Source of the DNA: Gammaproteobacteria bacterium
GTDB lineage: Bacteria > Pseudomonadota > Gammaproteobacteria > Burkholderiales > Burkholderiaceae_C
DNA length: 64,000 nucleotides
NCBI GenBank assembly: GCA_018815325.1
Contig: JAHIYE010000016.1
Coordinates: forward strand, 1-64,000
Direction of reading: 5' to 3'
The stretch's first letter is position 1; every line of letters begins with the position of its first letter. Under the pieces are notes generated by a model. It worked only from the letters and a program-made list of their open reading frames with translations. It had not been told where the DNA came from and did no database searches. The translations under genes were made by a program, and so were the position numbers. Below, in pieces: positions 1-64,000 of this stretch.

Positions 1-2096
1 GCCACGACAGGGGTGGCCTTGAGGTGTTTGTCAGCCTTCAGCAGCTGCAGCACGCGGTAGCCATCAAGGCCCGGCATGTTGATGTCCAGCAGGATCAGTT
101 CGGGGCGACGTGTCAGCGCCAGCTCGATGCCAAGCTCAGGTGTGGGCGCGGTCAGCAGATGGATGTGCGGGCGCCGCCCCAAAATCTGCGCCACCAAGCG
201 CAGGTTGATCGGGTTGTCATCGATATAGAGCACGGTCTGTTGAGCCGCCTTGAGCTGCTGCACCCATGCCGCGCTGTTGACCGCGTGACCAGGGCCAGTC
301 TCACCCGCCTCACCCGTGTGTGATTGGGACGGCAGGGATTCACAAGGCAGCTCGATCCAGAAAGTGCTGCCGACACCGACCTCACTCTCCACATCCACGG
401 TGCCGCCCATGAGCTCGACAATGCGCCGGGTGATGGTCAGGCCGATACCGCTGCCCTCGATATTGCTGTTTTCGGCACTGAGACGACTGAAGGGCTGAAA
501 CAACTCTCCCATCCGGTCGGCAGGAATGCCCGGGCCGGTGTCCGTCACCCGGATATGAAGCCTGTCCGCGCCTGCGGCCCGCACATCCAGTCGCACGCTG
601 CCCCCCACATGGTTGTACTTGATGGCGTTGGACAGCAGGTTGATTAACACCTGCTTGAGCCTTATGCGGTCCGCACGGACCACCGCGCCTTTCAACTCGC
701 AAGGGGCAAGCCGGACATGGCGTTTTTCCGCCAGCGTCCCGACCAGCGTCAGGCACTCCTGGATGACCGGGTCCACCTCCACGGCCTCGATCGACAGGGC
801 GATGTGGCCCGATTCGATCCTGGCCAGATCGAGCACCTCGTTGATAAGGTCGAGCAAGTGGTGGCCACCTGTGAGGATCTCGCGCACCTTGTCCTTGTGG
901 TCATCCGACAGGGTGTCGTCGTATTCAAGCAACTGGCCAAAACCGAGAATCGCGTTCATCGGTGTGCGCAGCTCATGGCTCATGCTGGAGAGAAACTGCG
1001 ACTTGGCCTGGTTGGCTGCATCGGCTTCGGCCTTGGCCAGCACCAGTTCCCGGTTGCGCTGCAGCAGGCGCTCGGTCAATGTATCCAGCACCTTGACCAC
1101 CGAACTGATCTCATTGCGTCCTGTCACATGGATCGCTTCACCCGTCAACTCCTGTGCCGACTTCTCCGCACGCTTGCGCAGCTTGATCAGGGGGGCCATC
1201 ACCATCCGCAGAATCAGCAGGCCCATGATCAGGCTGACAGCCAGGGCCAGGGCCGCGAAGAGGGCGGAGCGTTGTTTGGCCTGCTCGAACAGCACAAAGG
1301 CGCGCGTACTGTCGAGCTGTGCCACCAGGACGTAGCCGTCATCCACAATGATTTTCGGCAGATAGGCGCTGGTCTGGTGCGAGCTGGCATCGATGCGGTA
1401 TATCGGGATCTTCGTCTGGAAGGCTTCGGTCAGGGCCGGCTTGTCCAGGTCGCCATCCGGTGCGCTTGGTTCAGAGACCGACACGCCTTCGCGCGACAGC
1501 AGCAGCAGCTTGACCCCCAACTCAAGGCTCAGTTGATCGAGAAACGAACGTCCCAGCGCAACGCCAGCCGCCACCGTCCCCTTGATGCTGCCATTCACCC
1601 TCAAGGGCTCGATAGCCCAAATGACAATGCCTTCAGGCGTAAGCGTGCTGACCAGCATGCTGGTGCCTGACAGGGCCTCTTCAAAACCCCAGCCCGAGGT
1701 CGGGTCACCAAAGCGCTGCACATCATGCGTCCTGTAAAGCGACTCACCATTCAGGTCATTCGCATCCAGCAGCACGATGTCCCCGAAGCCGGCTGCATCC
1801 GTGAACTCACGCTGCAGCCGCGCCCTGCGGGCAGCCGGCGGCATTGCCAGTGCATCGAGCACATTCCTGTGACCGGCCAGCAGTTTGGCCATCGACTGGG
1901 CCCGCCTGGCATACCCGCCGATCAGGCTGTCAAAGCGACGGCCGGCAACCGTGACCTTGTCAATTTCGTTTTGCCGTACGGTTGCCTCCAATACGTCGGT
2001 GGAGATGTTGTAGGACACAGCTTGCCCCACCAATGCCATCAGCCCGATCAGCAGGGCCAGCATCAATGTGGCAGGAGGTCTGGACAGGAGGGTCAA
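1..2096 (-). CDS. hybrid sensor histidine kinase/response regulator (C-terminus cut by window edge)
   Basis: Membrane sensor kinase that should autophosphorylate and pass phosphate to its own receiver domain. Read on the minus strand: an N-terminal membrane anchor, a periplasmic sensor region of about 250 residues, a second membrane segment near residues 283-300 followed by a HAMP-like linker, the HisKA H-box SHELRTPMNAIL near residue 373, an ATPase domain with an N-box (NLLSNAIKYN) and G-boxes (DTGPGIP, GSGIGLT), then a receiver domain with LLDINMPG (phospho-acceptor Asp near 667). The receiver is unfinished at base 1. The start is uncertain: TTG at 2096 keeps a full first membrane segment; TTG 2117 and ATG 2063 are alternatives. 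It lies about 55 bases after a periplasmic binding protein gene on the same strand, probably one operon. Confidence 0.9.
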   Translation of the reverse strand, partial: MTLLSRPPATLMLALLIGLMALVGQAVSYNISTDVLEATVRQNEIDKVTVAGRRFDSLIGGYARRAQSMAKLLAGHRNVLDALAMPPAARRARLQREFTDAAGFGDIVLLDANDLNGESLYRTHDVQRFGDPTSGWGFEEALSGTSMLVSTLTPEGIVIWAIEPLRVNGSIKGTVAAGVALGRSFLDQLSLELGVKLLLLSREGVSVSEPSAPDGDLDKPALTEAFQTKIPIYRIDASSHQTSAYLPKIIVDDGYVLVAQLDSTRAFVLFEQAKQRSALFAALALAVSLIMGLLILRMVMAPLIKLRKRAEKSAQELTGEAIHVTGRNEISSVVKVLDTLTERLLQRNRELVLAKAEADAANQAKSQFLSSMSHELRTPMNAILGFGQLLEYDDTLSDDHKDKVREILTGGHHLLDLINEVLDLARIESGHIALSIEAVEVDPVIQECLTLVGTLAEKRHVRLAPCELKGAVVRADRIRLKQVLINLLSNAIKYNHVGGSVRLDVRAAGADRLHIRVTDTGPGIPADRMGELFQPFSRLSAENSNIEGSGIGLTITRRIVELMGGTVDVESEVGVGSTFWIELPCESLPSQSHTGEAGETGPGHAVNSAAWVQQLKAAQQTVLYIDDNPINLRLVAQILGRRPHIHLLTAPTPELGIELALTRRPELILLDINMPGLDGYRVLQLLKADKHLKATPVV

Positions 2097-2151
2097 GGCG
2101 ATTCCATCAGGTGTCAATAAAGGAACTCACGAAGGCTAGCGTTGCAGCCGG

Positions 2152-2976
2152 CTAGCCCGCTGCAGCCAGCACACCATGATCCCGCAGGAGACGGATACCT
2201 TCTGACGATCGCACAAACTCCAGGAAGCCCGTGGCAGCCGGGCTCAGTTTGCCCGTCTTGTGGATCAGCCCAAGCTCCACCCACAGCGCGTAACGCCCAA
2301 GCCCGACATTCTGCGGCGTTGACTCCACGTCATCGAGGGCCAGGAAAACCACCCTGGTCTTGCAGGCCGCCAGTGCCGAGCGATTCAGAAAGCCCAGGCT
2401 GGTGGGAAAACGGTCCAGCAATTCGATCATGTTCGGATCAAGGTGCACCACCTTGACGTCCTTGCCAAATACGATCGTCTCGAAGGGCTTGAGCGACCGG
2501 TTGATGGCCTGGCGTGAAGCATCGGTCGATTCGCGCCCAATGGCACGGATCGGCCCCGGCTTGCCGCCCACATCCTGCCAGTTGGTGGTCTTGCCGGTGT
2601 AGATATCCACCAGTTGCGCGCTTGTCAGCTTCTTGACCTTCACGCCGGCGCCGCCGACAAAGGTCACCGGATCGCGCCCCAGCGGAATATAGGTCAGGCC
2701 ACGTGCCAGTTCATCCCCCTTCAAGGGCCGCCCAACCCGCGCCAGCACCGCCGTGCCGGCTTCGATGTCGCGCAGGGCACCTGCCGTACCTGTGCTGGAG
2801 GGTACAAGCACGTGATGCTGCGTCTGCTGCTTGTTATAGGCATCGGCCAGCGCACGTAAAACCGTCTCCGGGTTGCCACTCCCGGGAATGACCAGCTCAT
2901 CCGACATGGCGGACTGGCATCCGATCAAGAGGGCCAATACGCCTGCAACGTGAAAAGCACGGCTCAGCAACAGCAT
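2152..2976 (-). CDS. PstS-like periplasmic substrate-binding protein
   Basis: 274-residue exported binding protein of the phosphate/PstS-like type II periplasmic-binding superfamily. The N-terminus is hydrophobic and has a possible lipobox (LIGC, Cys about residue 20). The mature part starts with the typical ELVIPGSGN strand and contains an STGTAGALRDIE ligand-loop-like segment and the TGKTTNWQDVGG motif common in this family. The start follows a GGGAG ribosome site. No transporter membrane or ATPase gene is adjacent; the next gene downstream is a hybrid histidine kinase. I infer, without proof, that it presents a ligand to that kinase rather than to a transporter. Confidence 0.85.
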   Translation of the reverse strand: MLLLSRAFHVAGVLALLIGCQSAMSDELVIPGSGNPETVLRALADAYNKQQTQHHVLVPSSTGTAGALRDIEAGTAVLARVGRPLKGDELARGLTYIPLGRDPVTFVGGAGVKVKKLTSAQLVDIYTGKTTNWQDVGGKPGPIRAIGRESTDASRQAINRSLKPFETIVFGKDVKVVHLDPNMIELLDRFPTSLGFLNRSALAACKTRVVFLALDDVESTPQNVGLGRYALWVELGLIHKTGKLSPAATGFLEFVRSSEGIRLLRDHGVLAAAG

Positions 2977-3136
2977 GATGACTCCCTTGACTCTTGTAGT
3001 GGTTACGGATGATTATGAATGAGCCAGGCCGGTTTGCCACCCAGGCACGGCCAAACAAATCCATCAGGGCTGGAATTTGGGTAACAGAGGGCACAAACGC
3101 AAGAGGCCTGCAGCCCTCCAGCCGTCTTGCGTCGGC

Positions 3137-4033
3137 TCAGTCCAGTTGCAGCACGCGCCGGATCTCTGAGGCCATGCGCTGCACGCATTTGCGGCCCTCC
3201 TCCATCGCCTCTTCGGCCCGGTAGAACTCCAGCAAGCCGATTTGCGACAGGGCAGGCGCAACCAGGATGTCGGGCGGGTCCCCGGCCATGCGGCTGCGTG
3301 TGATGCGGTCCTGCGTGATGTTGACTGAGCCGGCAAAGGCCTCGAACAGGCTGGGCGCCTGCTCTTCCTTGTTGTTGAAGGAGAACACCGAGGCTGCATA
3401 GTCCTTCACCGCACCGGCAAACCTGTCGACCGTACCCACAGCCTCCTGACTCAGCTTGGGTGGCTTGGCGAAGTGCTTGCCCACGATGTCGTTGTTCAGG
3501 TTCACGGCAATCACCAGCTCCGCACCCAGCGCACGGCACACAGACACCGGCACCGGGTTCACCAGCCCGCCATCGACCAGCCACTTGTGGTCGTTCCGCA
3601 CGGCGGGGAACAGCCCCGGCAGGGAGATGGAGGCACGCACCGCATCCAGCACCGGACCTTTGCTGAGCCATATTTCGCGACCTGACTCCAGGTCGGTGGC
3701 CACCGCGGCGTACTGCTTGTCGAAGTCTTCTATCGTGGCATCCTTGTCTGCCACGCACTGGCCCAGAAAGGTCTGGAACTTGTCCATGTCCACAAAGCCA
3801 TTGAATGCACTGCTGATGTTGAAGAACCGCGCTGTCTCCAGCCGTGTGAGCGACGCGGCCCACTCGCCCAGCGCCTCCAGCTTGTCGCCCGCATAGGCCG
3901 CGCCCACCAGCGCGCCAATGGAGGTGCCACACACGATGTCCGGCTCCACGCCCAGGCTGGCCAGTTCCTTGAGCACGCCAATGTGCGACCAGCCACGGGA
4001 CGATCCACTGCCCAGCGCAATGCCAATTTTCAT
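3137..4033 (-). CDS. patatin-like phospholipase (RssA/NTE family)
   Basis: 298-residue predicted lipid acyl hydrolase with a Ser-Asp dyad. Visible motifs: glycine-rich oxyanion loop GSGSSRG (residues 8-14), nucleophile elbow GTSIG with Ser38, and the DGG motif carrying the catalytic Asp in WLVDGGLVNPVP (about residue 170). No signal peptide is seen, so it is probably cytosolic or peripheral. Length fits the bacterial RssA-type group. The start follows an AAGGAAAC-type ribosome site. It is monocistronic by spacing, about 160 bases upstream of the binding protein/kinase pair on the same strand. Substrate unknown. Confidence 0.92.
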   Translation of the reverse strand: MKIGIALGSGSSRGWSHIGVLKELASLGVEPDIVCGTSIGALVGAAYAGDKLEALGEWAASLTRLETARFFNISSAFNGFVDMDKFQTFLGQCVADKDATIEDFDKQYAAVATDLESGREIWLSKGPVLDAVRASISLPGLFPAVRNDHKWLVDGGLVNPVPVSVCRALGAELVIAVNLNNDIVGKHFAKPPKLSQEAVGTVDRFAGAVKDYAASVFSFNNKEEQAPSLFEAFAGSVNITQDRITRSRMAGDPPDILVAPALSQIGLLEFYRAEEAMEEGRKCVQRMASEIRRVLQLD

Positions 4034-4126
4034 CTTGAGGTTTCCTTCTTCATGACAGGTATTGTGAACGGCCAGCGCATGGCCGCAGGGCGCCGCCGCT
4101 GCAGCGCATGCACTGGAGATGCCAGG

Positions 4127-4456
4127 CTAGTGTGGCAACACAATGGTCACGAGGGCCGAGGCGTCCTGTAGCGCCACCACGCCATGCTCCACGCCACCCG
4201 AGAGGTAGAGCAGCTGCCCGGCCTGGAGCATGTGGCTGCCATCCGGGCAGGTGACATCCAGCCTGCCCTCCAGGCAGTGGATGGTGATCTCACCCGGCAC
4301 CCTGTGCGGCGGCAGCGATTTCCCGGCAGCCAGCACCAGGCGAATGAGCTCCAGTTGCTCGGACTTGAACAAGGCAATTGACCGCGCTTCTGGCAATGCC
4401 TTGCCCAGCGGCTTCACATCAATGGTTTGCCCGGGGAGTGCGTGGGAAATGGCCAT
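4127..4456 (-). CDS. small cupin-domain protein
   Basis: 109-residue single-cupin protein. The core shows a HRVPGEITIHCLEGRLDV strand pair and a second motif G-x-H-x-L-x-AGQLLYLSGGVEHGV, the usual double-stranded beta-helix pattern with histidines able to bind a metal. I chose ATG 4456 because GGAGA sits at correct spacing before it; an upstream in-frame ATG at 4474 has no ribosome site and would place that GGAGA inside the gene. It is divergent from the neighbouring alpha/beta-hydrolase lipoprotein. Function unknown; such proteins are often sugar- or aromatic-binding sensors or isomerases. Confidence 0.8.
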   Translation of the reverse strand: MAISHALPGQTIDVKPLGKALPEARSIALFKSEQLELIRLVLAAGKSLPPHRVPGEITIHCLEGRLDVTCPDGSHMLQAGQLLYLSGGVEHGVVALQDASALVTIVLPH

Positions 4457-4580
4457 GGGGTTTCTCCAAATCATGGGTTGCAGTGCCTACCCTAAGGCGA
4501 TTTTTACTCCAACGCAAGACATAGACCATTCCAGCCTGTCGGGCGGAACTTTCTCTCACCCAGCGGGCTCCATCCTGCTC

Positions 4581-5447
4581 ATGAAACGCCTGATCATCTC
4601 CCTCATCGCCGCCCTGACCCTGCTCGCAGGCTGCGCCACCCTTGACGAAAAACAGCGCAGCTGGATCTTTCAGCCCTCGGACCGCAGCTGGTCCAACTCG
4701 GCGGAAATGGCCGCCGGCATGGACGATGTGTGGATAGACTTCAACTCCCGCGAGACCGGCCAGCCCGTCAGGCTGCACGGCCTGTGGCTGGCCCATGACA
4801 ACGACCCGCAGCGCGCAGACACGCCCGTGATGCTCTACCTGCACGGCGCGCGCTGGAACGTCACCGGCTCGTCCTACCGCATCCGGCGCATGCAGGCGCT
4901 GGGCTTCTCGGTGCTGGCCGTGGACTACCGTGGCTTCGGCAAAAGCAGCAAGGACCTGCCCTCCGAGACCATGGCCTATGAAGACGCCCGCGCCGCCTGG
5001 GACTGGCTTGCCCACAAGCACACCGACCGGCCGCGCTACATCTTCGGCCATTCACTGGGCGGCGCCATTGCGATCGAACTGGCCGCCCAGGTGGACGATG
5101 AAGCAGGCACCGTGGTGGAAGGCACCTTCACCTCCATCCCCGATGTGGTGAGCAGCTTCAAGTGGGGCTGGCTGCCTGTTTCGCCGCTCATCACCCAGCG
5201 CTTCGAAGCCGTCAAGCGCGTGGCCCAGATCGGCTCGCCCCTGCTCGTGGTGCACGGCACGAACGACAGCCTCATTCCACCCGAACTCGGCCAGCGTCTG
5301 TATGACGCCGCCATGACCCCCAAGGCATTCGTGTTGGTGGAAGGGGGATCGCACCACAACACCAACTCGGTGGGTCAGGGGCAGTACCGCCAGGCGCTGG
5401 CGGATTTGTTCGGGCTGGGTGGCGAGCTCAAACTCGTGAAGAACTGA
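4581..5447 (+). CDS. alpha/beta-hydrolase lipoprotein
   Basis: 288-residue predicted serine hydrolase attached to a membrane by a lipid anchor. The N-terminus is a lipoprotein signal with lipobox LAGC (Cys18). The fold is recognisable from the YLHGARW oxyanion region, the nucleophile elbow GHSLGG (Ser about 158), an acid residue in GTNDSLIP and a histidine in GGSHHN. The frame stays open upstream of 4581, but only this ATG gives a signal peptide. It resembles YqiA/FrsA-like or Bem46-like hydrolases; substrate unknown. Confidence 0.88.
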   Translation: MKRLIISLIAALTLLAGCATLDEKQRSWIFQPSDRSWSNSAEMAAGMDDVWIDFNSRETGQPVRLHGLWLAHDNDPQRADTPVMLYLHGARWNVTGSSYRIRRMQALGFSVLAVDYRGFGKSSKDLPSETMAYEDARAAWDWLAHKHTDRPRYIFGHSLGGAIAIELAAQVDDEAGTVVEGTFTSIPDVVSSFKWGWLPVSPLITQRFEAVKRVAQIGSPLLVVHGTNDSLIPPELGQRLYDAAMTPKAFVLVEGGSHHNTNSVGQGQYRQALADLFGLGGELKLVKN

Positions 5448-5525
5448 GGTCGGCCGCCATCCGCTGATGCCGGTGTTTGCCCATCTGTGGCCTGGTGATT
5501 GCCCACACGAGTTGTCACAGACAGG

Positions 5526-6149
5526 CTAGGTGCGGGTTTCGCGCCAGGTCGATACCAGCAGCCCCAGCCCCAGAGTCCCCAGCAGCACAGACGCCACGCG
5601 GTTCGCTGCCACCCTGGCTTGCGAGTAGGCCGTGCGCACGCGGGGGCGCGAGAACAGCCAGGCCAGAAGCAAATGCCAGCCCAGCGCGTTGAGCACGATG
5701 ATCGCCACCGCAGTCACCTGCAACAGATGCGAGGGTGCGGCGGGCAGCGAGGCGGCAAACACACTGCCAAAAAACATGGCCGACTTGGGGTTGGTGATGT
5801 TCGTCAAAAAACCCAGCCGAAACGCCGCCGCCCGCGAGGCCACCTGCGCACTGCCCGTCAAGGGCGTGCCACTGGAGCGCCACAGCCGGCTCGCCACGTA
5901 CAGCAGGTACACCCCGGCCGCGATCTGCAGCGCCAGCCGCAAACCGGGGAAGACCAGAAAGATGGCGTTGACGCCAAGCACGGCACTCGTCACCCACAGG
6001 AAGGTGCCCAGCGTGACACCCAGTGCGGCAAACACGGCACTGCGTTGGCGGTCACTGGCTGCGAGCTGAGACACCAGCAGCGTGTTGGCGCCAGGGCTCA
6101 GCAAGGCGGCTACATGGAGGAACCAGATGGTGAGGAGAGTAGCGAGCAT
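5526..6149 (-). CDS. LysE/RhtB-family amino-acid exporter
   Basis: 207-residue inner-membrane protein with about six hydrophobic segments. It carries the family signature near the N-terminus (SPGANTLLV; usual form PGP) and the central segment GFLTNITNPKSAMFF, typical of LysE/RhtB exporters of amino acids such as homoserine, threonine or lysine. Base composition is high-GC like the chromosome, unlike the cassette genes just upstream. The minus-strand sequence 50 bases upstream contains a cassette core-like half-site (6192-6198), but the gene itself looks chromosomal. Substrate not predictable. Confidence 0.9.
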   Translation of the reverse strand: MLATLLTIWFLHVAALLSPGANTLLVSQLAASDRQRSAVFAALGVTLGTFLWVTSAVLGVNAIFLVFPGLRLALQIAAGVYLLYVASRLWRSSGTPLTGSAQVASRAAAFRLGFLTNITNPKSAMFFGSVFAASLPAAPSHLLQVTAVAIIVLNALGWHLLLAWLFSRPRVRTAYSQARVAANRVASVLLGTLGLGLLVSTWRETRT

Positions 6150-6191
6150 GGTAAATGAAGCGTCAACTCCAGAATGCGGGATGCACTAATT

Positions 6192-6198
6192 GTTATAC
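6192..6198 (-). other. orphan attC-type inverse core half-site
   Basis: On the minus strand the heptamer GTATAAC followed by AATT repeats exactly the first 11 bases of the intact attC at 6916-6975. No matching GTTRRRY core or hairpin arms could be found on its LysE side, so it looks like the truncated end of a cassette array. Confidence 0.45.
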
Positions 6199-6365
6199 GT
6201 CTTTGCCATGTCTGCTTGAAAGCATCAGCGCAGCCACGTCAGCAGCCGAGTGTCGAGGCTGTCCTTCAACTGGGGATTCCGGGGAACCCCATCCTGGCTG
6301 AGGATTGTCGTACTTGATGGTCTCAAGGGTGCGCAAAGCAGAAGCAGCGCGCTACTGAAGCAGAG
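6199..6365. other. gene-free remnant after the last cassette
   Basis: This stretch lies between the inverse core site overlapping the orotate phosphoribosyltransferase stop codon and the orphan half-site near the LysE gene. It should hold the rest of the attC of that cassette, but I see no well-paired arms and no clean GTTRRRY site (nearest is a GTTGAAG). A partial inverted repeat around AGCAGCGCGCT is present (about 6339-6349). No open frame is convincing. Confidence 0.4.
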
Positions 6366-6372
6366 GTTAGGC
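6366..6372 (-). other. cassette inverse core site (R'') of the orotate phosphoribosyltransferase cassette
   Basis: Minus-strand GCCTAAC fits RYYYAAC and contains the TAA stop of the gene. It is the exact complement of the GTTAGGC core at the cassette's own upstream boundary (6916-6922), as predicted for a cassette excised at those two points. The remainder of this attC is not recognisable. Confidence 0.65.
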
Positions 6373-6882
6373 CTCAGCGAGGTGTGCATACGTGAGTAGC
6401 GATTTCAGTTCAATGCCCTCGACTGCCAGCGCTTCTGAGCCACCGGACTGACGGTCGATGACGCAGAGCGCCACACTCGTATTCAGACCATCGCCCCTGA
6501 GCAATTTCAACGCATCAATGATGGCGCCGCCACTGGAGACAACGTCTTCGACTAGGACGAATTGACGCCCTTCAAGCGTAGCTCCTTCGGCGTACCGGCA
6601 AGTACCGTATGTTTTGGGTTCTTTGCGAATGAACGCGGCTGGAAGGCCGGTAACTTGACTGAGCATAGTGACGACCGGGATTCCTCCCATTTCAAGGCCT
6701 GCAAGTACCTCGGTTCCTGCTGGGATAAGGTGAGCCATCTCGATCGCGATGTCACGCAAAAGAACAGGATCGGCCTCGAAGCGATACTTGTCGAAGTAGG
6801 TGTTGCTGACCTTTCCCGAGCGAAGTGTGAAGGATCCTTCAATTTGCGCGCATGTCTTGATGCGCTTCGGAATGGTGTTCAT
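6367..6882 (-). CDS. orotate phosphoribosyltransferase-like gene in an integron cassette
   Basis: 171-residue PRPP-dependent phosphoribosyltransferase, predicted to make orotidine 5'-phosphate from orotate and PRPP. The PRPP motif is VLVEDVVSSGGA (acidic pair E112-D113) and the catalytic-loop-like segment FIRKEPKTYGT carries the expected lysines. It is shorter than the usual PyrE of about 210 residues. The start is the ATG about 37 bases after the cassette boundary, without a clear ribosome site; the frame stays open upstream. Its TAA stop lies inside the inverse core GCCTAAC, complementary to the GTTAGGC that opens the cassette, as expected for a mobile cassette. GC content is lower than that of the flanks. 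A second chromosomal pyrE probably exists elsewhere, so this may be a spare copy or have shifted specificity. I give no gene symbol for that reason. Confidence 0.85.
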   Translation of the reverse strand: MNTIPKRIKTCAQIEGSFTLRSGKVSNTYFDKYRFEADPVLLRDIAIEMAHLIPAGTEVLAGLEMGGIPVVTMLSQVTGLPAAFIRKEPKTYGTCRYAEGATLEGRQFVLVEDVVSSGGAIIDALKLLRGDGLNTSVALCVIDRQSGGSEALAVEGIELKSLLTYAHLAEA

Positions 6883-6915
6883 GAGTGGAGGATAGTCGCG
6901 AATGCGTTTTCTGAG

Positions 6916-6975
6916 GCCTAACGCCTGAATTAAGCGGCGTGCCGGAGGCACGTCCGCTTGAATGAATTGTTATAC
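6916..6975 (-). other. attC: attC recombination site (59-base element)
   Basis: A 60-bp site with every hallmark. On the minus strand it runs GTATAAC (inverse core), AATTCATTC, then an imperfect palindrome AAGCGG-A-CGTGCC-TCC-GGCACG-CCGCTT with one unpaired A in the left arm, then AATTCAGGC and the core GTTAGGC. The unpaired base is the feature integrases use to choose the strand. It closely resembles attC sites of the aadA type. The stop codon of the upstream cassette gene lies inside the inverse core. It separates two cassettes read on the minus strand. Confidence 0.92.
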
Positions 6976-7695
6976 GTCACCGAAGTGGGCTGCTGCGTCG
7001 AATGTGTTTCGGTTACGGCTCCGACGAATAAGCCAAACATAGACCTCTACTGAATCCTGCGTCAGCCCTGCACGATGTCTACCCGCTAGACTGCACTGAT
7101 AGCTAATTGGGATGTCGTGCCCAATCTGCTCTGCCCTACCTTTCCAGAATTTTTGCATTCCTTGATCGCAATCACGAACTGCGACACGCACTTGCTCGTA
7201 AGGGTACGATTTTTCTTGTGGATCCCGTGGCTGAAGTATGTGAGGAAGAACTTGCACTCGTGGTGCGCCGTTGCCGGCTCTTACTTCAACATCTAGGAAA
7301 AGAGCTTTTAGCGATCGTCTAATTCCACCAATGACAAACGCTCGATCTGTGGCAGCAGAGACGTCCTGTTCCAAGCTTTCCAAGCGAAGAATGTCTTCGG
7401 CGACCTCCCGCGCCCATTGACGTGTTCCTCCATCCGACTTGATCCACTTTGCCTCAAGGACAAAGGCCGCTGGCGTATCAGGGCGAGTGCGCCCGAGGAG
7501 GTCTAACCGTTTACTTCCTGGAAGATCTGGATGGTTGTACTCCGGCGTCAAAAGTAGCTGCGTGGTTGACTGGATAAACTCGGCGGAGGCTCGGACGAGG
7601 CTTGATTCCTCAATGAAAGAACGGCGATCACAGAGTCGCTCGTACTCCAAGATGCACGCAGCCCCGCTCGCCAAGTTGTTCCAGTTAACTGTCAT
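6970..7695 (-). CDS. PD-(D/E)XK-like protein of unknown function in an integron cassette
   Basis: 241-residue soluble protein that I cannot assign to a named family. The central segment has the spacing of a PD-(D/E)XK nuclease core: RLDLLG with Asp65, then FVLEAKW with Glu81-Ala-Lys83. A helix rich in charged residues follows (QWAREVAEDILRLESL). No signal peptide or membrane segment is present. The gene starts 12 bases after a GTTATAC core and its TAA stop is inside the GTATAAC inverse core of the attC, so gene and site form one cassette. Codon use is less GC-rich than that of the chromosomal neighbours. Cassette genes of this kind are often defence or stress genes; the nuclease idea rests only on the D...ExK pattern. 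Confidence 0.65.
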   Translation of the reverse strand: MTVNWNNLASGAACILEYERLCDRRSFIEESSLVRASAEFIQSTTQLLLTPEYNHPDLPGSKRLDLLGRTRPDTPAAFVLEAKWIKSDGGTRQWAREVAEDILRLESLEQDVSAATDRAFVIGGIRRSLKALFLDVEVRAGNGAPRVQVLPHILQPRDPQEKSYPYEQVRVAVRDCDQGMQKFWKGRAEQIGHDIPISYQCSLAGRHRAGLTQDSVEVYVWLIRRSRNRNTFDAAAHFGDV

Positions 7696-7706
7696 GTGTG
7701 ATTGAC

Positions 7707-7713
7707 GTATAAC
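7707..7713 (-). other. core site opening the first cassette
   Basis: Minus-strand GTTATAC is the exact complement of the inverse core GTATAAC at the end of the first cassette (6969-6975), so 6969-7713 behaves as one cassette unit. No attC arms, attI-like region or integrase gene is visible on its upstream side. Confidence 0.6.
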
Positions 7714-8115
7714 TTAATGTATGGAGAAAAACCTGCTCGATAAACTGGGGTTTGCTCGATACTCTGGACATTGAATCCCCCTGAAAATGGCTTGCAGCCT
7801 TGTTTTGCATAGGGTTTTCAGATTTTTATACAGGCATAAAAATTCCGTGAAACCCGGCGGCCTTTATAGGCCGATTCTAGGAGCCATTTGAATGAAAGCA
7901 CGCCCATCCCCCCAATACAGGTAAACGACTGTAATGGGGCAACATCTCGAATATCCGGCCTGGGTCGTTTTGAGTCAACCACGCTGAGCACGTAAAGCAA
8001 GCATTCCAATAAGGTGCAGGTTTGATTTACCAAATTCTCACATATTGAGATTTTCATTTGACACCTGAAGCCAGACCCACGACAGTCACCGGACTGATTC
8101 AACCTAGTCCCACCC
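7714..8115. other. 402-base non-coding stretch upstream of the cassette array
   Basis: AT-richer than its flanks. Where an integron would have attI and intI, there is no integrase reading frame. Two TCGAGCA-containing stretches lie about 20 bases apart near 7735-7760, and a GC-rich inverted element (CGGCCTTTATAGGCCG, 7858-7873) sits in the middle. A 99-codon minus-strand frame here lacks any recognisable protein character. Confidence 0.5.
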
Positions 8116-8940
8116 ATGGAAATCCAGGCATCACTTCAATGCATTCACCTCAACTCGCCGCAACCGCAAGCGCTGGCCGGGTTCTACTGCAACACCTACG
8201 GCATGACACTGGCCCAGACAGGTGACGACTGGGTGTGCAGTGCACCGGGGCGCACGGTGGCGATTTCCAGCGGTGCAGCCAACCAGCTCAGGTACGCACA
8301 ATTTGACCTGCACAGCCCCGAGGCGTGGGCCGCCTTCACCGCCCGCACCCTGAATCTGCCGAATGCGACTGTACCGGCTCGACTCTCATCTGGGTCGGCC
8401 TTGGCCTTCAGGGACCCGGACGGCAACCTCATGGTGTTCACACCCGCCGCCGAGCGCAGCGCTGGCAGCAGCACCGCCCCCTCGCCCGCCGTGCTGCAGC
8501 ATTTCGCTGTGCGCACTACCCGCGTGGCCGAGATGCTGGCCTTCTACCGCGACCAACTGGGCTTTGTGGTGTCTGACGAAGTGCGGGACGAGACCGGCAC
8601 GCTGCGTGCCTGCTTTTTGCGCACCGACCCGCTGCACCATGCAATGGCGCTGTTCGGCGCGCCGGCTGCCTGCTTTGACCACCAGTCGTTCGAGACACCG
8701 GGCTGGGACGACATGAAACGCTGGGGCGACCACATGGCCGCGCTCAAAGTGCCCATCGTCTGGGGCCTTGGCCGGCATGGGCCCGGCAACGACGTGTTCT
8801 TCATGGTGCGCGACCCCGATGGCAACCTGGCCGAAATCTCGTCCGAGATCGAGAGCTGTGCCCCGGACCGCCCCACCGGACAATGGCCCCACGAGGAGCG
8901 CACGCTCAATCTCTGGGGCAAAGCCATCATGCGCGACTGA
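8116..8940 (+). CDS. VOC-family ring-cleavage-type dioxygenase
   Basis: 274-residue protein with two tandem glyoxalase/bleomycin-resistance (VOC) modules, the architecture of type I extradiol dioxygenases. The C-terminal module shows the metal-ligand pattern: a His in LQHFAVRT, a central WGLGRHGPGNDVFF segment and a Glu in PDGNLAEIS. These motifs match 2,3-dihydroxybiphenyl/catechol 2,3-dioxygenase relatives, so it probably opens a catechol-type ring using Fe(II) or Mn(II). It is followed after 20 bases by an IclR regulator and an MhpA-like hydroxylase, which supports a role in meta-cleavage. Substrate unknown. Confidence 0.85.
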   Translation: MEIQASLQCIHLNSPQPQALAGFYCNTYGMTLAQTGDDWVCSAPGRTVAISSGAANQLRYAQFDLHSPEAWAAFTARTLNLPNATVPARLSSGSALAFRDPDGNLMVFTPAAERSAGSSTAPSPAVLQHFAVRTTRVAEMLAFYRDQLGFVVSDEVRDETGTLRACFLRTDPLHHAMALFGAPAACFDHQSFETPGWDDMKRWGDHMAALKVPIVWGLGRHGPGNDVFFMVRDPDGNLAEISSEIESCAPDRPTGQWPHEERTLNLWGKAIMRD

Positions 8941-8960
8941 ACCCGCCGCACACCACCGCC

Positions 8961-9821
8961 ATGCCACGCGCCAACCGGATGCTGCGCATCCTCAGCCTGT
9001 TTGATCTCACCCGCCCCGTGCTCACGCCCGAGCTGCTGATGACTGAGCTGGGCGTTTCCCGCGCCAGCGTGTACCGCGACCTGGGCCAACTCACACAGGC
9101 CGGGCTGATTGAGCGCGTGGCCGAGCGCGGCTATGCGCTGGGCTCCACCATCGTGGAGCTGGACCGGCAGATACGTCTGGGCGACCCGCTGCTGAACGCA
9201 GCGGACACACTGCTCAAGAAGCTGGCGGACGACAGCGGCGGCATCGTGCTGCTGTGCCGTGTGCATGGCAGCAAGGTGATGTGCATCCACCAGGTCCGGG
9301 GACGCAACGCCACGCTCCCTGTGAGCTACGAGCGCGGGCGCGCCATGCCGCTGTACCGCGGTGCCACCTCCAAGATCATCCTGGCGAACCTGCCCTCCTC
9401 TGCACTCAAGACCCTATGGACACGCGAGAAGAACGCGCTGGTCAAGGCCGGCTGGCCCACCACGCTGGCCGCCTTCGTTGAAGCACTGGCTGCGCTGCGG
9501 GCCCAGCACTACTGCATCAGCCAGGGCGAGGTAGACCCCGATGCACTGGGCATGGCCGTGGCCTTGCACGATGGAGGCAAACTGCTGGGCAGCCTGAGCG
9601 TGGTGCTGCCCGCGACCGGCACCTCGGCACTGGCACACCGCAACGTGCTGGCGCATTTGCAGAGCACGGCACGCCGCATCGAGGCCCGGCTGGAAGACGA
9701 GCGCATGAAGGCCCGCAGTGACACACGCGCCCGCAACAGCAAACCCGGCAACACCGCTGGCAGCAAAGTTGCCAGCAAGACAAGCGCAAAAAAGAAGACT
9801 CCCAAAGCAGGCAAGGCATGA
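8961..9821 (+). CDS. IclR-family transcriptional regulator
   Basis: 286 residues. An N-terminal winged-helix DNA-binding domain (helix-turn-helix around LMTELGVSRASVYRDLGQLTQ) is followed by the IclR effector domain (SYERGRAMPLYRGATSKIIL). The frame is open further upstream, but ATG 8961 places the start of the DNA-binding domain correctly. The tail of about 40 residues is rich in Lys/Ser/Ala, an unusual extension that may aid non-specific DNA binding. It overlaps the next gene by four bases (ATGA), so regulator and hydroxylase are translationally coupled. It probably responds to an aromatic pathway intermediate. Confidence 0.92.
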   Translation: MPRANRMLRILSLFDLTRPVLTPELLMTELGVSRASVYRDLGQLTQAGLIERVAERGYALGSTIVELDRQIRLGDPLLNAADTLLKKLADDSGGIVLLCRVHGSKVMCIHQVRGRNATLPVSYERGRAMPLYRGATSKIILANLPSSALKTLWTREKNALVKAGWPTTLAAFVEALAALRAQHYCISQGEVDPDALGMAVALHDGGKLLGSLSVVLPATGTSALAHRNVLAHLQSTARRIEARLEDERMKARSDTRARNSKPGNTAGSKVASKTSAKKKTPKAGKA

Positions 9822-11407
9822 CACCAGAACACTATTCCGTAGCCATTGTGGGCGCGGGGCCCACGGGCCTGATCCTTGCGAACTTTCTTGGGCTGTACGG
9901 CATCAAGACGGTGTTGCTTGAGCGTGCACCCAACACGGTGGACGAGCCCCGCGCCGTGACGATAGACGACGAGAGCCTGCGCACGGTGCAGGCCACCGGC
10001 CTGATCGACAGCGTGCTGCCCGATGTGGTGCAGGGCTATGGCGTGCACTACTACTCGTGGACCAACCAGCTCTTTGCCCGCATCGAGCCCACCGTGACGG
10101 ACTATGGCTACCAGAAGCGCAACGCCTTCAGGCAGCACGTGCTGGCGCGCCAGCTCTGCGACGGGCTGCAGCGCTTCGCCAACGTCACCACACTGTTCGA
10201 GCATGAGCTCAAGCGCTTCAGCCAGGACGAAAAGGCCGTCACGCTCGACGTGCAGCATGCGGGGCAACACAAGACCCTTCGCTGCGACTGGCTGGTGGCC
10301 TGCGACGGCGGGCGCAGCCCGGTGCGCGATGCGCTGGGCATCCAGCTATCGGGCAGCACCTATGCCGAGAAATGGCTGATCGTGGACCTGCTGGAGCGCA
10401 CCACCCCCTTTCGCCACACCCGCACCTATTGCGACCCGGTACGCCCGGCCATTCGCCTGCCCGGCCCGCATGGCGTGCTGCGCTACGAGTTCATGCTGCA
10501 TGAGGGTGAAGACCCGGAACAGGTGCTGGACGAAGCCCAGCTGCGCGGCTGGATGGCCCAGCGCGAGCCAAGCGACGCACAACTGCCCATCACCCGCAAG
10601 GTGGTCTACACCTTCCATGCGCGCGTGGCAGACCGCTGGCGCACAGACCGGGTGTTCCTGGCCGGCGATGCAGCCCATCTGACCCCCCCTTTTGCCGGGC
10701 AGGGCATGAACAGCGGCGTGCGTGATGCGGCCAACCTGGCGTGGAAGCTGGCTGCAGTGGTGCAGGGTCAGTTCAGCGCCAGCCTGCTGGACAGTTATGA
10801 GGCCGAGCGCAAGCCGCATGCCCGCGCGCTGATCCAGATGGCTGAGCGCATTGGCCAGTTCATGCAACCCAAGTCCAGGCTCTCGGCCATGCTCACACAA
10901 GGTGCCTTGAAACTGTGCAGCCTGTACCCGCCGGTGCGCGACTATGTGCTGCAGCTCAAGTTCAAGCCCAAGCCGCGTTTCTATGAAGGTTTCTTTATCG
11001 GGTCATCCGCCACCGCGCAAGGCCTGCCCGCTGGACAGCTCATGCCCCAGCCCTGGGTGGAGCTGCCCAGCGGCCAGCGCGTGCGGCTGGACGAGGTGCT
11101 CGGCAGCGGCTTTGCAGCGTTGACATTGGCACAGGCCTACGCCCCGGTGAAGGCTGCCGAGTTCTCGAATGGTTTGCCGCTCAAACAGATTCGCATCGTG
11201 CGGCAGAGCGATGATTTTCTGCCGGATACGGGTGCTGACAAGGACGGCACGATCACCGTGCGGGATTGCGATGGCGTGATCGGCCCCATCCTGCAGCAGG
11301 CTGCAGCCGACACCGTGCTGCTGCGGCCCGACCGCTATGTGCTGGCCTATCTGCGGCCGGGTGATGCGCAGGGCGTAACCAAACTGCAGTCGCTGCTGCG
11401 CACCTGA
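9818..11407 (+). CDS. FAD-dependent aromatic hydroxylase, MhpA-like
   Basis: 529-residue flavoprotein monooxygenase of the PHBH/PheA/TfdB class. N-terminal dinucleotide motif VAIVGAGPTGLILANFLG, then the MhpA-type DEPRAVTIDDESLR motif, the DG motif (CDGGRSPVRDALG) and the second FAD motif FLAGDAAHLTPPFAGQGMN. A C-terminal thioredoxin-like domain is expected from the length. It is predicted to hydroxylate a phenolic substrate with NAD(P)H and O2 to give a catechol for the nearby ring-cleavage enzyme. Closest known role is 3-(3-hydroxyphenyl)propionate hydroxylase; the true substrate cannot be read from sequence. Confidence 0.88.
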   Translation: MTPEHYSVAIVGAGPTGLILANFLGLYGIKTVLLERAPNTVDEPRAVTIDDESLRTVQATGLIDSVLPDVVQGYGVHYYSWTNQLFARIEPTVTDYGYQKRNAFRQHVLARQLCDGLQRFANVTTLFEHELKRFSQDEKAVTLDVQHAGQHKTLRCDWLVACDGGRSPVRDALGIQLSGSTYAEKWLIVDLLERTTPFRHTRTYCDPVRPAIRLPGPHGVLRYEFMLHEGEDPEQVLDEAQLRGWMAQREPSDAQLPITRKVVYTFHARVADRWRTDRVFLAGDAAHLTPPFAGQGMNSGVRDAANLAWKLAAVVQGQFSASLLDSYEAERKPHARALIQMAERIGQFMQPKSRLSAMLTQGALKLCSLYPPVRDYVLQLKFKPKPRFYEGFFIGSSATAQGLPAGQLMPQPWVELPSGQRVRLDEVLGSGFAALTLAQAYAPVKAAEFSNGLPLKQIRIVRQSDDFLPDTGADKDGTITVRDCDGVIGPILQQAAADTVLLRPDRYVLAYLRPGDAQGVTKLQSLLRT

Positions 11408-11480
11408 TTGGCCGCAGAAACGGCACCTTTATTCCTCATTTCAATTTCACATTTTTGAACGCGACACAGAAAGGCTCACC

Positions 11481-12326
11481 ATGAAAATCCTCAGCTACAT
11501 CCACCAAGGCAAAACCTCCTGGGGCCAGGTCACACCCGAGGGCGTGGTGGACCTGTCCTCTGCGCAATACCCCACGCTGCGCAGCGCACTCGCCGCCGGC
11601 CAGCTGGATGCCATCGCCAAGGCTGCTGCTGGCAAAAAGGCCTGCGCGCAGCTTGACGAGATCACCTTCCTGCCTGTCATCCCCGACCCCGGCAAGATCT
11701 TCTGCGTGGGCCACAACTACGAGGCCCACCGCGTCGAGACCCAGCGCGACAAGACCGAGCACCCGCTGCTGTTTACCCGCTTTGCCGAGTCGCAGACTGG
11801 CCACCTGCAGCCCATCCTGCTGCCCCCCGAGTCCAGCCATCTCGACTATGAGGGCGAGATCGCCGTCATCATCGGTAAGGCAGGCCGGCGCATCAGCCAG
11901 GCCGACGCCTGGGAACACGTGGCCGGCTACAGTGCCTACAACGAAGGCACGCTGCGCGACTGGCAGCGCCACACCATCCAGTTCACGGCGGGCAAGAACT
12001 TCAGCAGCACTGGCGGCTTCGGCCCCTGGATGGTGACGCGCGGCGAGATTGCCGACGGCGAAGAGCTCACGCTGGAGACCCGCCTGAACGGTGAGGTGAT
12101 GCAGCACACCACCACCGCGCTGATGATCTTCCCCATCCCGGTGCTGATCGAGTACATCTCCACTTTCACCTCGCTGCAGCCTGGCGACGTGATCGTCTCG
12201 GGCACGCCGGGTGGCGTCGGCGCCAAGCGCACACCACCGGTCTGGATGAAAGCTGGCGACAAGGTGGAGATCGAGGTGAGCAAGGTCGGCGTACTGGTTA
12301 ACAATATCGTGGCCGAAACCCCTTGA
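11481..12326 (+). CDS. fumarylacetoacetate hydrolase (FAH) family protein
   Basis: 281 residues with the FAH/HpcE/MhpD catalytic fold. Metal ligands are visible in the order E-x-E (LDYEGEIAVIIGK) and the segment SAYNEGTLRDWQRH, then KNFSSTGGFGPWMV and the GDVIVSGTPGGVG loop. Such enzymes hydrolyse or decarboxylate the C-C bond of ring-cleavage products. It lies 73 bases after the hydroxylase in the same direction, so it is probably the third enzyme of the same aromatic pathway. Confidence 0.92.
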   Translation: MKILSYIHQGKTSWGQVTPEGVVDLSSAQYPTLRSALAAGQLDAIAKAAAGKKACAQLDEITFLPVIPDPGKIFCVGHNYEAHRVETQRDKTEHPLLFTRFAESQTGHLQPILLPPESSHLDYEGEIAVIIGKAGRRISQADAWEHVAGYSAYNEGTLRDWQRHTIQFTAGKNFSSTGGFGPWMVTRGEIADGEELTLETRLNGEVMQHTTTALMIFPIPVLIEYISTFTSLQPGDVIVSGTPGGVGAKRTPPVWMKAGDKVEIEVSKVGVLVNNIVAETP

Positions 12327-12339
12327 TGAAAAATTCCCC

Positions 12340-12726
12340 ATGAACGACACCCCCTCTCTGGCCGAAGTCCGCGCCGCCGAAGAAGCCCGCCGCCAGGCCA
12401 TGCTGCAGAACGACCCCGTGGCCCTCGCGCCGCTGGTGTGCGACGAGCTGATCTATACCCACTCCTCGGGTCTGAAAGACAGCAAGGGCAGCTGGCTCAA
12501 GCGCATGACCAGCGGCGCGCTGCGCTACGAGCGCGTGGACTTTGTCGACCTGGCCTTCACGGTGGTCGAGCAGACCGCCCTCGTGACCGGCCGCATGGAT
12601 GCCAGCCTGCTGCGCGCGGGCCAGCCCGGTACGGTATCCAGCATCTACCTGGCCGTGTGGGTCAAACGTGCCAGCCACTGGCAACTGCTGGCGATCCAGG
12701 GCACGCCTGCGCCAAGCCCGGCCTGA
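12340..12726 (+). CDS. NTF2-like (DUF4440-type) protein
   Basis: 128-residue small cone-shaped NTF2/SnoaL-like protein, recognisable from the start (helix EVRAAEEARRQAMLQND), the LVCDELIYTHSSG strand and the C-terminal SIYLAVWVKRASHWQLLAIQGT strands. Members act as isomerases, hydratases or small-molecule binders. The gap to the FAH gene is 13 bases, so it is the last gene of the aromatic operon. Exact role unknown. Confidence 0.82.
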   Translation: MNDTPSLAEVRAAEEARRQAMLQNDPVALAPLVCDELIYTHSSGLKDSKGSWLKRMTSGALRYERVDFVDLAFTVVEQTALVTGRMDASLLRAGQPGTVSSIYLAVWVKRASHWQLLAIQGTPAPSPA

Positions 12727-12814
12727 ACAGCCTATTCACACCCACCTCAAGGCCCCACCAGGGGCAAGCCGGCCACCCCGGTCAACCTGGGGGTGATCTG
12801 CTACGCTCGACCCA

Positions 12815-14059
12815 ATGTCCACTCGTTTACCCTTGGCTTCGGCCACCGACGCCACCCACTCGCCCGGCATGTCGCCGGTACTCATCATCGTCGTGCTGTC
12901 GCTGCTGCTGGGTCTGCAGCCCGTCACCACCGACCTCTACCTGCCTGCCCTGCCGGCGTTGACCACCGCCCTGGGGGCCTCCATGGTGCAGGCCCAGCTC
13001 ACGCTCACGGCACTCCTGCTGTCCTTCGGTTTCTCGCAGATGGTGTGGGGCCCGCTGTCCGACCGCTTTGGCCGCCGTCCCATCCTGCTGTGGGGACTGA
13101 GCGCCTATGTGCTCGCCTCGGTCGGCAGCACGCTCACCACCACCATGGAGGCGCTCATCATCTGGCGCATCGTCCAGGGTGCGGCCCTGGGTGCCGCCGT
13201 GATGTGTGCGCGCGCCATCGTGCGCGACCTGTATGCCTCGGTGGAGGGCGCCCGCATCATGTCCAAAGGGCTCACGGGCCTGGGCTTCATCGCCTGCCTC
13301 AGCGGCCCCCTGGGCGGTTTGCTGGCCGACCATTTCGGCTGGCAGGGCACGCTGCTCTCGCTGGCCGTGTTCGGCGCGCTCACGCTCGGCGTGATTGCCT
13401 GGCGCTTTGAGGAAACCGTGGCCGTGCGCAACCCGCGCGCCTTGCGCCCTGGCACGCTCTTGCACACCTGGTGGGGCATTCTGCGCAACCCGGCTTTCCT
13501 GTCGTTCTCGGCGCTGTCCACCGCCACGTATGCGGCGTTGTTCACCTTTCTCGCGTCCTCGTCTTTCGTGTTCATCCAGGTGCTGGGCCTGAGCCGCACG
13601 CAGTACGGCCTGGTGATGAGCTCGATGCCGCTGGCCTACATTGCCGGCACGTTCATCTGCCGCCGGCTGCTGCCGCGCTTTGGCGTGCGCCGCTCCATCG
13701 GCATTGCGGCCTGGTTCACCCTGACAGGCGGCACGCTCATGGGCGTGCTGGCGCTGGCCGGCATCAGCAGCGGCTGGGCCATCATGCTGCCCTTCTACAT
13801 CTTCATGCTCGCGCACGGCGTGATGCAGCCCTGCAGCCAGAGCGGCGCGGTAGGCCCCTTCCCGCTGGCGGCTGGCGCGGCCTCGGCGCTCAATGGTTTT
13901 CTCATGATGGTGGCAGCCTTTGCCATGGGCAGCTGGCTCGGCACACACATGGACGGCACGGTACGCCCGCTGGCCTATGGCGTGTGGTTCTGGAGCGTGC
14001 TCACGGCCGTGATTGCCTGGACCCTGGTGAAGAAACATGGCAAGTCCAGCCACCACTGA
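12815..14059 (+). CDS. MFS drug-resistance transporter, Bcr/CflA type
   Basis: 414-residue inner-membrane proton-driven efflux pump with about 12 hydrophobic segments. Family marks: [11 protein letters not shown] at the end of the first helix, the loop 2-3 motif [14 protein letters not shown], and [18 protein letters not shown] after helix 4, all typical of Bcr/CflA multidrug exporters. The last 23 bases overlap the start of miaA in another frame, suggesting co-transcription. Confidence 0.92.
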
Positions 14060-15023
14060 CAGCCCTGCGCTCAGTTATCTGGCCATTGCCGGCCCCACGG
14101 CCAGCGGCAAGACGGCGGCGGCGCTGGCCATCGCCAAAGCACACGCGGTCGAGATCATCAGCGTGGACTCGGCCCTGGTCTACCGTGGCATGGACATTGG
14201 CACCGCCAAGCCCACAGCCGCAGAGCTGGCCGCTGTGCCGCACCACCTCATCAACATCCGCGACCCGCTGCAGGCCTACAGCGCGGCCGAGTTCGTGACC
14301 GACGCCCAGCGCCTGATCGGCGAGATCCGCGCCCGTGGCCACCTGCCGCTGCTGGTGGGCGGCACCATGCTGTACTTCAAGGCGCTCATCGAAGGCATTG
14401 ATGACATGCCCAAGGCCGACCCCGCCATCCGTGCCATGCTGGAGGATGAAGCCAAACAGCAAGGCTGGCCCGCCCTGCATGCCGAGCTCGCGCAGGTGGA
14501 CCCGGTGACCGCTGCCCGCCTGAACCCGGCCGACAGCCAGCGCATCCAGCGCGCACTGGAGGTGTACCGCGCCTCCGGCCAACCCATCTCGTCCTTCCAT
14601 ACTACAAAAAACATAGCTGATAGCGCTTATTCCACGTGGGCTACAACCCTAATTTCTCTGGAACCGAGCGACCGTGCCTGGCTGCACGCGCGCATTGCCC
14701 AGCGCTTTGACACGATGCTGGCGAGTGGTTTCATGGACGAGGTAAAAGCCCTGCGCGCGCGTGGCGACCTCCACCCCGACCTGCCCTCCATGCGCTGCGT
14801 GGGTTACCGGCAGGCCTGGGAAGCCCTGGACGGCGTATTCCCCATGGCCGAGCTGCGCGACCGCGGCATCTTCGCCACGCGCCAGCTTGCCAAGCGCCAG
14901 ATCACCTGGCTGCGCTCCATGCCCCAGCGCCGCGTGGTGGCCTGCGACGCGCCCGATGCAATGCAGCAGGTGCTGGCGATAGCTGATGCTTTTGTGCAAG
15001 ACAGCGTGAGCAGCGCCTCATGA
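14037..15023 (+). CDS. miaA: tRNA dimethylallyltransferase MiaA
   Basis: 328 residues; transfers a dimethylallyl group to A37 of tRNAs reading UNN codons. P-loop GPTASGKT (19-26), [18 protein letters not shown], the DMAPP-binding region [15 protein letters not shown] and the C-terminal [15 protein letters not shown] all match the family. It overlaps the MFS gene upstream and the ABC ATPase downstream (ATGA). Oddity: residues about 189-206 are encoded by a copy of a dispersed repeat (14601-14655) that keeps the frame open, at a place where the Escherichia coli protein, as I recall it, has unrelated sequence of similar length. Confidence 0.97.
14601..14655 (+). repeat. intragenic repeat copy 1 (inside miaA)
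   Basis: The first 27 bases from CTACAAAAAAC match the copy inside the permease gene (29301-29360, opposite strand) at 25 positions. The general layout is a small 5' hairpin, then RTAGCTG, 16 bases, and an AAGGGCY-like box (here GTGGGCT). The copy is translated in frame as part of MiaA. Confidence 0.75.
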
Positions 15024-15679
15024 GCCTGCGCATAGCCCAGCTTGGCAAGCACTACGGCGAGGTCGCCGTGTTCGAACACGTCTCGCTGACGGTCGCACCG
15101 GGCGAGTTTGTGGCCATCGTGGGGGAGTCCGGTGTGGGCAAGTCCACCCTGCTCAACTGCATGGCAGGCCTCGACTCGTGGGACAGTGGCACGGTCGAAC
15201 TGGACGGTGTTGACCTCGGCACGCTCAACGACGATCAGAAAGCCCTGCTGCGCCGGGAAAAAATCGGCTTCGTGTTCCAGGCCTTTCATGTGCTGCCGCA
15301 TCTGGACGTGGCGCAGAACGTGGCCCTGCCGCTGATGCTGCTGGGTCAGCAGGATGATGCCCGCGTGCAGGCCATGCTTGATGCCGTGGGCCTGGCAGGC
15401 CTGGGCGCGCGGCTGCCACAGCAGTTGAGCGGCGGGCAGTTGCAGCGCGTGGCGATTGCGCGTGCGCTGGTGCACCGCCCCAGCCTGCTGCTGGCGGACG
15501 AACCCACCGGCAACCTCGACCCCACGACCGCAGCCAGGGTAATGCAGGCCCTGGTGACGCAGGCTCGCGAGAGCGGCGCTTCGCTCGTGCTGGTCACCCA
15601 CTCCGAGGCGGCGGCGCAGCAGGCCGACCGCGTGCTGCACCTGAGCAGCAATGGCATGCGGGACAGCCCAGCGGACTGA
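15020..15679 (+). CDS. ABC transporter ATPase, LolD/YbbA type
   Basis: 219-residue ATP-binding subunit. Walker [10 protein letters not shown] (35-43), signature [15 protein letters not shown], Walker [14 protein letters not shown] and the H-loop VTHSE are all intact, so it should hydrolyse ATP. Length and the TGNLDP sequence put it with LolD/YbbA/MacB ATPases, which partner FtsX-like permeases for lipoprotein or peptide extrusion. No permease follows. The only FtsX-like permease in the window starts at 27455, about 11.8 kb away on the same strand. It overlaps miaA by four bases. Confidence 0.93.
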
Positions 15680-15712
15680 GCCCACCGCCCCGCTCCGGCC
15701 CCTCACCAGGGT

Positions 15713-16141
15713 TTACTCAATGCGCAGGGTCTGCGCGCCCTTGCCGGTTTTCTTGGGCAAGGTCAGCGTGAGCACACCGTTGTCGAACCTGGCCTTGGCC
15801 TGCGACTGGTCCACGTCCTGCGGCAACTGCAGGCCGCGCGAAACCGAGCCGAAATAGCGCTCACTGCGCAGCACCTTGTCGTCCTTGGTCTCGCTGTCTT
15901 CCTGCTTCACCTCGGCGCGCACCGTGACCATGCCGCCCTCAATGCCCACATGGATGTCCTCCTTCTTGACGCCCGGAATTTCGGCATGCACCGTGTAGGC
16001 GTTACCGTTTTCCTTCACATCCATCTTGATCTGGCCCGGGTTGGGCAGCGGCTCGCCATGCAGTGGTCGGACGTAGAAACCCGGTGCAACGTCCCGAAAA
16101 AAATCATCAAAAAGACCGCCGCGAGTGATCAATGAATTCAT
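15713..16141 (-). CDS. small heat-shock protein, Hsp20/alpha-crystallin family
   Basis: 142-residue ATP-independent holdase chaperone. It has the alpha-crystallin domain: YTVHAEIPGVKKEDIHVGIE, an acidic loop (QEDSETKDDK), then LRSERYFGSVSRGLQLP and the C-terminal strand FDNGVLTLTLPKK, the usual end of the domain. The start at 16141 has AGGAGA six bases upstream; the upstream extension of the frame is not used. A heat-shock (sigma-32) promoter lies at 16210-16240, which explains its regulation. Confidence 0.95.
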   Translation of the reverse strand: MNSLITRGGLFDDFFRDVAPGFYVRPLHGEPLPNPGQIKMDVKENGNAYTVHAEIPGVKKEDIHVGIEGGMVTVRAEVKQEDSETKDDKVLRSERYFGSVSRGLQLPQDVDQSQAKARFDNGVLTLTLPKKTGKGAQTLRIE

Positions 16142-16209
16142 TTTCTTCTCCTGTAAATGTCTGTTGTGACAACTCCCCGCAATCCCCATGGCTGCGGACA
16201 TCACATTTC

Positions 16210-16240
16210 AAAGATAGGGACAGACCAGGAAATTCTCAAG
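16210..16240 (-). promoter_or_regulatory. sigma-32 (heat-shock) promoter of the hsp20 gene
   Basis: Read on the minus strand: CTTGAGA, a 14-base spacer, then CCCTATCTTT. This fits the known RpoH consensus CTTGAAA-N11-15-CCCCATnT with few mismatches and lies about 70 bases before the start codon. Confidence 0.7.
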
Positions 16241-16352
16241 TGATGCACGCACAAGCTTTGACGCAAATCAAACCCGTCGGACAAGCGCCAGCCTGAAGCG
16301 CTTCCAGCCAGCTCGGTCACCTCCAGAAGAATGTCATGCCGCTAGCCGGGAT

Positions 16353-16368
16353 ATACCCAATAGGGTAT
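16353..16368. promoter_or_regulatory. CsoR/CstR-like operator upstream of the rhodanese gene
   Basis: Perfect inverted repeat ATACCC-AATA-GGGTAT, flanked by further AT symmetry, about 115 bases before the rhodanese start. CsoR/FrmR/CstR-family repressors bind G-tract palindromes of this form, and CstR-type members control persulfide/rhodanese genes. The repressor gene is not in this window. Confidence 0.5.
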
Positions 16369-16483
16369 TCTTCAGGCTTCAAAAATTGAAAAAACTGCAC
16401 CGAACTGATACGCAAGGAACAGGCCCGCTGAGACTGGCTTTAGCAGCCCGCCGCCTCATCAACGCAACCCAACTGGGACGACT

Positions 16484-16846
16484 ATGGATATCCAGGAAAT
16501 TTTTAAACAGTATTGGCCCTTCATGGCCCTGGTGGCCTGGTTTGGCTACAAGTGGTGGAACTCCAAACGAGTCATCGCCCTGCTGCCCGAGCTCAAGAAA
16601 AATGGTGCCACTTTTGTCGACGTCCGGTCAGCCGCAGAGTTTGCCAGCGCCAGTGCCCCCGGCACCATCAACATCCCACTGCCGGAACTGGGCAGCCGAC
16701 TGGCCGAGATTCCCAAGTCTTCTCCGGTGGTACTCTGCTGCGCCAGCGGCACGCGCAGCGGCATGGCCAAGATGGTGCTCAAGAAGAACGGCTATCAAAA
16801 CGTTTACAACATCGGGACCTGGAGCAAGTTTCTAAACAAGCTCTGA
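16484..16846 (+). CDS. membrane-anchored single-domain rhodanese
   Basis: 120 residues. One N-terminal membrane segment (about 9-24) is followed by a rhodanese domain with FVDVRSAAEFASASAPGTINIPL and the active-site loop CASGTRS (Cys86), then a C-terminal YNIGTWSKF. The Cys and the CxxGxRS loop are intact, so it probably carries persulfide sulfur at the membrane. The upstream palindrome at 16353-16368 suggests control by a CsoR/CstR-type persulfide or metal sensor. Confidence 0.9.
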   Translation: MDIQEIFKQYWPFMALVAWFGYKWWNSKRVIALLPELKKNGATFVDVRSAAEFASASAPGTINIPLPELGSRLAEIPKSSPVVLCCASGTRSGMAKMVLKKNGYQNVYNIGTWSKFLNKL

Positions 16847-16873
16847 TCAAGCCCCTGCGTACGCAAACCTCCT

Positions 16874-17770
16874 TCATTTGCGCTGTCCCCACCACACGCC
16901 GGCCAGTGCAAGCAGGCCACCAACAGCGTGGTAGTCATGTAGCTGCTCTCCCAGCAGCGTGAAGGCGGCCAGTGCGACGAAGATGGGGAGCAGGTTCATG
17001 AACAGGCTGGCACGCGACGGGCCAATGCGCTTGATGCCCGTCATCCAGAAAAACGGGGAACCGATGGAGGCCGGAATGCCGGCATACAGAATGAGCGGCA
17101 GGTTCTGCGCGGTAATGGGCGAGGCCGGTGCCAGCCACCAGAATGGCAATAGCAACAGTACGCCAAAACCAATCTGCACATAAAGCTGATGCCACGTTGA
17201 CAGCGGCACGGCCCAGCGCTTGAGCAACACGCCGTAGAGCGCATTGGAGGCCACCGCGATCAGCATGAGCGCGTCGCCCCCATGGGTTGCGCCATGCAGC
17301 AATTCACCGGGGTGTCCACGCGTGCTGAGAAACACCAGACCGGCCAGCGACAAGCCGGCACCGCCAATGCGAGAGACCGTCAGCGCCTCGCCCGCAAAGA
17401 AACTGGCGAGCAACGCAGACAGCAGCGGCATCAAGGCCACCACCACGCCCATGTTGATGGCCGAGGTGGTTTTTGCCGCCTCATAGGCCAGGCCCTGGTA
17501 CATGCCCATGCCCAGCAGCCCCAGAAAAGCCAGCTTGTTCCAGTGCGCCACCACAATGGCCCGCTGACGCCAAACAGCGCGCAGCAGAAACGGCGTCAGA
17601 ACCAGCCCGGCCAGCAGCCAGCGGTAGAGAGTGATGGCAGCAGGCTCAATCACCGCAGAGGCCAATTTGGTGACGAGGGTGTTACCCGTCCAGATCAGGA
17701 CGGCCAGCAGGGGAAAGACAGAGAAGTTGGCGACATCGGCCGGCGCTGTCAGTTGGATTTTGTGTTGCAT
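16874..17770 (-). CDS. EamA/DMT-superfamily transporter
   Basis: 298-residue inner-membrane protein with about ten hydrophobic segments arranged as two EamA repeats (first repeat starting PLLAVLIWTGNTLVTK; second starting with the GGDALMLIAVASNALYGVLLK helix). Such proteins export metabolites or amino acids. It is divergent from an adjacent LysR regulator with a 121-base intergenic region, the usual arrangement of a LysR-controlled exporter. Substrate unknown. Confidence 0.92.
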   Translation of the reverse strand: MQHKIQLTAPADVANFSVFPLLAVLIWTGNTLVTKLASAVIEPAAITLYRWLLAGLVLTPFLLRAVWRQRAIVVAHWNKLAFLGLLGMGMYQGLAYEAAKTTSAINMGVVVALMPLLSALLASFFAGEALTVSRIGGAGLSLAGLVFLSTRGHPGELLHGATHGGDALMLIAVASNALYGVLLKRWAVPLSTWHQLYVQIGFGVLLLLPFWWLAPASPITAQNLPLILYAGIPASIGSPFFWMTGIKRIGPSRASLFMNLLPIFVALAAFTLLGEQLHDYHAVGGLLALAGVWWGQRK

Positions 17771-17828
17771 GAGGTTCTATCTCTACGTCGTTGTTTCAAA
17801 GTGGTCGTATGCTCCTGCAATCCAACCA

Positions 17829-17852
17829 TTGCGTAAAGTGATATCTTTGCAA
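17829..17852. promoter_or_regulatory. candidate LysR-box between transporter and LysR gene
   Basis: Imperfect dyad in the divergent region: TTGC-GT-AAAG, six bases, CTTT-GCAA. Position and symmetry suit the adjacent LysR regulator; this is an inference from symmetry only. Confidence 0.4.
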
Positions 17853-17891
17853 TAAATTGCTGCACTTAATGCATCATTCAGAAACATATCC

Positions 17892-18806
17892 ATGAAGACG
17901 CCCGCCCTGAACCATCTGGATTTCAACCTGCTGCTCGACCTGGATGCCCTGCTTCGGGAAGGCAGCGTGGTGGGCGCTGCCCGTCACCTGCATCTGAGTG
18001 CGCCCGCCATGAGTCGCCGTTTGACGCGACTGCGTGAAGCCTTGGGCGACCCCCTGTTTGTGCCTGCCGGTCGCGGACTGGCGCCCACTCCACGCGCCCT
18101 GGCGCTGGGACCAAGGGTACAGGCCGCCATTGCAGAGGTACGCGGTGTTTTCACGCCCGAGGCCGTGGATTTCTCCCGGCTGCAGCGCAGCTTCACCTTG
18201 CGCGTGAATGATGGCTTCGCAGGTGCCTGGGCGACGCGCCTGGCCAGCGCCATGGCCGCAGAAGCACCGGGCATGTCCCTGCAATTCATTCCCCGTGCCG
18301 ACAAGGCGATAGAACCCTTGCGCAGCGGTGTCGTCGATCTGGACATCGGCGTGAAAACCGTGGCCGAGCCGGAGGTATACAGCGAGCCGCTTTTTGCAGC
18401 CTCGTTTGTCGGCGTAGTGCGGGAGAAGCATCCTCTGGCGGGCAGCAGGATTGTCCGGGCCAAAGACTTTGTTGCGTGGCCCCACATCTCGACCTCAATG
18501 CAAGGCCTGGCAACCGGGCGCCTGGATGCCGCGCTGAAAACACTGGGCTTGCGCCGCCAGGTACTCATCGTGGCGCCCGGCTTTCAGGCCGCGCTGGCCA
18601 TGGCCGCCTCATCAGATTTTGTTGCTGTCATGCCGGACCCGTTTGTCCGCTGGGTCATGGCGCATCACCGCCTGCACATCTTCAAGCTGCCGGTCACCAT
18701 GCCCCGCGTTGAGGTGACTCAGCGCTGGCATGCGCGGCATCATGCGGACCCTGTGCACAAATGGCTACGTGGGCATGTGCTGGCGGTTTGCAAGACAGGG
18801 CTCTAG
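17892..18806 (+). CDS. LysR-family transcriptional regulator
   Basis: 304 residues. N-terminal winged helix-turn-helix (LLREGSVVGAARHLHLSAPAMSRRL, then LREALGDPLFVPAGRGLAPT) and a periplasmic-binding-like effector domain. The start codon is the first ATG after the divergent intergenic region. It probably controls the neighbouring EamA transporter. The effector cannot be predicted. Confidence 0.93.
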   Translation: MKTPALNHLDFNLLLDLDALLREGSVVGAARHLHLSAPAMSRRLTRLREALGDPLFVPAGRGLAPTPRALALGPRVQAAIAEVRGVFTPEAVDFSRLQRSFTLRVNDGFAGAWATRLASAMAAEAPGMSLQFIPRADKAIEPLRSGVVDLDIGVKTVAEPEVYSEPLFAASFVGVVREKHPLAGSRIVRAKDFVAWPHISTSMQGLATGRLDAALKTLGLRRQVLIVAPGFQAALAMAASSDFVAVMPDPFVRWVMAHHRLHIFKLPVTMPRVEVTQRWHARHHADPVHKWLRGHVLAVCKTGL

Positions 18807-19053
18807 GAGAGTTGCTCCAAAGTCAACGCTTTCTGTGTATATCGTTCGTCCGCTTTGGGCCAGGAACTGTCTTTCGAAGCCGATTGCAGGAAGTCAGGAT
18901 CAGGCTGGGTGCAGCCACCTGGTTTAGGAGCGCCGATGACTGCTGCCAGCGACACAGGTCGTTGGGCAGCACTCAGGCTGGACGGCAGCTTCGCAACGCA
19001 AGCGGATTTTCTAAGCGGGCCTCGGACAGGCATCCGCATTAGCATGCGCACAG
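18807..19053. other. gene-free stretch, start of accessory region
   Basis: About 250 bases between the LysR gene and the minus-strand hydrolase. I see no hairpin terminator, no repeat and no convincing reading frame. From here to about 24.3 kb the base composition is more mixed than in the flanks. Confidence 0.4.
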
Positions 19054-20103
19054 TTATCGCAAATTCTTGTCGAAAAATGCGATCGCCTCTTGTGCGAAGC
19101 GATCCAGAAACGCAGCCCGGTTGAAGCCTTGCGGGTCGCCGGCCACGCTGCCGTCCGGCGAGGGCAAGTCAATCGTCGGTGTGTTCATGAATGCATAGTG
19201 TCCTGCATTGGGCACGATTTGAATCGTAGCGTTGCCGCCGTGCATGCTCTGCATGACCCATTGCGCGTGGAAGCGCGGCACAAGAAAGGTGTCTTTTTCG
19301 CCAACGTAAATGGTCACCGGCACGGTGATCGATGCTAGCGATGACGCGCTGAATGCAACGCCCAACGGTGCCAATGCCATCACTGCGCGCACACGTGTAT
19401 CGGCCTGCACCGGCTCTTCCTGCCCATCAGCGGCGCCGCTGGCCTGCACCGTGGCGCGTGACAACTTGCACAGGACGGGATCCATCTCTGCTTCGTTCTC
19501 GCAATGCGTGCGCATTCGCGAGAGCATCGGCTTGCCGCCTGCCAGAGCCAGTACCGTGTAGCCGCCCGCCGAATGACCCAGTGCACCGATCAGTGGCTGC
19601 CCGTCGGTACCACTGGCAATGCGTGAGCGCCATTGCGGGTCGGCAAGCAAGGTGTCTATCACGCGCGAGACCTGGCGCGGGCGCTCGGCAAAGTAGCGCC
19701 CAGGCGTGGCACGCATCGACACGTCCTGCCACGTATCGCCCACGTGCTCGACACTGGCAACCAGGTAGCCGTTGCGCGCCAACGTTTGTGACAACGTGGC
19801 AAAGCCCATCTCGGTAGACCCCGTACCATGACTTATCACAATGAGGCCCTTGAATTTCGACTCCGGTGCTCCGTTAATGGCCACGATCTGCGGGAACGGC
19901 CCCATTGGTATCACCCGGGCGGCATCAGGTGTAGGGTAGTACAGCGCGAAGTGAGCCGGCTTGTCAGCCGCTCCGCTGGCGGCGACCGTCATTTGGCGAA
20001 AGCCCGCCTCAGCGGCGTGGACGGCAGGCTGCAGCAATCCGACACAGGTCGCTGCCACGACAATCGGGAAGAAGCGAATATCAAATATGGAAGGGGCAAA
20101 CAT
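19054..20103 (-). CDS. exported alpha/beta hydrolase (dienelactone hydrolase/PAF-acetylhydrolase-like)
   Basis: 349 residues from ATG 20103, which gives a clean signal peptide (FFPIVVAATCVGLLQPAVHA); an in-frame ATG at 20166 would push it inward. Serine hydrolase motifs: oxyanion loop VISHGTGST, nucleophile elbow GHSAGG, and a late acid-His pair (VGEKDTFLVP; NAGHYAF). This resembles predicted dienelactone hydrolases of the PAF-acetylhydrolase fold. It stands alone, so its substrate is unknown. Confidence 0.85.
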   Translation of the reverse strand: MFAPSIFDIRFFPIVVAATCVGLLQPAVHAAEAGFRQMTVAASGAADKPAHFALYYPTPDAARVIPMGPFPQIVAINGAPESKFKGLIVISHGTGSTEMGFATLSQTLARNGYLVASVEHVGDTWQDVSMRATPGRYFAERPRQVSRVIDTLLADPQWRSRIASGTDGQPLIGALGHSAGGYTVLALAGGKPMLSRMRTHCENEAEMDPVLCKLSRATVQASGAADGQEEPVQADTRVRAVMALAPLGVAFSASSLASITVPVTIYVGEKDTFLVPRFHAQWVMQSMHGGNATIQIVPNAGHYAFMNTPTIDLPSPDGSVAGDPQGFNRAAFLDRFAQEAIAFFDKNLR

Positions 20104-20472
20104 GGATGGATACCTTTTGAGTTGAGGTGTTCTACGGGGATAGGGAAGCGAAGTATCTATGCGCACTTGCGCGGCGTCACGGACCGTGCGACGAAATGGC
20201 CATCAGGCGGCGCCAGATGCTTTAAAACTTGTGTGGACGGGCCAAGTACGCTTGCCGCAGGCGCACGCAGGTCATTGAATTTGAAGCTGGATTGGTTGCC
20301 TGATGACGGTCATTCAGCAAGGACCGTTCCTGGCCGAGAACGTAGATTGGAGGCTGTGCTCGTTCGCAGTCACCCGTGCCGGTGGAGTACGGACATCGGA
20401 CTTGATGCGGCGCAACATGTTGGTTTCTCACAAGCGCATGCTCTGGGACCCTCAACTCGATGGGAGACCATC
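20104..20472. other. gene-free stretch before the recombinase remnant
   Basis: About 370 bases with frames open on both strands but no recognisable protein. It might hold the recombination site or promoter of the following recombinase, but I could not pick out a paired site. Confidence 0.35.
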
Positions 20473-21096
20473 ATGGAAACGTCAGGCAATACGGCTCATC
20501 ACGAGCCGTGGAACAAAGGCAAGATCGTCGGGCAAAAGGCACCCTTCAAGGTGAAGGACATCTGAGCTCTGCGCATACGTCTTCAGATGGATGGCCGGGT
20601 CCGAGAGCTCGCACGCTTCAACCTCGGCATCGACAGCAAGCTTCGCGAATGCGACCTCGTTGCACTCAAGGTCCGTGACGTGTCCCATGGTGACCAGGTG
20701 GCCACGCGAGCGATCGTCATGCAGCACCAGACCAAGCGCCCAGTTCAATTCGAGATCACGGCAGTCACCAGAGAGGCCTTGCAGGTGTGGATCAAGCAGG
20801 CGGAATTGAAGTCTGATGACTTCCTGTTTCCCAGCAGGCTCCACGATTCACCCCACCTGGGACCTCGGCAGTACGCCCGGATTCTCGGGCACTGGGTGGA
20901 TGAACTTGGTTTGGATCGTTCCGAGTACGGGACCCACTCGATGCGAAGGACCAAGGCGACATTGATTTATCGACGCACCAAAGATCTCCTAACCGTCCAA
21001 CTTCTGCTTGGCCACTCCAAGCTGGGATCGACCGTGAAGTACTTGGGTATCGAGGTCGACGACGCTCTTGAAATCTCCGAGCAGACGGGAATTTGA
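20473..21096 (+). pseudogene. tyrosine recombinase/integrase with an in-frame stop
   Basis: Catalytic-domain-only tyrosine recombinase of about 207 codons. The first 30 codons (METSGNTAHHEPWNKGKIVG...) end at TGA (20563-20565), after which the same frame resumes with ALRIRLQMDGRVRELARFN. A Trp codon (TGG) is the likely ancestral state. The remaining catalytic set looks complete: Arg in SKLRECDLVAL, H-x-x-R in THSMRRTKATL, H in LLLGHSKLGS and the Tyr nucleophile in VKYLGI. Either it is inactive, or translation restarts at ATG 20587, which would yield 169 residues lacking the N-terminal part. It marks past mobile-element activity in this accessory stretch. Confidence 0.8.
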
Positions 21097-21384
21097 GGTG
21101 GTCATCGAGGCGGCATTTGTTCCGGTACTGGGGCGGTCGCCTTCAATGGCAGCTATGTGGACTCCGTCAGCAGCAGTGCTTTCGGCCAGGAGCGGACCTT
21201 CGCTCGGCACCCACTGGTGTCGGTTTCAGACTGAGACCGGGGCTACAGAAATTCAAATTTTCGCCCCGATACCCGAACATTAGCAATAGCGAACCGACCG
21301 TCTGCAATGATGCGTTGCTTTCGATCAAAGGGGCACTAACAATCAGTTTGTATTCACCCCAATTCAGTAGCTCTTTTGACCAAA

Positions 21385-22320
21385 TTAGGCAATAAGAGGT
21401 CTAGTAACGTCGGGGCGATTCACAGGGTTAAATATGCGGCGTGCGTTATCTGCGATGACACCGGCCACAAATCCAAACAATGAGGGTGGAAGATCGTGGC
21501 CCATTCCCTCGACGATCAATAGTTGGGCTCCTGTAATATTGGCCGCCGTGTCCTTTCCAGCTTCCGGGGGAACGAGTGGGTCGTCTGACCCATGCAACAC
21601 AAGCGTCGAAGCAGTGATGCTAGCTAGTCGTGATCTTAAGTCACCGGTTGCTGCGATGGCGCCGAGTTGCCGCCAAAACCCGTTTGGGTTGTATGCTCGT
21701 TTGACTTCGGCCAAGGCTCGGTCACGTTGAGCGGATTCGTCGAACGGATAGCCTCGCCCGGCAATCGCTTGAGAAAAGGCAACGCAATGTGCGAGATAGC
21801 CCTGTTCGTCTTTCAAAGGATGTGGCGCGGGCGATGTCATCGCCGCCATCACTGCAGGGCTTGCCCCCGACAGACCACGATTGCCAGTGCTCGACATGAT
21901 GGAAACAAGAGATAGAACACGTTCAGGATGCTCGCTGGCCAACAGTTGTGCGATCATTCCGCCCATTGATCTCCCAACCACGTGCGCACGTGCGATCATC
22001 AACGAATCGAGAAGTCCTACAGCGTCGTTCGCCATATCGAACAGCGTATAAGGGACATTAGGCGTTTCGCCGCGAGAGACTGCGTCGGCAATTGCAGCGA
22101 GATCTGGCATCGACGCGCTATCGAAGTGAGTTGAAAGGCCAGCGTCGCGATTATCAAAACGAATCACGCGGTAGCCTTGTTCTACCAATATCTGGCAAAA
22201 CGTTTCGCTCCAACGAATCATCTGCGTACCCAGACCGGAAATCAGCAGAACAGCTTCCGCGTCGGTATTGCCGAAACAATCGTATTCAATGTCAATTCCG
22301 TTCGCTTTAGTCTTGGGCAT
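21385..22320 (-). CDS. alpha/beta-fold hydrolase
   Basis: 311 residues, no signal peptide. Motifs: LISGLGTQMIRW (oxyanion region), FDNRDAGLST, nucleophile elbow GRSMGG, acid in LVLHGSDDPLVPPE and His in VEGMGHDLPP. This is the pattern of aclacinomycin methylesterase-like and epoxide/ester hydrolase relatives. It follows the DUF2239/GIY-YIG/MarR operon on the same strand with a gap of about 146 bases, so co-regulation is possible but not shown. Confidence 0.88.
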   Translation of the reverse strand: MPKTKANGIDIEYDCFGNTDAEAVLLISGLGTQMIRWSETFCQILVEQGYRVIRFDNRDAGLSTHFDSASMPDLAAIADAVSRGETPNVPYTLFDMANDAVGLLDSLMIARAHVVGRSMGGMIAQLLASEHPERVLSLVSIMSSTGNRGLSGASPAVMAAMTSPAPHPLKDEQGYLAHCVAFSQAIAGRGYPFDESAQRDRALAEVKRAYNPNGFWRQLGAIAATGDLRSRLASITASTLVLHGSDDPLVPPEAGKDTAANITGAQLLIVEGMGHDLPPSLFGFVAGVIADNARRIFNPVNRPDVTRPLIA

Positions 22321-22466
22321 GGCATGTGGTCCTTAAATGTTCTTGTGTCGCGCGCCTTTTGGGAGCGCTCCGATATTTCGTTTGGCCGGCTTCACTACAG
22401 CACCACGGATGCACTGCCAGGCTGTGCAAGTGGCCACGTACCCAGCAAAGGGCGCGATAGCGTTGC

Positions 22467-22898
22467 TCATGAGAGTGCTAAGGTTGACGTGCGTGCAAGC
22501 GTTACCAGTGCTGCGGAAGCCTTCTCAATCGCTGCGGGGGCGATTGATTCGACGGCTTCAGTGCAAATGCTCTCGGCTGTCTCGCGTGCGGCGTTCACCA
22601 GCGCACGCCCGGCTGGGCGAAGCACGGCCTGACGAAATCCATTCGCACCTTCGCGCACCACGAGGCCAATCTTTTCGAGCACGATCAATTGACGCAGCAC
22701 CGATGATTGGGGTTGACCAAGCGGACGTACGAGTTCCGGAATGCTTATCCGACCACCGTCCGCTTGCGCGAGCAAATTCAGCAGCGCAAAATCATCGAAA
22801 CTGATTCCATGGTGTATGCCCAACTCGTCGTCAAGCTTGAGTTGCAGGCTGGCGTGGGCACGGTGTAGCGCCAAACAGAAGCCGAGATTTAGGTTCAT
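22467..22898 (-). CDS. MarR-family transcriptional regulator
   Basis: 143 residues with a MarR winged helix: ISFDDFALLNLLAQADGGRISIPELVRPLGQPQSSVLRQLIVLEKIGLV is the helix-turn-helix and wing lead-in, cited here as landmarks only (SIPELVRPLG, SSVLRQLIVLE). I chose ATG 22898 because AGGAGCG precedes it and because it overlaps the stop of the GIY-YIG gene (ATGA), indicating translational coupling. It is the third gene of a DUF2239-GIY-YIG-MarR operon and probably autoregulates it through the repeats at 23961-24030. Confidence 0.87.
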   Translation of the reverse strand: MNLNLGFCLALHRAHASLQLKLDDELGIHHGISFDDFALLNLLAQADGGRISIPELVRPLGQPQSSVLRQLIVLEKIGLVVREGANGFRQAVLRPAGRALVNAARETAESICTEAVESIAPAAIEKASAALVTLARTSTLALS

Positions 22899-23263
22899 TG
22901 AGGTTCGCTCCTGGGTTCGTCGTAGCCGAGTTCGCCGACACAAGGGATTTCCTGGCGCCACAGGCTAACTAGTATTTCCAATTCCTGTTCGGCATTGAAC
23001 GCTGGATCTTCGCTGGGTTTGACCATGTCAAGTACGTCTAGGAGAAAGTTGGTCTCGCCGTGCTTGACCCAGTCCTGCGCAAGCCTCGCATTGCGATGCT
23101 GTCCATGCTGCAGTTCAAAACGATGCCGGTTGAGTGTGCCCTGAACGTTCGTACTTCCGGCAACCAACGCCCGGCCCGTGATCTGGTTACGGATCGCATA
23201 TACGCCTGCTCGGATTTTCGTCTCCAGATACTGTCGTTTCAGCGTCTTTTGGTTTGTCATCAT
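22895..23263 (-). CDS. GIY-YIG-like nuclease-family protein
   Basis: 122 residues. The segment AGVYAIRNQITGRALVAGS carries the GVY...VAGS form of the GIY-YIG core; downstream are conserved NRHRFELQHGQHRN and LAQDWVKHG blocks. The usual second YIG is replaced by LVAGS, so nuclease activity is uncertain. Two adjacent ATG codons (23263, 23260) follow AAAGGATTG; the frame extends upstream without a ribosome site. It sits between DUF2239 and MarR genes and overlaps the MarR start. Role unknown. Confidence 0.75.
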   Translation of the reverse strand: MMTNQKTLKRQYLETKIRAGVYAIRNQITGRALVAGSTNVQGTLNRHRFELQHGQHRNARLAQDWVKHGETNFLLDVLDMVKPSEDPAFNAEQELEILVSLWRQEIPCVGELGYDEPRSEPQ

Positions 23264-23298
23264 CAATCCTTTTTGTTCCAAATGAGTCACGGTGCAAG

Positions 23299-23925
23299 CT
23301 ATGGCACTTCTGTCAGCGGTACTGGATACGCTATGCACCTGACGTAATCGCGAACGTCGGCCGGCCAAGCTTCGGTCTGTTGGCGGAACTTTGCCGCGTC
23401 GTTTGCGAACAGCGCACGCGAGGCCTCTTCAAAGCCAGCCATATCACCAGCCATGACTGACATGAAGTGATAAGCACATTCACTCGCCCGGCGTTGCCGG
23501 TCTCGGTCCATGTTGGCCCGGCGTGCCCCATCAACCAGTTTCCGCAAAGTCACCGATGCACCGCCTGGCTGTTCAGCCAACCAATCCCAGTGGCGCGGCA
23601 GTAGCGTGACTTCTCGAGCGACAACCCCAAGCTTTGGCCTGCCACGGCCACGTGGCTCATCAGATTTTTCGGAATCGATCAGTGCCGATTCGGTCTTATG
23701 AAGCTCGTGCCCCTCAGGCGGTAGACGTGCCAACATCTTGGCATCGCTTCCTCGAATATCGATATCGACAACTTGGCCAGTCTGGTCGCAGAAGGTCAGC
23801 AGCGGACTGAGTACGCCGGACTCCAGAGCATGTTTCACAGCCAATGCATTGACCGACAAGCTGCCAGTGGCGATGCGCTTGTGGCCGTCGAAGCTGGTAT
23901 AGGAAGGAGTAGCGGTATCAATCAT
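23299..23925 (-). CDS. DUF2239-family protein
   Basis: 208 residues, recognised as DUF2239 from the start YTSFDGHKRIATGSLS, the basic GRGRPKLGVVAREVTLLPRHWDWL block and the C-terminal VRDYVRCIA. The family has no known function. The basic central part and the sentence-like order (substrate-like N-half, then RPKLG) suggest contact with nucleic acid, but this is only an impression. ATG 23925 is preferred over an upstream in-frame start because it places the first conserved block near the N-terminus. First gene of the operon; three phased repeats lie 36-105 bases upstream. Confidence 0.82.
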   Translation of the reverse strand: MIDTATPSYTSFDGHKRIATGSLSVNALAVKHALESGVLSPLLTFCDQTGQVVDIDIRGSDAKMLARLPPEGHELHKTESALIDSEKSDEPRGRGRPKLGVVAREVTLLPRHWDWLAEQPGGASVTLRKLVDGARRANMDRDRQRRASECAYHFMSVMAGDMAGFEEASRALFANDAAKFRQQTEAWPADVRDYVRCIAYPVPLTEVP

Positions 23926-23960
23926 GGTGAGACGGGGCTTGATTGGATGAACTAATAGTG

Positions 23961-24030
23961 CCCGGGTTAAATTCAAGTTAAAATAATACCCGGGTTAAAT
24001 TCACATGTCAATATTACCCGGATTAAATTT
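23961..24030. promoter_or_regulatory. three 14-bp repeats at exact 28-bp spacing (operator array)
   Basis: CCCGGGTTAAATTC occurs at 23961-23974 and 23989-24002, and CCCGGATTAAATTT at 24017-24030: 14-base repeats with 14-base spacers, each preceded by a TAATA/AATATTA-like tract. The array lies directly upstream of the minus-strand DUF2239 operon. Spacing of 28 bp is close to but not exactly three helical turns. It probably binds the operon's MarR protein or a repeat-binding partner. Confidence 0.75.
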
Positions 24031-24461
24031 AAACCATCACGCTTCTGTGACTGGCGCGTCGGTACTGCCGAGGCACCTTTTTTCGCTAGACAACACCGAA
24101 GTGGATAAACTTCATGCGCCCATTCGGTTAGCGCCCACCGAAGGATTCCGCTACACCCCGGTAGCCCGTGTCCGTGTCCGTGTCCGTGTCCGTGTGTTAG
24201 TAGGACAGTCTTGCCGACTCCGTTGTGTTCAACCAAGTCAATGTGTCGTAAATAGATAAAGAACCACGTTGAGATAGGAGAGCAGTGCTTTGCCTACCCC
24301 ACCTGATGCCATGAACGGTTTCAGTTCTGAAAGAAAATTTGGCAATCCGAAAGATGTCACCGACGAAAGGCCGCAACCGCTGCCTTGCGGACCTTCAATT
24401 TGATAAGGCGAAGGACCGCCCCGGGTCGAAAACCGCCGACCATATCAAACAAGCAACAAAA
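24031..24461. other. gene-free stretch with a hexanucleotide tandem repeat
   Basis: About 430 bases between the operator array and the dehydratase terminator. It contains the GTGTCC tandem repeat (24168-24197). I see no credible gene; plus-strand frames here overlap the minus-strand dehydratase. Confidence 0.45.
24168..24197. repeat. hexanucleotide tandem repeat (GTGTCC)4 plus a partial unit
   Basis: Four perfect GTGTCC units followed by GTGTGT. Six-base units keep any reading frame, but no gene covers them. Confidence 0.85.
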
Positions 24462-24482
24462 AGCCCGGAAAACCGGGCTCTT
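24458..24482 (-). terminator. rho-independent terminator of the dehydratase gene
   Basis: Stem AGCCCGG with loop TTTT (minus strand) and CCGGGCT, followed on the minus strand by TTTTTG. It lies about 30 bases after the stop of the minus-strand dehydratase. Confidence 0.8.
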
Positions 24483-24508
24483 AGTCTGCACTCCGCAAGC
24501 AATCGATT

Positions 24509-25477
24509 TCAGTCAGCGATGAACCCTGCAAACCGCCGCAGGTCCACATTGCCGCCGCTGATGATCACGCCCACGCGCTTGCCGCGAATCAGCGCCCCCG
24601 CCTGCGCGGCCGCAGCAAAGCCCAAGCAGCCTGTGGGCTCCACCACCATCTTCATGCGCTCGGCAAAGAAGCGCATGGCCTGCACCAGTTGGGCATCGGT
24701 GGCGGTGTGTATGTCGTCCACATCGCGCTGGATCACGCCAAAGGTGTACTCGCCCAGGTGCTGGGTCTGCGCGCCGTCGGCAATGGTCTTGGGCGTGGGG
24801 ATGTTGACGATCTTGCCGCTGCGGAAGGACTGCTGGCCGTCGTTGCCGGCCTCGGGCTCCACGCCATAAACCTTGCACCTGGGTGACAGCGCGCGAGCCG
24901 ACAGTGCCGAGCCGCTGAGCAGGCCGCCGCCGCCCAGACACACAAACAGGTGGTCGAGCTCACCCACTTCTTCAAACAGCTCCTTGGCCGCCGTACCCTG
25001 CCCGGCCATCACGTCGGGGTGGTCATAGGGCGGGATCAGCGTGAGGCCGCGCTGCTCGGCCAGCTCGCGCGTGAGGGCCTCGCGGTCCTGCTTGAAGCGG
25101 TCGAACTGGATGACCTCACCGCCGTAGCCGCGCGTGGCATCGATCTTGGCCTGGGGTGCGTCCAGCGGCATCAGGATGGTGGCCGGAATGCCCAGCATGC
25201 GGGCCGACAGCGCAATGGCCTGGGCGTGGTTGCCAGAGGAGAAGGTGATCACGCCGGCCTGCTTTTGAGCGGCTGTGAAGCGGGAGAGCGCATTGAACGC
25301 ACCGCGGAACTTGAAGGCCCCCATGCGCTGGAAGTTCTCGCATTTGAAGAACACCTGCGCGCCCAGCCTCTCGTCGGCCGTGCGCGAGCGCAGCACGGGG
25401 GTGCGGTGGGCATGGCCCTCCAGCCGCATCGAGGCGGCGATCACATCGTCAAAAGTGGGTAAGGTCAGCATGGTCAT
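24509..25477 (-). CDS. PLP-dependent threonine/serine dehydratase family protein
   Basis: About 322 residues of fold-type II PLP enzyme. PLP-lysine in AFKFRGAFNAL, phosphate and substrate loop FSSGNHAQAIAL, and glycine loop CLGGGGLLSG are intact. There is no C-terminal ACT regulatory domain, so it resembles catabolic threonine dehydratase, serine racemase or hydroxyaspartate ammonia-lyase rather than biosynthetic IlvA. Starts at 25477 or 25471 are equally possible; upstream codons to 25513 lack a ribosome site. Monocistronic with its own terminator. Confidence 0.9.
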   Translation of the reverse strand: MTMLTLPTFDDVIAASMRLEGHAHRTPVLRSRTADERLGAQVFFKCENFQRMGAFKFRGAFNALSRFTAAQKQAGVITFSSGNHAQAIALSARMLGIPATILMPLDAPQAKIDATRGYGGEVIQFDRFKQDREALTRELAEQRGLTLIPPYDHPDVMAGQGTAAKELFEEVGELDHLFVCLGGGGLLSGSALSARALSPRCKVYGVEPEAGNDGQQSFRSGKIVNIPTPKTIADGAQTQHLGEYTFGVIQRDVDDIHTATDAQLVQAMRFFAERMKMVVEPTGCLGFAAAAQAGALIRGKRVGVIISGGNVDLRRFAGFIAD

Positions 25478-25513
25478 GGTCCACATCAAGGCCCCGCGAC
25501 GGTGCCGGGCCAT

Positions 25514-25698
25514 GGATGGGGTTTATACAGGAAGCCGCTGCCTTTGACGGCGTGCTACCTGGCCATCATGCGAATGGGGATCGACGTTGACGTTGACGTT
25601 GACGTTGACCCTGATGATGGCGATGACGATGACGATTCGTCATCAGCGCGACCTCTGATGGAGAGGCCGCGCGGGTATCGCCAGCTGTCCAGCTTGAC
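25514..25698. repeat. intergenic region with (GACGTT)4 tandem repeat
   Basis: GACGTT is repeated four times at 25583-25606, followed by GATGAT/GATGAC triplet-like tracts and an inverted TGACGA/TCGTCA. A frame reading through it would encode an Asp-Val repeat and poly-Asp, but there is no support for a protein. Confidence 0.8.
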
Positions 25699-26364
25699 TT
25701 AGTTGACTTCGGTAATGAAGTCTTCGCGCGCGCGGCGCACTTTCTTCAGCTTGACCAGCCAGTCATTTTCTTCCTTGCGGTAGCCAATGGGCAAGATGGC
25801 CACGCTGCGCAGTCCACGCTCGCGCAGGTTCAGGATTTTGTCCAGTGCGTTGACATCAAAGCCCTCCATCGGCGTGCTGTCCACGCCCTCATAGGCGGCG
25901 GCGATCAGGGCGGCGCTGAGGCCAATGTAGGCCTGGCGAGCCGCATGCTGAAAGTTCACTTCGGCATCACGCTGGGGATAGCTGCCCAGGAGCATGTTGC
26001 GGTAGTTTTCCCAGCCCTCGTTCTTGAAACCACGGACCTCGTTGGTCAGGTCAAACATCATGTTGATGCGCTCAACCGTGTAGTTGTCCCAGGCGGCGAA
26101 TACCAGCAGATGCGAGCCATCCACAATCTGAGCCTGGTTCCAGGCAATGGGCTTGATCTGCTCGCGCACGGCCTTGTTGGTCACGACGATGATTTCATAC
26201 GGCTGCAGTCCGCTGGACGTAGGTGCCAGCCGGGCGGCCTCCAGAATACGTTCGAGCTTGTCGGCGGGCACCACCTTGGTAGCGTCCATGCCTTTGGTGG
26301 CATAGCGCCACTGGAGTTTGTCGATCAAGGAGTCGGCTGCTGTGGATGTCTGGATATTGTTCAT
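25699..26364 (-). CDS. nitroreductase-family NAD(P)H oxidoreductase
   Basis: 221-residue FMN-dependent reductase of the NfsB type. The N-terminal RYATKGMD segment binds FMN phosphate, and APTSSGLQPYEIIVV is the conserved second FMN motif. The C-terminus has the RSVAILPIGYR block. The frame stays open upstream for over 1 kb, but the family start and the first ATG (26364) agree. It reduces nitroaromatics or quinones in related bacteria. Divergent from a LysR regulator with a likely operator between. Confidence 0.93.
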   Translation of the reverse strand: MNNIQTSTAADSLIDKLQWRYATKGMDATKVVPADKLERILEAARLAPTSSGLQPYEIIVVTNKAVREQIKPIAWNQAQIVDGSHLLVFAAWDNYTVERINMMFDLTNEVRGFKNEGWENYRNMLLGSYPQRDAEVNFQHAARQAYIGLSAALIAAAYEGVDSTPMEGFDVNALDKILNLRERGLRSVAILPIGYRKEENDWLVKLKKVRRAREDFITEVN

Positions 26365-26463
26365 AGGAATGCTGCGGGGTGCCTGAGGTATTGAATGGAG
26401 GGTGTCGGTAGGGATGTCGCGGGCAGCGCTTGTTTGAAAAAGCGGCTGATGAGGTAACTTTAT

Positions 26464-26512
26464 GGAACAATTGGACACTTGAATAGCCCCAATCAAATCA
26501 ATTAACTGTTCC
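26464..26512. promoter_or_regulatory. candidate LysR-binding dyad between nitroreductase and LysR
   Basis: Outer inverted repeat GGAACA (26464-26469) and TGTTCC (26507-26512) with further symmetry (ATTG/CAAT) inside, in the 177-base divergent region. Confidence 0.4.
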
Positions 26513-26541
26513 AGATTTATCAACAATAAGAGCCACTGCGC

Positions 26542-27432
26542 ATGCTGAATCCACAACATCTGGCCACTTTTTCTGCCATCGTCAGTACCGGCAGCATCAG
26601 CAAAGCGGCGACCCGGATGGGGTGTGGCAAATCGGTCGTGTCGCGTCAACTGGCCAAACTCGAAGAAGAACTGGGCACGCGGCTCATCCAGCGCACCACG
26701 CGAAAACTCACCCTGACCGAGGCTGGCGAAGTGGTGTTGCTGGAGGCGCAGCAGATTGAGCGCTCGCTCGCCAATGTGGATCAGATCGCCGGGCAGTTTC
26801 AGCAGGAGGTGCGTGGCCGCTTGCGCATTGGGTGCCCACGGCCACTGGGCCAGCGCTACCTGGTGCCCTTGCTGACCGAGTTCACCCTGCGTTACCCGCT
26901 GGTGGAAATTACCCTGGTGGTAGAAGACCGCCTGACTGATCTCATTGCGGAACAAATTGATGTGGCGATCCGGGTGGCCCATCTGGAAGACTCCACCCTC
27001 GTGGCCCGCAAGCTGGTCGACAACCCGCGGGTACTCGTTGCTGCGCCGTCCTATCTGGCCCGTGCGGGCACGCCTGTCTGCCCAGCCGATCTGGCGCAGC
27101 ACAATTGCCTGCTCTATATCAGCGGAACCACGGTGCGGGATGAATGGTCTTTTCATGAAGGCGCAAGCATGACCACGGTGCGGGCCTATGGCAGCATCCG
27201 GATGAACGACGGCATGGCCCTGGCAGCCAGTGTCTGCTCCGGTGCCGGCATCACCGTGCTGGACCGCTGGCTGGTGAAAGCAGAGCTGGCGAGCGGTGCC
27301 CTGGTCGAACTGCTGCCCGGCTATCGCCTGAACCCTGGCCCATCGATCTACGCGGTGTACCCGGCACGCAAATGGATGCCCTTGAAGACCACGACGTTTG
27401 TAGCCTTCCTGCAAGATCGGCTCTTCAAATAG
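26542..27432 (+). CDS. LysR-family transcriptional regulator
   Basis: 296 residues. Helix-turn-helix TGSISKAATRMGCGKSVVSRQ and the following LEEELGTRLIQRTTRKLTLTEAG are classic LysR (AaeR/DsdC-like group). The effector domain starts near residue 90 (GRLRIGCPRPLGQRYL). Divergent from the nitroreductase, which it probably controls. It ends only 22 bases before the FtsX-like permease gene. Confidence 0.94.
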   Translation: MLNPQHLATFSAIVSTGSISKAATRMGCGKSVVSRQLAKLEEELGTRLIQRTTRKLTLTEAGEVVLLEAQQIERSLANVDQIAGQFQQEVRGRLRIGCPRPLGQRYLVPLLTEFTLRYPLVEITLVVEDRLTDLIAEQIDVAIRVAHLEDSTLVARKLVDNPRVLVAAPSYLARAGTPVCPADLAQHNCLLYISGTTVRDEWSFHEGASMTTVRAYGSIRMNDGMALAASVCSGAGITVLDRWLVKAELASGALVELLPGYRLNPGPSIYAVYPARKWMPLKTTTFVAFLQDRLFK

Positions 27433-27454
27433 CCCAAACATCGTCTGCCCCCAC

Positions 27455-30025
27455 ATGCTTGAACTCTTGCGTACCTTCTCCTGGCAGGAACTGCGCCAGC
27501 ACCCCTGGCGCAATGCCGCAGGCGTGGTGGCGGTGATGCTGGGCGTGGCGCTGGCGTTCTCGGTGCACCTGATCAACGCCTCGGCGCTCAGCGAGTTCTC
27601 CAGCGCGGTGCGCGCGGTCAACGGCCAGCCCGACCTAGAGCTGCGCGGCGTGCAGGATGGTTTTGACGAAACGCTCTTTGCCCGCGTGCAGCAGCAGCCC
27701 GGCGTGGCGGTGGCCAGCCCGGTGCTGGAGCTCAGCACCTATGCACAAAACGCCAGCGGGGCACGCACGCTGCTGCGTGTGGTGGGCGTGGATGCGCTGG
27801 TGGTGGCCCAGGTGTCGCCCGCGCTGCTGCCGCAGCCCGCTGAAGGCACTGAGGGCGCCGACCGGCTCGATGTGTTTGCCCCCGACACCGTGTTCCTCAA
27901 CCCGGCGGCCCAGGCCCTGCTCGGCAGCGGCGCGCTGCAACTGCAGAGCGGCCTGCAGCTGCGCGCCGTGCGCGTGGCCGGCCAGGTGAGCGCGGCAGGT
28001 GCCCCGCTGGCGGTGATGGACATTGCGGCGGCGCAGGAGCTGTTTGGCAAGCTGGGGAGCCTCTCGCGCATTGATGTGCGGCTGCAGCCCGGCACCGGCC
28101 GGGCCGCCTTGGTACAGGCGCTGGCCCTGCCGCCCGGCGTGCGCGTGGCCGAGCCGGGTGACGCGGCGCAGCGCGTGAGCAACCTGTCGCGCGCCTACCG
28201 GGTCAACCTCACGGTGCTGGCGCTGGTGGCGCTGTTCACAGGAGCCTTCCTGGTGTTCTCGGTGCTGGCGCTGAGCGTGGCCAAGCGGGCGCAGCAGTTT
28301 GCGCTGCTCGGCGTGCTGGGCCTGACCGGGCGCGAGCGGCTGCAGCTGGTGCTGCTCGAATCGCTGACGCTGGGCCTGGTGGGCAGCGCGGCCGGCATTG
28401 CGCTGGGCGCGGCGCTGGCGGCACTCGCGCTGCGCCTGCTGGGGGGCGACCTGGGTGGCGGATTTTTTGCCGGCGTGGCACCGGCTTTGCAATGGGACGG
28501 CATGGCCGCACTCATCTACGGTGCGCTTGGCGTGCTGGCGGCACTCGTGGGTGGCTGGTGGCCGGCGCGGCAGGCGCAAAGCCTGCCGCCGGCGCAAACC
28601 CTCAAGGGTCTGGGGGCGGCGGCTGGCACGCAGATGCACCGCGTCATTCCCCTGGGGCTGATAGCGCTCGGCGTGCTGCTGGCCAATATGCCACCGGTGT
28701 TTGACATTCCGCTGGCGGCCTATGTGTCGGTGGCGCTGCTGCTGCTTGGCGGCATCATGGCGCTGCCCTGGCTGATTGCGTTGCTGCTGAACCAGCTTGC
28801 GCCTCATCTGTCGCGCCGCCTCTTGCCGCTGCTGGCAGTGGAGCGGGCGAGGCGCGTGCGCGAGAGTGCGGCGGTGGCGGTGAGCGGCGTGGTGGCTTCG
28901 CTGAGCCTGGCAGTGGCGCTCACGGTGATGGTGGCGAGCTTTCGCGACTCGGTGACACAGTGGCTGGACGTGGTGCTGCCGGCCGAGCTCTATGTGCGCA
29001 CGGCTGGCAGCAGCAGCGCGAGCGACACGGTGTACTTCACGCCGCCCATGGTGCAGGCCGTGGCACAGTTGCCGGGGGTGGCACGGGTGCAGACGCAGCG
29101 CACGGTGCCGGTGCTGCTGACACCTGACCGGCCTGCAGTAACGCTGATTGCGCGTCAGCTGGACGATGACCCGGCACGCACCCTGCCGCTGGTGGGCCAG
29201 GCGCTGCCCGTGCCCGCGGGGCAGATTGGCCTCTATGTGAGTGAGGCGATGGTGGATCTGCATGACGTCCGGCCGGGTCGCGCGTTTGCAGCGCTTTCGC
29301 CTTATTTTGAGACGCTGGCCCTTTCCCATCAAGCGCCATCAGCTACGTTTTTTGTAGCAGGCGTGTGGCGCGACTATGCGCGCCAGTCTGGCTCCATCAT
29401 CATGGGGCAGGCAGATTTTGAGCGCCTTACCGGCGACCGGCGCGCCAATGACCTGGCGCTGTGGCTCACGCCGGATGCCGACAGCGCACAGGTACAGCAG
29501 GCCATTCGCAGCGTGGTGCAGGCGGCCTCGGGCAGCACGGGTGGCGACAACAGCAGCGTGATCGAGATCGCCTCGGCCAGTGAGATCCGCGCCACCTCGC
29601 TGCGCATCTTTGACCGCAGCTTTGCCGTCACCTACTGGCTGCAGGCCGTGGCGATTGGCATCGGCCTGTTCGGCGTGGCAGCATCTTTCAGCGCACAGGT
29701 ACTGGCACGGCGCAAGGAGTTTGGCCTGCTGGCCCACCTGGGCCTCACGCGCCGGCAGATTCTGGCCGTGGTGGCGGGCGAAGGTGCCGCGTGGACGGCC
29801 ATGGGCGCCGTCGCCGGTTTGGGCCTTGGACTCGCGGTATCGGTGGTGCTGGTCAAGGTGGTCAACCCGCAAAGCTTTCACTGGACCATGGAGCTCGCCG
29901 CGCCCTGGCTGCGCTTGCTAGCCTTGTGCCTGGCGGTGGTGATGGCCGGCACCGTGACAGCCTGGCTGGCCGGACGGGCGGCGGCAGGGAAAGATGCGGT
30001 GCTGGCGGTGAAGGAAGACTGGTAG
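27455..30025 (+). CDS. FtsX/MacB-type ABC transporter permease (YbbP-like)
   Basis: 856-residue inner-membrane protein with about ten membrane helices: one N-terminal helix, a periplasmic domain, a block of helices around residues 250-480, a second periplasmic domain, and three C-terminal helices. The FtsX signatures are VAKRAQQFALLGVLGLTGRERLQ and the matching RRKEFGLLAHLGLTRRQI near the end. This is the YbbP/duplicated-FtsX layout that works with a LolD/YbbA-type ATPase; no ATPase is adjacent. Residues about 616-635 are encoded by a repeat copy (29301-29360). Confidence 0.92.
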   Translation: MLELLRTFSWQELRQHPWRNAAGVVAVMLGVALAFSVHLINASALSEFSSAVRAVNGQPDLELRGVQDGFDETLFARVQQQPGVAVASPVLELSTYAQNASGARTLLRVVGVDALVVAQVSPALLPQPAEGTEGADRLDVFAPDTVFLNPAAQALLGSGALQLQSGLQLRAVRVAGQVSAAGAPLAVMDIAAAQELFGKLGSLSRIDVRLQPGTGRAALVQALALPPGVRVAEPGDAAQRVSNLSRAYRVNLTVLALVALFTGAFLVFSVLALSVAKRAQQFALLGVLGLTGRERLQLVLLESLTLGLVGSAAGIALGAALAALALRLLGGDLGGGFFAGVAPALQWDGMAALIYGALGVLAALVGGWWPARQAQSLPPAQTLKGLGAAAGTQMHRVIPLGLIALGVLLANMPPVFDIPLAAYVSVALLLLGGIMALPWLIALLLNQLAPHLSRRLLPLLAVERARRVRESAAVAVSGVVASLSLAVALTVMVASFRDSVTQWLDVVLPAELYVRTAGSSSASDTVYFTPPMVQAVAQLPGVARVQTQRTVPVLLTPDRPAVTLIARQLDDDPARTLPLVGQALPVPAGQIGLYVSEAMVDLHDVRPGRAFAALSPYFETLALSHQAPSATFFVAGVWRDYARQSGSIIMGQADFERLTGDRRANDLALWLTPDADSAQVQQAIRSVVQAASGSTGGDNSSVIEIASASEIRATSLRIFDRSFAVTYWLQAVAIGIGLFGVAASFSAQVLARRKEFGLLAHLGLTRRQILAVVAGEGAAWTAMGAVAGLGLGLAVSVVLVKVVNPQSFHWTMELAAPWLRLLALCLAVVMAGTVTAWLAGRAAAGKDAVLAVKEDW
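29301..29360 (-). repeat. intragenic repeat copy 2 (inside the FtsX-like permease)
   Basis: On the minus strand: stem GCTAC-AAAAAAC-GTAGC, then GTAGCTG, 16 bases, AAGGGCC and AGCG. It matches the miaA copy at 25 of the first 27 bases and the trmB copy in the downstream box. The permease frame reads straight through the complement. Confidence 0.8.
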
Positions 30026-30036
30026 CTGCTAGCGCC

Positions 30037-30447
30037 TCAGGGCTCGGGCGTTCCCGTGTCCTGGTTGCCCTGCCCCAGGCCATCACGCGCAGCGGCCGCC
30101 AGCGCCTGGTACTTGGCCTTGAAGGCGTCGAGGTTTTCTTCCTCCAGCTCTTCCAGATCAAGCAAGGCGTTGTGCGCGCCCTGGGTCGCGCGAATGAGCT
30201 CATCCAGCTTGACCTGAATCGCCTCGGTGTCGCGGTTCTGCGTGTTCTGGATCAGGAAGACCATCAAAAAGGTGATGATCGTCGTGCCCGTGTTGATGAC
30301 CAGTTGCCAGGTGTCACTGAAGCCAAACAGCGGCCCGGTGATGAGCCACACCAAGATGATGGCCACCGCCAGCGCGAACACGCGCGGACGGCCACAGAAA
30401 TGGGAGGCTGCTTTGGCAAAGCGGGAGTACCAGGCGGCGTTGCGCAT
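30037..30447 (-). CDS. low-affinity iron permease family protein
   Basis: 136 residues. Two membrane segments (about 23-41 and 50-70) are separated by a short loop, with the family block TWQLVINTGTTIITFLMVFLIQNTQNRD typical of the FET4-like 'low affinity iron permease' family (quoted in part: INTGTTIITFLMVFLIQ). The C-terminal half is a charged, probably helical, cytosolic segment (DLEELEEENLDAFKAK). ATG 30447 follows a GAGAGAAA tract; the upstream extension lacks support. True substrate not established in bacteria. Confidence 0.85.
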   Translation of the reverse strand: MRNAAWYSRFAKAASHFCGRPRVFALAVAIILVWLITGPLFGFSDTWQLVINTGTTIITFLMVFLIQNTQNRDTEAIQVKLDELIRATQGAHNALLDLEELEEENLDAFKAKYQALAAAARDGLGQGNQDTGTPEP

Positions 30448-30537
30448 AGGGCGTTTCTCTCTAGAAAACCGGAACAATCTGTTCGGCACATTCTTGCATG
30501 CGCGCATGGCATGGAAACATCGCTTGCAGTCACGGCC

Positions 30538-31110
30538 TCACGGCGCACATGCCAGTACACGCTTCAGCTTGACCTCGCCATCTTTTCGGTAGGCCGACAG
30601 GATACGCGGCCGATCCATGAGTGCCGGGTCTTTGGCTGCCAGCAGCTTGCTGCGCGCCGCCGCGTGCTCGTATTCCAGAATGGGCTCGCCACCGTAGTAA
30701 AGGTGCACCGACTCACCGGCTTGCAGCCTGGGAATGAGCAGAATGCCGGTCACCGGGTCGAACGTGTTCGTCACCGGCGCATACGCGCCTCTGGGCAAAA
30801 GGGTTTGCTGCCCGGGCGGAATGAGTTGACTGCGTTCGTCGCCGTACTCGAGCGACACAGCTTGCTGCCGGGTGAAGTAGTCGATGTCAAAGGTGATTTT
30901 GATATCGCTCGCATCAGCCCTGGTGCCGTTCGTCACCATCAGCTCGGCATCGATACAGCGGCCATAGACATCACGCTTGCTCGCCACCTCCAGCGTGACA
31001 TCACCCCCCACAAGCCGGGGTATCGCCAGCAATGCAGCCACGACCAGCGAAGCCACGATGCCCATAGCCCACTTTTCAGCGTCAGTCCATGTGCGGTTGA
31101 AGAAAGCCAT
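30538..31110 (-). CDS. single-pass membrane protein of unknown function
   Basis: 190 residues. One N-terminal membrane helix (about 12-33) anchors a predicted periplasmic beta-rich domain that starts DVTLEVASKRDVYGRCIDAELMVTN and includes DIKITFDIDYF. I recognise no family. It follows the SRPBCC gene on the same strand by 36 bases, so the two may be one transcript. Confidence 0.7.
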   Translation of the reverse strand: MAFFNRTWTDAEKWAMGIVASLVVAALLAIPRLVGGDVTLEVASKRDVYGRCIDAELMVTNGTRADASDIKITFDIDYFTRQQAVSLEYGDERSQLIPPGQQTLLPRGAYAPVTNTFDPVTGILLIPRLQAGESVHLYYGGEPILEYEHAAARSKLLAAKDPALMDRPRILSAYRKDGEVKLKRVLACAP

Positions 31111-31146
31111 GGTGCCAAACGGTCAATGGAGTCAGCGTGTGGCCGG

Positions 31147-31593
31147 TCAATCCGGAATCTCGGGTTCGACGAGCTGGGCCAGCTGCGCCAACGACTCCTG
31201 CCAGCCGAGGTAACACATCTCCAGCGGAATCGCCTCCGGCAAGCCCTCCTGCAACACATGCAACTCGGTGCCACAAGACACCTGATGCAGCGTCACCGTG
31301 GTCTGCATTTCGCCGGGGAGATTCGGGTCATCGAACTTGTCGGTGTAGCGGATGCGCTCACCCGGCACCAGCTCACGGTAGGTACCACCAAAGGAATGCG
31401 TACTGCCCGTGGAGAAGTTGGTGAACGACATCTTGTACGTGCCACCCACCTTGGCATCCAGGTGATGCACCCGGCAGGTAAAGCCATAAGGCGGAAGCCA
31501 CTTGGCCATGGCGTCGGCATCGAGAAAAGCCCGGTAGACGCGCTCAGGCGTCGTGCGAAGCACGCGATGGAGTTGAATGCTGCCAGTAGACAT
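31147..31593 (-). CDS. SRPBCC/AHSA1-type domain protein
   Basis: 148 residues with the START-like fold common to AHSA1-related proteins: LHRVLRTTPERVYRAFLDADAMAKWLPP at the start (helix after the first strand), the central GGTYRELVPGERI strand pair and the C-terminal LGWQESLAQLAQLVE helix. Such proteins bind hydrophobic small molecules. I used ATG 31593, with AAAGG upstream, rather than the TTG two codons earlier. Ligand unknown. Confidence 0.88.
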   Translation of the reverse strand: MSTGSIQLHRVLRTTPERVYRAFLDADAMAKWLPPYGFTCRVHHLDAKVGGTYKMSFTNFSTGSTHSFGGTYRELVPGERIRYTDKFDDPNLPGEMQTTVTLHQVSCGTELHVLQEGLPEAIPLEMCYLGWQESLAQLAQLVEPEIPD

Positions 31594-32062
31594 GGTCAAT
31601 TCGCCTTTCGGTTTTGTGATGCTGCAGAGTTGAGTTTACGAAGTTTCAACACCACATTGGGGGGAATTTTTCTCCTGCAAAAACCCGTCAATAAATTCAT
31701 TCTCCAGTATCACTATTGACTTTGAACTTGGCTTCGCATGGCTCGCCACCACAAGAACCTCGCCTCGGCGCCCGGAACCCGCTTCCTGAAATCTTGCCCA
31801 GCCAAAAACGATGGCAACGGCTCCCGGTAATTCCGTCACCGGCGCGCAGAAGCAAAATCAAAGGCGCCCTCTTCCGCCCGGCGTGCCCCTCTACAACGGC
31901 TGTGCCGTTGCGGGCCTGTGGCCGTCATGTTGACCGCACTCGCAACGCGAGTGCTCAAGGGCGGGGGGTGTGAGTGGGGGAATACAAAAGCAAAAGCGAT
32001 GAGCCCAGGCCCCTTGACCTAAAGCAACTCAGCCCCCAAGCGGAGCTTATAAAATCAAAGCC
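31594..32062. other. gene-free stretch before trhO
   Basis: About 470 bases. There is a TTGACT-like -35 element near 31717 but no clear paired -10. Short frames on both strands show no protein-like composition. Confidence 0.4.
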
Positions 32063-32818
32063 GTGAACCCCATCCTCAACATCTCCGCCTACAAATTCGT
32101 CCCCCTGCCCGATGCGGCAGAGCTTCGCACTGCCCTGCTCGACCGGGCGCTGGCGCTGCAGCTCAAGGGCACGATCCTGCTGGCCGAGGAAGGTATCAAC
32201 CTCTTCCTGGCCGGCACGGGCGAGGCGGTGCGTAGCTTCGTCACCCAACTGCAGACTGACGAAAGGTTTGCCGACATCGAGCCCAAGGAGAGCTGGTCCG
32301 CCAAACAGCCGTTCAGGAAAATGCTGGTGAAGGTCAAGCGCGAGATCATCCGCATGAACCACCCCACCATCCGTCCGGCCGCAGGGCGCGCACCGGCGGT
32401 GACCGCGGCCACGGTAAAACGCTGGCTGGACCAGGGCCATGACGATGCAGGCCGCCCGGTGGTGACGCTGGACACACGCAACGCCTTCGAAGTGGACCAC
32501 GGCACGTTTGCGAACGCGATTGACTGGCGCATAGATAAATTCACCGAGTTCCCGCAAGCGCTGCAGGACCACAAGGCGGAGTTGGCAGACAAGACCGTGG
32601 TGAGTTTTTGTACCGGTGGCATTCGCTGCGAAAAGGCCGCCATCTACATGCGCGATGCGGGGCTGGCGCACGTGTACCAACTGGAGGGCGGCATCCTCAA
32701 GTATTTCGAGGAAACCGGTGGCGCCCATTACCAGGGCGGCTGTTTTGTGTTCGACGAACGCGAGGCTTTGGGCACAGATTTGTCAGCTATCAATGACTTG
32801 CGTGTAGGCTTTCCCTGA
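32063..32818 (+). CDS. trhO: tRNA uridine(34) hydroxylase TrhO (rhodanese family)
   Basis: 251 residues; in Escherichia coli TrhO (YceA) oxygen-dependently hydroxylates U34 of certain tRNAs, the first step to 5-oxyacetyl- or methoxy-uridine. The N-terminal ferredoxin-like part ([17 protein letters not shown]) and the rhodanese domain with catalytic loop [10 protein letters not shown] are conserved. Start is GTG at 32063, directly before the conserved N-terminal strand. Shorter than the E. coli protein of about 350 residues but typical of the betaproteobacterial form. Confidence 0.9.
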
Positions 32819-32942
32819 CTCAACGCCTTGCCGGCCTGATTTCCGGGGTTTTTACCGGCTTGAAACATCACGAACTGCTCTACCATCGTGTAAGGTAAGC
32901 CACCGAAGGTTTGCTGGGACTGTCACCCCTTCAAACTGTCAT

Positions 32943-33962
32943 ATGTTCAAGCACCCACTGTCTTCAGCCAACGTGTTCGAAACCAGGTCAAAGCCGATCT
33001 CGCACAGGCGCAGGTCCAGCATGTTTGCGGCTGGTCTGTGCCCGCTCCTCTGGGCCCTGGGTGGCTGCGCACCCTCCAGACCGCTGGTGCTCGCGGGTCA
33101 CCCCTGGCCCGGTTACGAGCCCATGTTTCTGGGCCACTCAATGGGCCTATTCCCGCAAGGTGTCAACTTGCTGGCTACCGACACCGTCCAGTCCACCATC
33201 GATTCGCTTCGACAGGGCGCAGCTGATGGCGCCATGCTGACGCTGGACGAAGTGCTGATGTTGCGTGCACAGAACTTCCCGCTTGAGGTCGTGCTCGTCT
33301 TTGACGTCTCCAAGGGCGGCGATGTGTTGCTGGCACGCCAGGATATTCAAGACCCCTCAGCCCTCAAAGGCAGACGCGTTGGCGCCGAGGACAGCACCCT
33401 GGGCATCTTGATGCTGACCATGGTGCTGGAGAGGGCGGGGCTGTCCATGCAGGACATCCACCCCGTCAAGGTGGCCTATGCGTCACACCTGAGTGCCTGG
33501 GAATCAGGCAGGCTTGATGCCCTCGTGACCTATGAACCCGTGGCCGGCCGCCTCAAGAAAGCCGGCGCCCACCAGTTGCTGAGTACGCGCGAGCTGCCCG
33601 ACACGATCATCGACGTGCTGGCGGTGATGCCGCAGGCCGCTCAAACCCATGCCAGCGCCTTGCGTGACGCATTGCATGCGCACTTCCGGGCGCTGACCTA
33701 TATGCGTCAAAACCCCTGGGACAGTGCCTACCGCATTGCACCGCGGCTCGGCATCTCTGCCGAAGCCCTGGTCGACTCGCTGCGCGGACTGGAGTTGCCT
33801 GATCTGGTTGGCAATCAGCGCTACCTCTCCAAGATCGATGGCCATCTGGACTCTGTCGCCCGCAGGGTTTCGCCCATTCTGGAGCAGGCTGGCCTGATCA
33901 AGGCGCCCGTGAATACTGAGCGTCTGTACTCCAGCCTCTACCTGCCCAGAGGGGATGCATGA
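32943..33962 (+). CDS. NitT/TauT-type substrate-binding lipoprotein
   Basis: 339 residues. Twin-basic-like N-terminus followed by a hydrophobic stretch and lipobox ALGGC (Cys about 42). The rest is the SsuA/ThiY-like periplasmic-binding fold (GHPWPGYEPMFLGHSMGLF, LTLDEVLML, GRRVGAEDSTLGILML, ESGRLDALVTYEPVA). No ABC permease or ATPase is adjacent. Instead its last codons overlap the start of a GGDEF-EAL protein (ATGA), so the two are translationally coupled and probably form a sensing pair. Ligand unknown. Confidence 0.88.
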   Translation: MFKHPLSSANVFETRSKPISHRRRSSMFAAGLCPLLWALGGCAPSRPLVLAGHPWPGYEPMFLGHSMGLFPQGVNLLATDTVQSTIDSLRQGAADGAMLTLDEVLMLRAQNFPLEVVLVFDVSKGGDVLLARQDIQDPSALKGRRVGAEDSTLGILMLTMVLERAGLSMQDIHPVKVAYASHLSAWESGRLDALVTYEPVAGRLKKAGAHQLLSTRELPDTIIDVLAVMPQAAQTHASALRDALHAHFRALTYMRQNPWDSAYRIAPRLGISAEALVDSLRGLELPDLVGNQRYLSKIDGHLDSVARRVSPILEQAGLIKAPVNTERLYSSLYLPRGDA

Positions 33963-36679
33963 CCCCGTACCTCATGATCCGTCGGTACGTGTGTGTGCTG
34001 CTATGCGCTTTTCTGTTGCTGGGGACCCAGGCCCAGGCGCAGGAGAGTGCGCTCAAGATCGGGGTGCTGTCTTTCCGCCCCAAGCCCGTGGCACTGGAGC
34101 AATGGCAGCCATTGACCCGCTACCTCGGGTCTGTGATGCCGGACGTGAGCTTCAGCCTGCAGGTCTACAACTTTGACGAAATGCAGGAAGCCATACGCCA
34201 GCAGGCGGTGGACATCGTGCTGACCCAGCCCGCCGAATACGTGCGCATGGTGCATCAAAACGGGCTCTCGTCCCCGCTGGCCACCATCATCAACCTGGAG
34301 CTTGGCAAGCCAGTCCGGGTGTTTGGCGGTGTCGTGCTGGCACGCAGCGACCGGCGCGACATCAGCGACCTGTACGATCTCAAGGGCAAGCGCATCGTGA
34401 CGCCCTCGATGCAGTCGTTTGGCGCCTACCAGATGCAGGCTTACGAAATGGCCAGGCAGCGCATCACACCCGCCAGCATCGAGGAGACAGGCTTGCCCCA
34501 GGATCTGGCGGTCTACGCACTGCTCAATGACCATGCTGATGCCGCCTATGTCCGCACCGGCGTGCTGGAAGCCATGATGCGCGAAGGCAGGCTTGATGCG
34601 AGCCAGGTGAAAGTGGTGGGCCTGCAAACCATGCCGGGCTATCCGTTTGCCTTGTCCACACGCTTGTACCCTGAATGGCCTGTGGTGGCCATGTCGCATG
34701 TGCCTGAAAGCACGGCCGTGCGGGTGGCTGGCGCCCTGCTCTCGCTGCCCCAGGGTGGCCTCATTGCCCGGAGCATGGGCATCCATGGATTCACCATTCC
34801 CTCGGACTACGAGCCAGTGCGCGCGCTCATGCGAGAGTTGCGGGTGCCGCCGTTCGACACGACCGTGACCGTGACCTTCCAGGACATCTGGCAGCAGTAT
34901 CAGCCTGTCATCCTGGCCATGATGGCGACACTGCTGGCCGTGCTCGCGCTGGTCGGACGCGAGATCTATCTGCGCAAACGCATCGATTCTTTCGGCAATG
35001 CCATGGGGGAAGGCATGTTCGTGCTGGACCGCCGTGGCCGCGTGAGCTATGTCAACCGCATGGCCTGCAAGCTGTTGGGCTACCCCAAGGAAGCCCTGCT
35101 CGGGGAAAAACTGCTGGACCTTGTACTCTCACCGGTGGGCAACCCCCAGAAAGTGGCCCATGCACAGGCCTTGAGCGGCTCTGAGTGCCCGAATCTGCCT
35201 GCGCACGGTGAGCGGGTTTTCGTGAATGCGCACGGCGAAAGCTTTCCGGTGGAGATCAGCAGCCGGTCCGTGCTGCGCCGTGGCAAGCTGCGCCACAGCG
35301 TCACGGTCTTCTCGGACATCACCGAGCGCAAGGCGCAGAACGAGCGCCTGTATGAGCTGGCCTACTACACCCCGCTGACCCATTTGCCCAACCGCCGCCT
35401 GCTGCTCGACAAGCTGCAGCAGGCTCTCGAAGCCAATACCCCCACGCGTCAACCGGGTGCCCTGCTGTTCTCGGATCTCGACCGCTTCAAGCAACTCAAC
35501 GACACGCTGGGCCATGCGTTTGGTGATGCGCTGCTGCAAGCCGTGGCCAAGCGTTTTCGTCACACGGTGGGTGAGGCCGGTACCGTGGCCCACACCGGTG
35601 GCGACGAGTTTGCGGTACTGCTCAACCGGCTGGACCCTACGGTGGAGCTGGCCACCGAACAGACCCGGGCGCTGGCGGAGAAAATCCGCGTGGCCATGCA
35701 GGAGCCTTTTGAGATCACGGGGCAGCAGCACAAGCTCTCTGTGAGCGTGGGCATTGCCATGTTCCTGGGTGACGAGGCCAATGCCGAAGAACTGCTCAAG
35801 CGTGCCGACATTGCGATGTACCAGGCCAAGGCCAGCGGACGTAATGCGATCCGCTTCTTTGACCAGGTGATCGAGGCGCAACTCACGCGCCAGGTCTCAC
35901 TCGAAGCCGACCTGCATCGCGCGCTCAAGGAGGATCAGTTCGAGTTGTTCTACCAGCCCCAGGTCAACGCCAATGGCCAGGTGGTGGGGGTGGAAGCGCT
36001 GGTGCGCTGGAGACACCCGCAGCGCGGCCTCGTGATGCCGGGTGAGTTCATTGCCCTGGCTGAGGAGAATGGCCTGATTCTGCCGCTGGGTGAATGGGTA
36101 CTGGCTGAGGCCTGCCGCCAGCTCGTCGCCTGGCGCGACAAGCCGGCAACGGCCGGACTGGTAGTCGCCGTGAACCTGTGCGCGTTGCAGATCTTCCAGA
36201 ATGATTTCGTCGCCAATGTTGTACAGACACTGCGCCAGACTGGCGCGAACCCGGCGCTGTTGCAGCTCGAACTCACCGAAAGCGTGCTGGCCAAGAACAT
36301 CGATGACGTGATCGACAAGATGGGCCAGCTGGCTGCCCTGGGAATCACCTTTTCGCTGGACGACTTCGGCACCGGCTACTCGTCCCTGAACTACCTCAAG
36401 CGGCTGCCACTTCACCAGCTCAAGATCGACGGTTCTTTCGTGCGCGACCTGATGTTCGACCCCAATGACGTGGCCATCACGAAAACCATCATCGCGCTGG
36501 GCCAGAGCCTCGATCTGGAGGTGATTGCCGAAGGCGTGGAAACAGAGGACCAGCGCAATGTCCTGCTGCGCCAGGGCTGCACCCTGTTCCAGGGCTACCT
36601 GTTCGGTCGCCCGCAGCCCGAGCCGGTGTTGACCGGGCTGCTGGACCTGGCTCACAGCACGCCGGACAAAGACGACTGA
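33959..36679 (+). CDS. periplasmic-sensing diguanylate cyclase/phosphodiesterase (PhnD-like domain-PAS-GGDEF-EAL)
   Basis: 906 residues. Signal peptide (1-27), a PhnD-like periplasmic binding domain (about 30-290), one membrane helix near 313-335, a PAS domain (about 345-455), a GGDEF domain with intact GGDEF in HTGGDEFAVL (about residue 548) and an EAL domain with GVEALVRW (about 676), ELTES, DDFGTGYSSL and EGVET. Both active sites look complete, so it could make and destroy c-di-GMP. The preceding gene encodes a separate binding lipoprotein and overlaps it by four bases, so the ligand input is probably shared. Confidence 0.93.
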   Translation: MTPYLMIRRYVCVLLCAFLLLGTQAQAQESALKIGVLSFRPKPVALEQWQPLTRYLGSVMPDVSFSLQVYNFDEMQEAIRQQAVDIVLTQPAEYVRMVHQNGLSSPLATIINLELGKPVRVFGGVVLARSDRRDISDLYDLKGKRIVTPSMQSFGAYQMQAYEMARQRITPASIEETGLPQDLAVYALLNDHADAAYVRTGVLEAMMREGRLDASQVKVVGLQTMPGYPFALSTRLYPEWPVVAMSHVPESTAVRVAGALLSLPQGGLIARSMGIHGFTIPSDYEPVRALMRELRVPPFDTTVTVTFQDIWQQYQPVILAMMATLLAVLALVGREIYLRKRIDSFGNAMGEGMFVLDRRGRVSYVNRMACKLLGYPKEALLGEKLLDLVLSPVGNPQKVAHAQALSGSECPNLPAHGERVFVNAHGESFPVEISSRSVLRRGKLRHSVTVFSDITERKAQNERLYELAYYTPLTHLPNRRLLLDKLQQALEANTPTRQPGALLFSDLDRFKQLNDTLGHAFGDALLQAVAKRFRHTVGEAGTVAHTGGDEFAVLLNRLDPTVELATEQTRALAEKIRVAMQEPFEITGQQHKLSVSVGIAMFLGDEANAEELLKRADIAMYQAKASGRNAIRFFDQVIEAQLTRQVSLEADLHRALKEDQFELFYQPQVNANGQVVGVEALVRWRHPQRGLVMPGEFIALAEENGLILPLGEWVLAEACRQLVAWRDKPATAGLVVAVNLCALQIFQNDFVANVVQTLRQTGANPALLQLELTESVLAKNIDDVIDKMGQLAALGITFSLDDFGTGYSSLNYLKRLPLHQLKIDGSFVRDLMFDPNDVAITKTIIALGQSLDLEVIAEGVETEDQRNVLLRQGCTLFQGYLFGRPQPEPVLTGLLDLAHSTPDKDD

Positions 36680-36704
36680 GCCGCCTGAGCCGGGACTGCG
36701 CGCC

Positions 36705-37586
36705 TCAGGGCACGAACTTCTGCTCGGGCAGGGGAATGAACTCGGTCTCGCCCTCGATCAGCCCCATGCGCTGCGCCTGCCAGTCGGCCGCCGCCTGCAC
36801 GATGCGCTCCTTGCGGCTGGAGACAAAGTTCCACCACATGTGTCGCGTCCCGTCGAGAGCGTCACCCCCGAGCACCATGAGGCGCGTGGCGCTGTCCGCC
36901 TGAATACGCATCACCTTGCCTGGCTCCAGCACGGCCAGCGTGTGACGTGCCAGCGTCTGGCCACTCAAGCGCAGGTCGCCGTCCACTGCATACAGCGCCA
37001 GCTCTTGCGCCAGCGCGGGCAAATCCAGCGTACCGCCGGCAGCGAGCTGCACATCGAGGTAGACCGTGGGGGCGTAGGTGGCCACGGGCGAGCGCTCGCC
37101 AAAGGCCTCGCCGATCAGCACGCGCACCTGCGCATCCTGTACCTTGAGTTGCGGGATGGCTGCAGCAGGGGTGTGGATAAAAGCCGGTTCGGCCTCCTCG
37201 TGCGCTTGCGGCAAGGCCGCCCAGAGCTGCACGCCATGGTTCACATACGTGCTGTTGCGCATGCCCTCGGGGCGACGCTCGGAGTGCACGATGCCGCGAC
37301 CGGCCGTCATCCAGTTCACCGCACCGGGCTCAATGGTCTGGCTGTAGCCGAGGCTGTCGCGGTGTGCAATGGCGCCGTCGAACAGGTAGGTAACCGTGGC
37401 CAGGCCAATGTGTGGATGCGGCCGTACATCATGCGAGACGCCGGGCTCGACGCTCACAGGCCCGAAGTGGTCAAAGAAGACGAAGGGCCCAACCGAGCGG
37501 CACTTGGCCGCAGGCAGCAGGCGCCGCACCAGAAAACCATTACCCAGGTCCTTGGTCTGTCCGGTCAGCGTGAGTTGCATGCCCAT
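36705..37586 (-). CDS. pirin-family protein
   Basis: 293 residues with the bicupin pirin fold. Metal ligands are visible in DVRPHPHIGLATVTYLF and in the GRGIVHSERRP loop. Related proteins act as quercetin 2,3-dioxygenases or regulators. The ribosome site CGGAGG six bases before ATG 37586 decides the start; two upstream in-frame ATGs lack one. It is followed in the same direction after WrbA and DoxX genes by a second pirin, all on the minus strand. Confidence 0.92.
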   Translation of the reverse strand: MGMQLTLTGQTKDLGNGFLVRRLLPAAKCRSVGPFVFFDHFGPVSVEPGVSHDVRPHPHIGLATVTYLFDGAIAHRDSLGYSQTIEPGAVNWMTAGRGIVHSERRPEGMRNSTYVNHGVQLWAALPQAHEEAEPAFIHTPAAAIPQLKVQDAQVRVLIGEAFGERSPVATYAPTVYLDVQLAAGGTLDLPALAQELALYAVDGDLRLSGQTLARHTLAVLEPGKVMRIQADSATRLMVLGGDALDGTRHMWWNFVSSRKERIVQAAADWQAQRMGLIEGETEFIPLPEQKFVP

Positions 37587-37626
37587 GGTCAGCCTCCGTT
37601 CGTTCATGTCTCCAGGCGCAAAAAAA

Positions 37627-38181
37627 TCAGCCGCGCACCTTGGCGGTGACTTCTGCCACGCGCTGGCCAAAGAGTCGGGCGGTTTCGAGGTCGCCTTGCA
37701 GCATCTCGGCGGGGCTGGAATCTGAGGGCGATTGTGCCATTGCACCACTGGACGAGCCGACGTAGTTGATGTCGTTACGCTGGGCAGCCTTGCTGTTGCT
37801 GGGCATCATGCCAGTGCCGACCCAGATGCCGCTGTGCTGCATGGCCAGGGTGAACAGGTAATGCAGGGTGGAGTGCTTGTCGCCGTTCATGGTCGCACTG
37901 TTGGTGAAGCCGGCGAAGACCTTGTCTTTCCACTGCTGGCTGAACCAGGGCTTGCTGGAGGCATCGGCAAATTTCTTGAACTGCCAGCTCACGGTGCCCA
38001 TGTAGGTGGGCGAGCCCATGATGATGGCGTCCGCTGCGGCCAGGATGTCCCAACCGCCCTCGGGCAGATTGCCCTCGGCATCGATGGCCACGAGCTCGGC
38101 ATTGGCGCCCTCTGCCACCGATTGCGCCATGCGCAGGGTATGGCCATAACCGGAATGAAATACGACTGCTACTTTTGACAT
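37627..38181 (-). CDS. WrbA-like flavodoxin/NAD(P)H:quinone oxidoreductase
   Basis: 184 residues, FMN-binding flavodoxin fold: VVFHSGYGHTLRMAQSVAEGA (phosphate loop), MGSPTYMGTVSWQFKKF (second loop) and TNSATMNGDKHSTLHYL. Predicted to reduce quinones by two electrons and prevent redox cycling. Start 38181 follows AGGAG. Part of the pirin-DoxX-WrbA-pirin set, which suits oxidative or electrophile stress. Confidence 0.9.
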   Translation of the reverse strand: MSKVAVVFHSGYGHTLRMAQSVAEGANAELVAIDAEGNLPEGGWDILAAADAIIMGSPTYMGTVSWQFKKFADASSKPWFSQQWKDKVFAGFTNSATMNGDKHSTLHYLFTLAMQHSGIWVGTGMMPSNSKAAQRNDINYVGSSSGAMAQSPSDSSPAEMLQGDLETARLFGQRVAEVTAKVRG

Positions 38182-38230
38182 GAGATGACTCCTGAAAACA
38201 ATGAATAAAAAATGCGAAAAACCACCCTTA

Positions 38231-38260
38231 CCCCGGCCGTGGCCGGGGCATGAAAACTGT
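38231..38260 (-). terminator. GC-rich hairpin between doxX-like and wrbA-like genes
   Basis: Perfect 18-base palindrome CCCCGGCC-GT-GGCCGGGG (38231-38248), with a U-rich tract (GGTTTTT on the minus strand) starting about ten bases beyond. It may attenuate readthrough from the DoxX gene into the wrbA-like gene. Confidence 0.45.
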
Positions 38261-38275
38261 GAAACTGCGAAGAAA

Positions 38276-38686
38276 TCAGGCCTGGCGCTTGGCGTCCACG
38301 CTCCAGGCCCCTGCACCGTGCGCGGCCAGGATCAGCAGACCGCCGACGATGCCGATGTTCTTGAAGAACATCAGTTGCTGCATCATTTGCTGGTCAACCG
38401 GCAGGGTCCAGTAGTTGTGGAAGAAATAGCTGGCCACCAGTGTGAACACGGCCAGCACCACTGCAGCCCAACGCGTGCCCCAGCCAGCGATGAGCGCAAG
38501 GCCGCCGACGACCTCCACGGCAATGGCTATCGCCGCACCGACTTCGGGCAAGGGCAAGCCTTTGGAGGCAATATAGCCAGCGGTACCGGCAAAGCCGCTG
38601 ATCTTGCTGATGCCAGCGGGCAAGAACACCAAGGCCAGCAGCAGCCGGCCAGCGAGGGCGAAGGGGGATTGAAGGGATGAAAACAT
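38276..38686 (-). CDS. DoxX-family membrane protein
   Basis: 136 residues, four hydrophobic segments. Family marks: GRLLLALVFLPAGISKISGF at the N-terminus and MQQLMFFKNIGIVGGLL toward the C-terminus. DoxX-like proteins are associated with thiosulfate:quinone or other redox systems and with membrane stress responses. ATG 38686 is preceded by AGGAG. It lies between a pirin and a WrbA-like gene. Confidence 0.88.
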   Translation of the reverse strand: MFSSLQSPFALAGRLLLALVFLPAGISKISGFAGTAGYIASKGLPLPEVGAAIAIAVEVVGGLALIAGWGTRWAAVVLAVFTLVASYFFHNYWTLPVDQQMMQQLMFFKNIGIVGGLLILAAHGAGAWSVDAKRQA

Positions 38687-38783
38687 GGGGACTCCTAAAT
38701 AAAAAAACGTAGATAACTGACAAAAATTTCTCTGGCTGCAGCAGCTACGCCGCAGCTTGAGGGTGAGGGCCAAAACAAAAGGG

Positions 38784-39485
38784 TCAGGCGGCCAGGTCGA
38801 ACACCAGCACTTCCGCATCCTTGCCGGCACTCAAGGCAAGCTGGCTTTCACCTTCGATCAGCGCGGCGTCACCGGTGCTGAGCGGGGTGCCGTTCACAGC
38901 CAGCTCACCGCGCACCAGATGCACATAGCTCTTGCGAGCAGGGTTCAGCGCCAGGCTGGCTGACTCGGCACCGTCAAACAGGCCCGCATACAGACGTGCA
39001 TCGGCATGGATCGTGACCGCGCCTTCGGCGGCATCGGGAGCGGCCACCAGGCGCAGCTGGCCTCGCTTCTCGGGAGTCGCAAAGGTCTTTTGCTCGTAGC
39101 TGGCGGGAATGCCCGTGACATTGGGCTCAATCCAGATCTGCAGGAAATGCGTGGTGTCCTTGGGGGCGTGGTTGAACTCGCTGTGCTGCACGCCGGTGCC
39201 TGCACTCATGCGCTGCACGTCCCCCGGGGGAATGGCGCGACCATTGCCCATGTTGTCCTTGTGCGCAAGCTCACCGCTGAGTACATAGCTGATGATTTCC
39301 ATGTTTTGATGGCCGTGCGTGCCGAAGCCGGTGCCTGGGGCGATGCGGTCTTCATTGATCACGCGCAGGTTGCCCCAGCCCATGTGCTGCGGATCGTAAT
39401 AGCCGGCAAACGAAAAACTGTGGAATGACTTGAGCCAGCCATGGTCGGCATAGCCGCGGTCCTGTGATTTGCGTACGGTCAGCAT
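38784..39485 (-). CDS. pirin-family protein (YhaK-like)
   Basis: 233 residues, the shorter type of pirin. Conserved metal-site region GFGTHGHQNMEIISYVLSGELAHKDNMGNG (landmarks: THGHQNMEI; SAGTGVQHSEFNH) fits the quercetinase-like active site with three His and one Glu. It is the first gene of the minus-strand cluster and is divergent from a LysR gene, which likely controls it. Confidence 0.92.
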   Translation of the reverse strand: MLTVRKSQDRGYADHGWLKSFHSFSFAGYYDPQHMGWGNLRVINEDRIAPGTGFGTHGHQNMEIISYVLSGELAHKDNMGNGRAIPPGDVQRMSAGTGVQHSEFNHAPKDTTHFLQIWIEPNVTGIPASYEQKTFATPEKRGQLRLVAAPDAAEGAVTIHADARLYAGLFDGAESASLALNPARKSYVHLVRGELAVNGTPLSTGDAALIEGESQLALSAGKDAEVLVFDLAA

Positions 39486-39571
39486 GTCGGTCTCTCCAAG
39501 TGTGTTGCTGCGATGGATTGAACTTTAGGCCGCCGAAGCGGCTTTGCCATGCATGGCGTTTGATGGCATCA

Positions 39572-39586
39572 TTCAAAATAACTGAA
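39572..39586. promoter_or_regulatory. LysR box between pirin and LysR genes
   Basis: Inverted repeat TTCA-AAATAAC-TGAA, a 15-base T-N11-A motif in the 117-base divergent region, 17 bases before the LysR start. Confidence 0.55.
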
Positions 39587-39602
39587 CAATCATGGCAAAA
39601 CC

Positions 39603-40562
39603 ATGCAAACTGCCCGCGATGTCCTGACCCCCGACGCCTTGGCTCTGCTGCAAACCATCGCGAGCACAGGCAGCTTTGCCGCGGCTGCACGGGAGCTCGG
39701 CGTGGTGCCCAGCGCCCTCACCTACCGGGTACGCCAGATCGAGGATGCGCTCGACGTACTGCTGTATGACCGCAGCTCGCGCCAGGCCCGGCTGACCGAG
39801 GCCGGGGCCGAACTGCTGCGTGAAGGCGAGCGGCTGCTGCACGAGATCGATGCCGTGGCCAACCGCGTCAAGCGCGTGGCCACCGGCTGGGAGCCGCAGC
39901 TCACCGTGGTGGCCGACAACATCATCTCGCGCACCACCCTCATGGAACTGTGCGAAAGCTTCTTCAGTCTCGGAGCCCCTACACGCATCAAGCTGCGCGA
40001 GGAAACCCTCTCGGGCACGCTGGAGGCGCTGACCATGGGCCAGGCCGACTTGGCCATTGGTGTGGCGCTGGAGCCCGGCACCACGGCGGGCATCCAGGGT
40101 AAGCCGCTGGGCGCATTGACCTTTGTCTACGCCGTGGCGCCGCACCACCCACTGGCCGCGGCGCACGAACCGCTCACCGACAGCCAGCTGCAGCCGCATC
40201 GGGCTGTGGCCGTGGCCGATTCCATCCGGCGCGGCAGCGGGCTGACGCAGGGCTTGTTGAGTGGGCAGGAGGTCTTCACCGTGGCCAACATGCAGACCAA
40301 GCTGGATGCACAGCTGCGGGGCCTGGGCGGCGGCTTTTTGCCGCAGTGCATGATCCAGGGCTATGTCGAGAGTGGCCGCCTGGTCGTCAAGAAAACCGAG
40401 CGCCCGCCGCGCGTGGTGCAGGTGGGCTATGCCTGGCGCAGTGCCACTGCGCGCGGCCATGGGCGGGCCTTGCAATGGTGGCTCCAGCAACTGGAAAGCC
40501 CTGCCACCCGGGCCGCGCTGCTGGGTGCGCATGCACCATTTTCCCCCGTGGACGAAGCGTGA
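39603..40562 (+). CDS. LysR-family transcriptional regulator
   Basis: 319 residues. DNA-binding helix-turn-helix GSFAAAARELGVVPSALTYRV, then QIEDALDVLLYDRSSRQARLTEAG. The effector domain is conventional. It is divergent from the pirin-DoxX-WrbA-pirin set and has a T-N11-A box in the intergenic region, so it probably activates that set in response to a redox or aromatic signal. Confidence 0.93.
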   Translation: MQTARDVLTPDALALLQTIASTGSFAAAARELGVVPSALTYRVRQIEDALDVLLYDRSSRQARLTEAGAELLREGERLLHEIDAVANRVKRVATGWEPQLTVVADNIISRTTLMELCESFFSLGAPTRIKLREETLSGTLEALTMGQADLAIGVALEPGTTAGIQGKPLGALTFVYAVAPHHPLAAAHEPLTDSQLQPHRAVAVADSIRRGSGLTQGLLSGQEVFTVANMQTKLDAQLRGLGGGFLPQCMIQGYVESGRLVVKKTERPPRVVQVGYAWRSATARGHGRALQWWLQQLESPATRAALLGAHAPFSPVDEA

Positions 40563-40633
40563 ACTGGCCCTGCCATCCCGGGGCGTGTAAAGTGCGAGCC
40601 ATAACCTAATTACATCCGCTGGAGAAGCTGCCC

Positions 40634-41677
40634 ATGACCCAAACCCAACAGATCGCCATCATCGGCGCAGGCATCGCAGGCATTGCCTGTGCCCGTACCC
40701 TGGTGCAAGCGGGTCACCACGTGACAGTGTTCGAGAAAAGCCGAGGCGTGGGCGGGCGCATGGCCACCCGCCAGAGCCCGTTCGGCTCGTTCGACCATGG
40801 CGTGCAGTATTTCACCGTGCGTGACGGCCGCTTTGCCCGTGCACTGCGCACCGTGCCCGATCTGTGCCGGCCCTGGAGCGCCAACACGGTACGGGTGCTG
40901 GACGAGCACGGCCTGGTAGCCGCCGCCGCGTTGCCTTCCAGCGAAGCACACTGGGTGGCCGCCCCCGGCATGAACGAGCTGGCCAAGCGCTGGGCTCAGC
41001 CGCTGGTGGACGGCCAGCATGTTGAATTGCAGACGCGTGTGACGCGCATTGAGCGCGATGCGCTAGACCCCCAGCGCTGGCAACTGCACAGCACCGGTGA
41101 GGACGATTCACAACACGTGTTCTCGGGTTTTGACGCGGTGCTGCTCGCCATGCCCTCGACCCAGGCACGACTGCTGCTGCAGGCATCCAGTCTGGCCAGG
41201 ACCATGGTGCAGCAGATCGAAAAAGTGCAGGTTGCCCCCTGCTGGACGCTGATGCTGGCCTTCCCGCAAGCTGTGCAGCCAGGCCTGACCACGCTGGGGC
41301 CACAGTGGAACGCCGCGCGTAGCACGCACCACCGCATTGCCTGGCTGGCACGCGAATCGAGCAAGCCCGGGCGCGAGATCATCGAACGCTGGACCGTGCA
41401 GGCCAGTGCAGCCTGGTCAGAAGAACATCTGGATGACGACCCCACGCGCGTGCAGGCCAAACTGATCAAGGCTTTCTCGGAGATCACCGGCATACGCGCC
41501 GAGCCGGCACATGCCGAGGTGCACCGCTGGCACTATGCCAAGACGACCCAGCCGCTGGGCAAGAGCTATCTGTGGGACGCCAAGACCCACATTGGCGTCT
41601 GCGGCGACTGGTGCCTGGGCCACCGGGTCGAGGAGGCCTTCATCTCCGGCCTGGAGCTGGCGCTGGAAGTGGCTTGA
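40634..41677 (+). CDS. renalase-like FAD/NAD(P)-dependent oxidoreductase
   Basis: 347 residues. N-terminal Rossmann motif IAIIGAGIAGIACARTL followed by SRGVGGRMATRQSPFGSFDHGVQYF (landmarks RGVGGRMATR, FDHGVQYF), typical of renalase and amine-oxidase relatives. The C-terminal end WCLGHRVEEAFISGLELA is the second FAD-contacting segment. In bacteria renalase-type proteins repair non-productive NAD(P)H isomers; I cannot confirm that substrate here. Stands alone. Confidence 0.87.
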   Translation: MTQTQQIAIIGAGIAGIACARTLVQAGHHVTVFEKSRGVGGRMATRQSPFGSFDHGVQYFTVRDGRFARALRTVPDLCRPWSANTVRVLDEHGLVAAAALPSSEAHWVAAPGMNELAKRWAQPLVDGQHVELQTRVTRIERDALDPQRWQLHSTGEDDSQHVFSGFDAVLLAMPSTQARLLLQASSLARTMVQQIEKVQVAPCWTLMLAFPQAVQPGLTTLGPQWNAARSTHHRIAWLARESSKPGREIIERWTVQASAAWSEEHLDDDPTRVQAKLIKAFSEITGIRAEPAHAEVHRWHYAKTTQPLGKSYLWDAKTHIGVCGDWCLGHRVEEAFISGLELALEVA

Positions 41678-41946
41678 AACTGGCACCTGACTAGCCGCAT
41701 TGGGCGGACTCCGGTCCAGCCGGCACCAGCCCTTATCGCATCCAGCGGACAGGCACCAGCGCAGGCCCGTCCGGCTTTCGCCTTGTTCGTGTAGTTCAGG
41801 CTGCAGCCCGCCAGCAGCCTTGCGACAAGCTCATCTCCCTCAGATGATTTCTCCCATATTCATGGGATGGTGCCAACGCACCTGACCGGTAGCATGCGTC
41901 CTGCGTCTTCAAGCACGAGTATTCAACCCAACGCCGGAAAATATAT
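41678..41946. other. gene-free stretch before the secreted-protein cluster
   Basis: About 270 bases with no clear hairpin, repeat or gene; presumably carries the promoter of the following cluster. Confidence 0.4.
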
Positions 41947-42999
41947 ATGCGCAAGCTTGCTCTCTCCCTCTTAGCCCTGAGTCTGATCCCGATTTCTCCC
42001 GTCTTTGCCCTGGACTATCCCGAACCAGCCGACCCGATTGCAAAAAGCATGGTCGCCCAGTACATCAAGGACAAGCCCTTCATCGACTCCCCCACCCTGA
42101 TGGCCATGCCCAACCCGGTACCCGCCTGGCCTTGCGCGGTGCCGGAAATCGAGCAGTACAAGCTGGCCGGCCTGAATATGGCACACCCTGAGTTGAGAGG
42201 CGATATCGAAAAAATGACACGCAAGGCGTTTCGCGAAGCAGGCATGTCAACCGACATGATGCCCAAGACCACTTACAGCAATATCCAGATCATTCCGCTC
42301 AAGGCGCAGTGCGTGAACGGCAAGCTTGACGGCGAGCTGCAGATTCTGGCGACCTACGACAAAAGCGACATAAGTCATTTGACAATGCCTTTTGGTACGG
42401 GCTTGGTCAAGGGCGAGACTGTGATGAACATGCACAACGTCTCACGTTTCCACAAAACCATCAAGGGCGGGGAGTTGAGCCCGGTCATGACGACCTTCAT
42501 GCAGATGACGATGCAGTCAGAAACGCACTACGACAACGAGCAGATGGAGGCGCAGACCAGAAAGAGCAATGAGCAGCTCGGTCTTAACAAGCCCACCACA
42601 TCCCGTGTGACCATGTATACCGGGCAGGGTGGCATCATGGCCTCGTTCACGGAAAGCGAAGAGAAGAAGGTCTCCGGTGGTTTGTTCGGCGTGAACGTCA
42701 AGACCGTGCCTTCGCTCTTGACCATGTTCACCCTGCCCATCGATGCGCATCGCAGCCAGAGCCTCTCCTACAAGGAGAAGCAGCTGCTAGCCATATCCGG
42801 CATGAAAGACGGCAAGGCCCATGGCGACCAGGTGATCTACATGGACAACTACCTCAAGAAAATCAACCAGCGCCTGGATCAGCAGCAAGGCATGGAGAAT
42901 GCCCGAGAGGTGACGATCAACGGTGTCGATCTGATCGAGCAGCGCAACTGCTACCAGAATGGAGCCCCCGTCAAAATTTCCCCCTGCCCGGCTGACTGA
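41947..42999 (+). CDS. exported protein of unknown function (cluster gene 1)
   Basis: 350 residues. A signal peptide (MRKLALSLLALSLIPISPVFA) is followed by a soluble domain. Four cysteines (WPCAVPE, KAQCVNG, RNCYQNG, SPCPAD) could form two disulfides in the periplasm. No family recognised. It is followed by the second cluster gene after 2 bases, so both are translated together; the third gene is about 130 bases further on. Function unknown. Confidence 0.75.
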   Translation: MRKLALSLLALSLIPISPVFALDYPEPADPIAKSMVAQYIKDKPFIDSPTLMAMPNPVPAWPCAVPEIEQYKLAGLNMAHPELRGDIEKMTRKAFREAGMSTDMMPKTTYSNIQIIPLKAQCVNGKLDGELQILATYDKSDISHLTMPFGTGLVKGETVMNMHNVSRFHKTIKGGELSPVMTTFMQMTMQSETHYDNEQMEAQTRKSNEQLGLNKPTTSRVTMYTGQGGIMASFTESEEKKVSGGLFGVNVKTVPSLLTMFTLPIDAHRSQSLSYKEKQLLAISGMKDGKAHGDQVIYMDNYLKKINQRLDQQQGMENAREVTINGVDLIEQRNCYQNGAPVKISPCPAD

Positions 43000-43001
43000 T
43001 C

Positions 43002-44588
43002 ATGCGAGCCCGCCTGTTCATCGCGCTGCTCTGTACGAGCAGCCTGGTCCATGCACTCAATGTGAACGACCCTCGTCGCTTTGAATGCCGGCAGGGCAGT
43101 TGCCTCAATGGCTCCGGCGTGGCCTGGGATGCAGCGCTTAGCGTCAACATGCAGGGTAATTGGCGCAACGGCAACACCATTCCCGGCGAAACCTATGTCG
43201 TCACCCTGCCGATCGCGCCCAACAAGCAGTTCAAGCAAGTCTATGGTCAGGACGGCCTGCTGGAAAGTGGCGACATGCCGCGCAGCCTGGGCGTATTCAA
43301 TGCTGTGATCCCGGCGTTTCGTGGCAGCTATGGGCGCTACACACATGCTTTTCTGCGCCAGACGGTTGCCGTCATCAGGCAAGGTGTTTATGACACGGGA
43401 CTTGGGATTGAATACCGAGGGCGCTTCGAGTACCTCGCAGCCAAGAGCGGCATGACCTCCGGCTGGGGCTCGGGCTTCTACGTCTTTTACGGTGACAGGC
43501 TGGACACGGAGGAAAACGAAAAGGAAAGCGGTCTGTTCATCAGTGATGAAACCCCAGGCGGTGCACGGGTTCGCTTCGTCAAGGCCGATCCCAGCTACCT
43601 CGCCGTCATGCAGAAGAAATACCAGCAGGACATGGAGATCGCCAAGGGCGATTTCGCGCAGCAGGAGTCAGAGCAAAAATGGCGCAGCGCCTTGGCCGTC
43701 ATCGGCAAGGTGGCCTTCAGTCTGGCAGCCGCAAACTCGGACATGGGTGGCAATCTCATGAGCGGGGGAGGCAGTGGTGGCGGTGGTCTGACTGGTCTGA
43801 CTGGTCTGGCTGGCCAGATCGGTGGCAGTGAGGGCGGCAACCTGGCAGGCAATATTGCCATGGGCCTGGTTTCGGGCATGTTCAACCAGGGCGGCGGCTT
43901 CAATGTCAAGGACCTCGCCACCCAGACCATTGGCAGTGTCGCGGGTGGCAATCAGCAGCTCACGAACGTGCTGTTGACGGCTGTCAGCGAAGGTCTGGCG
44001 GAAGCTGGAACCCCTGGCACCACCATGCAAGCCAGAAGCACAAGCAACCCCGCGACGAACGGCAGAGTCGCATCCACTGGCTCTGCCGCAGTGGATGCTT
44101 TTGCTGGCGCGGTGATCAGCAACACGACCAACACGATTGCCTCTGCCATCACGGGCAGTACCAATAACGCGAGCCTGGGCAATCTGAGCGGAGCTTTACT
44201 CAACCAAATGTTCGGGGGCTCGAAGCCGGCGCTGAGCAACGCCGCCGGCAACAGTGGCAACCCTGTGAGCGCCTCGCCCTCACCCTCGGGCGTCGCAGGA
44301 ACCTCGGGCGGCAATCGTGCTGCTCCCGCTGGACGCAGTGGTGGCAGTACGCTTAGCGCGGCAACGAAGGCCGCAGCGGAGGCATGTCCGCGCGACTACC
44401 GAGGACCTGATGATGACCCCCAATTCGATTCATACTGCAAACTCGCCCAATTCAACCAATGCCTCGACAAGGTGACGGGAACAACCACCTATCAGGCCCA
44501 GACACAATCAGTCTGCAATACGCTGGATCGACTTCTCAGATCGACCAAAGGTGGTCGCGCCGCTTCTTACTGCAGTTACTGCAAATAA
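43002..44588 (+). CDS. exported Gly/Ser-rich protein with cysteine-rich tail (cluster gene 2)
   Basis: 528 residues. Signal peptide (MRARLFIALLCTSSLVHA), a structured N-terminal half with GRFEYLAAKSGMTSGWGSGF, a long glycine-zipper and Ala/Ser/Asn-rich middle (repeats of GLTG/GLAG; about residues 245-460), and a C-terminal domain with seven or so cysteines ending CSYCK. The middle could be a flexible or membrane-interacting linker. Not recognised as any known family. Base composition matches the neighbours, so recent transfer is not obvious. Confidence 0.72.
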   Translation: MRARLFIALLCTSSLVHALNVNDPRRFECRQGSCLNGSGVAWDAALSVNMQGNWRNGNTIPGETYVVTLPIAPNKQFKQVYGQDGLLESGDMPRSLGVFNAVIPAFRGSYGRYTHAFLRQTVAVIRQGVYDTGLGIEYRGRFEYLAAKSGMTSGWGSGFYVFYGDRLDTEENEKESGLFISDETPGGARVRFVKADPSYLAVMQKKYQQDMEIAKGDFAQQESEQKWRSALAVIGKVAFSLAAANSDMGGNLMSGGGSGGGGLTGLTGLAGQIGGSEGGNLAGNIAMGLVSGMFNQGGGFNVKDLATQTIGSVAGGNQQLTNVLLTAVSEGLAEAGTPGTTMQARSTSNPATNGRVASTGSAAVDAFAGAVISNTTNTIASAITGSTNNASLGNLSGALLNQMFGGSKPALSNAAGNSGNPVSASPSPSGVAGTSGGNRAAPAGRSGGSTLSAATKAAAEACPRDYRGPDDDPQFDSYCKLAQFNQCLDKVTGTTTYQAQTQSVCNTLDRLLRSTKGGRAASYCSYCK

Positions 44589-44715
44589 CCGGGGAATCCG
44601 GGAGAAACAAAACCCGAAAATGCGCCGAACCGCCTGTCTGCAGATTTCTGCAAGGGTATCCCTTCAATAGTCTTGGCCGGCGCTGCCGAATGGGCATAGT
44701 TTTACAAGGGTCCGA

Positions 44716-45804
44716 ATGAAATATCTCCTGATCATCTTCTTGTTCGTCTCGGAATCAGTCATGGCAGCAAACAATACCCGTCCGGTAGTGGGTGAGGGGA
44801 ATCCGAGTGCCTGTCTTGCCAGTCGTGAGTCCGCGAGGCAGAACGCGACACTTGCCGCACAGAACCATGCCTATCAGCAGTGCGCCAACTTTGGCGACGA
44901 CTGGGATCTGGTTGACCAGTGGCTATTGCCTGCCGGCGAAAAAACCGGGAACCCCCGCGACCTCGTGCAATGCACAAGCTGCACTGCCGCTGACGGTATC
45001 AAGTCAAGAGAAGGGTTCAAATGCACTGTGCGAATGTTGCCCCAGGTCTGTGCCAAGGGGGACTCAGCCCGAGATCACATCTCGAACGCTGACTGGAATG
45101 CCAAGGACAGAAAATCCGGGATGGCGCCAAAGAAAGAAAGCGATTCTGTCCAGGCCAGGAATGTCATCCTGGATGGAGTGCTCATGTCCTGCACGTCGGC
45201 CGTCACGTTTCGGGATGTGGCACTCGCCTCTGAAATGAATCTGGCATCTGCAAAGTTTGACAAGGATGCGGAGCGCCGCCGCCAGATGGCGCTGGCAAAG
45301 TTCGACGCTGATCTGCTGGAACTAACCCGGGGGGCTGAAGATGCCAGCGACGAGAAGTGGAAAAAAATAAAAGTTGCCGTGGCTGGTTCAGCCATTGGCG
45401 TGGCATCGGCCATTTATGGCGGCCATGGAGTCAAGGCAGGCGCATCGGAGGCTGAACGAAAGTATGCGGAAGCGCTGATTGGACGAGGCATCGAATGGGG
45501 CACATTCTTCGGAAAATATGTAGCACTCAAGGAGCCCGATATTACGTCGCTGGCGACGATGCCGGTAACCTTGCTTCTTGCCATTGCACCCCACGCCAAG
45601 GCAGCCGGCGTAACCATCGCCATAGGAGGCGGCGCGATAGACATTGCGACTGCAGTCGCCGAGGCCGAGCTTGAAGGTGACAATGCAAAAAAAATGCGTG
45701 GAAACATTCGAAAACGTGCGCATGACCTGGTCTCAAAACTCCAGATGCCACGCATCGCCAAACTCAATGCCATCAAGAATGACATCGACAAGGCCTGCAT
45801 GTGA
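44716..45804 (+). CDS. exported cysteine-containing protein with hydrophobic hairpin (cluster gene 3)
   Basis: 362 residues. Signal peptide (MKYLLIIFLFVSESVMA), a cysteine-rich N-terminal domain (QQCANF, VQCTSCTAA, FKCTVRMLPQVCAKG), a charged coiled-coil-like middle (ASAKFDKDAERRRQMALAK) and two hydrophobic glycine-rich stretches (AVAGSAIGVASAIYGG and SLATMPVTLLLAIAPHAKAAG). The last part could insert in a membrane, which would fit a toxin or pore-like role, but I have no family match. Same direction as the two preceding exported genes. Confidence 0.72.
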   Translation: MKYLLIIFLFVSESVMAANNTRPVVGEGNPSACLASRESARQNATLAAQNHAYQQCANFGDDWDLVDQWLLPAGEKTGNPRDLVQCTSCTAADGIKSREGFKCTVRMLPQVCAKGDSARDHISNADWNAKDRKSGMAPKKESDSVQARNVILDGVLMSCTSAVTFRDVALASEMNLASAKFDKDAERRRQMALAKFDADLLELTRGAEDASDEKWKKIKVAVAGSAIGVASAIYGGHGVKAGASEAERKYAEALIGRGIEWGTFFGKYVALKEPDITSLATMPVTLLLAIAPHAKAAGVTIAIGGGAIDIATAVAEAELEGDNAKKMRGNIRKRAHDLVSKLQMPRIAKLNAIKNDIDKACM

Positions 45805-45918
45805 ATCAGGTGGATGGTGACCGGTGATCCAGGCGCGAAGCGTCAATTTGGACAAGCGTGAGCAGAAGCTGTTTATCATCACCCAGAAGTTAGCAACGGC
45901 GCCTCAATCTCTGGACCG

Positions 45919-46950
45919 GTGCTGCCTCAGCCTCAAACCGCCGTGCCCCCTATTCCTGCAACACAGCAAACCCGGCCGAAGCTGGCCTACGTTGGCCGCT
46001 TCGCCCCCTCGCCTACCGGCCCGCTGCATGCGGGTTCGCTGGTGGCGGCACTCGCCAGCTGGCTCGATGCCCGCGCCCATGGCGGGCGCTGGCTGGTGCG
46101 CATCGAGGATGTGGACACGCCGCGCTGCGTGCCAGGGGCCGACCGCCTCATCCTGCAGCAACTGGCCGACTGCGGCCTGCTGCCCGACGAACCCCCGGTG
46201 TGGCAGTCGCAGCGCAGTGCGCTGTACCAGCAGGCGCTGGACGACCTCGCGGCACGCGGGCTGGCCTACCCCTGCGCCTGCACCCGCAAGGACATCGAAG
46301 AAGCCCTGCAGCACATGGGCCGGCCACGCGAGCGCAATGCCGAGCTGGTCTACCCGGGCACCTGCCGCAAGGGGCTGCAGGGGCGGGAAGCCCGGGCCTG
46401 GCGGTTTCTCAGTCATTTTCAAGAAAAAAAACAAGCTCCAGCCCTTACCGGATATGCACAAGCAGCTATTGAATCAGGAGCAAATCCAGCACCTCCACAC
46501 CTCACCTGCTGGACCGACCGCCGCCTCGGCCCCCAGCGGCAGGATGTCGAGGCGGACGTGGGCGACTTCGTGCTGAAGCGCGCCGACGGCCTGTTTGCCT
46601 ACCAGCTCGCGGTGGTGGTGGACGATGGCGCGCAGGGCATCAGCCACATCGTGCGCGGCGAAGACCTGTGCGACAACACGGCGCGCCAGATCCTGCTGCA
46701 GCGTGCACTGGGCCTGCCGACGCCGCACTACCTGCACACGCCACTGGTGCTGGGCGCCAACGGCGAAAAGCTATCCAAGCAGAACGGTGCGCAGGCGCTG
46801 GACACGTCCGACCCACTGACTGCTCTGCGAGCCGCAGGCAAGGTGCTTGGTTTGCACACGAAGGCCGACAGCGTGGGCGACTGGCTGACCGGCGCCACCG
46901 CCCAGTGGAAGCTGATGGATGCAAGCCACTTCCTGCGCCAACGGGAATAA
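45919..46950 (+). CDS. gluQ: glutamyl-Q tRNA(Asp) synthetase GluQ-RS
   Basis: 343 residues; glutamylates queuosine at tRNA(Asp) position 34. HIGH-like [20 protein letters not shown], the KMSKS-like EKLSKQNGA, and the zinc-site cysteines CACTRKD ... GTCR are present. A GTG start at 45919 fits the usual N-terminus. Longer than E. coli GluQ-RS (about 300). Residues about 168-186 come from a dispersed repeat (46421-46480). It lacks the anticodon-binding domain, as expected. Confidence 0.94.
46421..46480 (-). repeat. intragenic repeat copy 3 (inside gluQ)
   Basis: Minus strand: ATAGCTG, 16 bases (CTTGTGCATATCCGGT), AAGGGCT, then a T-run. Same geometry as in the other copies. The gluQ frame reads through its complement in the same phase as in the permease copy. 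Confidence 0.7.
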
Positions 46951-46979
46951 GACAGGGCATTCCACCTAAAATCGACCCT

Positions 46980-47792
46980 GTGACTGATTCCACCCAAGCC
47001 CCTACCCCCGACGCTGCGGCCCCCGACAGTGCCAAGTCGGCGAAAGCTGCACCGCCCAAAGACCGCCGCCGCCTGCCGCCGTCGGATGTGGCTTTTCCCA
47101 AAACCATCAAGAGCTTTGTGCGCCGTGCCGGCCGCACCACCACCGGCCAAGCCAAGGCCTTCGAGGAGATCGGTCCCCGCGTGCTGCTGCCCTACCAGCC
47201 ATCTGCTATTGATTTAGTAGCTGTTTTCACAGATGCAGCAAGGGCCAGCGGCCAAAAAGATGCAACAGCCCGGCCCACCATCCTGGAAATCGGCTTTGGC
47301 ATGGGCGAGGCCACGGCCCACATTGCCGCGCTGATGCCCGAGAAAAACTTTCTCTGCTGCGAGGTACATGAGCCCGGCGTGGGCGCGCTGCTCAAGCGCA
47401 TCGGCGAGCGCGAGTTGCACAACATCCGCATCGTGGCGCACGACGCGGTGGAGGTACTGGACCACATGCTGCCGCTGCAAAGCCTCGACGGTGTGCACGT
47501 CTTCTTCCCCGACCCCTGGCACAAGACCAAACACAACAAGCGCCGCCTGCTCCAGACGCCGCTCGTGGCCAAGCTTGCCGCACGCCTCAAACCCGGTGGC
47601 TACCTGCACTGCGCGACCGACTGGGAGCCCTATGCCCAGCAGATGCTGGAGGTGCTCAGCGCCGAGCAACTGCTGAAGAACACGGCAGAGGGCTATGCCC
47701 CCAAGCCCGACTACCGGCCTCTCACCAAGTTCGAAAACCGCGGCCTCAAGCTCGGCCACGGCGTGTGGGACCTGGTGTTTGAACGTATGTGA
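46980..47792 (+). CDS. trmB: tRNA (guanine-N7)-methyltransferase TrmB
   Basis: 270 residues; methylates G46 of tRNA with S-adenosylmethionine. Motif [16 protein letters not shown], the motif [15 protein letters not shown], the [16 protein letters not shown] motif that is diagnostic for TrmB, and [13 protein letters not shown] are intact. GTG 46980 is the likely start, just after the gluQ stop; the frame stays open upstream. Residues about 75-94 are encoded by a repeat copy (47201-47260). The last bases overlap the next gene (GTGA). Confidence 0.95.
47201..47260 (+). repeat. intragenic repeat copy 4 (inside trmB)
   Basis: Stem GCTA-TTGATTTAG-TAGC, then GTAGCTG, 16 bases, AAGGGCC, AGCG, and CAAAAA. 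The downstream half is nearly identical to the copy in the permease gene. It is read in frame as [13 protein letters not shown]. Confidence 0.75.
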
Positions 47793-48679
47793 AACCTGCC
47801 ACCCTGCTCGGTGTGAGCCCCAGCGTGGTCGGCCTGCCCTCGGGCAGCTGGCCAACCATCACGGACTTTTTGCTGGAGCGGTTTCCCGACATCCCGCGCG
47901 CCACCTGGGAGCAGCGCATGCAGCAGGGGCTGGTGGTGGACGAACAGGGCACGCTGGTCACGCCCGAACGGCCCTACTCCGGCCCCATGCGGGTGTACTA
48001 CTACCGCGCGATTGAAGACGAGCCCGAGCTTCCCTTCGAGGAAACCGTGCTCTACCAGGACGAGCATCTGGTAGTGGCCGACAAGCCACACTTCCTGCCC
48101 GTGGTCCCTGCCGGCCGCTACCTGCAGCAAACCCTGCTGGTGCGACTCAAGCGCCGGCTCGGCATCGACACCCTGGCGCCGATCCACCGCATCGACCGCG
48201 AGACTGCGGGCCTGGTGATGTTCTCGGTGCAGGCCCAGGCGGGTAATGCCTACTCATCATTATTTCGCGACAGGCAGATCCACAAGGAATACGAGGCCAT
48301 CGCACCCTGGCGTGCCGACCTGCAACTGCCGTTGCTGCACCGCAGTCGCATCGAGCCCGACACGCAGTTCTTCCGCCAGCGCGAGGTGCCAGGCACGCCC
48401 AACAGCGAAACCCGACTCGAGTTGCTGGAAGTGCGCGGCGCACTGGCCCGCTACCGGCTCTCCCCCGTCAGTGGCCGCACCCACCAGCTGCGCGTGCACA
48501 TGAATGCGCTCGGCATCCCCATCGTGGGTGACCTGCTCTACCCCGAAGTCGTGCACGGCCCGGACCATGTGCCAGATGACTACAGCCAGCCGCTGCAGTT
48601 GCTGGCCAAGGCGATTGAATTCACCGATCCAATCAGCGGCAAGCACAGGCGTTTTGAGAGTTTGCAGCGGCTGGACTGA
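47789..48679 (+). CDS. RluA-family pseudouridine synthase
   Basis: 296 residues. Catalytic motif [13 protein letters not shown] with the nucleophilic Asp, followed by KEYEAIAPW and the C-terminal [21 protein letters not shown]. Start GTG overlaps the trmB stop. The N-terminal extension resembles an S4-like segment. It isomerises uridine in an rRNA or tRNA; the target site is not predictable from sequence. Confidence 0.9.
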
Positions 48680-48909
48680 GGCGGGGACCCGTGACAATTC
48701 CCGACACGTTCCACACATTGAGTCACCCCTTGTTGACGCCACCTCCGGCGTCCTCTACCATCTGCACCGTGATACATCTCAATCTGTTTTCCCGACGCTG
48801 CATGAACGCCCGACGCCAGTCTGGCGAGCCGTGTTGCGTCTGCGGAAAATCGATGGAAGACAAGCGATTCAGATGATCTGATCACTCGCTCCGAAGATTT
48901 CACCACCAG
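48680..48909. other. gene-free stretch before a terminator
   Basis: About 230 bases. A 61-codon frame with a Cys-x-x-Cys near its end was noticed but not supported. Confidence 0.35.
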
Positions 48910-48940
48910 GCCACGGCTCACCCCCGTGGCTTTTTTTGTT
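48910..48940 (+). terminator. rho-independent terminator
   Basis: Stem GCCACGG, seven-base loop, CCGTGGC, followed by TTTTTTTG. Ends the RNA-modification operon before the aminotransferase gene. Confidence 0.8.
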
Positions 48941-48969
48941 TTTGTACGTCTCACAGAAAGAGGTCTTGC

Positions 48970-50190
48970 ATGTTCCCTGCCACCGAAACCCACATTCCTT
49001 CAGCGACACGGAGCCTGATGCCCATCATCCCGCGGCCCGAACTGGTCTTTATGCGCGGCGAAGGGGCTTACCTGTTCGACCAGACGGGCCGCCGCTACCT
49101 GGACTGGGTGCAGGGCTGGGCCGTGAACTGCCTGGGGCATTCACCAGCCGCGGTGGTGCAGGCCCTGTGCGAGCAAGCCAGCACATTGATCAACCCCAGC
49201 CCGGCCTTCTTCAACGCGCCGGCCATGGCCTTAGCCAGCCTGCTGACGCAACACAGTTGCTTTGACCATGTGTTCTTTGCCAGCAGCGGCGCCGAGGCCA
49301 ACGAGGGCGCCATCAAGCTGGCGCGCAAATGGGGCCAGCTCCACAAAGGCGGTGCATTCGAGATCATCACCTTCGAGAACGGCTTTCACGGGCGCACCCT
49401 GGCTACCATGTCGGCCAGCGGCAAGCCCGGCTGGGACCGCCTCTTTGCGCCGCAGGTGCCGGGCTTTCCCAAGGCCCGCTTCAATGATCTTGATTCGGTA
49501 CAGGCCCTGATCGGCCCCCAGACGGTGGCCATCATGCTCGAACCAACCCAGGGTGAGGCGGGTGTGATCCCTGCCGCCCTCGACTTCATGCAAGGCCTGC
49601 GCCGCCTCTGTGATGCCCACGGCCTGCTGCTGATCGTTGACGAGGTGCAGACCGGCTGCGGCCGCATGGGAACACTGTTTGCCTACAAGCAATACGGGGT
49701 GGAGCCCGACATCATGACCCTGGGCAAGGGACTCGGTGGCGGCGTGCCCATCTCTGCCCTGCTGGCGAAAGAGGCCTGCTCCTGCTTTGTGCCGGGCGAC
49801 CAGGGCGGCACCTACTGCGGCAATCCGCTCATGTGTGCCGCGGGCGTGGCCGTGTTGCGCAGCCTGCTGGCCGAAGGGTTTCTGGATGCCACACGTTCCG
49901 TCGGGGCGTTGCTGGCTGACGGGCTCATGCGGCTGTCAAAAGAATTCGGCCTCGGAGAAGTACGGGGTCACGGCCTGCTTCTGGCGCTGGAACTGGGCTC
50001 AGACATTGCGCCACAGCTGGTGGAAAAGGCACGAGCGCATGGCCTGCTGCTCAACGCACCGCGGGCGCATTGCCTGCGCTTCATGCCCGCTCTGAACACG
50101 GCACAGGATGAGGTGGTGCAAGGGCTTGACCTGTTGCGCCAGGTGCTGCGTGAAACATCTGAAGCCGTTGAGGATGCCCCGGCGGCATGA
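48970..50190 (+). CDS. acetylornithine-type class III aminotransferase
   Basis: 406 residues of fold-type I PLP enzyme. Motifs: WVQGWAVNCLGHSP, FFASSGAEANEGAIKLARKWG, FENGFHGRT, DEVQTGCGRMGTLFAYKQ and the PLP-lysine in TLGKGLGGGVPI. Together they fit ArgD/acetylornithine or succinylornithine transaminases; the true substrate could also be another omega-amine. Starts after the terminator at 48910-48940. Confidence 0.9.
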   Translation: MFPATETHIPSATRSLMPIIPRPELVFMRGEGAYLFDQTGRRYLDWVQGWAVNCLGHSPAAVVQALCEQASTLINPSPAFFNAPAMALASLLTQHSCFDHVFFASSGAEANEGAIKLARKWGQLHKGGAFEIITFENGFHGRTLATMSASGKPGWDRLFAPQVPGFPKARFNDLDSVQALIGPQTVAIMLEPTQGEAGVIPAALDFMQGLRRLCDAHGLLLIVDEVQTGCGRMGTLFAYKQYGVEPDIMTLGKGLGGGVPISALLAKEACSCFVPGDQGGTYCGNPLMCAAGVAVLRSLLAEGFLDATRSVGALLADGLMRLSKEFGLGEVRGHGLLLALELGSDIAPQLVEKARAHGLLLNAPRAHCLRFMPALNTAQDEVVQGLDLLRQVLRETSEAVEDAPAA

Positions 50191-50222
50191 CCGGGGGCCT
50201 CACGCGCAGCTTGGCTGGATAC

Positions 50223-50672
50223 TTATTGCGCTGGCTTGGCCGTCAATTCGGCCAGTTGACGGCGCAGGTTCTTTTCTTCCTGGAAGCGTGCCGTGGCATC
50301 GCGGGCAACTGCCATCGAGCCCAGCATCTTTCCCTCAGGGTTCTTGACCATTGCAAAGCTCATGTCCACATAGATCGACTCGCCACTCTTGTGCAGCGAG
50401 CGCGTGATCATGGAGGTTCTGCCGGGTTTTGTGCCGCCGCGTTCGATGGCCATCCTGTAGCCATCCCAGTGGGCCTTGCGCATGCGCTCGGGGATGATGA
50501 GATCCAGACTCTGGCCGATGGCCTCCGTGGCCGTAAACCCAAAGACGTTTTCCGCACCCTGATTCCAGACATGGATGATGCCCTGCAGGTCCGAGAAAAT
50601 CAGCGCCTCAGGCATGGACCGCAAGATGTCTGCCGACACGGCCTCCAGATTGAAGTTTTCACTATTCGACAT
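50223..50672 (-). CDS. stand-alone PAS-domain protein
   Basis: 149 residues, a single PAS/PAC unit (MPEALIFSDLQGIIHVWNQGAENVFG, then SLHKSGESIYVDMSFAMVKN), no output domain and no membrane segment. It may act as a sensor or adaptor. It lies about 100 bases downstream of the degenerate HD-GYP gene on the same strand, so both might work together. Confidence 0.88.
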   Translation of the reverse strand: MSNSENFNLEAVSADILRSMPEALIFSDLQGIIHVWNQGAENVFGFTATEAIGQSLDLIIPERMRKAHWDGYRMAIERGGTKPGRTSMITRSLHKSGESIYVDMSFAMVKNPEGKMLGSMAVARDATARFQEEKNLRRQLAELTAKPAQ

Positions 50673-50778
50673 GCTTCGTCCTCACAGTTATTTCTGCTTT
50701 TTAATATAACGCTCAGGCAGAGGATTGGCAGCAGGTTTATCGCACCAAACTGACCTGCATCAAGATTCCCGACAAGGA

Positions 50779-51993
50779 TCAGGCGGCAATCAGCCGGCAC
50801 ATGGCTTCCAGGCGCAAATTCACCTTGATAGCCGTCGCGGTCAGCACCGACTGGATCGCGTGGGTGGGAATAGCCGTGTCACGCGCACGGGGCTCGGCAA
50901 TCGGCTCGTCGTTACGGTTCAGCACACTGGCGACCACGGGCTCCATGGGTTTGCTGCCGCGCCGGATAACGACAGCCGTTTCACCATTGTTGAGTTTGAC
51001 GTAGGTGCCGGGTGGGCACATGCCCAGGTTGCGAAACAAGGCTGAGCCCACCTCATCCTGCTTGTTCGCGCCCGGCTGCACCACCACGCTGCGGGTGGAA
51101 TCGCGCGCGGTACGACCCTCTCTCGATTTGCGCGGACTCAGTGCTGCGGTGTAGCGATCCAGCGTCTGCAGGATTTTCGTCAAGCGCAGTACGGGCGGCC
51201 AGTCTGCCAGCAAGTCTGGCCCCTTCAGCGCTTCGTGATGCCGCGCCACGATTTCGAGCCAGATTTTGTCCTTGACACCCGCGCCCATCAAAATCTTCAT
51301 GCCGTTCAGTGGGTGGTCGTCAATTTCCTTTCGTTGATGCACGTTGGGTACATCTTTTTGTGCAGCCAGCACATCCTGCAAGCGCGTCATGGCCACATTC
51401 ATGGTCAGGGCCGCACAGACCAGACTCTGGCGCTCATCCTCCGTCATGACAAACACCTCGGACATCGTATGCGCCAGGGTTGCACACAACAGGGCGTGCG
51501 TCACGCTATAGCCCTCAAAATGCGTGACGGCGCGATTGAACAACAGGAAAATGGAGCTTGAACTGTTCTCCATCATCAGGGTGTCGATGTGCCGGGTCAG
51601 GGTCCGTATCTTCTTGTCGAAATCCGGCGTGGTGTCAACACTGCCCAGAAGACCCCTGAGCTTGGATTCCATGTCTCCCCAGCGTTCTACCAGCGTGCCC
51701 ACGAGCTTGTCTTCGGAGAGGGCCGGCTGCGAACTCACAAATTTGGAGATGTCCTTGATGGGCGCGCCTGCACGGGTCAGCGCACTGATGCCCGACATCA
51801 GTGCACGCGTACCCGCCACCGTCTCGTCAAATTCGACCAGGATTTTCTTGCGGCTCTTGATGGACGCCAACTGCCTGTCCGTCTCGATCCGGTTCCCCTT
51901 GGCCAGCAACACGGCACCTGTCTCATCCCGCAGCGTGTATTTCAACGCCATGCCGAGACTCAGTTCCTCCGAGTTGAGTTCAATCAATTCCAT
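50779..51993 (-). CDS. degenerate HD-GYP-type protein
   Basis: 404 residues. The C-terminal half follows the layout of HD-GYP phosphodiesterases (EGYSVTHALLCATLAHTM; DDHPLNGMKIL; ARHHEALKGPDL), but the metal-binding HD motif normally in 'LLHDIG' is replaced by LTMNVAMTRLQ, and GYP reads GPD. Catalysis of c-di-GMP therefore looks lost; a sensing or docking role is more likely. The N-terminal 120 residues and the C-terminal 90 residues are of unknown function. Start ATG 51993. Confidence 0.85.
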   Translation of the reverse strand: MELIELNSEELSLGMALKYTLRDETGAVLLAKGNRIETDRQLASIKSRKKILVEFDETVAGTRALMSGISALTRAGAPIKDISKFVSSQPALSEDKLVGTLVERWGDMESKLRGLLGSVDTTPDFDKKIRTLTRHIDTLMMENSSSSIFLLFNRAVTHFEGYSVTHALLCATLAHTMSEVFVMTEDERQSLVCAALTMNVAMTRLQDVLAAQKDVPNVHQRKEIDDHPLNGMKILMGAGVKDKIWLEIVARHHEALKGPDLLADWPPVLRLTKILQTLDRYTAALSPRKSREGRTARDSTRSVVVQPGANKQDEVGSALFRNLGMCPPGTYVKLNNGETAVVIRRGSKPMEPVVASVLNRNDEPIAEPRARDTAIPTHAIQSVLTATAIKVNLRLEAMCRLIAA

Positions 51994-52015
51994 ACGCTTG
52001 CCAAAGGTTACTTAA

Positions 52016-52291
52016 ACTGGGATCCAGATACGCTGATGCACGCAAGTCATCGCGCATCAGCAGGCGAAGACAGAAACGCTCCGGCTGGGGAAAATTATCC
52101 AGCATTTTGTTATGCAGCGCCCCGCAGGTATACCACTACAGCCCTTCGGTTCAGGCCAGGCATCCCCACAGACAAGTTCTGGCTAAGTAGTAACCGTTGA
52201 AGAAGCTGACCACCTGCTGACTATACTTTTTCCAATGCCCTGCAGGGCAGCATGCCAGTCGGCATGACCAAGCAATAACTCAGGAGATTCC
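52016..52291. promoter_or_regulatory. divergent intergenic region with two palindromes
   Basis: A possible promoter TTGAAG-N19-TATACT (52197-52227) is followed by a perfect palindrome TGCCCTGCAGGGCA (52236-52249) and an inverted repeat CATGCC-AGTC-GGCATG (52251-52266), then the ribosome site AGGAG before the GTG start of the receptor gene. The palindromes lie in the untranslated leader of the receptor gene and could be operators or RNA hairpins. Confidence 0.5.
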
Positions 52292-53254
52292 GTGAAAAAA
52301 GTACTGTTCATGCTCGGCACTGCACTGGCCGTGAGCCAGGTCTTTGCCCAAGCCAGCTTCCCCTCGCGCCCCGTGAGCATGGTGGTGGGCTTCGCGCCCG
52401 GCGGCGCCACCGATGCAGTGGCCCGCATCATCGCCAAGAGCCTGGCCGAAGACATCAAGCAAAACGTGGTAGTGGAGAACAAGGCGGGTGCCGGCGGCAA
52501 CATTGCCACCGACTATGTGGCCCGTGCCGAAGCCGATGGCTACACCATCCTGCTGGGCAGCGTGGGCTCGCTCACCGTGGCGCCCCACATGAATAGCAAG
52601 CTGCCCTATGCCCCGCTGAAAGACTTTGCGCCCGTGACCATGGCCGTGGTGTTCTCCAACGTGCTGGTGGTCAACCCCGCACTGCCTGCCAGGAACCTGG
52701 CCGATTTCATCAAGCTCGCCAAGGACAAGCCCGGCACGCTCACCTACGCCTCACCCGGCATCGGCGGCGCCGGCCACCTGGCAGGCGAGTTGCTCAAGAT
52801 GCGCTCGGGCATCGACATCACCCATGTCGCCTACAAGGGTGGCGGCCCGGCCATGCTGGGCATGCTCGGCGGCGAGGTGGACTCCTTTGTCGCCACGCCG
52901 GTGTCGGTGGGCCCACACATCAAGAGCGGCAAGGTCCGTGCACTCGCCACCACCGGCATCAAACGCGACCCGATGCTGCCCGACGTGCCCACCGTGGCCG
53001 AACAGGGCTACCCCGGGTTTGAGACCATGAACTGGTATGCCTACGTGGTGCCTGCCAAGACGCCCAAAAACGTGGTGGATTACCTCAACAAGGCGCTCGT
53101 CAAGGTGCTGAGCAAGCCCGACGTGGTGGAGCAGCTGCACAAGCAGGGCCTTGCGCCCAGCCCGAGCACAACCGCCGAACTCGCCAGCTACATGCAGCGC
53201 GAGTACGACACCTGGGGCGCTGTGGTCAAAAAAGTCGGCATCAAGGTCGACTGA
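52292..53254 (+). CDS. Bug-family tripartite tricarboxylate transporter receptor
   Basis: 320 residues. Signal peptide (MKKVLFMLGTALAVSQVFA), then the Bug/TctC core: FPSRPVSMVVGFAPGGATDAVAR, VVVENKAGAGGNIATDYVARA, and GELLKMRSGIDITHVAYKGGGPAML. GTG start at 52292 follows CAGGAG. No TctA/TctB membrane genes are adjacent, common in this family, which is greatly expanded in Burkholderiales. Probably captures a dicarboxylate or aromatic acid. Confidence 0.95.
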   Translation: MKKVLFMLGTALAVSQVFAQASFPSRPVSMVVGFAPGGATDAVARIIAKSLAEDIKQNVVVENKAGAGGNIATDYVARAEADGYTILLGSVGSLTVAPHMNSKLPYAPLKDFAPVTMAVVFSNVLVVNPALPARNLADFIKLAKDKPGTLTYASPGIGGAGHLAGELLKMRSGIDITHVAYKGGGPAMLGMLGGEVDSFVATPVSVGPHIKSGKVRALATTGIKRDPMLPDVPTVAEQGYPGFETMNWYAYVVPAKTPKNVVDYLNKALVKVLSKPDVVEQLHKQGLAPSPSTTAELASYMQREYDTWGAVVKKVGIKVD

Positions 53255-53294
53255 CAGCCAGGCCCGCCGGCTCACAAACCGGCAGTGCGACAAG

Positions 53295-53320
53295 GCCAGG
53301 CTTGCATGCCTGGCTTTTTT
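53295..53320 (+). terminator. rho-independent terminator
   Basis: Stem GCCAGGC, loop TTGCAT, GCCTGGC followed by six T. Ends the Bug receptor gene. Confidence 0.85.
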
Positions 53321-53456
53321 CATGGGCTGTGTGCAGAGTGCAGGCGCCAACGGTGGACACACCTGGCCATGTCCCTGCGCGCCCACCGTGTTTTAGACTG
53401 TTCGCTGGCACAGAATAAATTTTCCACCGTCCTGTCCCGCAGGCACAAGGAGTCGC

Positions 53457-53834
53457 ATGGCTGCGCCCGTAAACGAATTTGCCCAGTACTGCTGCGAGTT
53501 GCTCTCCACGCTCGGCCCCTGCGTGGCACGCCGCATGTTCGGTGGCTACGGCATCAGCACCGATGGGCTGACCGTGGGCATCATCGCCGACCTCGGCAGC
53601 GGCGAGAAGCTCTGGCTCAAGGCCAGCCCGGAGACTCAGGCGCAGTTCGAAGCCGTCGGTTGCGAACGCTTCAGCTACGAGGCCAAAGGTCTGATGCGCA
53701 GCATGGGCTACTACAGCGCCCCCGAAGCCGCCATGGAGTCTGCCCACGAAATGGCGCCCTGGGGCCGGCTGGCGTTGCAGGCCGCACTCGCGGCGCGGCA
53801 ACCGAAAAAACGCAAACCTCGGAAAAATGCTTAG
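53457..53834 (+). CDS. TfoX/Sxy N-terminal-domain protein
   Basis: 125 residues with the TfoX N-terminal fold: CVARRMFGGYGISTDGLTVGIIADLGSGEKLWLKAS and MGYYSAPEAAMES (landmarks RRMFGGYGI; LWLKAS; MGYYSAP). The C-terminal TfoX helix-hairpin part is missing and replaced by a short basic tail (KKRKPRKN), so it is one of the short forms. Role in competence is not implied. Confidence 0.88.
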   Translation: MAAPVNEFAQYCCELLSTLGPCVARRMFGGYGISTDGLTVGIIADLGSGEKLWLKASPETQAQFEAVGCERFSYEAKGLMRSMGYYSAPEAAMESAHEMAPWGRLALQAALAARQPKKRKPRKNA

Positions 53835-53903
53835 CCTGCGTCGGGAGGTACTCGCACCGCCTCGCGCTGCGCACACAGCGCCGGATACAAGGTTCACCCC
53901 AAA

Positions 53904-53934
53904 GCAAAGGGCCCCTCGACGAGGGGCCCTTTGC
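53904..53934 (-). terminator. strong hairpin terminator of the fasciclin gene
   Basis: Fourteen-base perfect stem GCAAAGGGCCCCTC/GAGGGGCCCTTTGC with a three-base loop, about 20 bases after the stop of the minus-strand fasciclin gene. Little T-run follows, so termination efficiency is uncertain. Confidence 0.7.
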
Positions 53935-53951
53935 TTGCACGTGGCGAAAGA

Positions 53952-54404
53952 TTACTTCGGCATGATGACGGTGTCGATCACGTGGATCACACCGTTGTCG
54001 GTCACGATGTCGGTCTTGACAACGTTGGCGTTGTCCACCTTGACGCCACCCATGGTGCTGATCGTGAGCTCAGAGCCCTGCACGGTCTTGACTTTGCCCG
54101 CGCTGACGTTGGCCGCCATCACTTTGCCAGGAACCACGTGGTAGGTCAGCACCTTGGTCAGGGCGGTCTTGTCCTTGAGCAGCGCGTCGAGTTGGGCCTT
54201 GGGAATCTTGGCAAACGCAGCGTCGGTCGGTGCAAACACAGTGAATGGGCCCGGGCCCTTGAGGGTGTCCACCAGACCGGCAGCTTTCACGGCGGTGACC
54301 AGGGTGTTGAAGCTGCCTGCGGATGCGGCCGTGTCAACGATGTCAGCAGCCTGGGCGCTCAGTGCACCAAGGCCCAGCAGAGAAGCGATCAGCAGTTTTT
54401 TCAT
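53952..54404 (-). CDS. secreted fasciclin-domain protein
   Basis: 150 residues. Signal peptide ([19 protein letters not shown]) plus one FAS1 domain: [45 protein letters not shown], and a C-terminal [12 protein letters not shown]. Such proteins are adhesion or stress proteins; in several proteobacteria they are under an ECF sigma factor/singlet-oxygen control. Divergent from a TetR gene with decamer repeats between. Confidence 0.94.
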
Positions 54405-54493
54405 GTTCAGTTCCTATCCTGTGAATTTCATGGTTGGGGGTATCCCTTAAACGGGATGCGTTTTAACTAACGCACAGCAATATTAACTCATTA

Positions 54494-54523
54494 GTATCAT
54501 TTGGTACTATTTGGTATAAAATC
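54494..54523. promoter_or_regulatory. 10-bp-phased repeats between fasciclin and TetR genes
   Basis: GTATCATTTG, GTACTATTTG and GTATAAAATC are consecutive decamers; the last includes a TATAAA-like -10 for the TetR gene. Direct ATTTGGTA units (54499-54506, 54509-54516) are one helical turn apart. This suits a regulator binding one DNA face, presumably the TetR protein. Confidence 0.55.
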
Positions 54524-54535
54524 CTCCTAATAAGT

Positions 54536-55225
54536 ATGGTTATAGTCCAGATGGACAAAAGCCCTACATCAGCCCCAGTTCAAAAAACCATGAATACCCG
54601 CATCCTGAAATCCCCCACTCCCGCGGCCAGGCCCAGTTTCAGGCAGCAGATGCACGTGGCCCGCGAAGAGGCCATCGTGCAGGCCGTCAACCGTTTGCTG
54701 GCGGAAAAAGGTTTCGACGCCATGACGGTGGACGAGGTAGCCGCTGAGGTCGGCATTGCCAAGGCCAGTCTGTACCGGCACTTTCCGAGCAAGGAAGACC
54801 TGGCAGCCGCAGCCATGGTCCGGGTGCTGGAAGATGCGCTGGCGTTTATCAAGGATCTGGACGCCAACATCACGCCGCTGCAGAGTTTGCAGGCCGTGGT
54901 GCGCTGGGCTCTGCAGGTACAGCTCGCCGGCGCCATGCCCACCCTGCCCAGCACCAACTCCAGCCTGCACACGGCGCTGACGAAGAATCAGGCCTATCTT
55001 GACAGGCTGATGGAAGTCAGCGAGCGACTGGGCGCATGGATTGAAGCAGCACAGGCCAACCGCAGTCTGGACGGCAGCTTGCCGCCCATCGCCATCCTCT
55101 ACACGCTGTATGCGCGTGCCTGTGATCCGGTGCCTGGTTTTCTTAAGGGCACGGGCGAGTACACCGACGAGGCCATTGTTGAACTGGTGTTGCGCACCTG
55201 CTTCCAGGGGCTGAACACACGCTGA
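54536..55225 (+). CDS. TetR-family transcriptional regulator
   Basis: 229 residues from the first ATG; ATG 54551 and 54590 are equally likely starts as no clear ribosome site is seen. Helix-turn-helix AEVGIAKASLYRHFPSKEDL is typical TetR. The C-terminal ligand-binding part is of the TetR_C type found with AcrR-like regulators. Divergent from the fasciclin gene; it probably binds the decamer repeats between them. Confidence 0.92.
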   Translation: MVIVQMDKSPTSAPVQKTMNTRILKSPTPAARPSFRQQMHVAREEAIVQAVNRLLAEKGFDAMTVDEVAAEVGIAKASLYRHFPSKEDLAAAAMVRVLEDALAFIKDLDANITPLQSLQAVVRWALQVQLAGAMPTLPSTNSSLHTALTKNQAYLDRLMEVSERLGAWIEAAQANRSLDGSLPPIAILYTLYARACDPVPGFLKGTGEYTDEAIVELVLRTCFQGLNTR

Positions 55226-55249
55226 ATGCGTCGACTTAGCCAGCCCGGC

Positions 55250-55543
55250 TCAGCGCGGGCCCAGCCAGCCATCGAGCCGCTGATGCAACTCTGATTCGAT
55301 GCGCTGCTGATAGGCGCTCAGCAGGAAACCTAGCTTGGCCCGCAACTCAAAGGCCTCGGCGCTGAGCACCAGCGTGCCACTGATGCCGGCCCGCTCGAAA
55401 TGGATGCACTCCTGAGCGTCGCCCGTCTCCAGGGTGCAGCGCAGGCTGTACTCGTCCTGCGCCTGCACAAGCCATTCACGAGCCAGGCGGCGTGCGCCTT
55501 CCCAGCCAAGTTCGTGTCTGCGTTGAATCTCCAGTTGCGCCAT
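55250..55543 (-). CDS. polyhydroxyalkanoic-acid-system (PHA_gran_rgn) family protein
   Basis: 97 residues, no signal. It has the family pattern: basic start QRRHELGWEGARRLAREW, the YSLRCTLETGDAQECIHF beta strands, and FELRAKLGFLLSAYQQRIESEL at the C-terminus. Members are linked to PHA granules, but the molecular function is unknown. ATG 55543 has AGAGAAA upstream, better than the upstream in-frame ATG. Confidence 0.75.
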   Translation of the reverse strand: MAQLEIQRRHELGWEGARRLAREWLVQAQDEYSLRCTLETGDAQECIHFERAGISGTLVLSAEAFELRAKLGFLLSAYQQRIESELHQRLDGWLGPR

Positions 55544-55643
55544 GCCCGCTTTCTCTTTGTAGGACAAAGCATAACGGCGATGTTGTTACGGCGCAGGCGT
55601 GAGGATATGTGCTGCTAGGGCCTGTCGCCCAGGCAGCAGCGGG

Positions 55644-58600
55644 CTAAGTCAGTTGTCCCGCCAGCAACCTGGCCACATGCACCGCCTCGCGCTGCGTGCC
55701 ATCGTGGATCTGATGCCGGCAACTGGTGCCGTCGGCCACCACGATCGCATCGGGCTTCTTGCGCACTGCGGGCAGCAGGCTGGCCTCGGCCATCTGCATG
55801 GAGACATCGAAGTGGCTGGCCTCGTAGCCGAAGCTGCCGGCCATGCCGCAGCAACTGCTCTCGATCAGTTCCGGCGCTGCGCCGGGAATCAGCTTGAGCA
55901 CGGCCATGATGGGACTGACCGCATCGAACGCTTTCTGGTGGCAGTGGCCGTGCAGCAGGATGTCCTGCTCAACGGGCTTGAGCCGGCTCATCAGGGCACC
56001 GAGCTTGCCGGCGGTGGCTTCGCGTGCCAGGAACTCTTCAAACAGGAACGCCTGCTTGCTGATGGTCTTTGCGGCATCGCCCAAGCCCATGACCAGCATC
56101 TCATCACGTAAGGTCAGCAGGCAGGACGGCTCCAGCCCGACGATGGCAATGCCTTTTTGGGCAAAGGGCAGCAGGCTGTCCACCACTTCGCGCGCCTTGG
56201 ACCTGGCCTGCTCCACCATGCCGCTGGCCAGAAAGGTGCGGCCACAGCACAGGTGCTTGCCATCCGCTATCTTTTTGGTAGCTATGTGCACAGTGTAGCC
56301 GGCGGCTTGAAGCACTTTTAATGCTGAATGGGCGTTGCCGGATTCGAAGTAGCCATTGAAGGTGTCGACAAACAGCACCACCGGCCTGGCCGCTGCCAGC
56401 ACTTCTTCGCGCGTGGCGACAGCAGGCTTTCCATTGAAAAAATGCTGGCTTTGCCATTGCGGCAGGCTGCGTTTGGCCGAGAAGCCGAGCAGCTTCTCGC
56501 CAAGTGCGGCCATCAGCGGCACGCGGTTGCGCAGGTTCAGCAGCGGCGCCACGCGGGCCGCGAGGTGTGCATAGTCGGGCAACTGGCCCACCAGCCGGTC
56601 CTTGATGGTATGGCCATGCCTGGCCTTGTAGTGCTGCAAAAACTCCACCTTGAGCTTGGCCATGTCCACGCCGGTGGGGCAGTCGCGCTTGCAGCCCTTG
56701 CAGCCCACGCACAGGTCCATCGCGTCATGCACGGCCTCGCTGGTCAGGGCATCTTCGCCCTTGAGCCCGTCGATCTGCCCCGAGAGGGCCAGCCGCAGGG
56801 TGTTGGCACGGCCACGAGTCAGGTGCTGCTCATCCCGTGTGACGCGGTAGCTCGGGCACATGGTGCCGGCGTCGAACTTGCGGCAGGTGCCGTTGTTGTT
56901 GCACATCTCCACGGCCTTGGCAAAACCCTGTGCAGGGTCGCCGCCCGTGCCGGGCGCCGTGGTCTCTTCGGTCACCGGGTTGTTCTGCACATTCCAGGCG
57001 CTCCAGTCGAGCGCGGGCTGGATCGGCACCACGCGGTAGCTGGGCGGGAAGCGCATGAGCGTCGCATCGTCCATCTTGGGTGGATCGACGATGCGACGCG
57101 GGCTCAACAGGTTCAATGGGTCTAGCTGCTGCTTGATCAGTGCGAAGGCCTCGTTGATCTTGGGGCCGTACTGCCAGCCGATCCACTCGCCGCGGCACAG
57201 GCCGTCGCCGTGCTCGCCGCTGTAGGCGCCCTTGTACTTGCGCACCAGCTCGCTGGCTTCCTCGGCGATCGCACGCATCTTGCCGGCTCCATCGTGGCGC
57301 ATGTCCAGGATGGGCCGCACATGCAGCGTGCCGACCGAGGCATGGGCATACCAGGTGCCGCGGCTGCCGTATTTGCGAAACACGCCGGTGAGCGCGTCGG
57401 TGTACTCGGCCAGGTGCGCAAGGGGCACGGCGCAGTCTTCGATAAAGCTCACCGGTTTGCCGTCGCCCTTGAGGCTCATCATGATGTTGAGGCCTGCCTT
57501 GCGCACTTCCCACAGGTTCTTTTGCGCGGCATCGTCAAGCATCTCGACCACCGAGCCGGGCAGGCCCAGATCACCCATGAGCTCAACCAGCTCCTTGATC
57601 TTGGGCGCAATGTCGGCCTTGCTCGCACCCGAAAACTCCACCAGCAACACCGCCTCGGGCTTGCCACCGTTGATGGCGGGTGACAGCGCGGTGCGGATGG
57701 TGGGCGCAAAGGCCGGGTTCTGCAGCGACAGCTCGATCATGGTGCGGTCGACCAGCTCCACCGCCGTCAGCGCGCCGCCCTGCATGTTGTGCCCGAGCTT
57801 GACGATGTGCTGGGCCGAATCCATGGCCTTGTAAAAGCTCGGAAAGTTCACCACACCCAGCACCTTGGCGCGGGGCAACTCGCTCAGGCGCAAATCCAGC
57901 GAGCGCGTGAGTGCCAGCGTGCCTTCGCTGCCGATGAGCATGTGCGCCAGATTGACCGAGCCATCCGCGGTGTAAGGTTTTTCGCTCTGGTTGTGGAAGA
58001 TGTCCAGGTTGTAGCCCGCGACGCGGCGCAGCACCTTGGGCCAGTGCTGCTCGATCTCGGGACGCAACTGGTCGGCCAGCGATTTGAGGTACTGCCCGAT
58101 CTGGGCCGCCTTGCCGGTGCCACGGGCATCGAACAGACCAAAGTCCACCTCGCTGCCGTCGCTCAGCCAGGCCTGGGCACCGATCACGTTGTGCACCATA
58201 TTGCCGTAGGCAATGGAGCGGCTGCCGCAGGAGTTGTTGCCCGCCATGCCGCCCAGCGTGGCCTGCGCGCTGGTGGACACGTCCACCGGGTACCACAGCC
58301 CATGTTTCTTGAGTGCCGCGTTCAGATGGTCCAGCACCAGACCGGGCTCCACACGCGCGGTGCGCTGATCGACATTCACGTCGAGGATGTTGCGCATGTA
58401 TTTGGAGTGGTCAATGACCAGGCCCGCGCCCATGGTCTGGCCGCACTGGCTGGTGCCACCGCCACGCGCCACGATGCACACGCCCAGGTCCCGGCAGATG
58501 TCGAGCGCGATCTTCACATCATCAGCGCTGCGCGGCACAAACACCCCCACCGGCGTGATCTGGTAGATCGACGCGTCGGTCGCGTAGCGGCCCCGGTCCG

Positions 58601-58745
58601 CGGGGGAGAACAGCACTTCGCCACGGGTTTCCGCCGTGAGACGCTGGGCCAGCTTGCCCGCAATGGCGTTGCTGATGGCGGCCACCGTTTCATAGGTTTG
58701 CGCCGCGCAGGACGACAGGGCAGTCAGGGGTACGGGTGCATTCAT
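55644..58745 (-). CDS. FAD-linked and 4Fe-4S oxidoreductase (D-2-hydroxyacid/D-lactate dehydrogenase type)
   Basis: 1033 residues: an N-terminal FAD-binding PCMH domain (VARGGGTSQCGQTMGAGLVID), an FAD-oxidase C-terminal domain, a ferredoxin-like domain with LCVGCKGCKRDCPTGVD and CNNNGTCRKF...MCPSYRVT, and a CCG (heterodisulfide-reductase-like) C-terminus with LCCGRTFL and SCCGMAGSFG. Fused GlcD/GlpC-like enzymes of this layout oxidise D-lactate or D-2-hydroxyacids to 2-oxoacids and feed electrons to quinone. Start 58745 is chosen because the preceding in-frame ATG would add a basic leader. Residues about 808-828 overlap a weaker repeat copy (56261-56320). Confidence 0.94.
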   Translation of the reverse strand: MNAPVPLTALSSCAAQTYETVAAISNAIAGKLAQRLTAETRGEVLFSPADRGRYATDASIYQITPVGVFVPRSADDVKIALDICRDLGVCIVARGGGTSQCGQTMGAGLVIDHSKYMRNILDVNVDQRTARVEPGLVLDHLNAALKKHGLWYPVDVSTSAQATLGGMAGNNSCGSRSIAYGNMVHNVIGAQAWLSDGSEVDFGLFDARGTGKAAQIGQYLKSLADQLRPEIEQHWPKVLRRVAGYNLDIFHNQSEKPYTADGSVNLAHMLIGSEGTLALTRSLDLRLSELPRAKVLGVVNFPSFYKAMDSAQHIVKLGHNMQGGALTAVELVDRTMIELSLQNPAFAPTIRTALSPAINGGKPEAVLLVEFSGASKADIAPKIKELVELMGDLGLPGSVVEMLDDAAQKNLWEVRKAGLNIMMSLKGDGKPVSFIEDCAVPLAHLAEYTDALTGVFRKYGSRGTWYAHASVGTLHVRPILDMRHDGAGKMRAIAEEASELVRKYKGAYSGEHGDGLCRGEWIGWQYGPKINEAFALIKQQLDPLNLLSPRRIVDPPKMDDATLMRFPPSYRVVPIQPALDWSAWNVQNNPVTEETTAPGTGGDPAQGFAKAVEMCNNNGTCRKFDAGTMCPSYRVTRDEQHLTRGRANTLRLALSGQIDGLKGEDALTSEAVHDAMDLCVGCKGCKRDCPTGVDMAKLKVEFLQHYKARHGHTIKDRLVGQLPDYAHLAARVAPLLNLRNRVPLMAALGEKLLGFSAKRSLPQWQSQHFFNGKPAVATREEVLAAARPVVLFVDTFNGYFESGNAHSALKVLQAAGYTVHIATKKIADGKHLCCGRTFLASGMVEQARSKAREVVDSLLPFAQKGIAIVGLEPSCLLTLRDEMLVMGLGDAAKTISKQAFLFEEFLAREATAGKLGALMSRLKPVEQDILLHGHCHQKAFDAVSPIMAVLKLIPGAAPELIESSCCGMAGSFGYEASHFDVSMQMAEASLLPAVRKKPDAIVVADGTSCRHQIHDGTQREAVHVARLLAGQLT
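56261..56320 (+). repeat. possible intragenic repeat copy 5 (weak)
   Basis: GCTATC-TTTTT-GGTAGC hairpin, then GTAGCTA, 16 bases, GGCGGCT. The geometry fits the other copies, but the translated VLQAAGYTVHI looks native to the enzyme family, so only the 5' hairpin half may be repeat-derived. Confidence 0.4.
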
Positions 58746-58828
58746 AGGGGGTCTCTCAACATCTTGGTCGACTCGTTCTCTGGCAGCCAGGGCAGGCTTC
58801 ATGACATGAACCCTTTGCGCCATCCCAA

Positions 58829-59527
58829 CTAGCCTTGGCCTCGTCCCGAGGGAGAGGCTGCGGACTCGGCGCGCAGCTGCTCAATCACCACATCGCGCTT
58901 GTTGAACAGATGGGCCAGCAACACCGCACGCATGGCCGCCGGGTCGTGTGCGGTGAGGGCAGCCACCATTTCGTCGTGCTCCTGCATGGCACGGCGCCAT
59001 TTCTCACCATCCTGGTTGGAGCGAAAGCGCAGTGCCTGCAAGCGGGCGTTGACCTGGTTGTAGGTATCGGTCAGCACCGGGTTCTTGGCGGCAGCATTGA
59101 TGGCGCGGTGAATGGCGGCATTGAGCCGGTAGTAGGCCGAGAGGTCACGCCGGGTGTAGGCGGCCAGCATCTCGTAGTGCATGGCCTTGATCTCTGACAG
59201 CTCGGCATCGGTGATGCGCTGGGCCGCCAACTCGCCCGACTGCCCCTCCAGCCCGGCCATGACCTCGAAGGTGTTGAGGATGTCGGCCTCGGTCAGCTCC
59301 ACGGCAATGGCACCGCGGTTGGGCAGCAACTCGACCAGGCCTTCGGCTGCCAGCATCTTGATGGCCTCACGCAGCGGCGTGCGGGAGACGCTTAACTCTT
59401 CCGCCAACGCACGTTCATTGAGTTTGGCACCTGGCGCAATCTGCCCCTCCACCAGCATCTGGCGCAGGCGCTGGGCCACCTGCTCATGCAGGGCAGCGGG
59501 TGGCGTGGGTAGCTTGATGACGGTCAT
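58829..59527 (-). CDS. GntR/FadR-type transcriptional regulator
   Basis: 232 residues. N-terminal winged helix-turn-helix LNERALAEELSVSRTPLREAIKML and C-terminal all-helical FCD effector domain (EVMAGLEGQSGELAA, His in IHRAINAAAKN). Such FadR-type regulators often sense hydroxyacids or sugar acids. It lies between the FAD/Fe-S oxidoreductase on the same strand and the divergent aminotransferase-TRAP genes, with two palindromic sites (59535-59548, 59597-59610) just upstream. Confidence 0.94.
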   Translation of the reverse strand: MTVIKLPTPPAALHEQVAQRLRQMLVEGQIAPGAKLNERALAEELSVSRTPLREAIKMLAAEGLVELLPNRGAIAVELTEADILNTFEVMAGLEGQSGELAAQRITDAELSEIKAMHYEMLAAYTRRDLSAYYRLNAAIHRAINAAAKNPVLTDTYNQVNARLQALRFRSNQDGEKWRRAMQEHDEMVAALTAHDPAAMRAVLLAHLFNKRDVVIEQLRAESAASPSGRGQG

Positions 59528-59534
59528 GAATAAC

Positions 59535-59548
59535 TTTTGTATTCAAAA
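59535..59548. promoter_or_regulatory. GntR operator 1
   Basis: Near-perfect palindrome TTTTGTATTCAAAA, with the TTGTAT..CAA core of FadR-type operators, 8 bases upstream of the GntR start codon. A second site at 59597-59610 has the same core. Confidence 0.65.
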
Positions 59549-59596
59549 TCATGCTTCATTTTCGCAATTTTAGGCTAAATACTGTTGACAAAAGGT

Positions 59597-59610
59597 TTTT
59601 GTATGCAAAA
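59597..59610. promoter_or_regulatory. GntR operator 2
   Basis: Palindrome TTTTGTATGCAAAA, differing from operator 1 by one base; centres are 62 bp apart (about six turns). A TTGACA -35-like element sits at 59585-59590 directly next to it, so binding here should block the aminotransferase-TRAP promoter. Confidence 0.65.
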
Positions 59611-59640
59611 AATGATGCTCCATTCAACGTTATCCGTTTC

Positions 59641-60876
59641 ATGCTGAACCTCGACTTTCACCCCACCGGCCGTCACTTTTTGCAAATTCCCGGCCCCTCG
59701 CCCGTGCCGGACCGCATCCTGCGCGCCATGAGCCTGCCCACCATCGACCACCGCGGCCCCGAATTCGCCGCGTTGGGCTTGAAGGTGCTGGCCGACATCA
59801 AGCAGATCTTCCAGACCAAGCACCCCGTGATGATTTACGCGGCCTCGGGCACCGGTGCCTGGGAGGCCGCCCTGGCCAACACACTGAGCCCTGGCGATCA
59901 GGTGCTGATGTATGAAACCGGCCACTTCGCCTTCCTGTGGAACAAGCTGGCCACCCGCCTGGGTCTGAAGACAGAGGTTATTGCCCATCCCGGCACCGAC
60001 AATGGTGTGCCAGCGGCCTGGCGCCGCGGCGTGCAGGCGCACCTGATAGAAGAACGCCTGAAGGCCGACACCGGCCACGCCATCAAGGCCGTGTGCGTGG
60101 TGCACAACGAGACGTCCACCGGCGTGACCAGCAACATCGCCGCCGTGCGCCGCGCCATTGACGCCGCCAAACACCCCGCCCTGCTGATGGTGGACACCAT
60201 CTCCGGCCTGGCCTCGGCCGACTTCCGCCACGATGAATGGGGCGTGGACGTGGCCGTCAGCGGCTCGCAAAAAGGCTTGATGCTGCCTCCCGGCATCAGC
60301 TTCAACGCCCTGTCACCTAAAGCGATCGAGGCCAGCAAATCGGCCAGGTTGCCCAAGGCCTTCTGGGCCTGGGACGAGATGATCGAGATGAACAAGACCG
60401 GCTACTGGCCGTCTACCCCCAACACCAACCTGCTCTATGGCTTGAACGAGGCCTGCGACATGCTGCTGGGCCAGGGGCTGGACGCCGTGTTTGCGCGCCA
60501 TCAGCGCTGGGGCGAAGGCGTGCGCAGCGCGGTCAAGGCCTGGGGCCTGGAAATCCAGTGCAGCGACCCATCGGTCTACTCCCCCATCCTGACCGGTGTG
60601 ATGATGCCCGAGGGCATCGACGCCGATGCGGTGCGCAAGATCATCTATGAGCGCTTTGACTGCTCGCTCGGCACGGGTCTGGGCAAGATCAAGGGCCGCA
60701 TGTTCCGTATCGGCCACCTGGGCGACTGCAATGACCTGACCCTGATCGCGGCCCTCGGCGGTTGCGAGATGGGCCTCAAGCTCGCTGGCGTGAAGCTGGC
60801 CGGCTCGGGCGTGCAGGCCGCGATGGATTACTTCTTGGCACATCCCATGCCCCTGCCGCTGCAAAAAGCAGCCTGA
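59641..60876 (+). CDS. class V aminotransferase (serine-glyoxylate aminotransferase type)
   Basis: 411 residues. Motifs: FLQIPGPSPVPDRIL, THE YAASGTGAWEAAL loop, MVDTISGLAS, and PLP-lysine in AVSGSQKGLMLPPG. This arrangement matches serine-glyoxylate (SgaA) and alanine-glyoxylate aminotransferases, which use glyoxylate or other 2-oxoacids. ATG 59641 fits the family start; the frame continues upstream without support. First gene of a set with TRAP genes downstream; probably repressed by the neighbouring GntR. Confidence 0.93.
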   Translation: MLNLDFHPTGRHFLQIPGPSPVPDRILRAMSLPTIDHRGPEFAALGLKVLADIKQIFQTKHPVMIYAASGTGAWEAALANTLSPGDQVLMYETGHFAFLWNKLATRLGLKTEVIAHPGTDNGVPAAWRRGVQAHLIEERLKADTGHAIKAVCVVHNETSTGVTSNIAAVRRAIDAAKHPALLMVDTISGLASADFRHDEWGVDVAVSGSQKGLMLPPGISFNALSPKAIEASKSARLPKAFWAWDEMIEMNKTGYWPSTPNTNLLYGLNEACDMLLGQGLDAVFARHQRWGEGVRSAVKAWGLEIQCSDPSVYSPILTGVMMPEGIDADAVRKIIYERFDCSLGTGLGKIKGRMFRIGHLGDCNDLTLIAALGGCEMGLKLAGVKLAGSGVQAAMDYFLAHPMPLPLQKAA

Positions 60877-60954
60877 GACCCCAGCGTTCCCGCCATCCGG
60901 TTGCGGCCGGCTGGCCTTCTGTAGCAACCGAAGAACATCACTGAAGGAGACAAC

Positions 60955-61980
60955 ATGAAGGCATTCCATTTTTCCGCGAAGAACCTCACCGGCAAAGTCC
61001 GAAGCAGGGTCAGCGCATCCCTGATCGCAGCGGGCACTACCCTGCTCATGGGCCATGGTGCTGCCATGGCGCAGGTCGAGATCAAGCTCGGCCACGTGGG
61101 CGAACCCGGCTCCTTGTTCCAGTTGAGCTCTGACGAATTCGCCAAACGTGCCAATGCCAAGCTGGCTGGCAAGGCCAAGGTCGTGGTGTTCGGCTCCAGC
61201 CAACTCGGCGGCGACAAGGAGATGCTGCAAAAGCTCAAGCTCGGCACGATCGACATGGCGCTGCCATCGACCGTGATGTCCTCGGAGGTCGAGTTGTTCG
61301 GCATGTTCGAGATGCCTTACATCGTGAAGGATCGGGCCCACATGGCCCGCATCGAGAAGGATGTGTTCTGGCCCAGCATGGCACCCGAGACCGAGAAGAA
61401 AGGCCTGAAAGTGCTGGCCGTCTGGGAGAACGGGTATCGCCACATCACCAACAACAAGAAGCCGATCAAGGTGCCGGAAGACCTCAAGGGCATCAAGCTG
61501 CGGGTGCCTGAAGGCAAGTGGCGCGTGAAGATGTTCCAGGAATACGGCGCCAACCCGAGCCCGATGAAATTCTCCGAGCTCTTTACCGCCCTGCAGACCG
61601 GTGTGATGGACGGCCAGGAAAACCCCTTCACCCAGATCTACTCGGCCAAGCTGCAGGAAGTGCAGAAATACCTCTCACTCTCCGGCCACGTCTACACCCC
61701 GGCCTACCTGACTGTGGGCAGCAAACGCTACGCCACGCTGCCCGCGGATGTGCGCAAGATCCTGGAGGACACGGCCAAGGAAACCCAAGCCTACGTCTAT
61801 GCCGAAGCCGCCAAGGCAGAGGTTGACCTGCTGGCCAAGCTCAAGCAGAGCGGCATGCAGGTCAATGAGGTCGACAAGAACGCCTTCATTGCCGCCAGCA
61901 AGGGCATTTACGAAGACTTCGGCAAAGAGGTCGCCGGTGCCAAGCCGCTGATCGACAAGGCCGTGGCCCTGGGCAAATAA
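60955..61980 (+). CDS. dctP: TRAP transporter solute-binding subunit DctP
   Basis: 341 residues. Signal peptide ending near AAMA, then the DctP core: IKLGHVGEPGSLFQLSSDEFAKRA, VFGSSQLGGDKEMLQKLKLGTIDMAL, and KIRLRVPE-like GIKLRVPEGKW with the ligand-salt-bridge arginine. Captures a carboxylate outside the inner membrane and passes it to the DctQM permease. A GAAGGAGACAAC ribosome site precedes the ATG. Confidence 0.95.
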   Translation: MKAFHFSAKNLTGKVRSRVSASLIAAGTTLLMGHGAAMAQVEIKLGHVGEPGSLFQLSSDEFAKRANAKLAGKAKVVVFGSSQLGGDKEMLQKLKLGTIDMALPSTVMSSEVELFGMFEMPYIVKDRAHMARIEKDVFWPSMAPETEKKGLKVLAVWENGYRHITNNKKPIKVPEDLKGIKLRVPEGKWRVKMFQEYGANPSPMKFSELFTALQTGVMDGQENPFTQIYSAKLQEVQKYLSLSGHVYTPAYLTVGSKRYATLPADVRKILEDTAKETQAYVYAEAAKAEVDLLAKLKQSGMQVNEVDKNAFIAASKGIYEDFGKEVAGAKPLIDKAVALGK

Positions 61981-62018
61981 GAACATAACGACAACCGACC
62001 GCAGCGGAACCCTCAGAC

Positions 62019-62564
62019 ATGCACTCAGCTTCACCTCCCGCCTCCGACCATCCCATGCACCGCTTCCGGGTCCGCTACGGCCTGCTGCTTGAATGGGTGG
62101 TCATGACCCTGATGATTGTGCTGGCGGTGGAGGTGACACTGGGCATTGTGTTCCGCGCCATCGGCCATTCACTGGTCTGGTACGACGAGGTGGCCTCGGT
62201 GCTGCTGGCCTGGCTGACGTTCTACGGTTCGGCGCTGGCGTCGGTCAAGCGTGCGCACATCGGTTGCCCCGAGGTGGTGGACCAGTTGCCCCCCACCGCC
62301 AAGCGTGTGGTCAGCATCTTTGGCCAGTTGCTGGTGATTGCGTTCTTCGCGCTGCTGGGTTGGGTGGGTCTGTCGATCATGCCCGTCCTCGCAGGCGATT
62401 CATTGGTCAGCCTGTCATGGGTGCCGATGAATTTTGTTCAGTCGGTCATCCCGATTTCCTCGGGCCTGATCCTGATCGCAGAGTTGATGTACCTGATTGA
62501 CCTTATGAGCCCCCAGACGGGCAAGAGCGGGGCAGGCGCCTCGCTCTCCGACGGCCTGCACTGA
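62019..62564 (+). CDS. dctQ: TRAP transporter small permease DctQ
   Basis: 181 residues with four hydrophobic segments and the DctQ middle helix VWYDEVASVLLAWLTFYGSALASVKRAHIGC (landmark WYDEVASVLLAWLTFYGSA). Forms the small membrane subunit between DctP and DctM. It is 38 bases downstream of dctP and 16 bases before dctM. Confidence 0.92.
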   Translation: MHSASPPASDHPMHRFRVRYGLLLEWVVMTLMIVLAVEVTLGIVFRAIGHSLVWYDEVASVLLAWLTFYGSALASVKRAHIGCPEVVDQLPPTAKRVVSIFGQLLVIAFFALLGWVGLSIMPVLAGDSLVSLSWVPMNFVQSVIPISSGLILIAELMYLIDLMSPQTGKSGAGASLSDGLH

Positions 62565-62580
62565 ACCTCCGAGGACCATC

Positions 62581-63867
62581 ATGACAATCATGCTGCTTTT
62601 GTTCGGCGCTGTGCTGGCGCTCGTTTTGCTCAACATCCCCATTGCTGTTTCGCTGGGGGTGGTCGCTGTGGTCGCCATGCTGGCGAGTCATGGCCTGGAT
62701 TCCCTGCCCAATATGGCGCTGGTCATCTACAACGGCGCCACCAATTTCCCGCTGTTGGCGATCCCGCTGTTCATCCTGGCGGGCGCCATCATGAATGCCT
62801 CGGGCATCTCGCAGCGTCTGATCGCGTTTGCCTCATCCCTGTTTGGCTGGGTGCGTGGCGGCCTGGCGCACGTATCGATCGGGGCCTCGCTGTTCTTTGC
62901 CGAGATTTCGGGCTCGGCCGTGGCCGATGTGGCGGCCCTCGGCTCCATCCTGATCCCGGGCATGAAGGAAAAGGGCTACCCCGGTCCCTTCGCAGCCGCA
63001 GCCATGTCATCGGCTGCCACACTGGCCGTGATCATTCCGCCCTCGATCCCGATGATTCTCTACGCCGTGATGGCCGAGACCTCGGTCGTGCAGATGTTCG
63101 TCGCCGGCATCGTGCCAGGCCTGCTGGGTGCCATCGGCCTGATGGGCATGGCCAGCTTCCTGGCACACCGCTACAACCTGCCGCGCGAAGACCGCTTCTC
63201 CATGAAGCGCGTTGCCAAGACCGGGCGCGAGGCCCTCTGGGCTTTTGCCCTGCCCATCATCATCCTGGGTGGCATCTTTGGTGGTGTGGTCACCGCGACC
63301 GAAGGGGCTGCGCTGGCGGTGCTGGCCGCGCTCTTCATCGGCCTGGTGGTCTACCGCGAGCTTGACCTCAAGCACCTGCGTGCCGCGGTGATGGAGGGCG
63401 GTGTGCATACTGCCGTGGTGATGCTGCTGGTGGCGACCAGCGCGCTGCTGGGCACCTACCTGACCGAAGTGCAGGCGCCACAGGCGCTGGCCCAGGCCGT
63501 GTCGGACTTCACCTCCAACAAATGGGTGGTGCTGGCGCTGCTCAATGTGCTGTTCCTGTTCCTGGGCATGTTCCTGCACTCTGCGGCCGCCATCATTTTG
63601 GTGATCCCGATCGTGATGCCGCTGGTGCGCGCCGTGGGTATCGACCCGGTGCACTTTGGCCTGATCGTGACCATCAACCTCGGCATCGGCCAGCAGACCC
63701 CACCCGTGGCCAGCGTGCTGATGGTGGCGAGTTCGATTGCCAAAGCCTCGGTCTGGGATGTCAGCAAGGTCAACATCTGGTTCATCGGTATTCTGGTTAC
63801 GGTGCTGATGCTCGTGACCTATGTGCCTGTGACCGGCATGGGCCTGGTCGAACTGTTCTACCGTTAG
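62581..63867 (+). CDS. dctM: TRAP transporter large permease DctM
   Basis: 428 residues, about 12 hydrophobic segments; the large permease of the TRAP system. Family marks: FPLLAIPLFILAGAIMNASG, FFAEISGSAVADVAALGSILIPGM (SGSAVADVA motif), PPSIPMI and the late GIGQQTPPVAS. Imports the carboxylate delivered by DctP using a Na+ gradient. Followed by an enoyl-CoA hydratase gene after 48 bases. Confidence 0.95.
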   Translation: MTIMLLLFGAVLALVLLNIPIAVSLGVVAVVAMLASHGLDSLPNMALVIYNGATNFPLLAIPLFILAGAIMNASGISQRLIAFASSLFGWVRGGLAHVSIGASLFFAEISGSAVADVAALGSILIPGMKEKGYPGPFAAAAMSSAATLAVIIPPSIPMILYAVMAETSVVQMFVAGIVPGLLGAIGLMGMASFLAHRYNLPREDRFSMKRVAKTGREALWAFALPIIILGGIFGGVVTATEGAALAVLAALFIGLVVYRELDLKHLRAAVMEGGVHTAVVMLLVATSALLGTYLTEVQAPQALAQAVSDFTSNKWVVLALLNVLFLFLGMFLHSAAAIILVIPIVMPLVRAVGIDPVHFGLIVTINLGIGQQTPPVASVLMVASSIAKASVWDVSKVNIWFIGILVTVLMLVTYVPVTGMGLVELFYR

Positions 63868-63915
63868 GCGTGCTGACGCCTGGCATTGTCCTCATCACCA
63901 CAGAAAGTTTTCAAT

Positions 63916-64000
63916 ATGAGTGAAGGCTCTGTTCAATTGACCATCCAGGCCGGCGTGGCCTCGGTGGTGTTTGACCGCCCCCAGGCCCGCAATGCGATGA
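63916..64000 (+). CDS. enoyl-CoA hydratase/isomerase family protein (cut by window edge)
   Basis: The first 28 residues (MSEGSVQLTIQAGVASVVFD, then RPQARNAM) match the N-terminal strand and the RPxxRNAM segment of crotonases. The gene runs off the window. It lies 48 bases after dctM and probably belongs to the same catabolic operon as the aminotransferase and TRAP genes. Confidence 0.88.
   Translation, partial: MSEGSVQLTIQAGVASVVFDRPQARNAM

Follow-up and report, generated by a model that had tools for sequence, protein, structure and literature searches.

Integrons are usually counted by an integrase gene together with attC sites, and attI is typically annotated for the known classes only, so that attI platforms without an integrase have likely been overlooked. 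The described systems closest to the locus considered here are the CALINs, in which cassettes with attC sites have no intI nearby and are in principle mobilizable in trans, and the sedentary integrons with an inactivated intI (Xanthomonas, and the "pseudo-integrons" of Nemergut), whose attI and cassettes have outlasted the integrase at a single ancestral position (ilvD in Xanthomonas). Decay of intI, CALINs, and mobilization in trans are already known (PMC2426708, PMC9024848, PMC12444791). IntegronFinder 2 calls a CALIN from two attC sites upward (PMC9024848), and the definition ignores attI. In mobile integrons, attI-type cassettes have been described, as have R''-only truncated cassettes and ΔattI-type cassettes, which contain an attI and recombine with IntI1 (PMC12901181). 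A search of the open-access literature, with subscription papers outside its scope, found no description of dispersed attI units lacking intI.

The locus and the resident integron

The window (the whole stretch of DNA analyzed, 64,000 nucleotides) carries on its minus strand what is probably an integron platform without an integrase, consisting of an attI unit and two gene cassettes and representing one copy of a dispersed intI-less family of the Comamonadaceae. The cassettes would once have been inserted by IntI; the array would be nearly frozen without a local integrase, and attI would serve mainly as an expression platform. The features are as follows.

7865–7967, minus: outer part of the attI unit, tentative; GGCCGATTCTAGG and a GGGTCG end motif common to other intI-less units in alignments
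7714–7864, minus: attI unit without intI; array on the minus strand, former intI side facing the plus strand
7685–7771, minus: 28-codon leader ORF, Shine-Dalgarno AGGGGG; extends past the crossover as far as the ATG of cassette A, which it overlaps
7707–7713, minus: core GTTATAC, the attI/cassette A junction; crossover between 7713 and 7712
6922–7712, minus: gene cassette A (791 bp), delimited by the attI core on one side and attC on the other
6970–7695, minus: coding sequence of cassette A, 241 aa, no family matches; stop inside R'' GTATAAC
6916–6975, minus: attC of cassette A; 55.9 bits, E 3.1e-10; fold z about −4
6367–6882, minus: coding sequence of cassette B, PyrE-like orotate phosphoribosyltransferase; stop inside R'' GCCTAAC
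6354–6372, minus: truncated attC of cassette B, R'' GCCTAAC and the start of L'' (core scan and covariance-model scan)
6188–6201, minus: GACGTATAACAATT, putative R''-region remnant; 14-bp exact repeat of the R'' region of the cassette A attC

On the minus strand the order is attI unit, G|TTATAC, cassette A, its attC, G|TTAGGC, cassette B, and a cut-off attC. The preliminary description, which saw here an integrase-less integron remnant of the CALIN type, had started from a 60-bp attC with an extrahelical base at 6916–6975, and this site is borne out. A covariance model trained on 36 attCs from other loci, with the window attC held out and with helices that show strong covariation, found it as the sole match within the 64 kb, at a score that rules out a chance attC. 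By the same score it ranks second among the attCs of the genome (3.86 Mb), and both of its strands fold better than 200 of 200 shuffles. The complementary core pairs that had been pointed out are real, GTTATAC (7713, minus) with GTATAAC (6975, minus) and GTTAGGC (6922, minus) with GCCTAAC (6372, minus); the four 7-mers are rare, occurring at six places in the 64 kb in a plus-strand scan, five of them inside the locus. Of the two cassettes proposed, A is complete, with an attC and with R' complementary to its own R'', but B is delimited by its cores only and lacks a whole attC: R'' and about 11 bases remain, the site being cut after about 18 bases, and the covariance model with filters off reached at best 2.3 bits in 6100–6450. 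Cassette B belongs to the R''-only type of truncated cassette (PMC12901181). The 14-bp copy at 6188–6201, a repeat of which, allowing up to two mismatches, the window would be expected to contain 0.03, is read as the probable remnant of another R'' region.

The earlier statement that no integrase is present holds locally but not genome-wide. Searches with IntI (tblastn) detected no intI coding at 7865–7967 or in the flank of the array, and the only full integron integrase in the 27 contigs of the source genome lies on another contig, C20 (454.7 bits). A DNA search with the upstream flank of the array led to the segment just upstream of this C20 intI, which is part of a complete integron having intI, attI, and three attCs linked in a chain through complementary R'/R'' cores. 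The window and C20 attI sites are 87% identical over 86 bp, and the homology ends at the crossover G|TT in the core at 7707–7713, which is itself complementary to the R'' at 6969–6975. Because the homology stops at the crossover, the window from 7714 onward is attI, and because attI occupies 7714–7864, the locus reaches upstream to at least 7864. To judge from its sequence, the unit is made up of the crossover core, predicted IntI-binding repeats, a vestige of the intI promoter region, a Shine-Dalgarno sequence, and the leader ORF. All that is left of intI is the stretch AAACCCGGC, matching its first codons, and the LexA-like box is degenerate. Since attI is present and intI coding is absent, the locus is an intI-less integron, with orphan cassettes as had been proposed. 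It is not merely a CALIN, since a genuine attI with a leader ORF precedes the array and a single attC above threshold occurs in the 64 kb.

An attI sequence model (R1) built from 28 attI elements matched the window at 7712–7865 (E 1.7e-31) and found five copies in the source genome, one each in the window, on C20, and on C7, and two on C14; the C14 and C7 copies are diverged, and a small ORF directly follows each. In the inner 84 columns (the core side, or IntI-binding half), none of the 121 elements is as close to the window attI as C20 (87% identity), whereas over the outer 68 columns C20 drops to rank 91 of 121 (53%) and the twelve best are all intI-less. The window attI matches the attI model, has no intI within 1.2 kb, and is closer in its outer part to intI-less than to intI-bearing attI. 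These comparisons hint at a mosaic, with a core half like that of C20 and an outer half like that of intI-less units of other genera, but this is suggestive only because the left-right difference is just about 2 SD above the mean; in a whole-element tree, the window attI falls in a mixed clade. A mosaic would fit gene conversion, or selection matching the IntI-binding part to the resident integrase.

Two other places in the genome should be recorded. On contig C8 (G000:C8:94939-95007; L202 5940-6008), an attC of 43 bits, its R'' mutated, stands alone right after a 118-aa HAD-like ORF and may be, with this ORF, a single stray cassette, possibly an attG-type insertion. The 15.9-kb contig C9 encodes, at 4579–5385, a tyrosine recombinase that shares about 30% identity with IntI, and it has a weak attC-like match (26.7 bits) at 9685–9751.

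attI units without intI in the Comamonadaceae

Of 401 genomes drawn evenly from the family, 91 contain the attI (E 1e-9 or better), 48 of them in two or more copies, and the total comes to at least 201 copies with up to seven candidates scored per genome. IntI was undetectable (E 1e-60 or better) in 54 of the 91 copy-bearing genomes, which is an upper bound because some assemblies are draft and a few integrases may be missed. Genomes picked for having a match (28) contain 1–10 copies each, a Rhodoferax having ten, and of 200 genomes sampled across the order outside the family, 4 gave weak matches. A scan of named genomes gave 66 stretches, nearly all from Rhodoferax, Acidovorax, Polaromonas, Hydrogenophaga, Simplicispira, Giesbergeria, Comamonas, and further Burkholderiales; one Sphingomonas match is weak and may be due to chance. 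For 64 named-genome elements the sequence extends 1.2 kb or more to the intI side; among these, intI is full in 14, partial in 6, and absent from 44. Unlike the pseudo-integrons, which sit at one ancestral locus, the intI-less attI units of this family recur within a genome, at as many as 10 places, and in most cases the intI coding is gone. It also extends to pH1NP1, a mobilizable Polaromonas plasmid with one attI unit, no annotated intI, and genes chained by R'/R''.

A core leading to a complementary R'' and an attC is present at 24 of 64 cores, compared with 7 of 320 shuffled controls. The attCs near these attI copies (E<0.01) are all on the array side and share the orientation of the array (73 of 73) in a scan that covered both sides and both strands, but with a training set drawn partly from the same array sides. 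The family members can be taken, on these grounds, as real attI sites. Such a family of landing sites suggests either one integrase serving many capture sites or sites that multiply without an integrase.

In intI-less units, a near-palindrome, GGCAAACTATAGCTTGCC (or GGCCGATTCTAGG), is conserved about 20 bp past the old intI start. Two Hydrogenophaga loci (L091, L105) have an internally deleted intI of which the last ~40 codons remain about 75 bp from attI, possibly a step between intI-bearing and intI-less units. Two attI units stand in tandem and in the same orientation in Acidovorax facilis (L198 833-2135) and in L097 (3516-4904); in L198 the inner unit clearly follows an attC in the array of the outer attI, at a distance of about 80 bp, and L097 looks similar. 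In two genera (L056 and L058, from G316 and G249), an IS110/IS1111-type transposase gene adjoins the attI core on the array side and the core is altered to GTAGTRATG; these insertion sequences possibly target attI, as others target attC.

Alternative origins of the locus

Insertion of the cassettes at the window attI could go back to a local IntI, active in cis until intI disappeared, or to the IntI of the C20 integron working in trans. The strongest rival to a platform of a dispersed family is a plain fossil, that is, a chromosomal integron with a deleted intI that is now decaying, the other attI sites being independent fossils and nothing acting in trans or spreading; this is a credible account, a little short of an even chance. 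Decay of intI is common, about one third of the genes being pseudogenes (PMC2426708), and repeated inactivation is recorded in Xanthomonas (PMC12444791). Truncated stages of intI adjoin attI in other genomes, and the cut attC of cassette B and the degenerate LexA-like box of the window are also in keeping with decay. The relationships among the units speak against it. In a tree of 69 elements (one midpoint-rooted tree from a short alignment), the intI-less label changes 6 times versus 16 in shuffles, with intI-less copies in their own supported clades, several of which are well supported and span two or more genera. In genome G267, a unit of about 290 bp is found at five places, the query and four other contig positions, with 85–90% identity and unrelated flanks, the remaining 4 kb of the query failing to follow the unit; it runs from the attI core to a GGGYC-type motif, and a search for an empty site turned up no syntenic relative. 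In addition, the IntI-binding half of the window attI is still closest to that of the resident attI.

From the same observations a further proposal can be made, at present doubtful: that the orphan attI units of the Comamonadaceae are non-autonomous and multiply and disperse without their integrase, that a single IntI, resident or plasmid-borne, acts in trans on many platforms, and that the window is such a platform, its IntI-binding half matched to the resident integrase and its outer half derived from an intI-less lineage. Both the route of spread and any use of the window attI by the resident IntI are inferred. It is improbable that the unit travels as an attI-type cassette with an attI as its 3' recombination site. 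The ΔattI-type cassettes offer a candidate vehicle (PMC12901181), and the tandem units of L198, and perhaps those of L097, would fit one; yet, out of more than 100 units, an attC just upstream was seen in one or two at most, and the unit end is not an integron core. The window attI unit shows no sign of being such a cassette, with neither attC nor core seen at its outer end, where L198 has an attC. A CALIN formed when a trans-acting IntI placed the cassettes at an unrelated chromosomal site (attG) is very improbable, even though mobilization in trans and attG insertion have been described (PMC12444791, PMC12901181), the cassettes have no local integrase, and the lone C8 attC may be a case of this kind. 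The upstream junction of the array is with an attI, homologous up to the crossover, rather than with a random site, and a plain CALIN or attG insertion is thereby largely refuted.

The leader reading frame and the cassette cargo

Read toward the array, most elements of the platform family have a Shine-Dalgarno sequence, an ATG or GTG, and an open frame that ends at a stop in the GTTAG of the cassette or continues into the cassette. The leader start lies exactly 60 nt ahead of the core in 107 elements and 63 nt in 9, with 3 out of frame and 8 others; at least 4 of 6 Shine-Dalgarno positions match in 104 of 107 elements, and there are 8 internal stops in the leader frame versus 49 and 28 in the other frames. 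The in-frame pN/pS of the leader peptide is 0.98, so that constraint at the amino acid level is absent and a functional leader peptide is unsupported; because of this, only initiation and frame can matter. The attI binding sites alone might account for part of the conservation. A consensus scan for a promoter reading into the array gave none better than chance, and Pc was not located.

The leader resembles ORF-11 of the class 1 attI1, a small ORF with a Shine-Dalgarno sequence that lies across attI, often takes its stop from the cassette core (GTTAG), and couples translation to the first cassette, coupling in the present family being deduced from sequence. In ORF-11, it is initiation and not the peptide sequence that matters (PMC8876359, a review). 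The family leader differs in having 20 codons, a start that in most cases lies 60 nt ahead of the core, and another sequence. In the window, ribosomes starting on the leader ORF would re-initiate at the overlapping ATG of cassette A. In six other loci (L156, L162, L169, L182, L187, and L197), the attI leader ORF is in frame with the captured gene, which predicts an N-terminal extension supplied by the landing site.

The protein of cassette B matches TIGR00336 (114.5 bits, above cut-off) and the native PyrE is encoded on contig C2 (180 bits). That cassette B is itself a native gene beside a cassette is ruled out by the complementary cores at both of its ends and by the PyrE on C2; it is a PyrE-like enzyme accessory to the latter. 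For the protein of cassette A there was no sequence match in Pfam, NCBIfam, PADLOC, or PDB and no viral or plasmid relative, and the 401 family genomes yielded a single, 30%-identical protein. The two share a D...ExK pattern (RLDLL..FVLEAKW), which is typical of PD-(D/E)XK nucleases and suggests, by inference only, that cassette A may have a fold of this type; a single-sequence AlphaFold model is of low confidence (pLDDT 42.6). Rfam and tRNA scans added nothing.

Should a single integrase supply many attI sites, the capture of genes would be genome-wide instead of being confined to a single locus, and each captured gene could stand first behind a ready-made translation start. This would provide a concrete answer to the origin of the single and apparently stray cassette genes of environmental β-proteobacteria.
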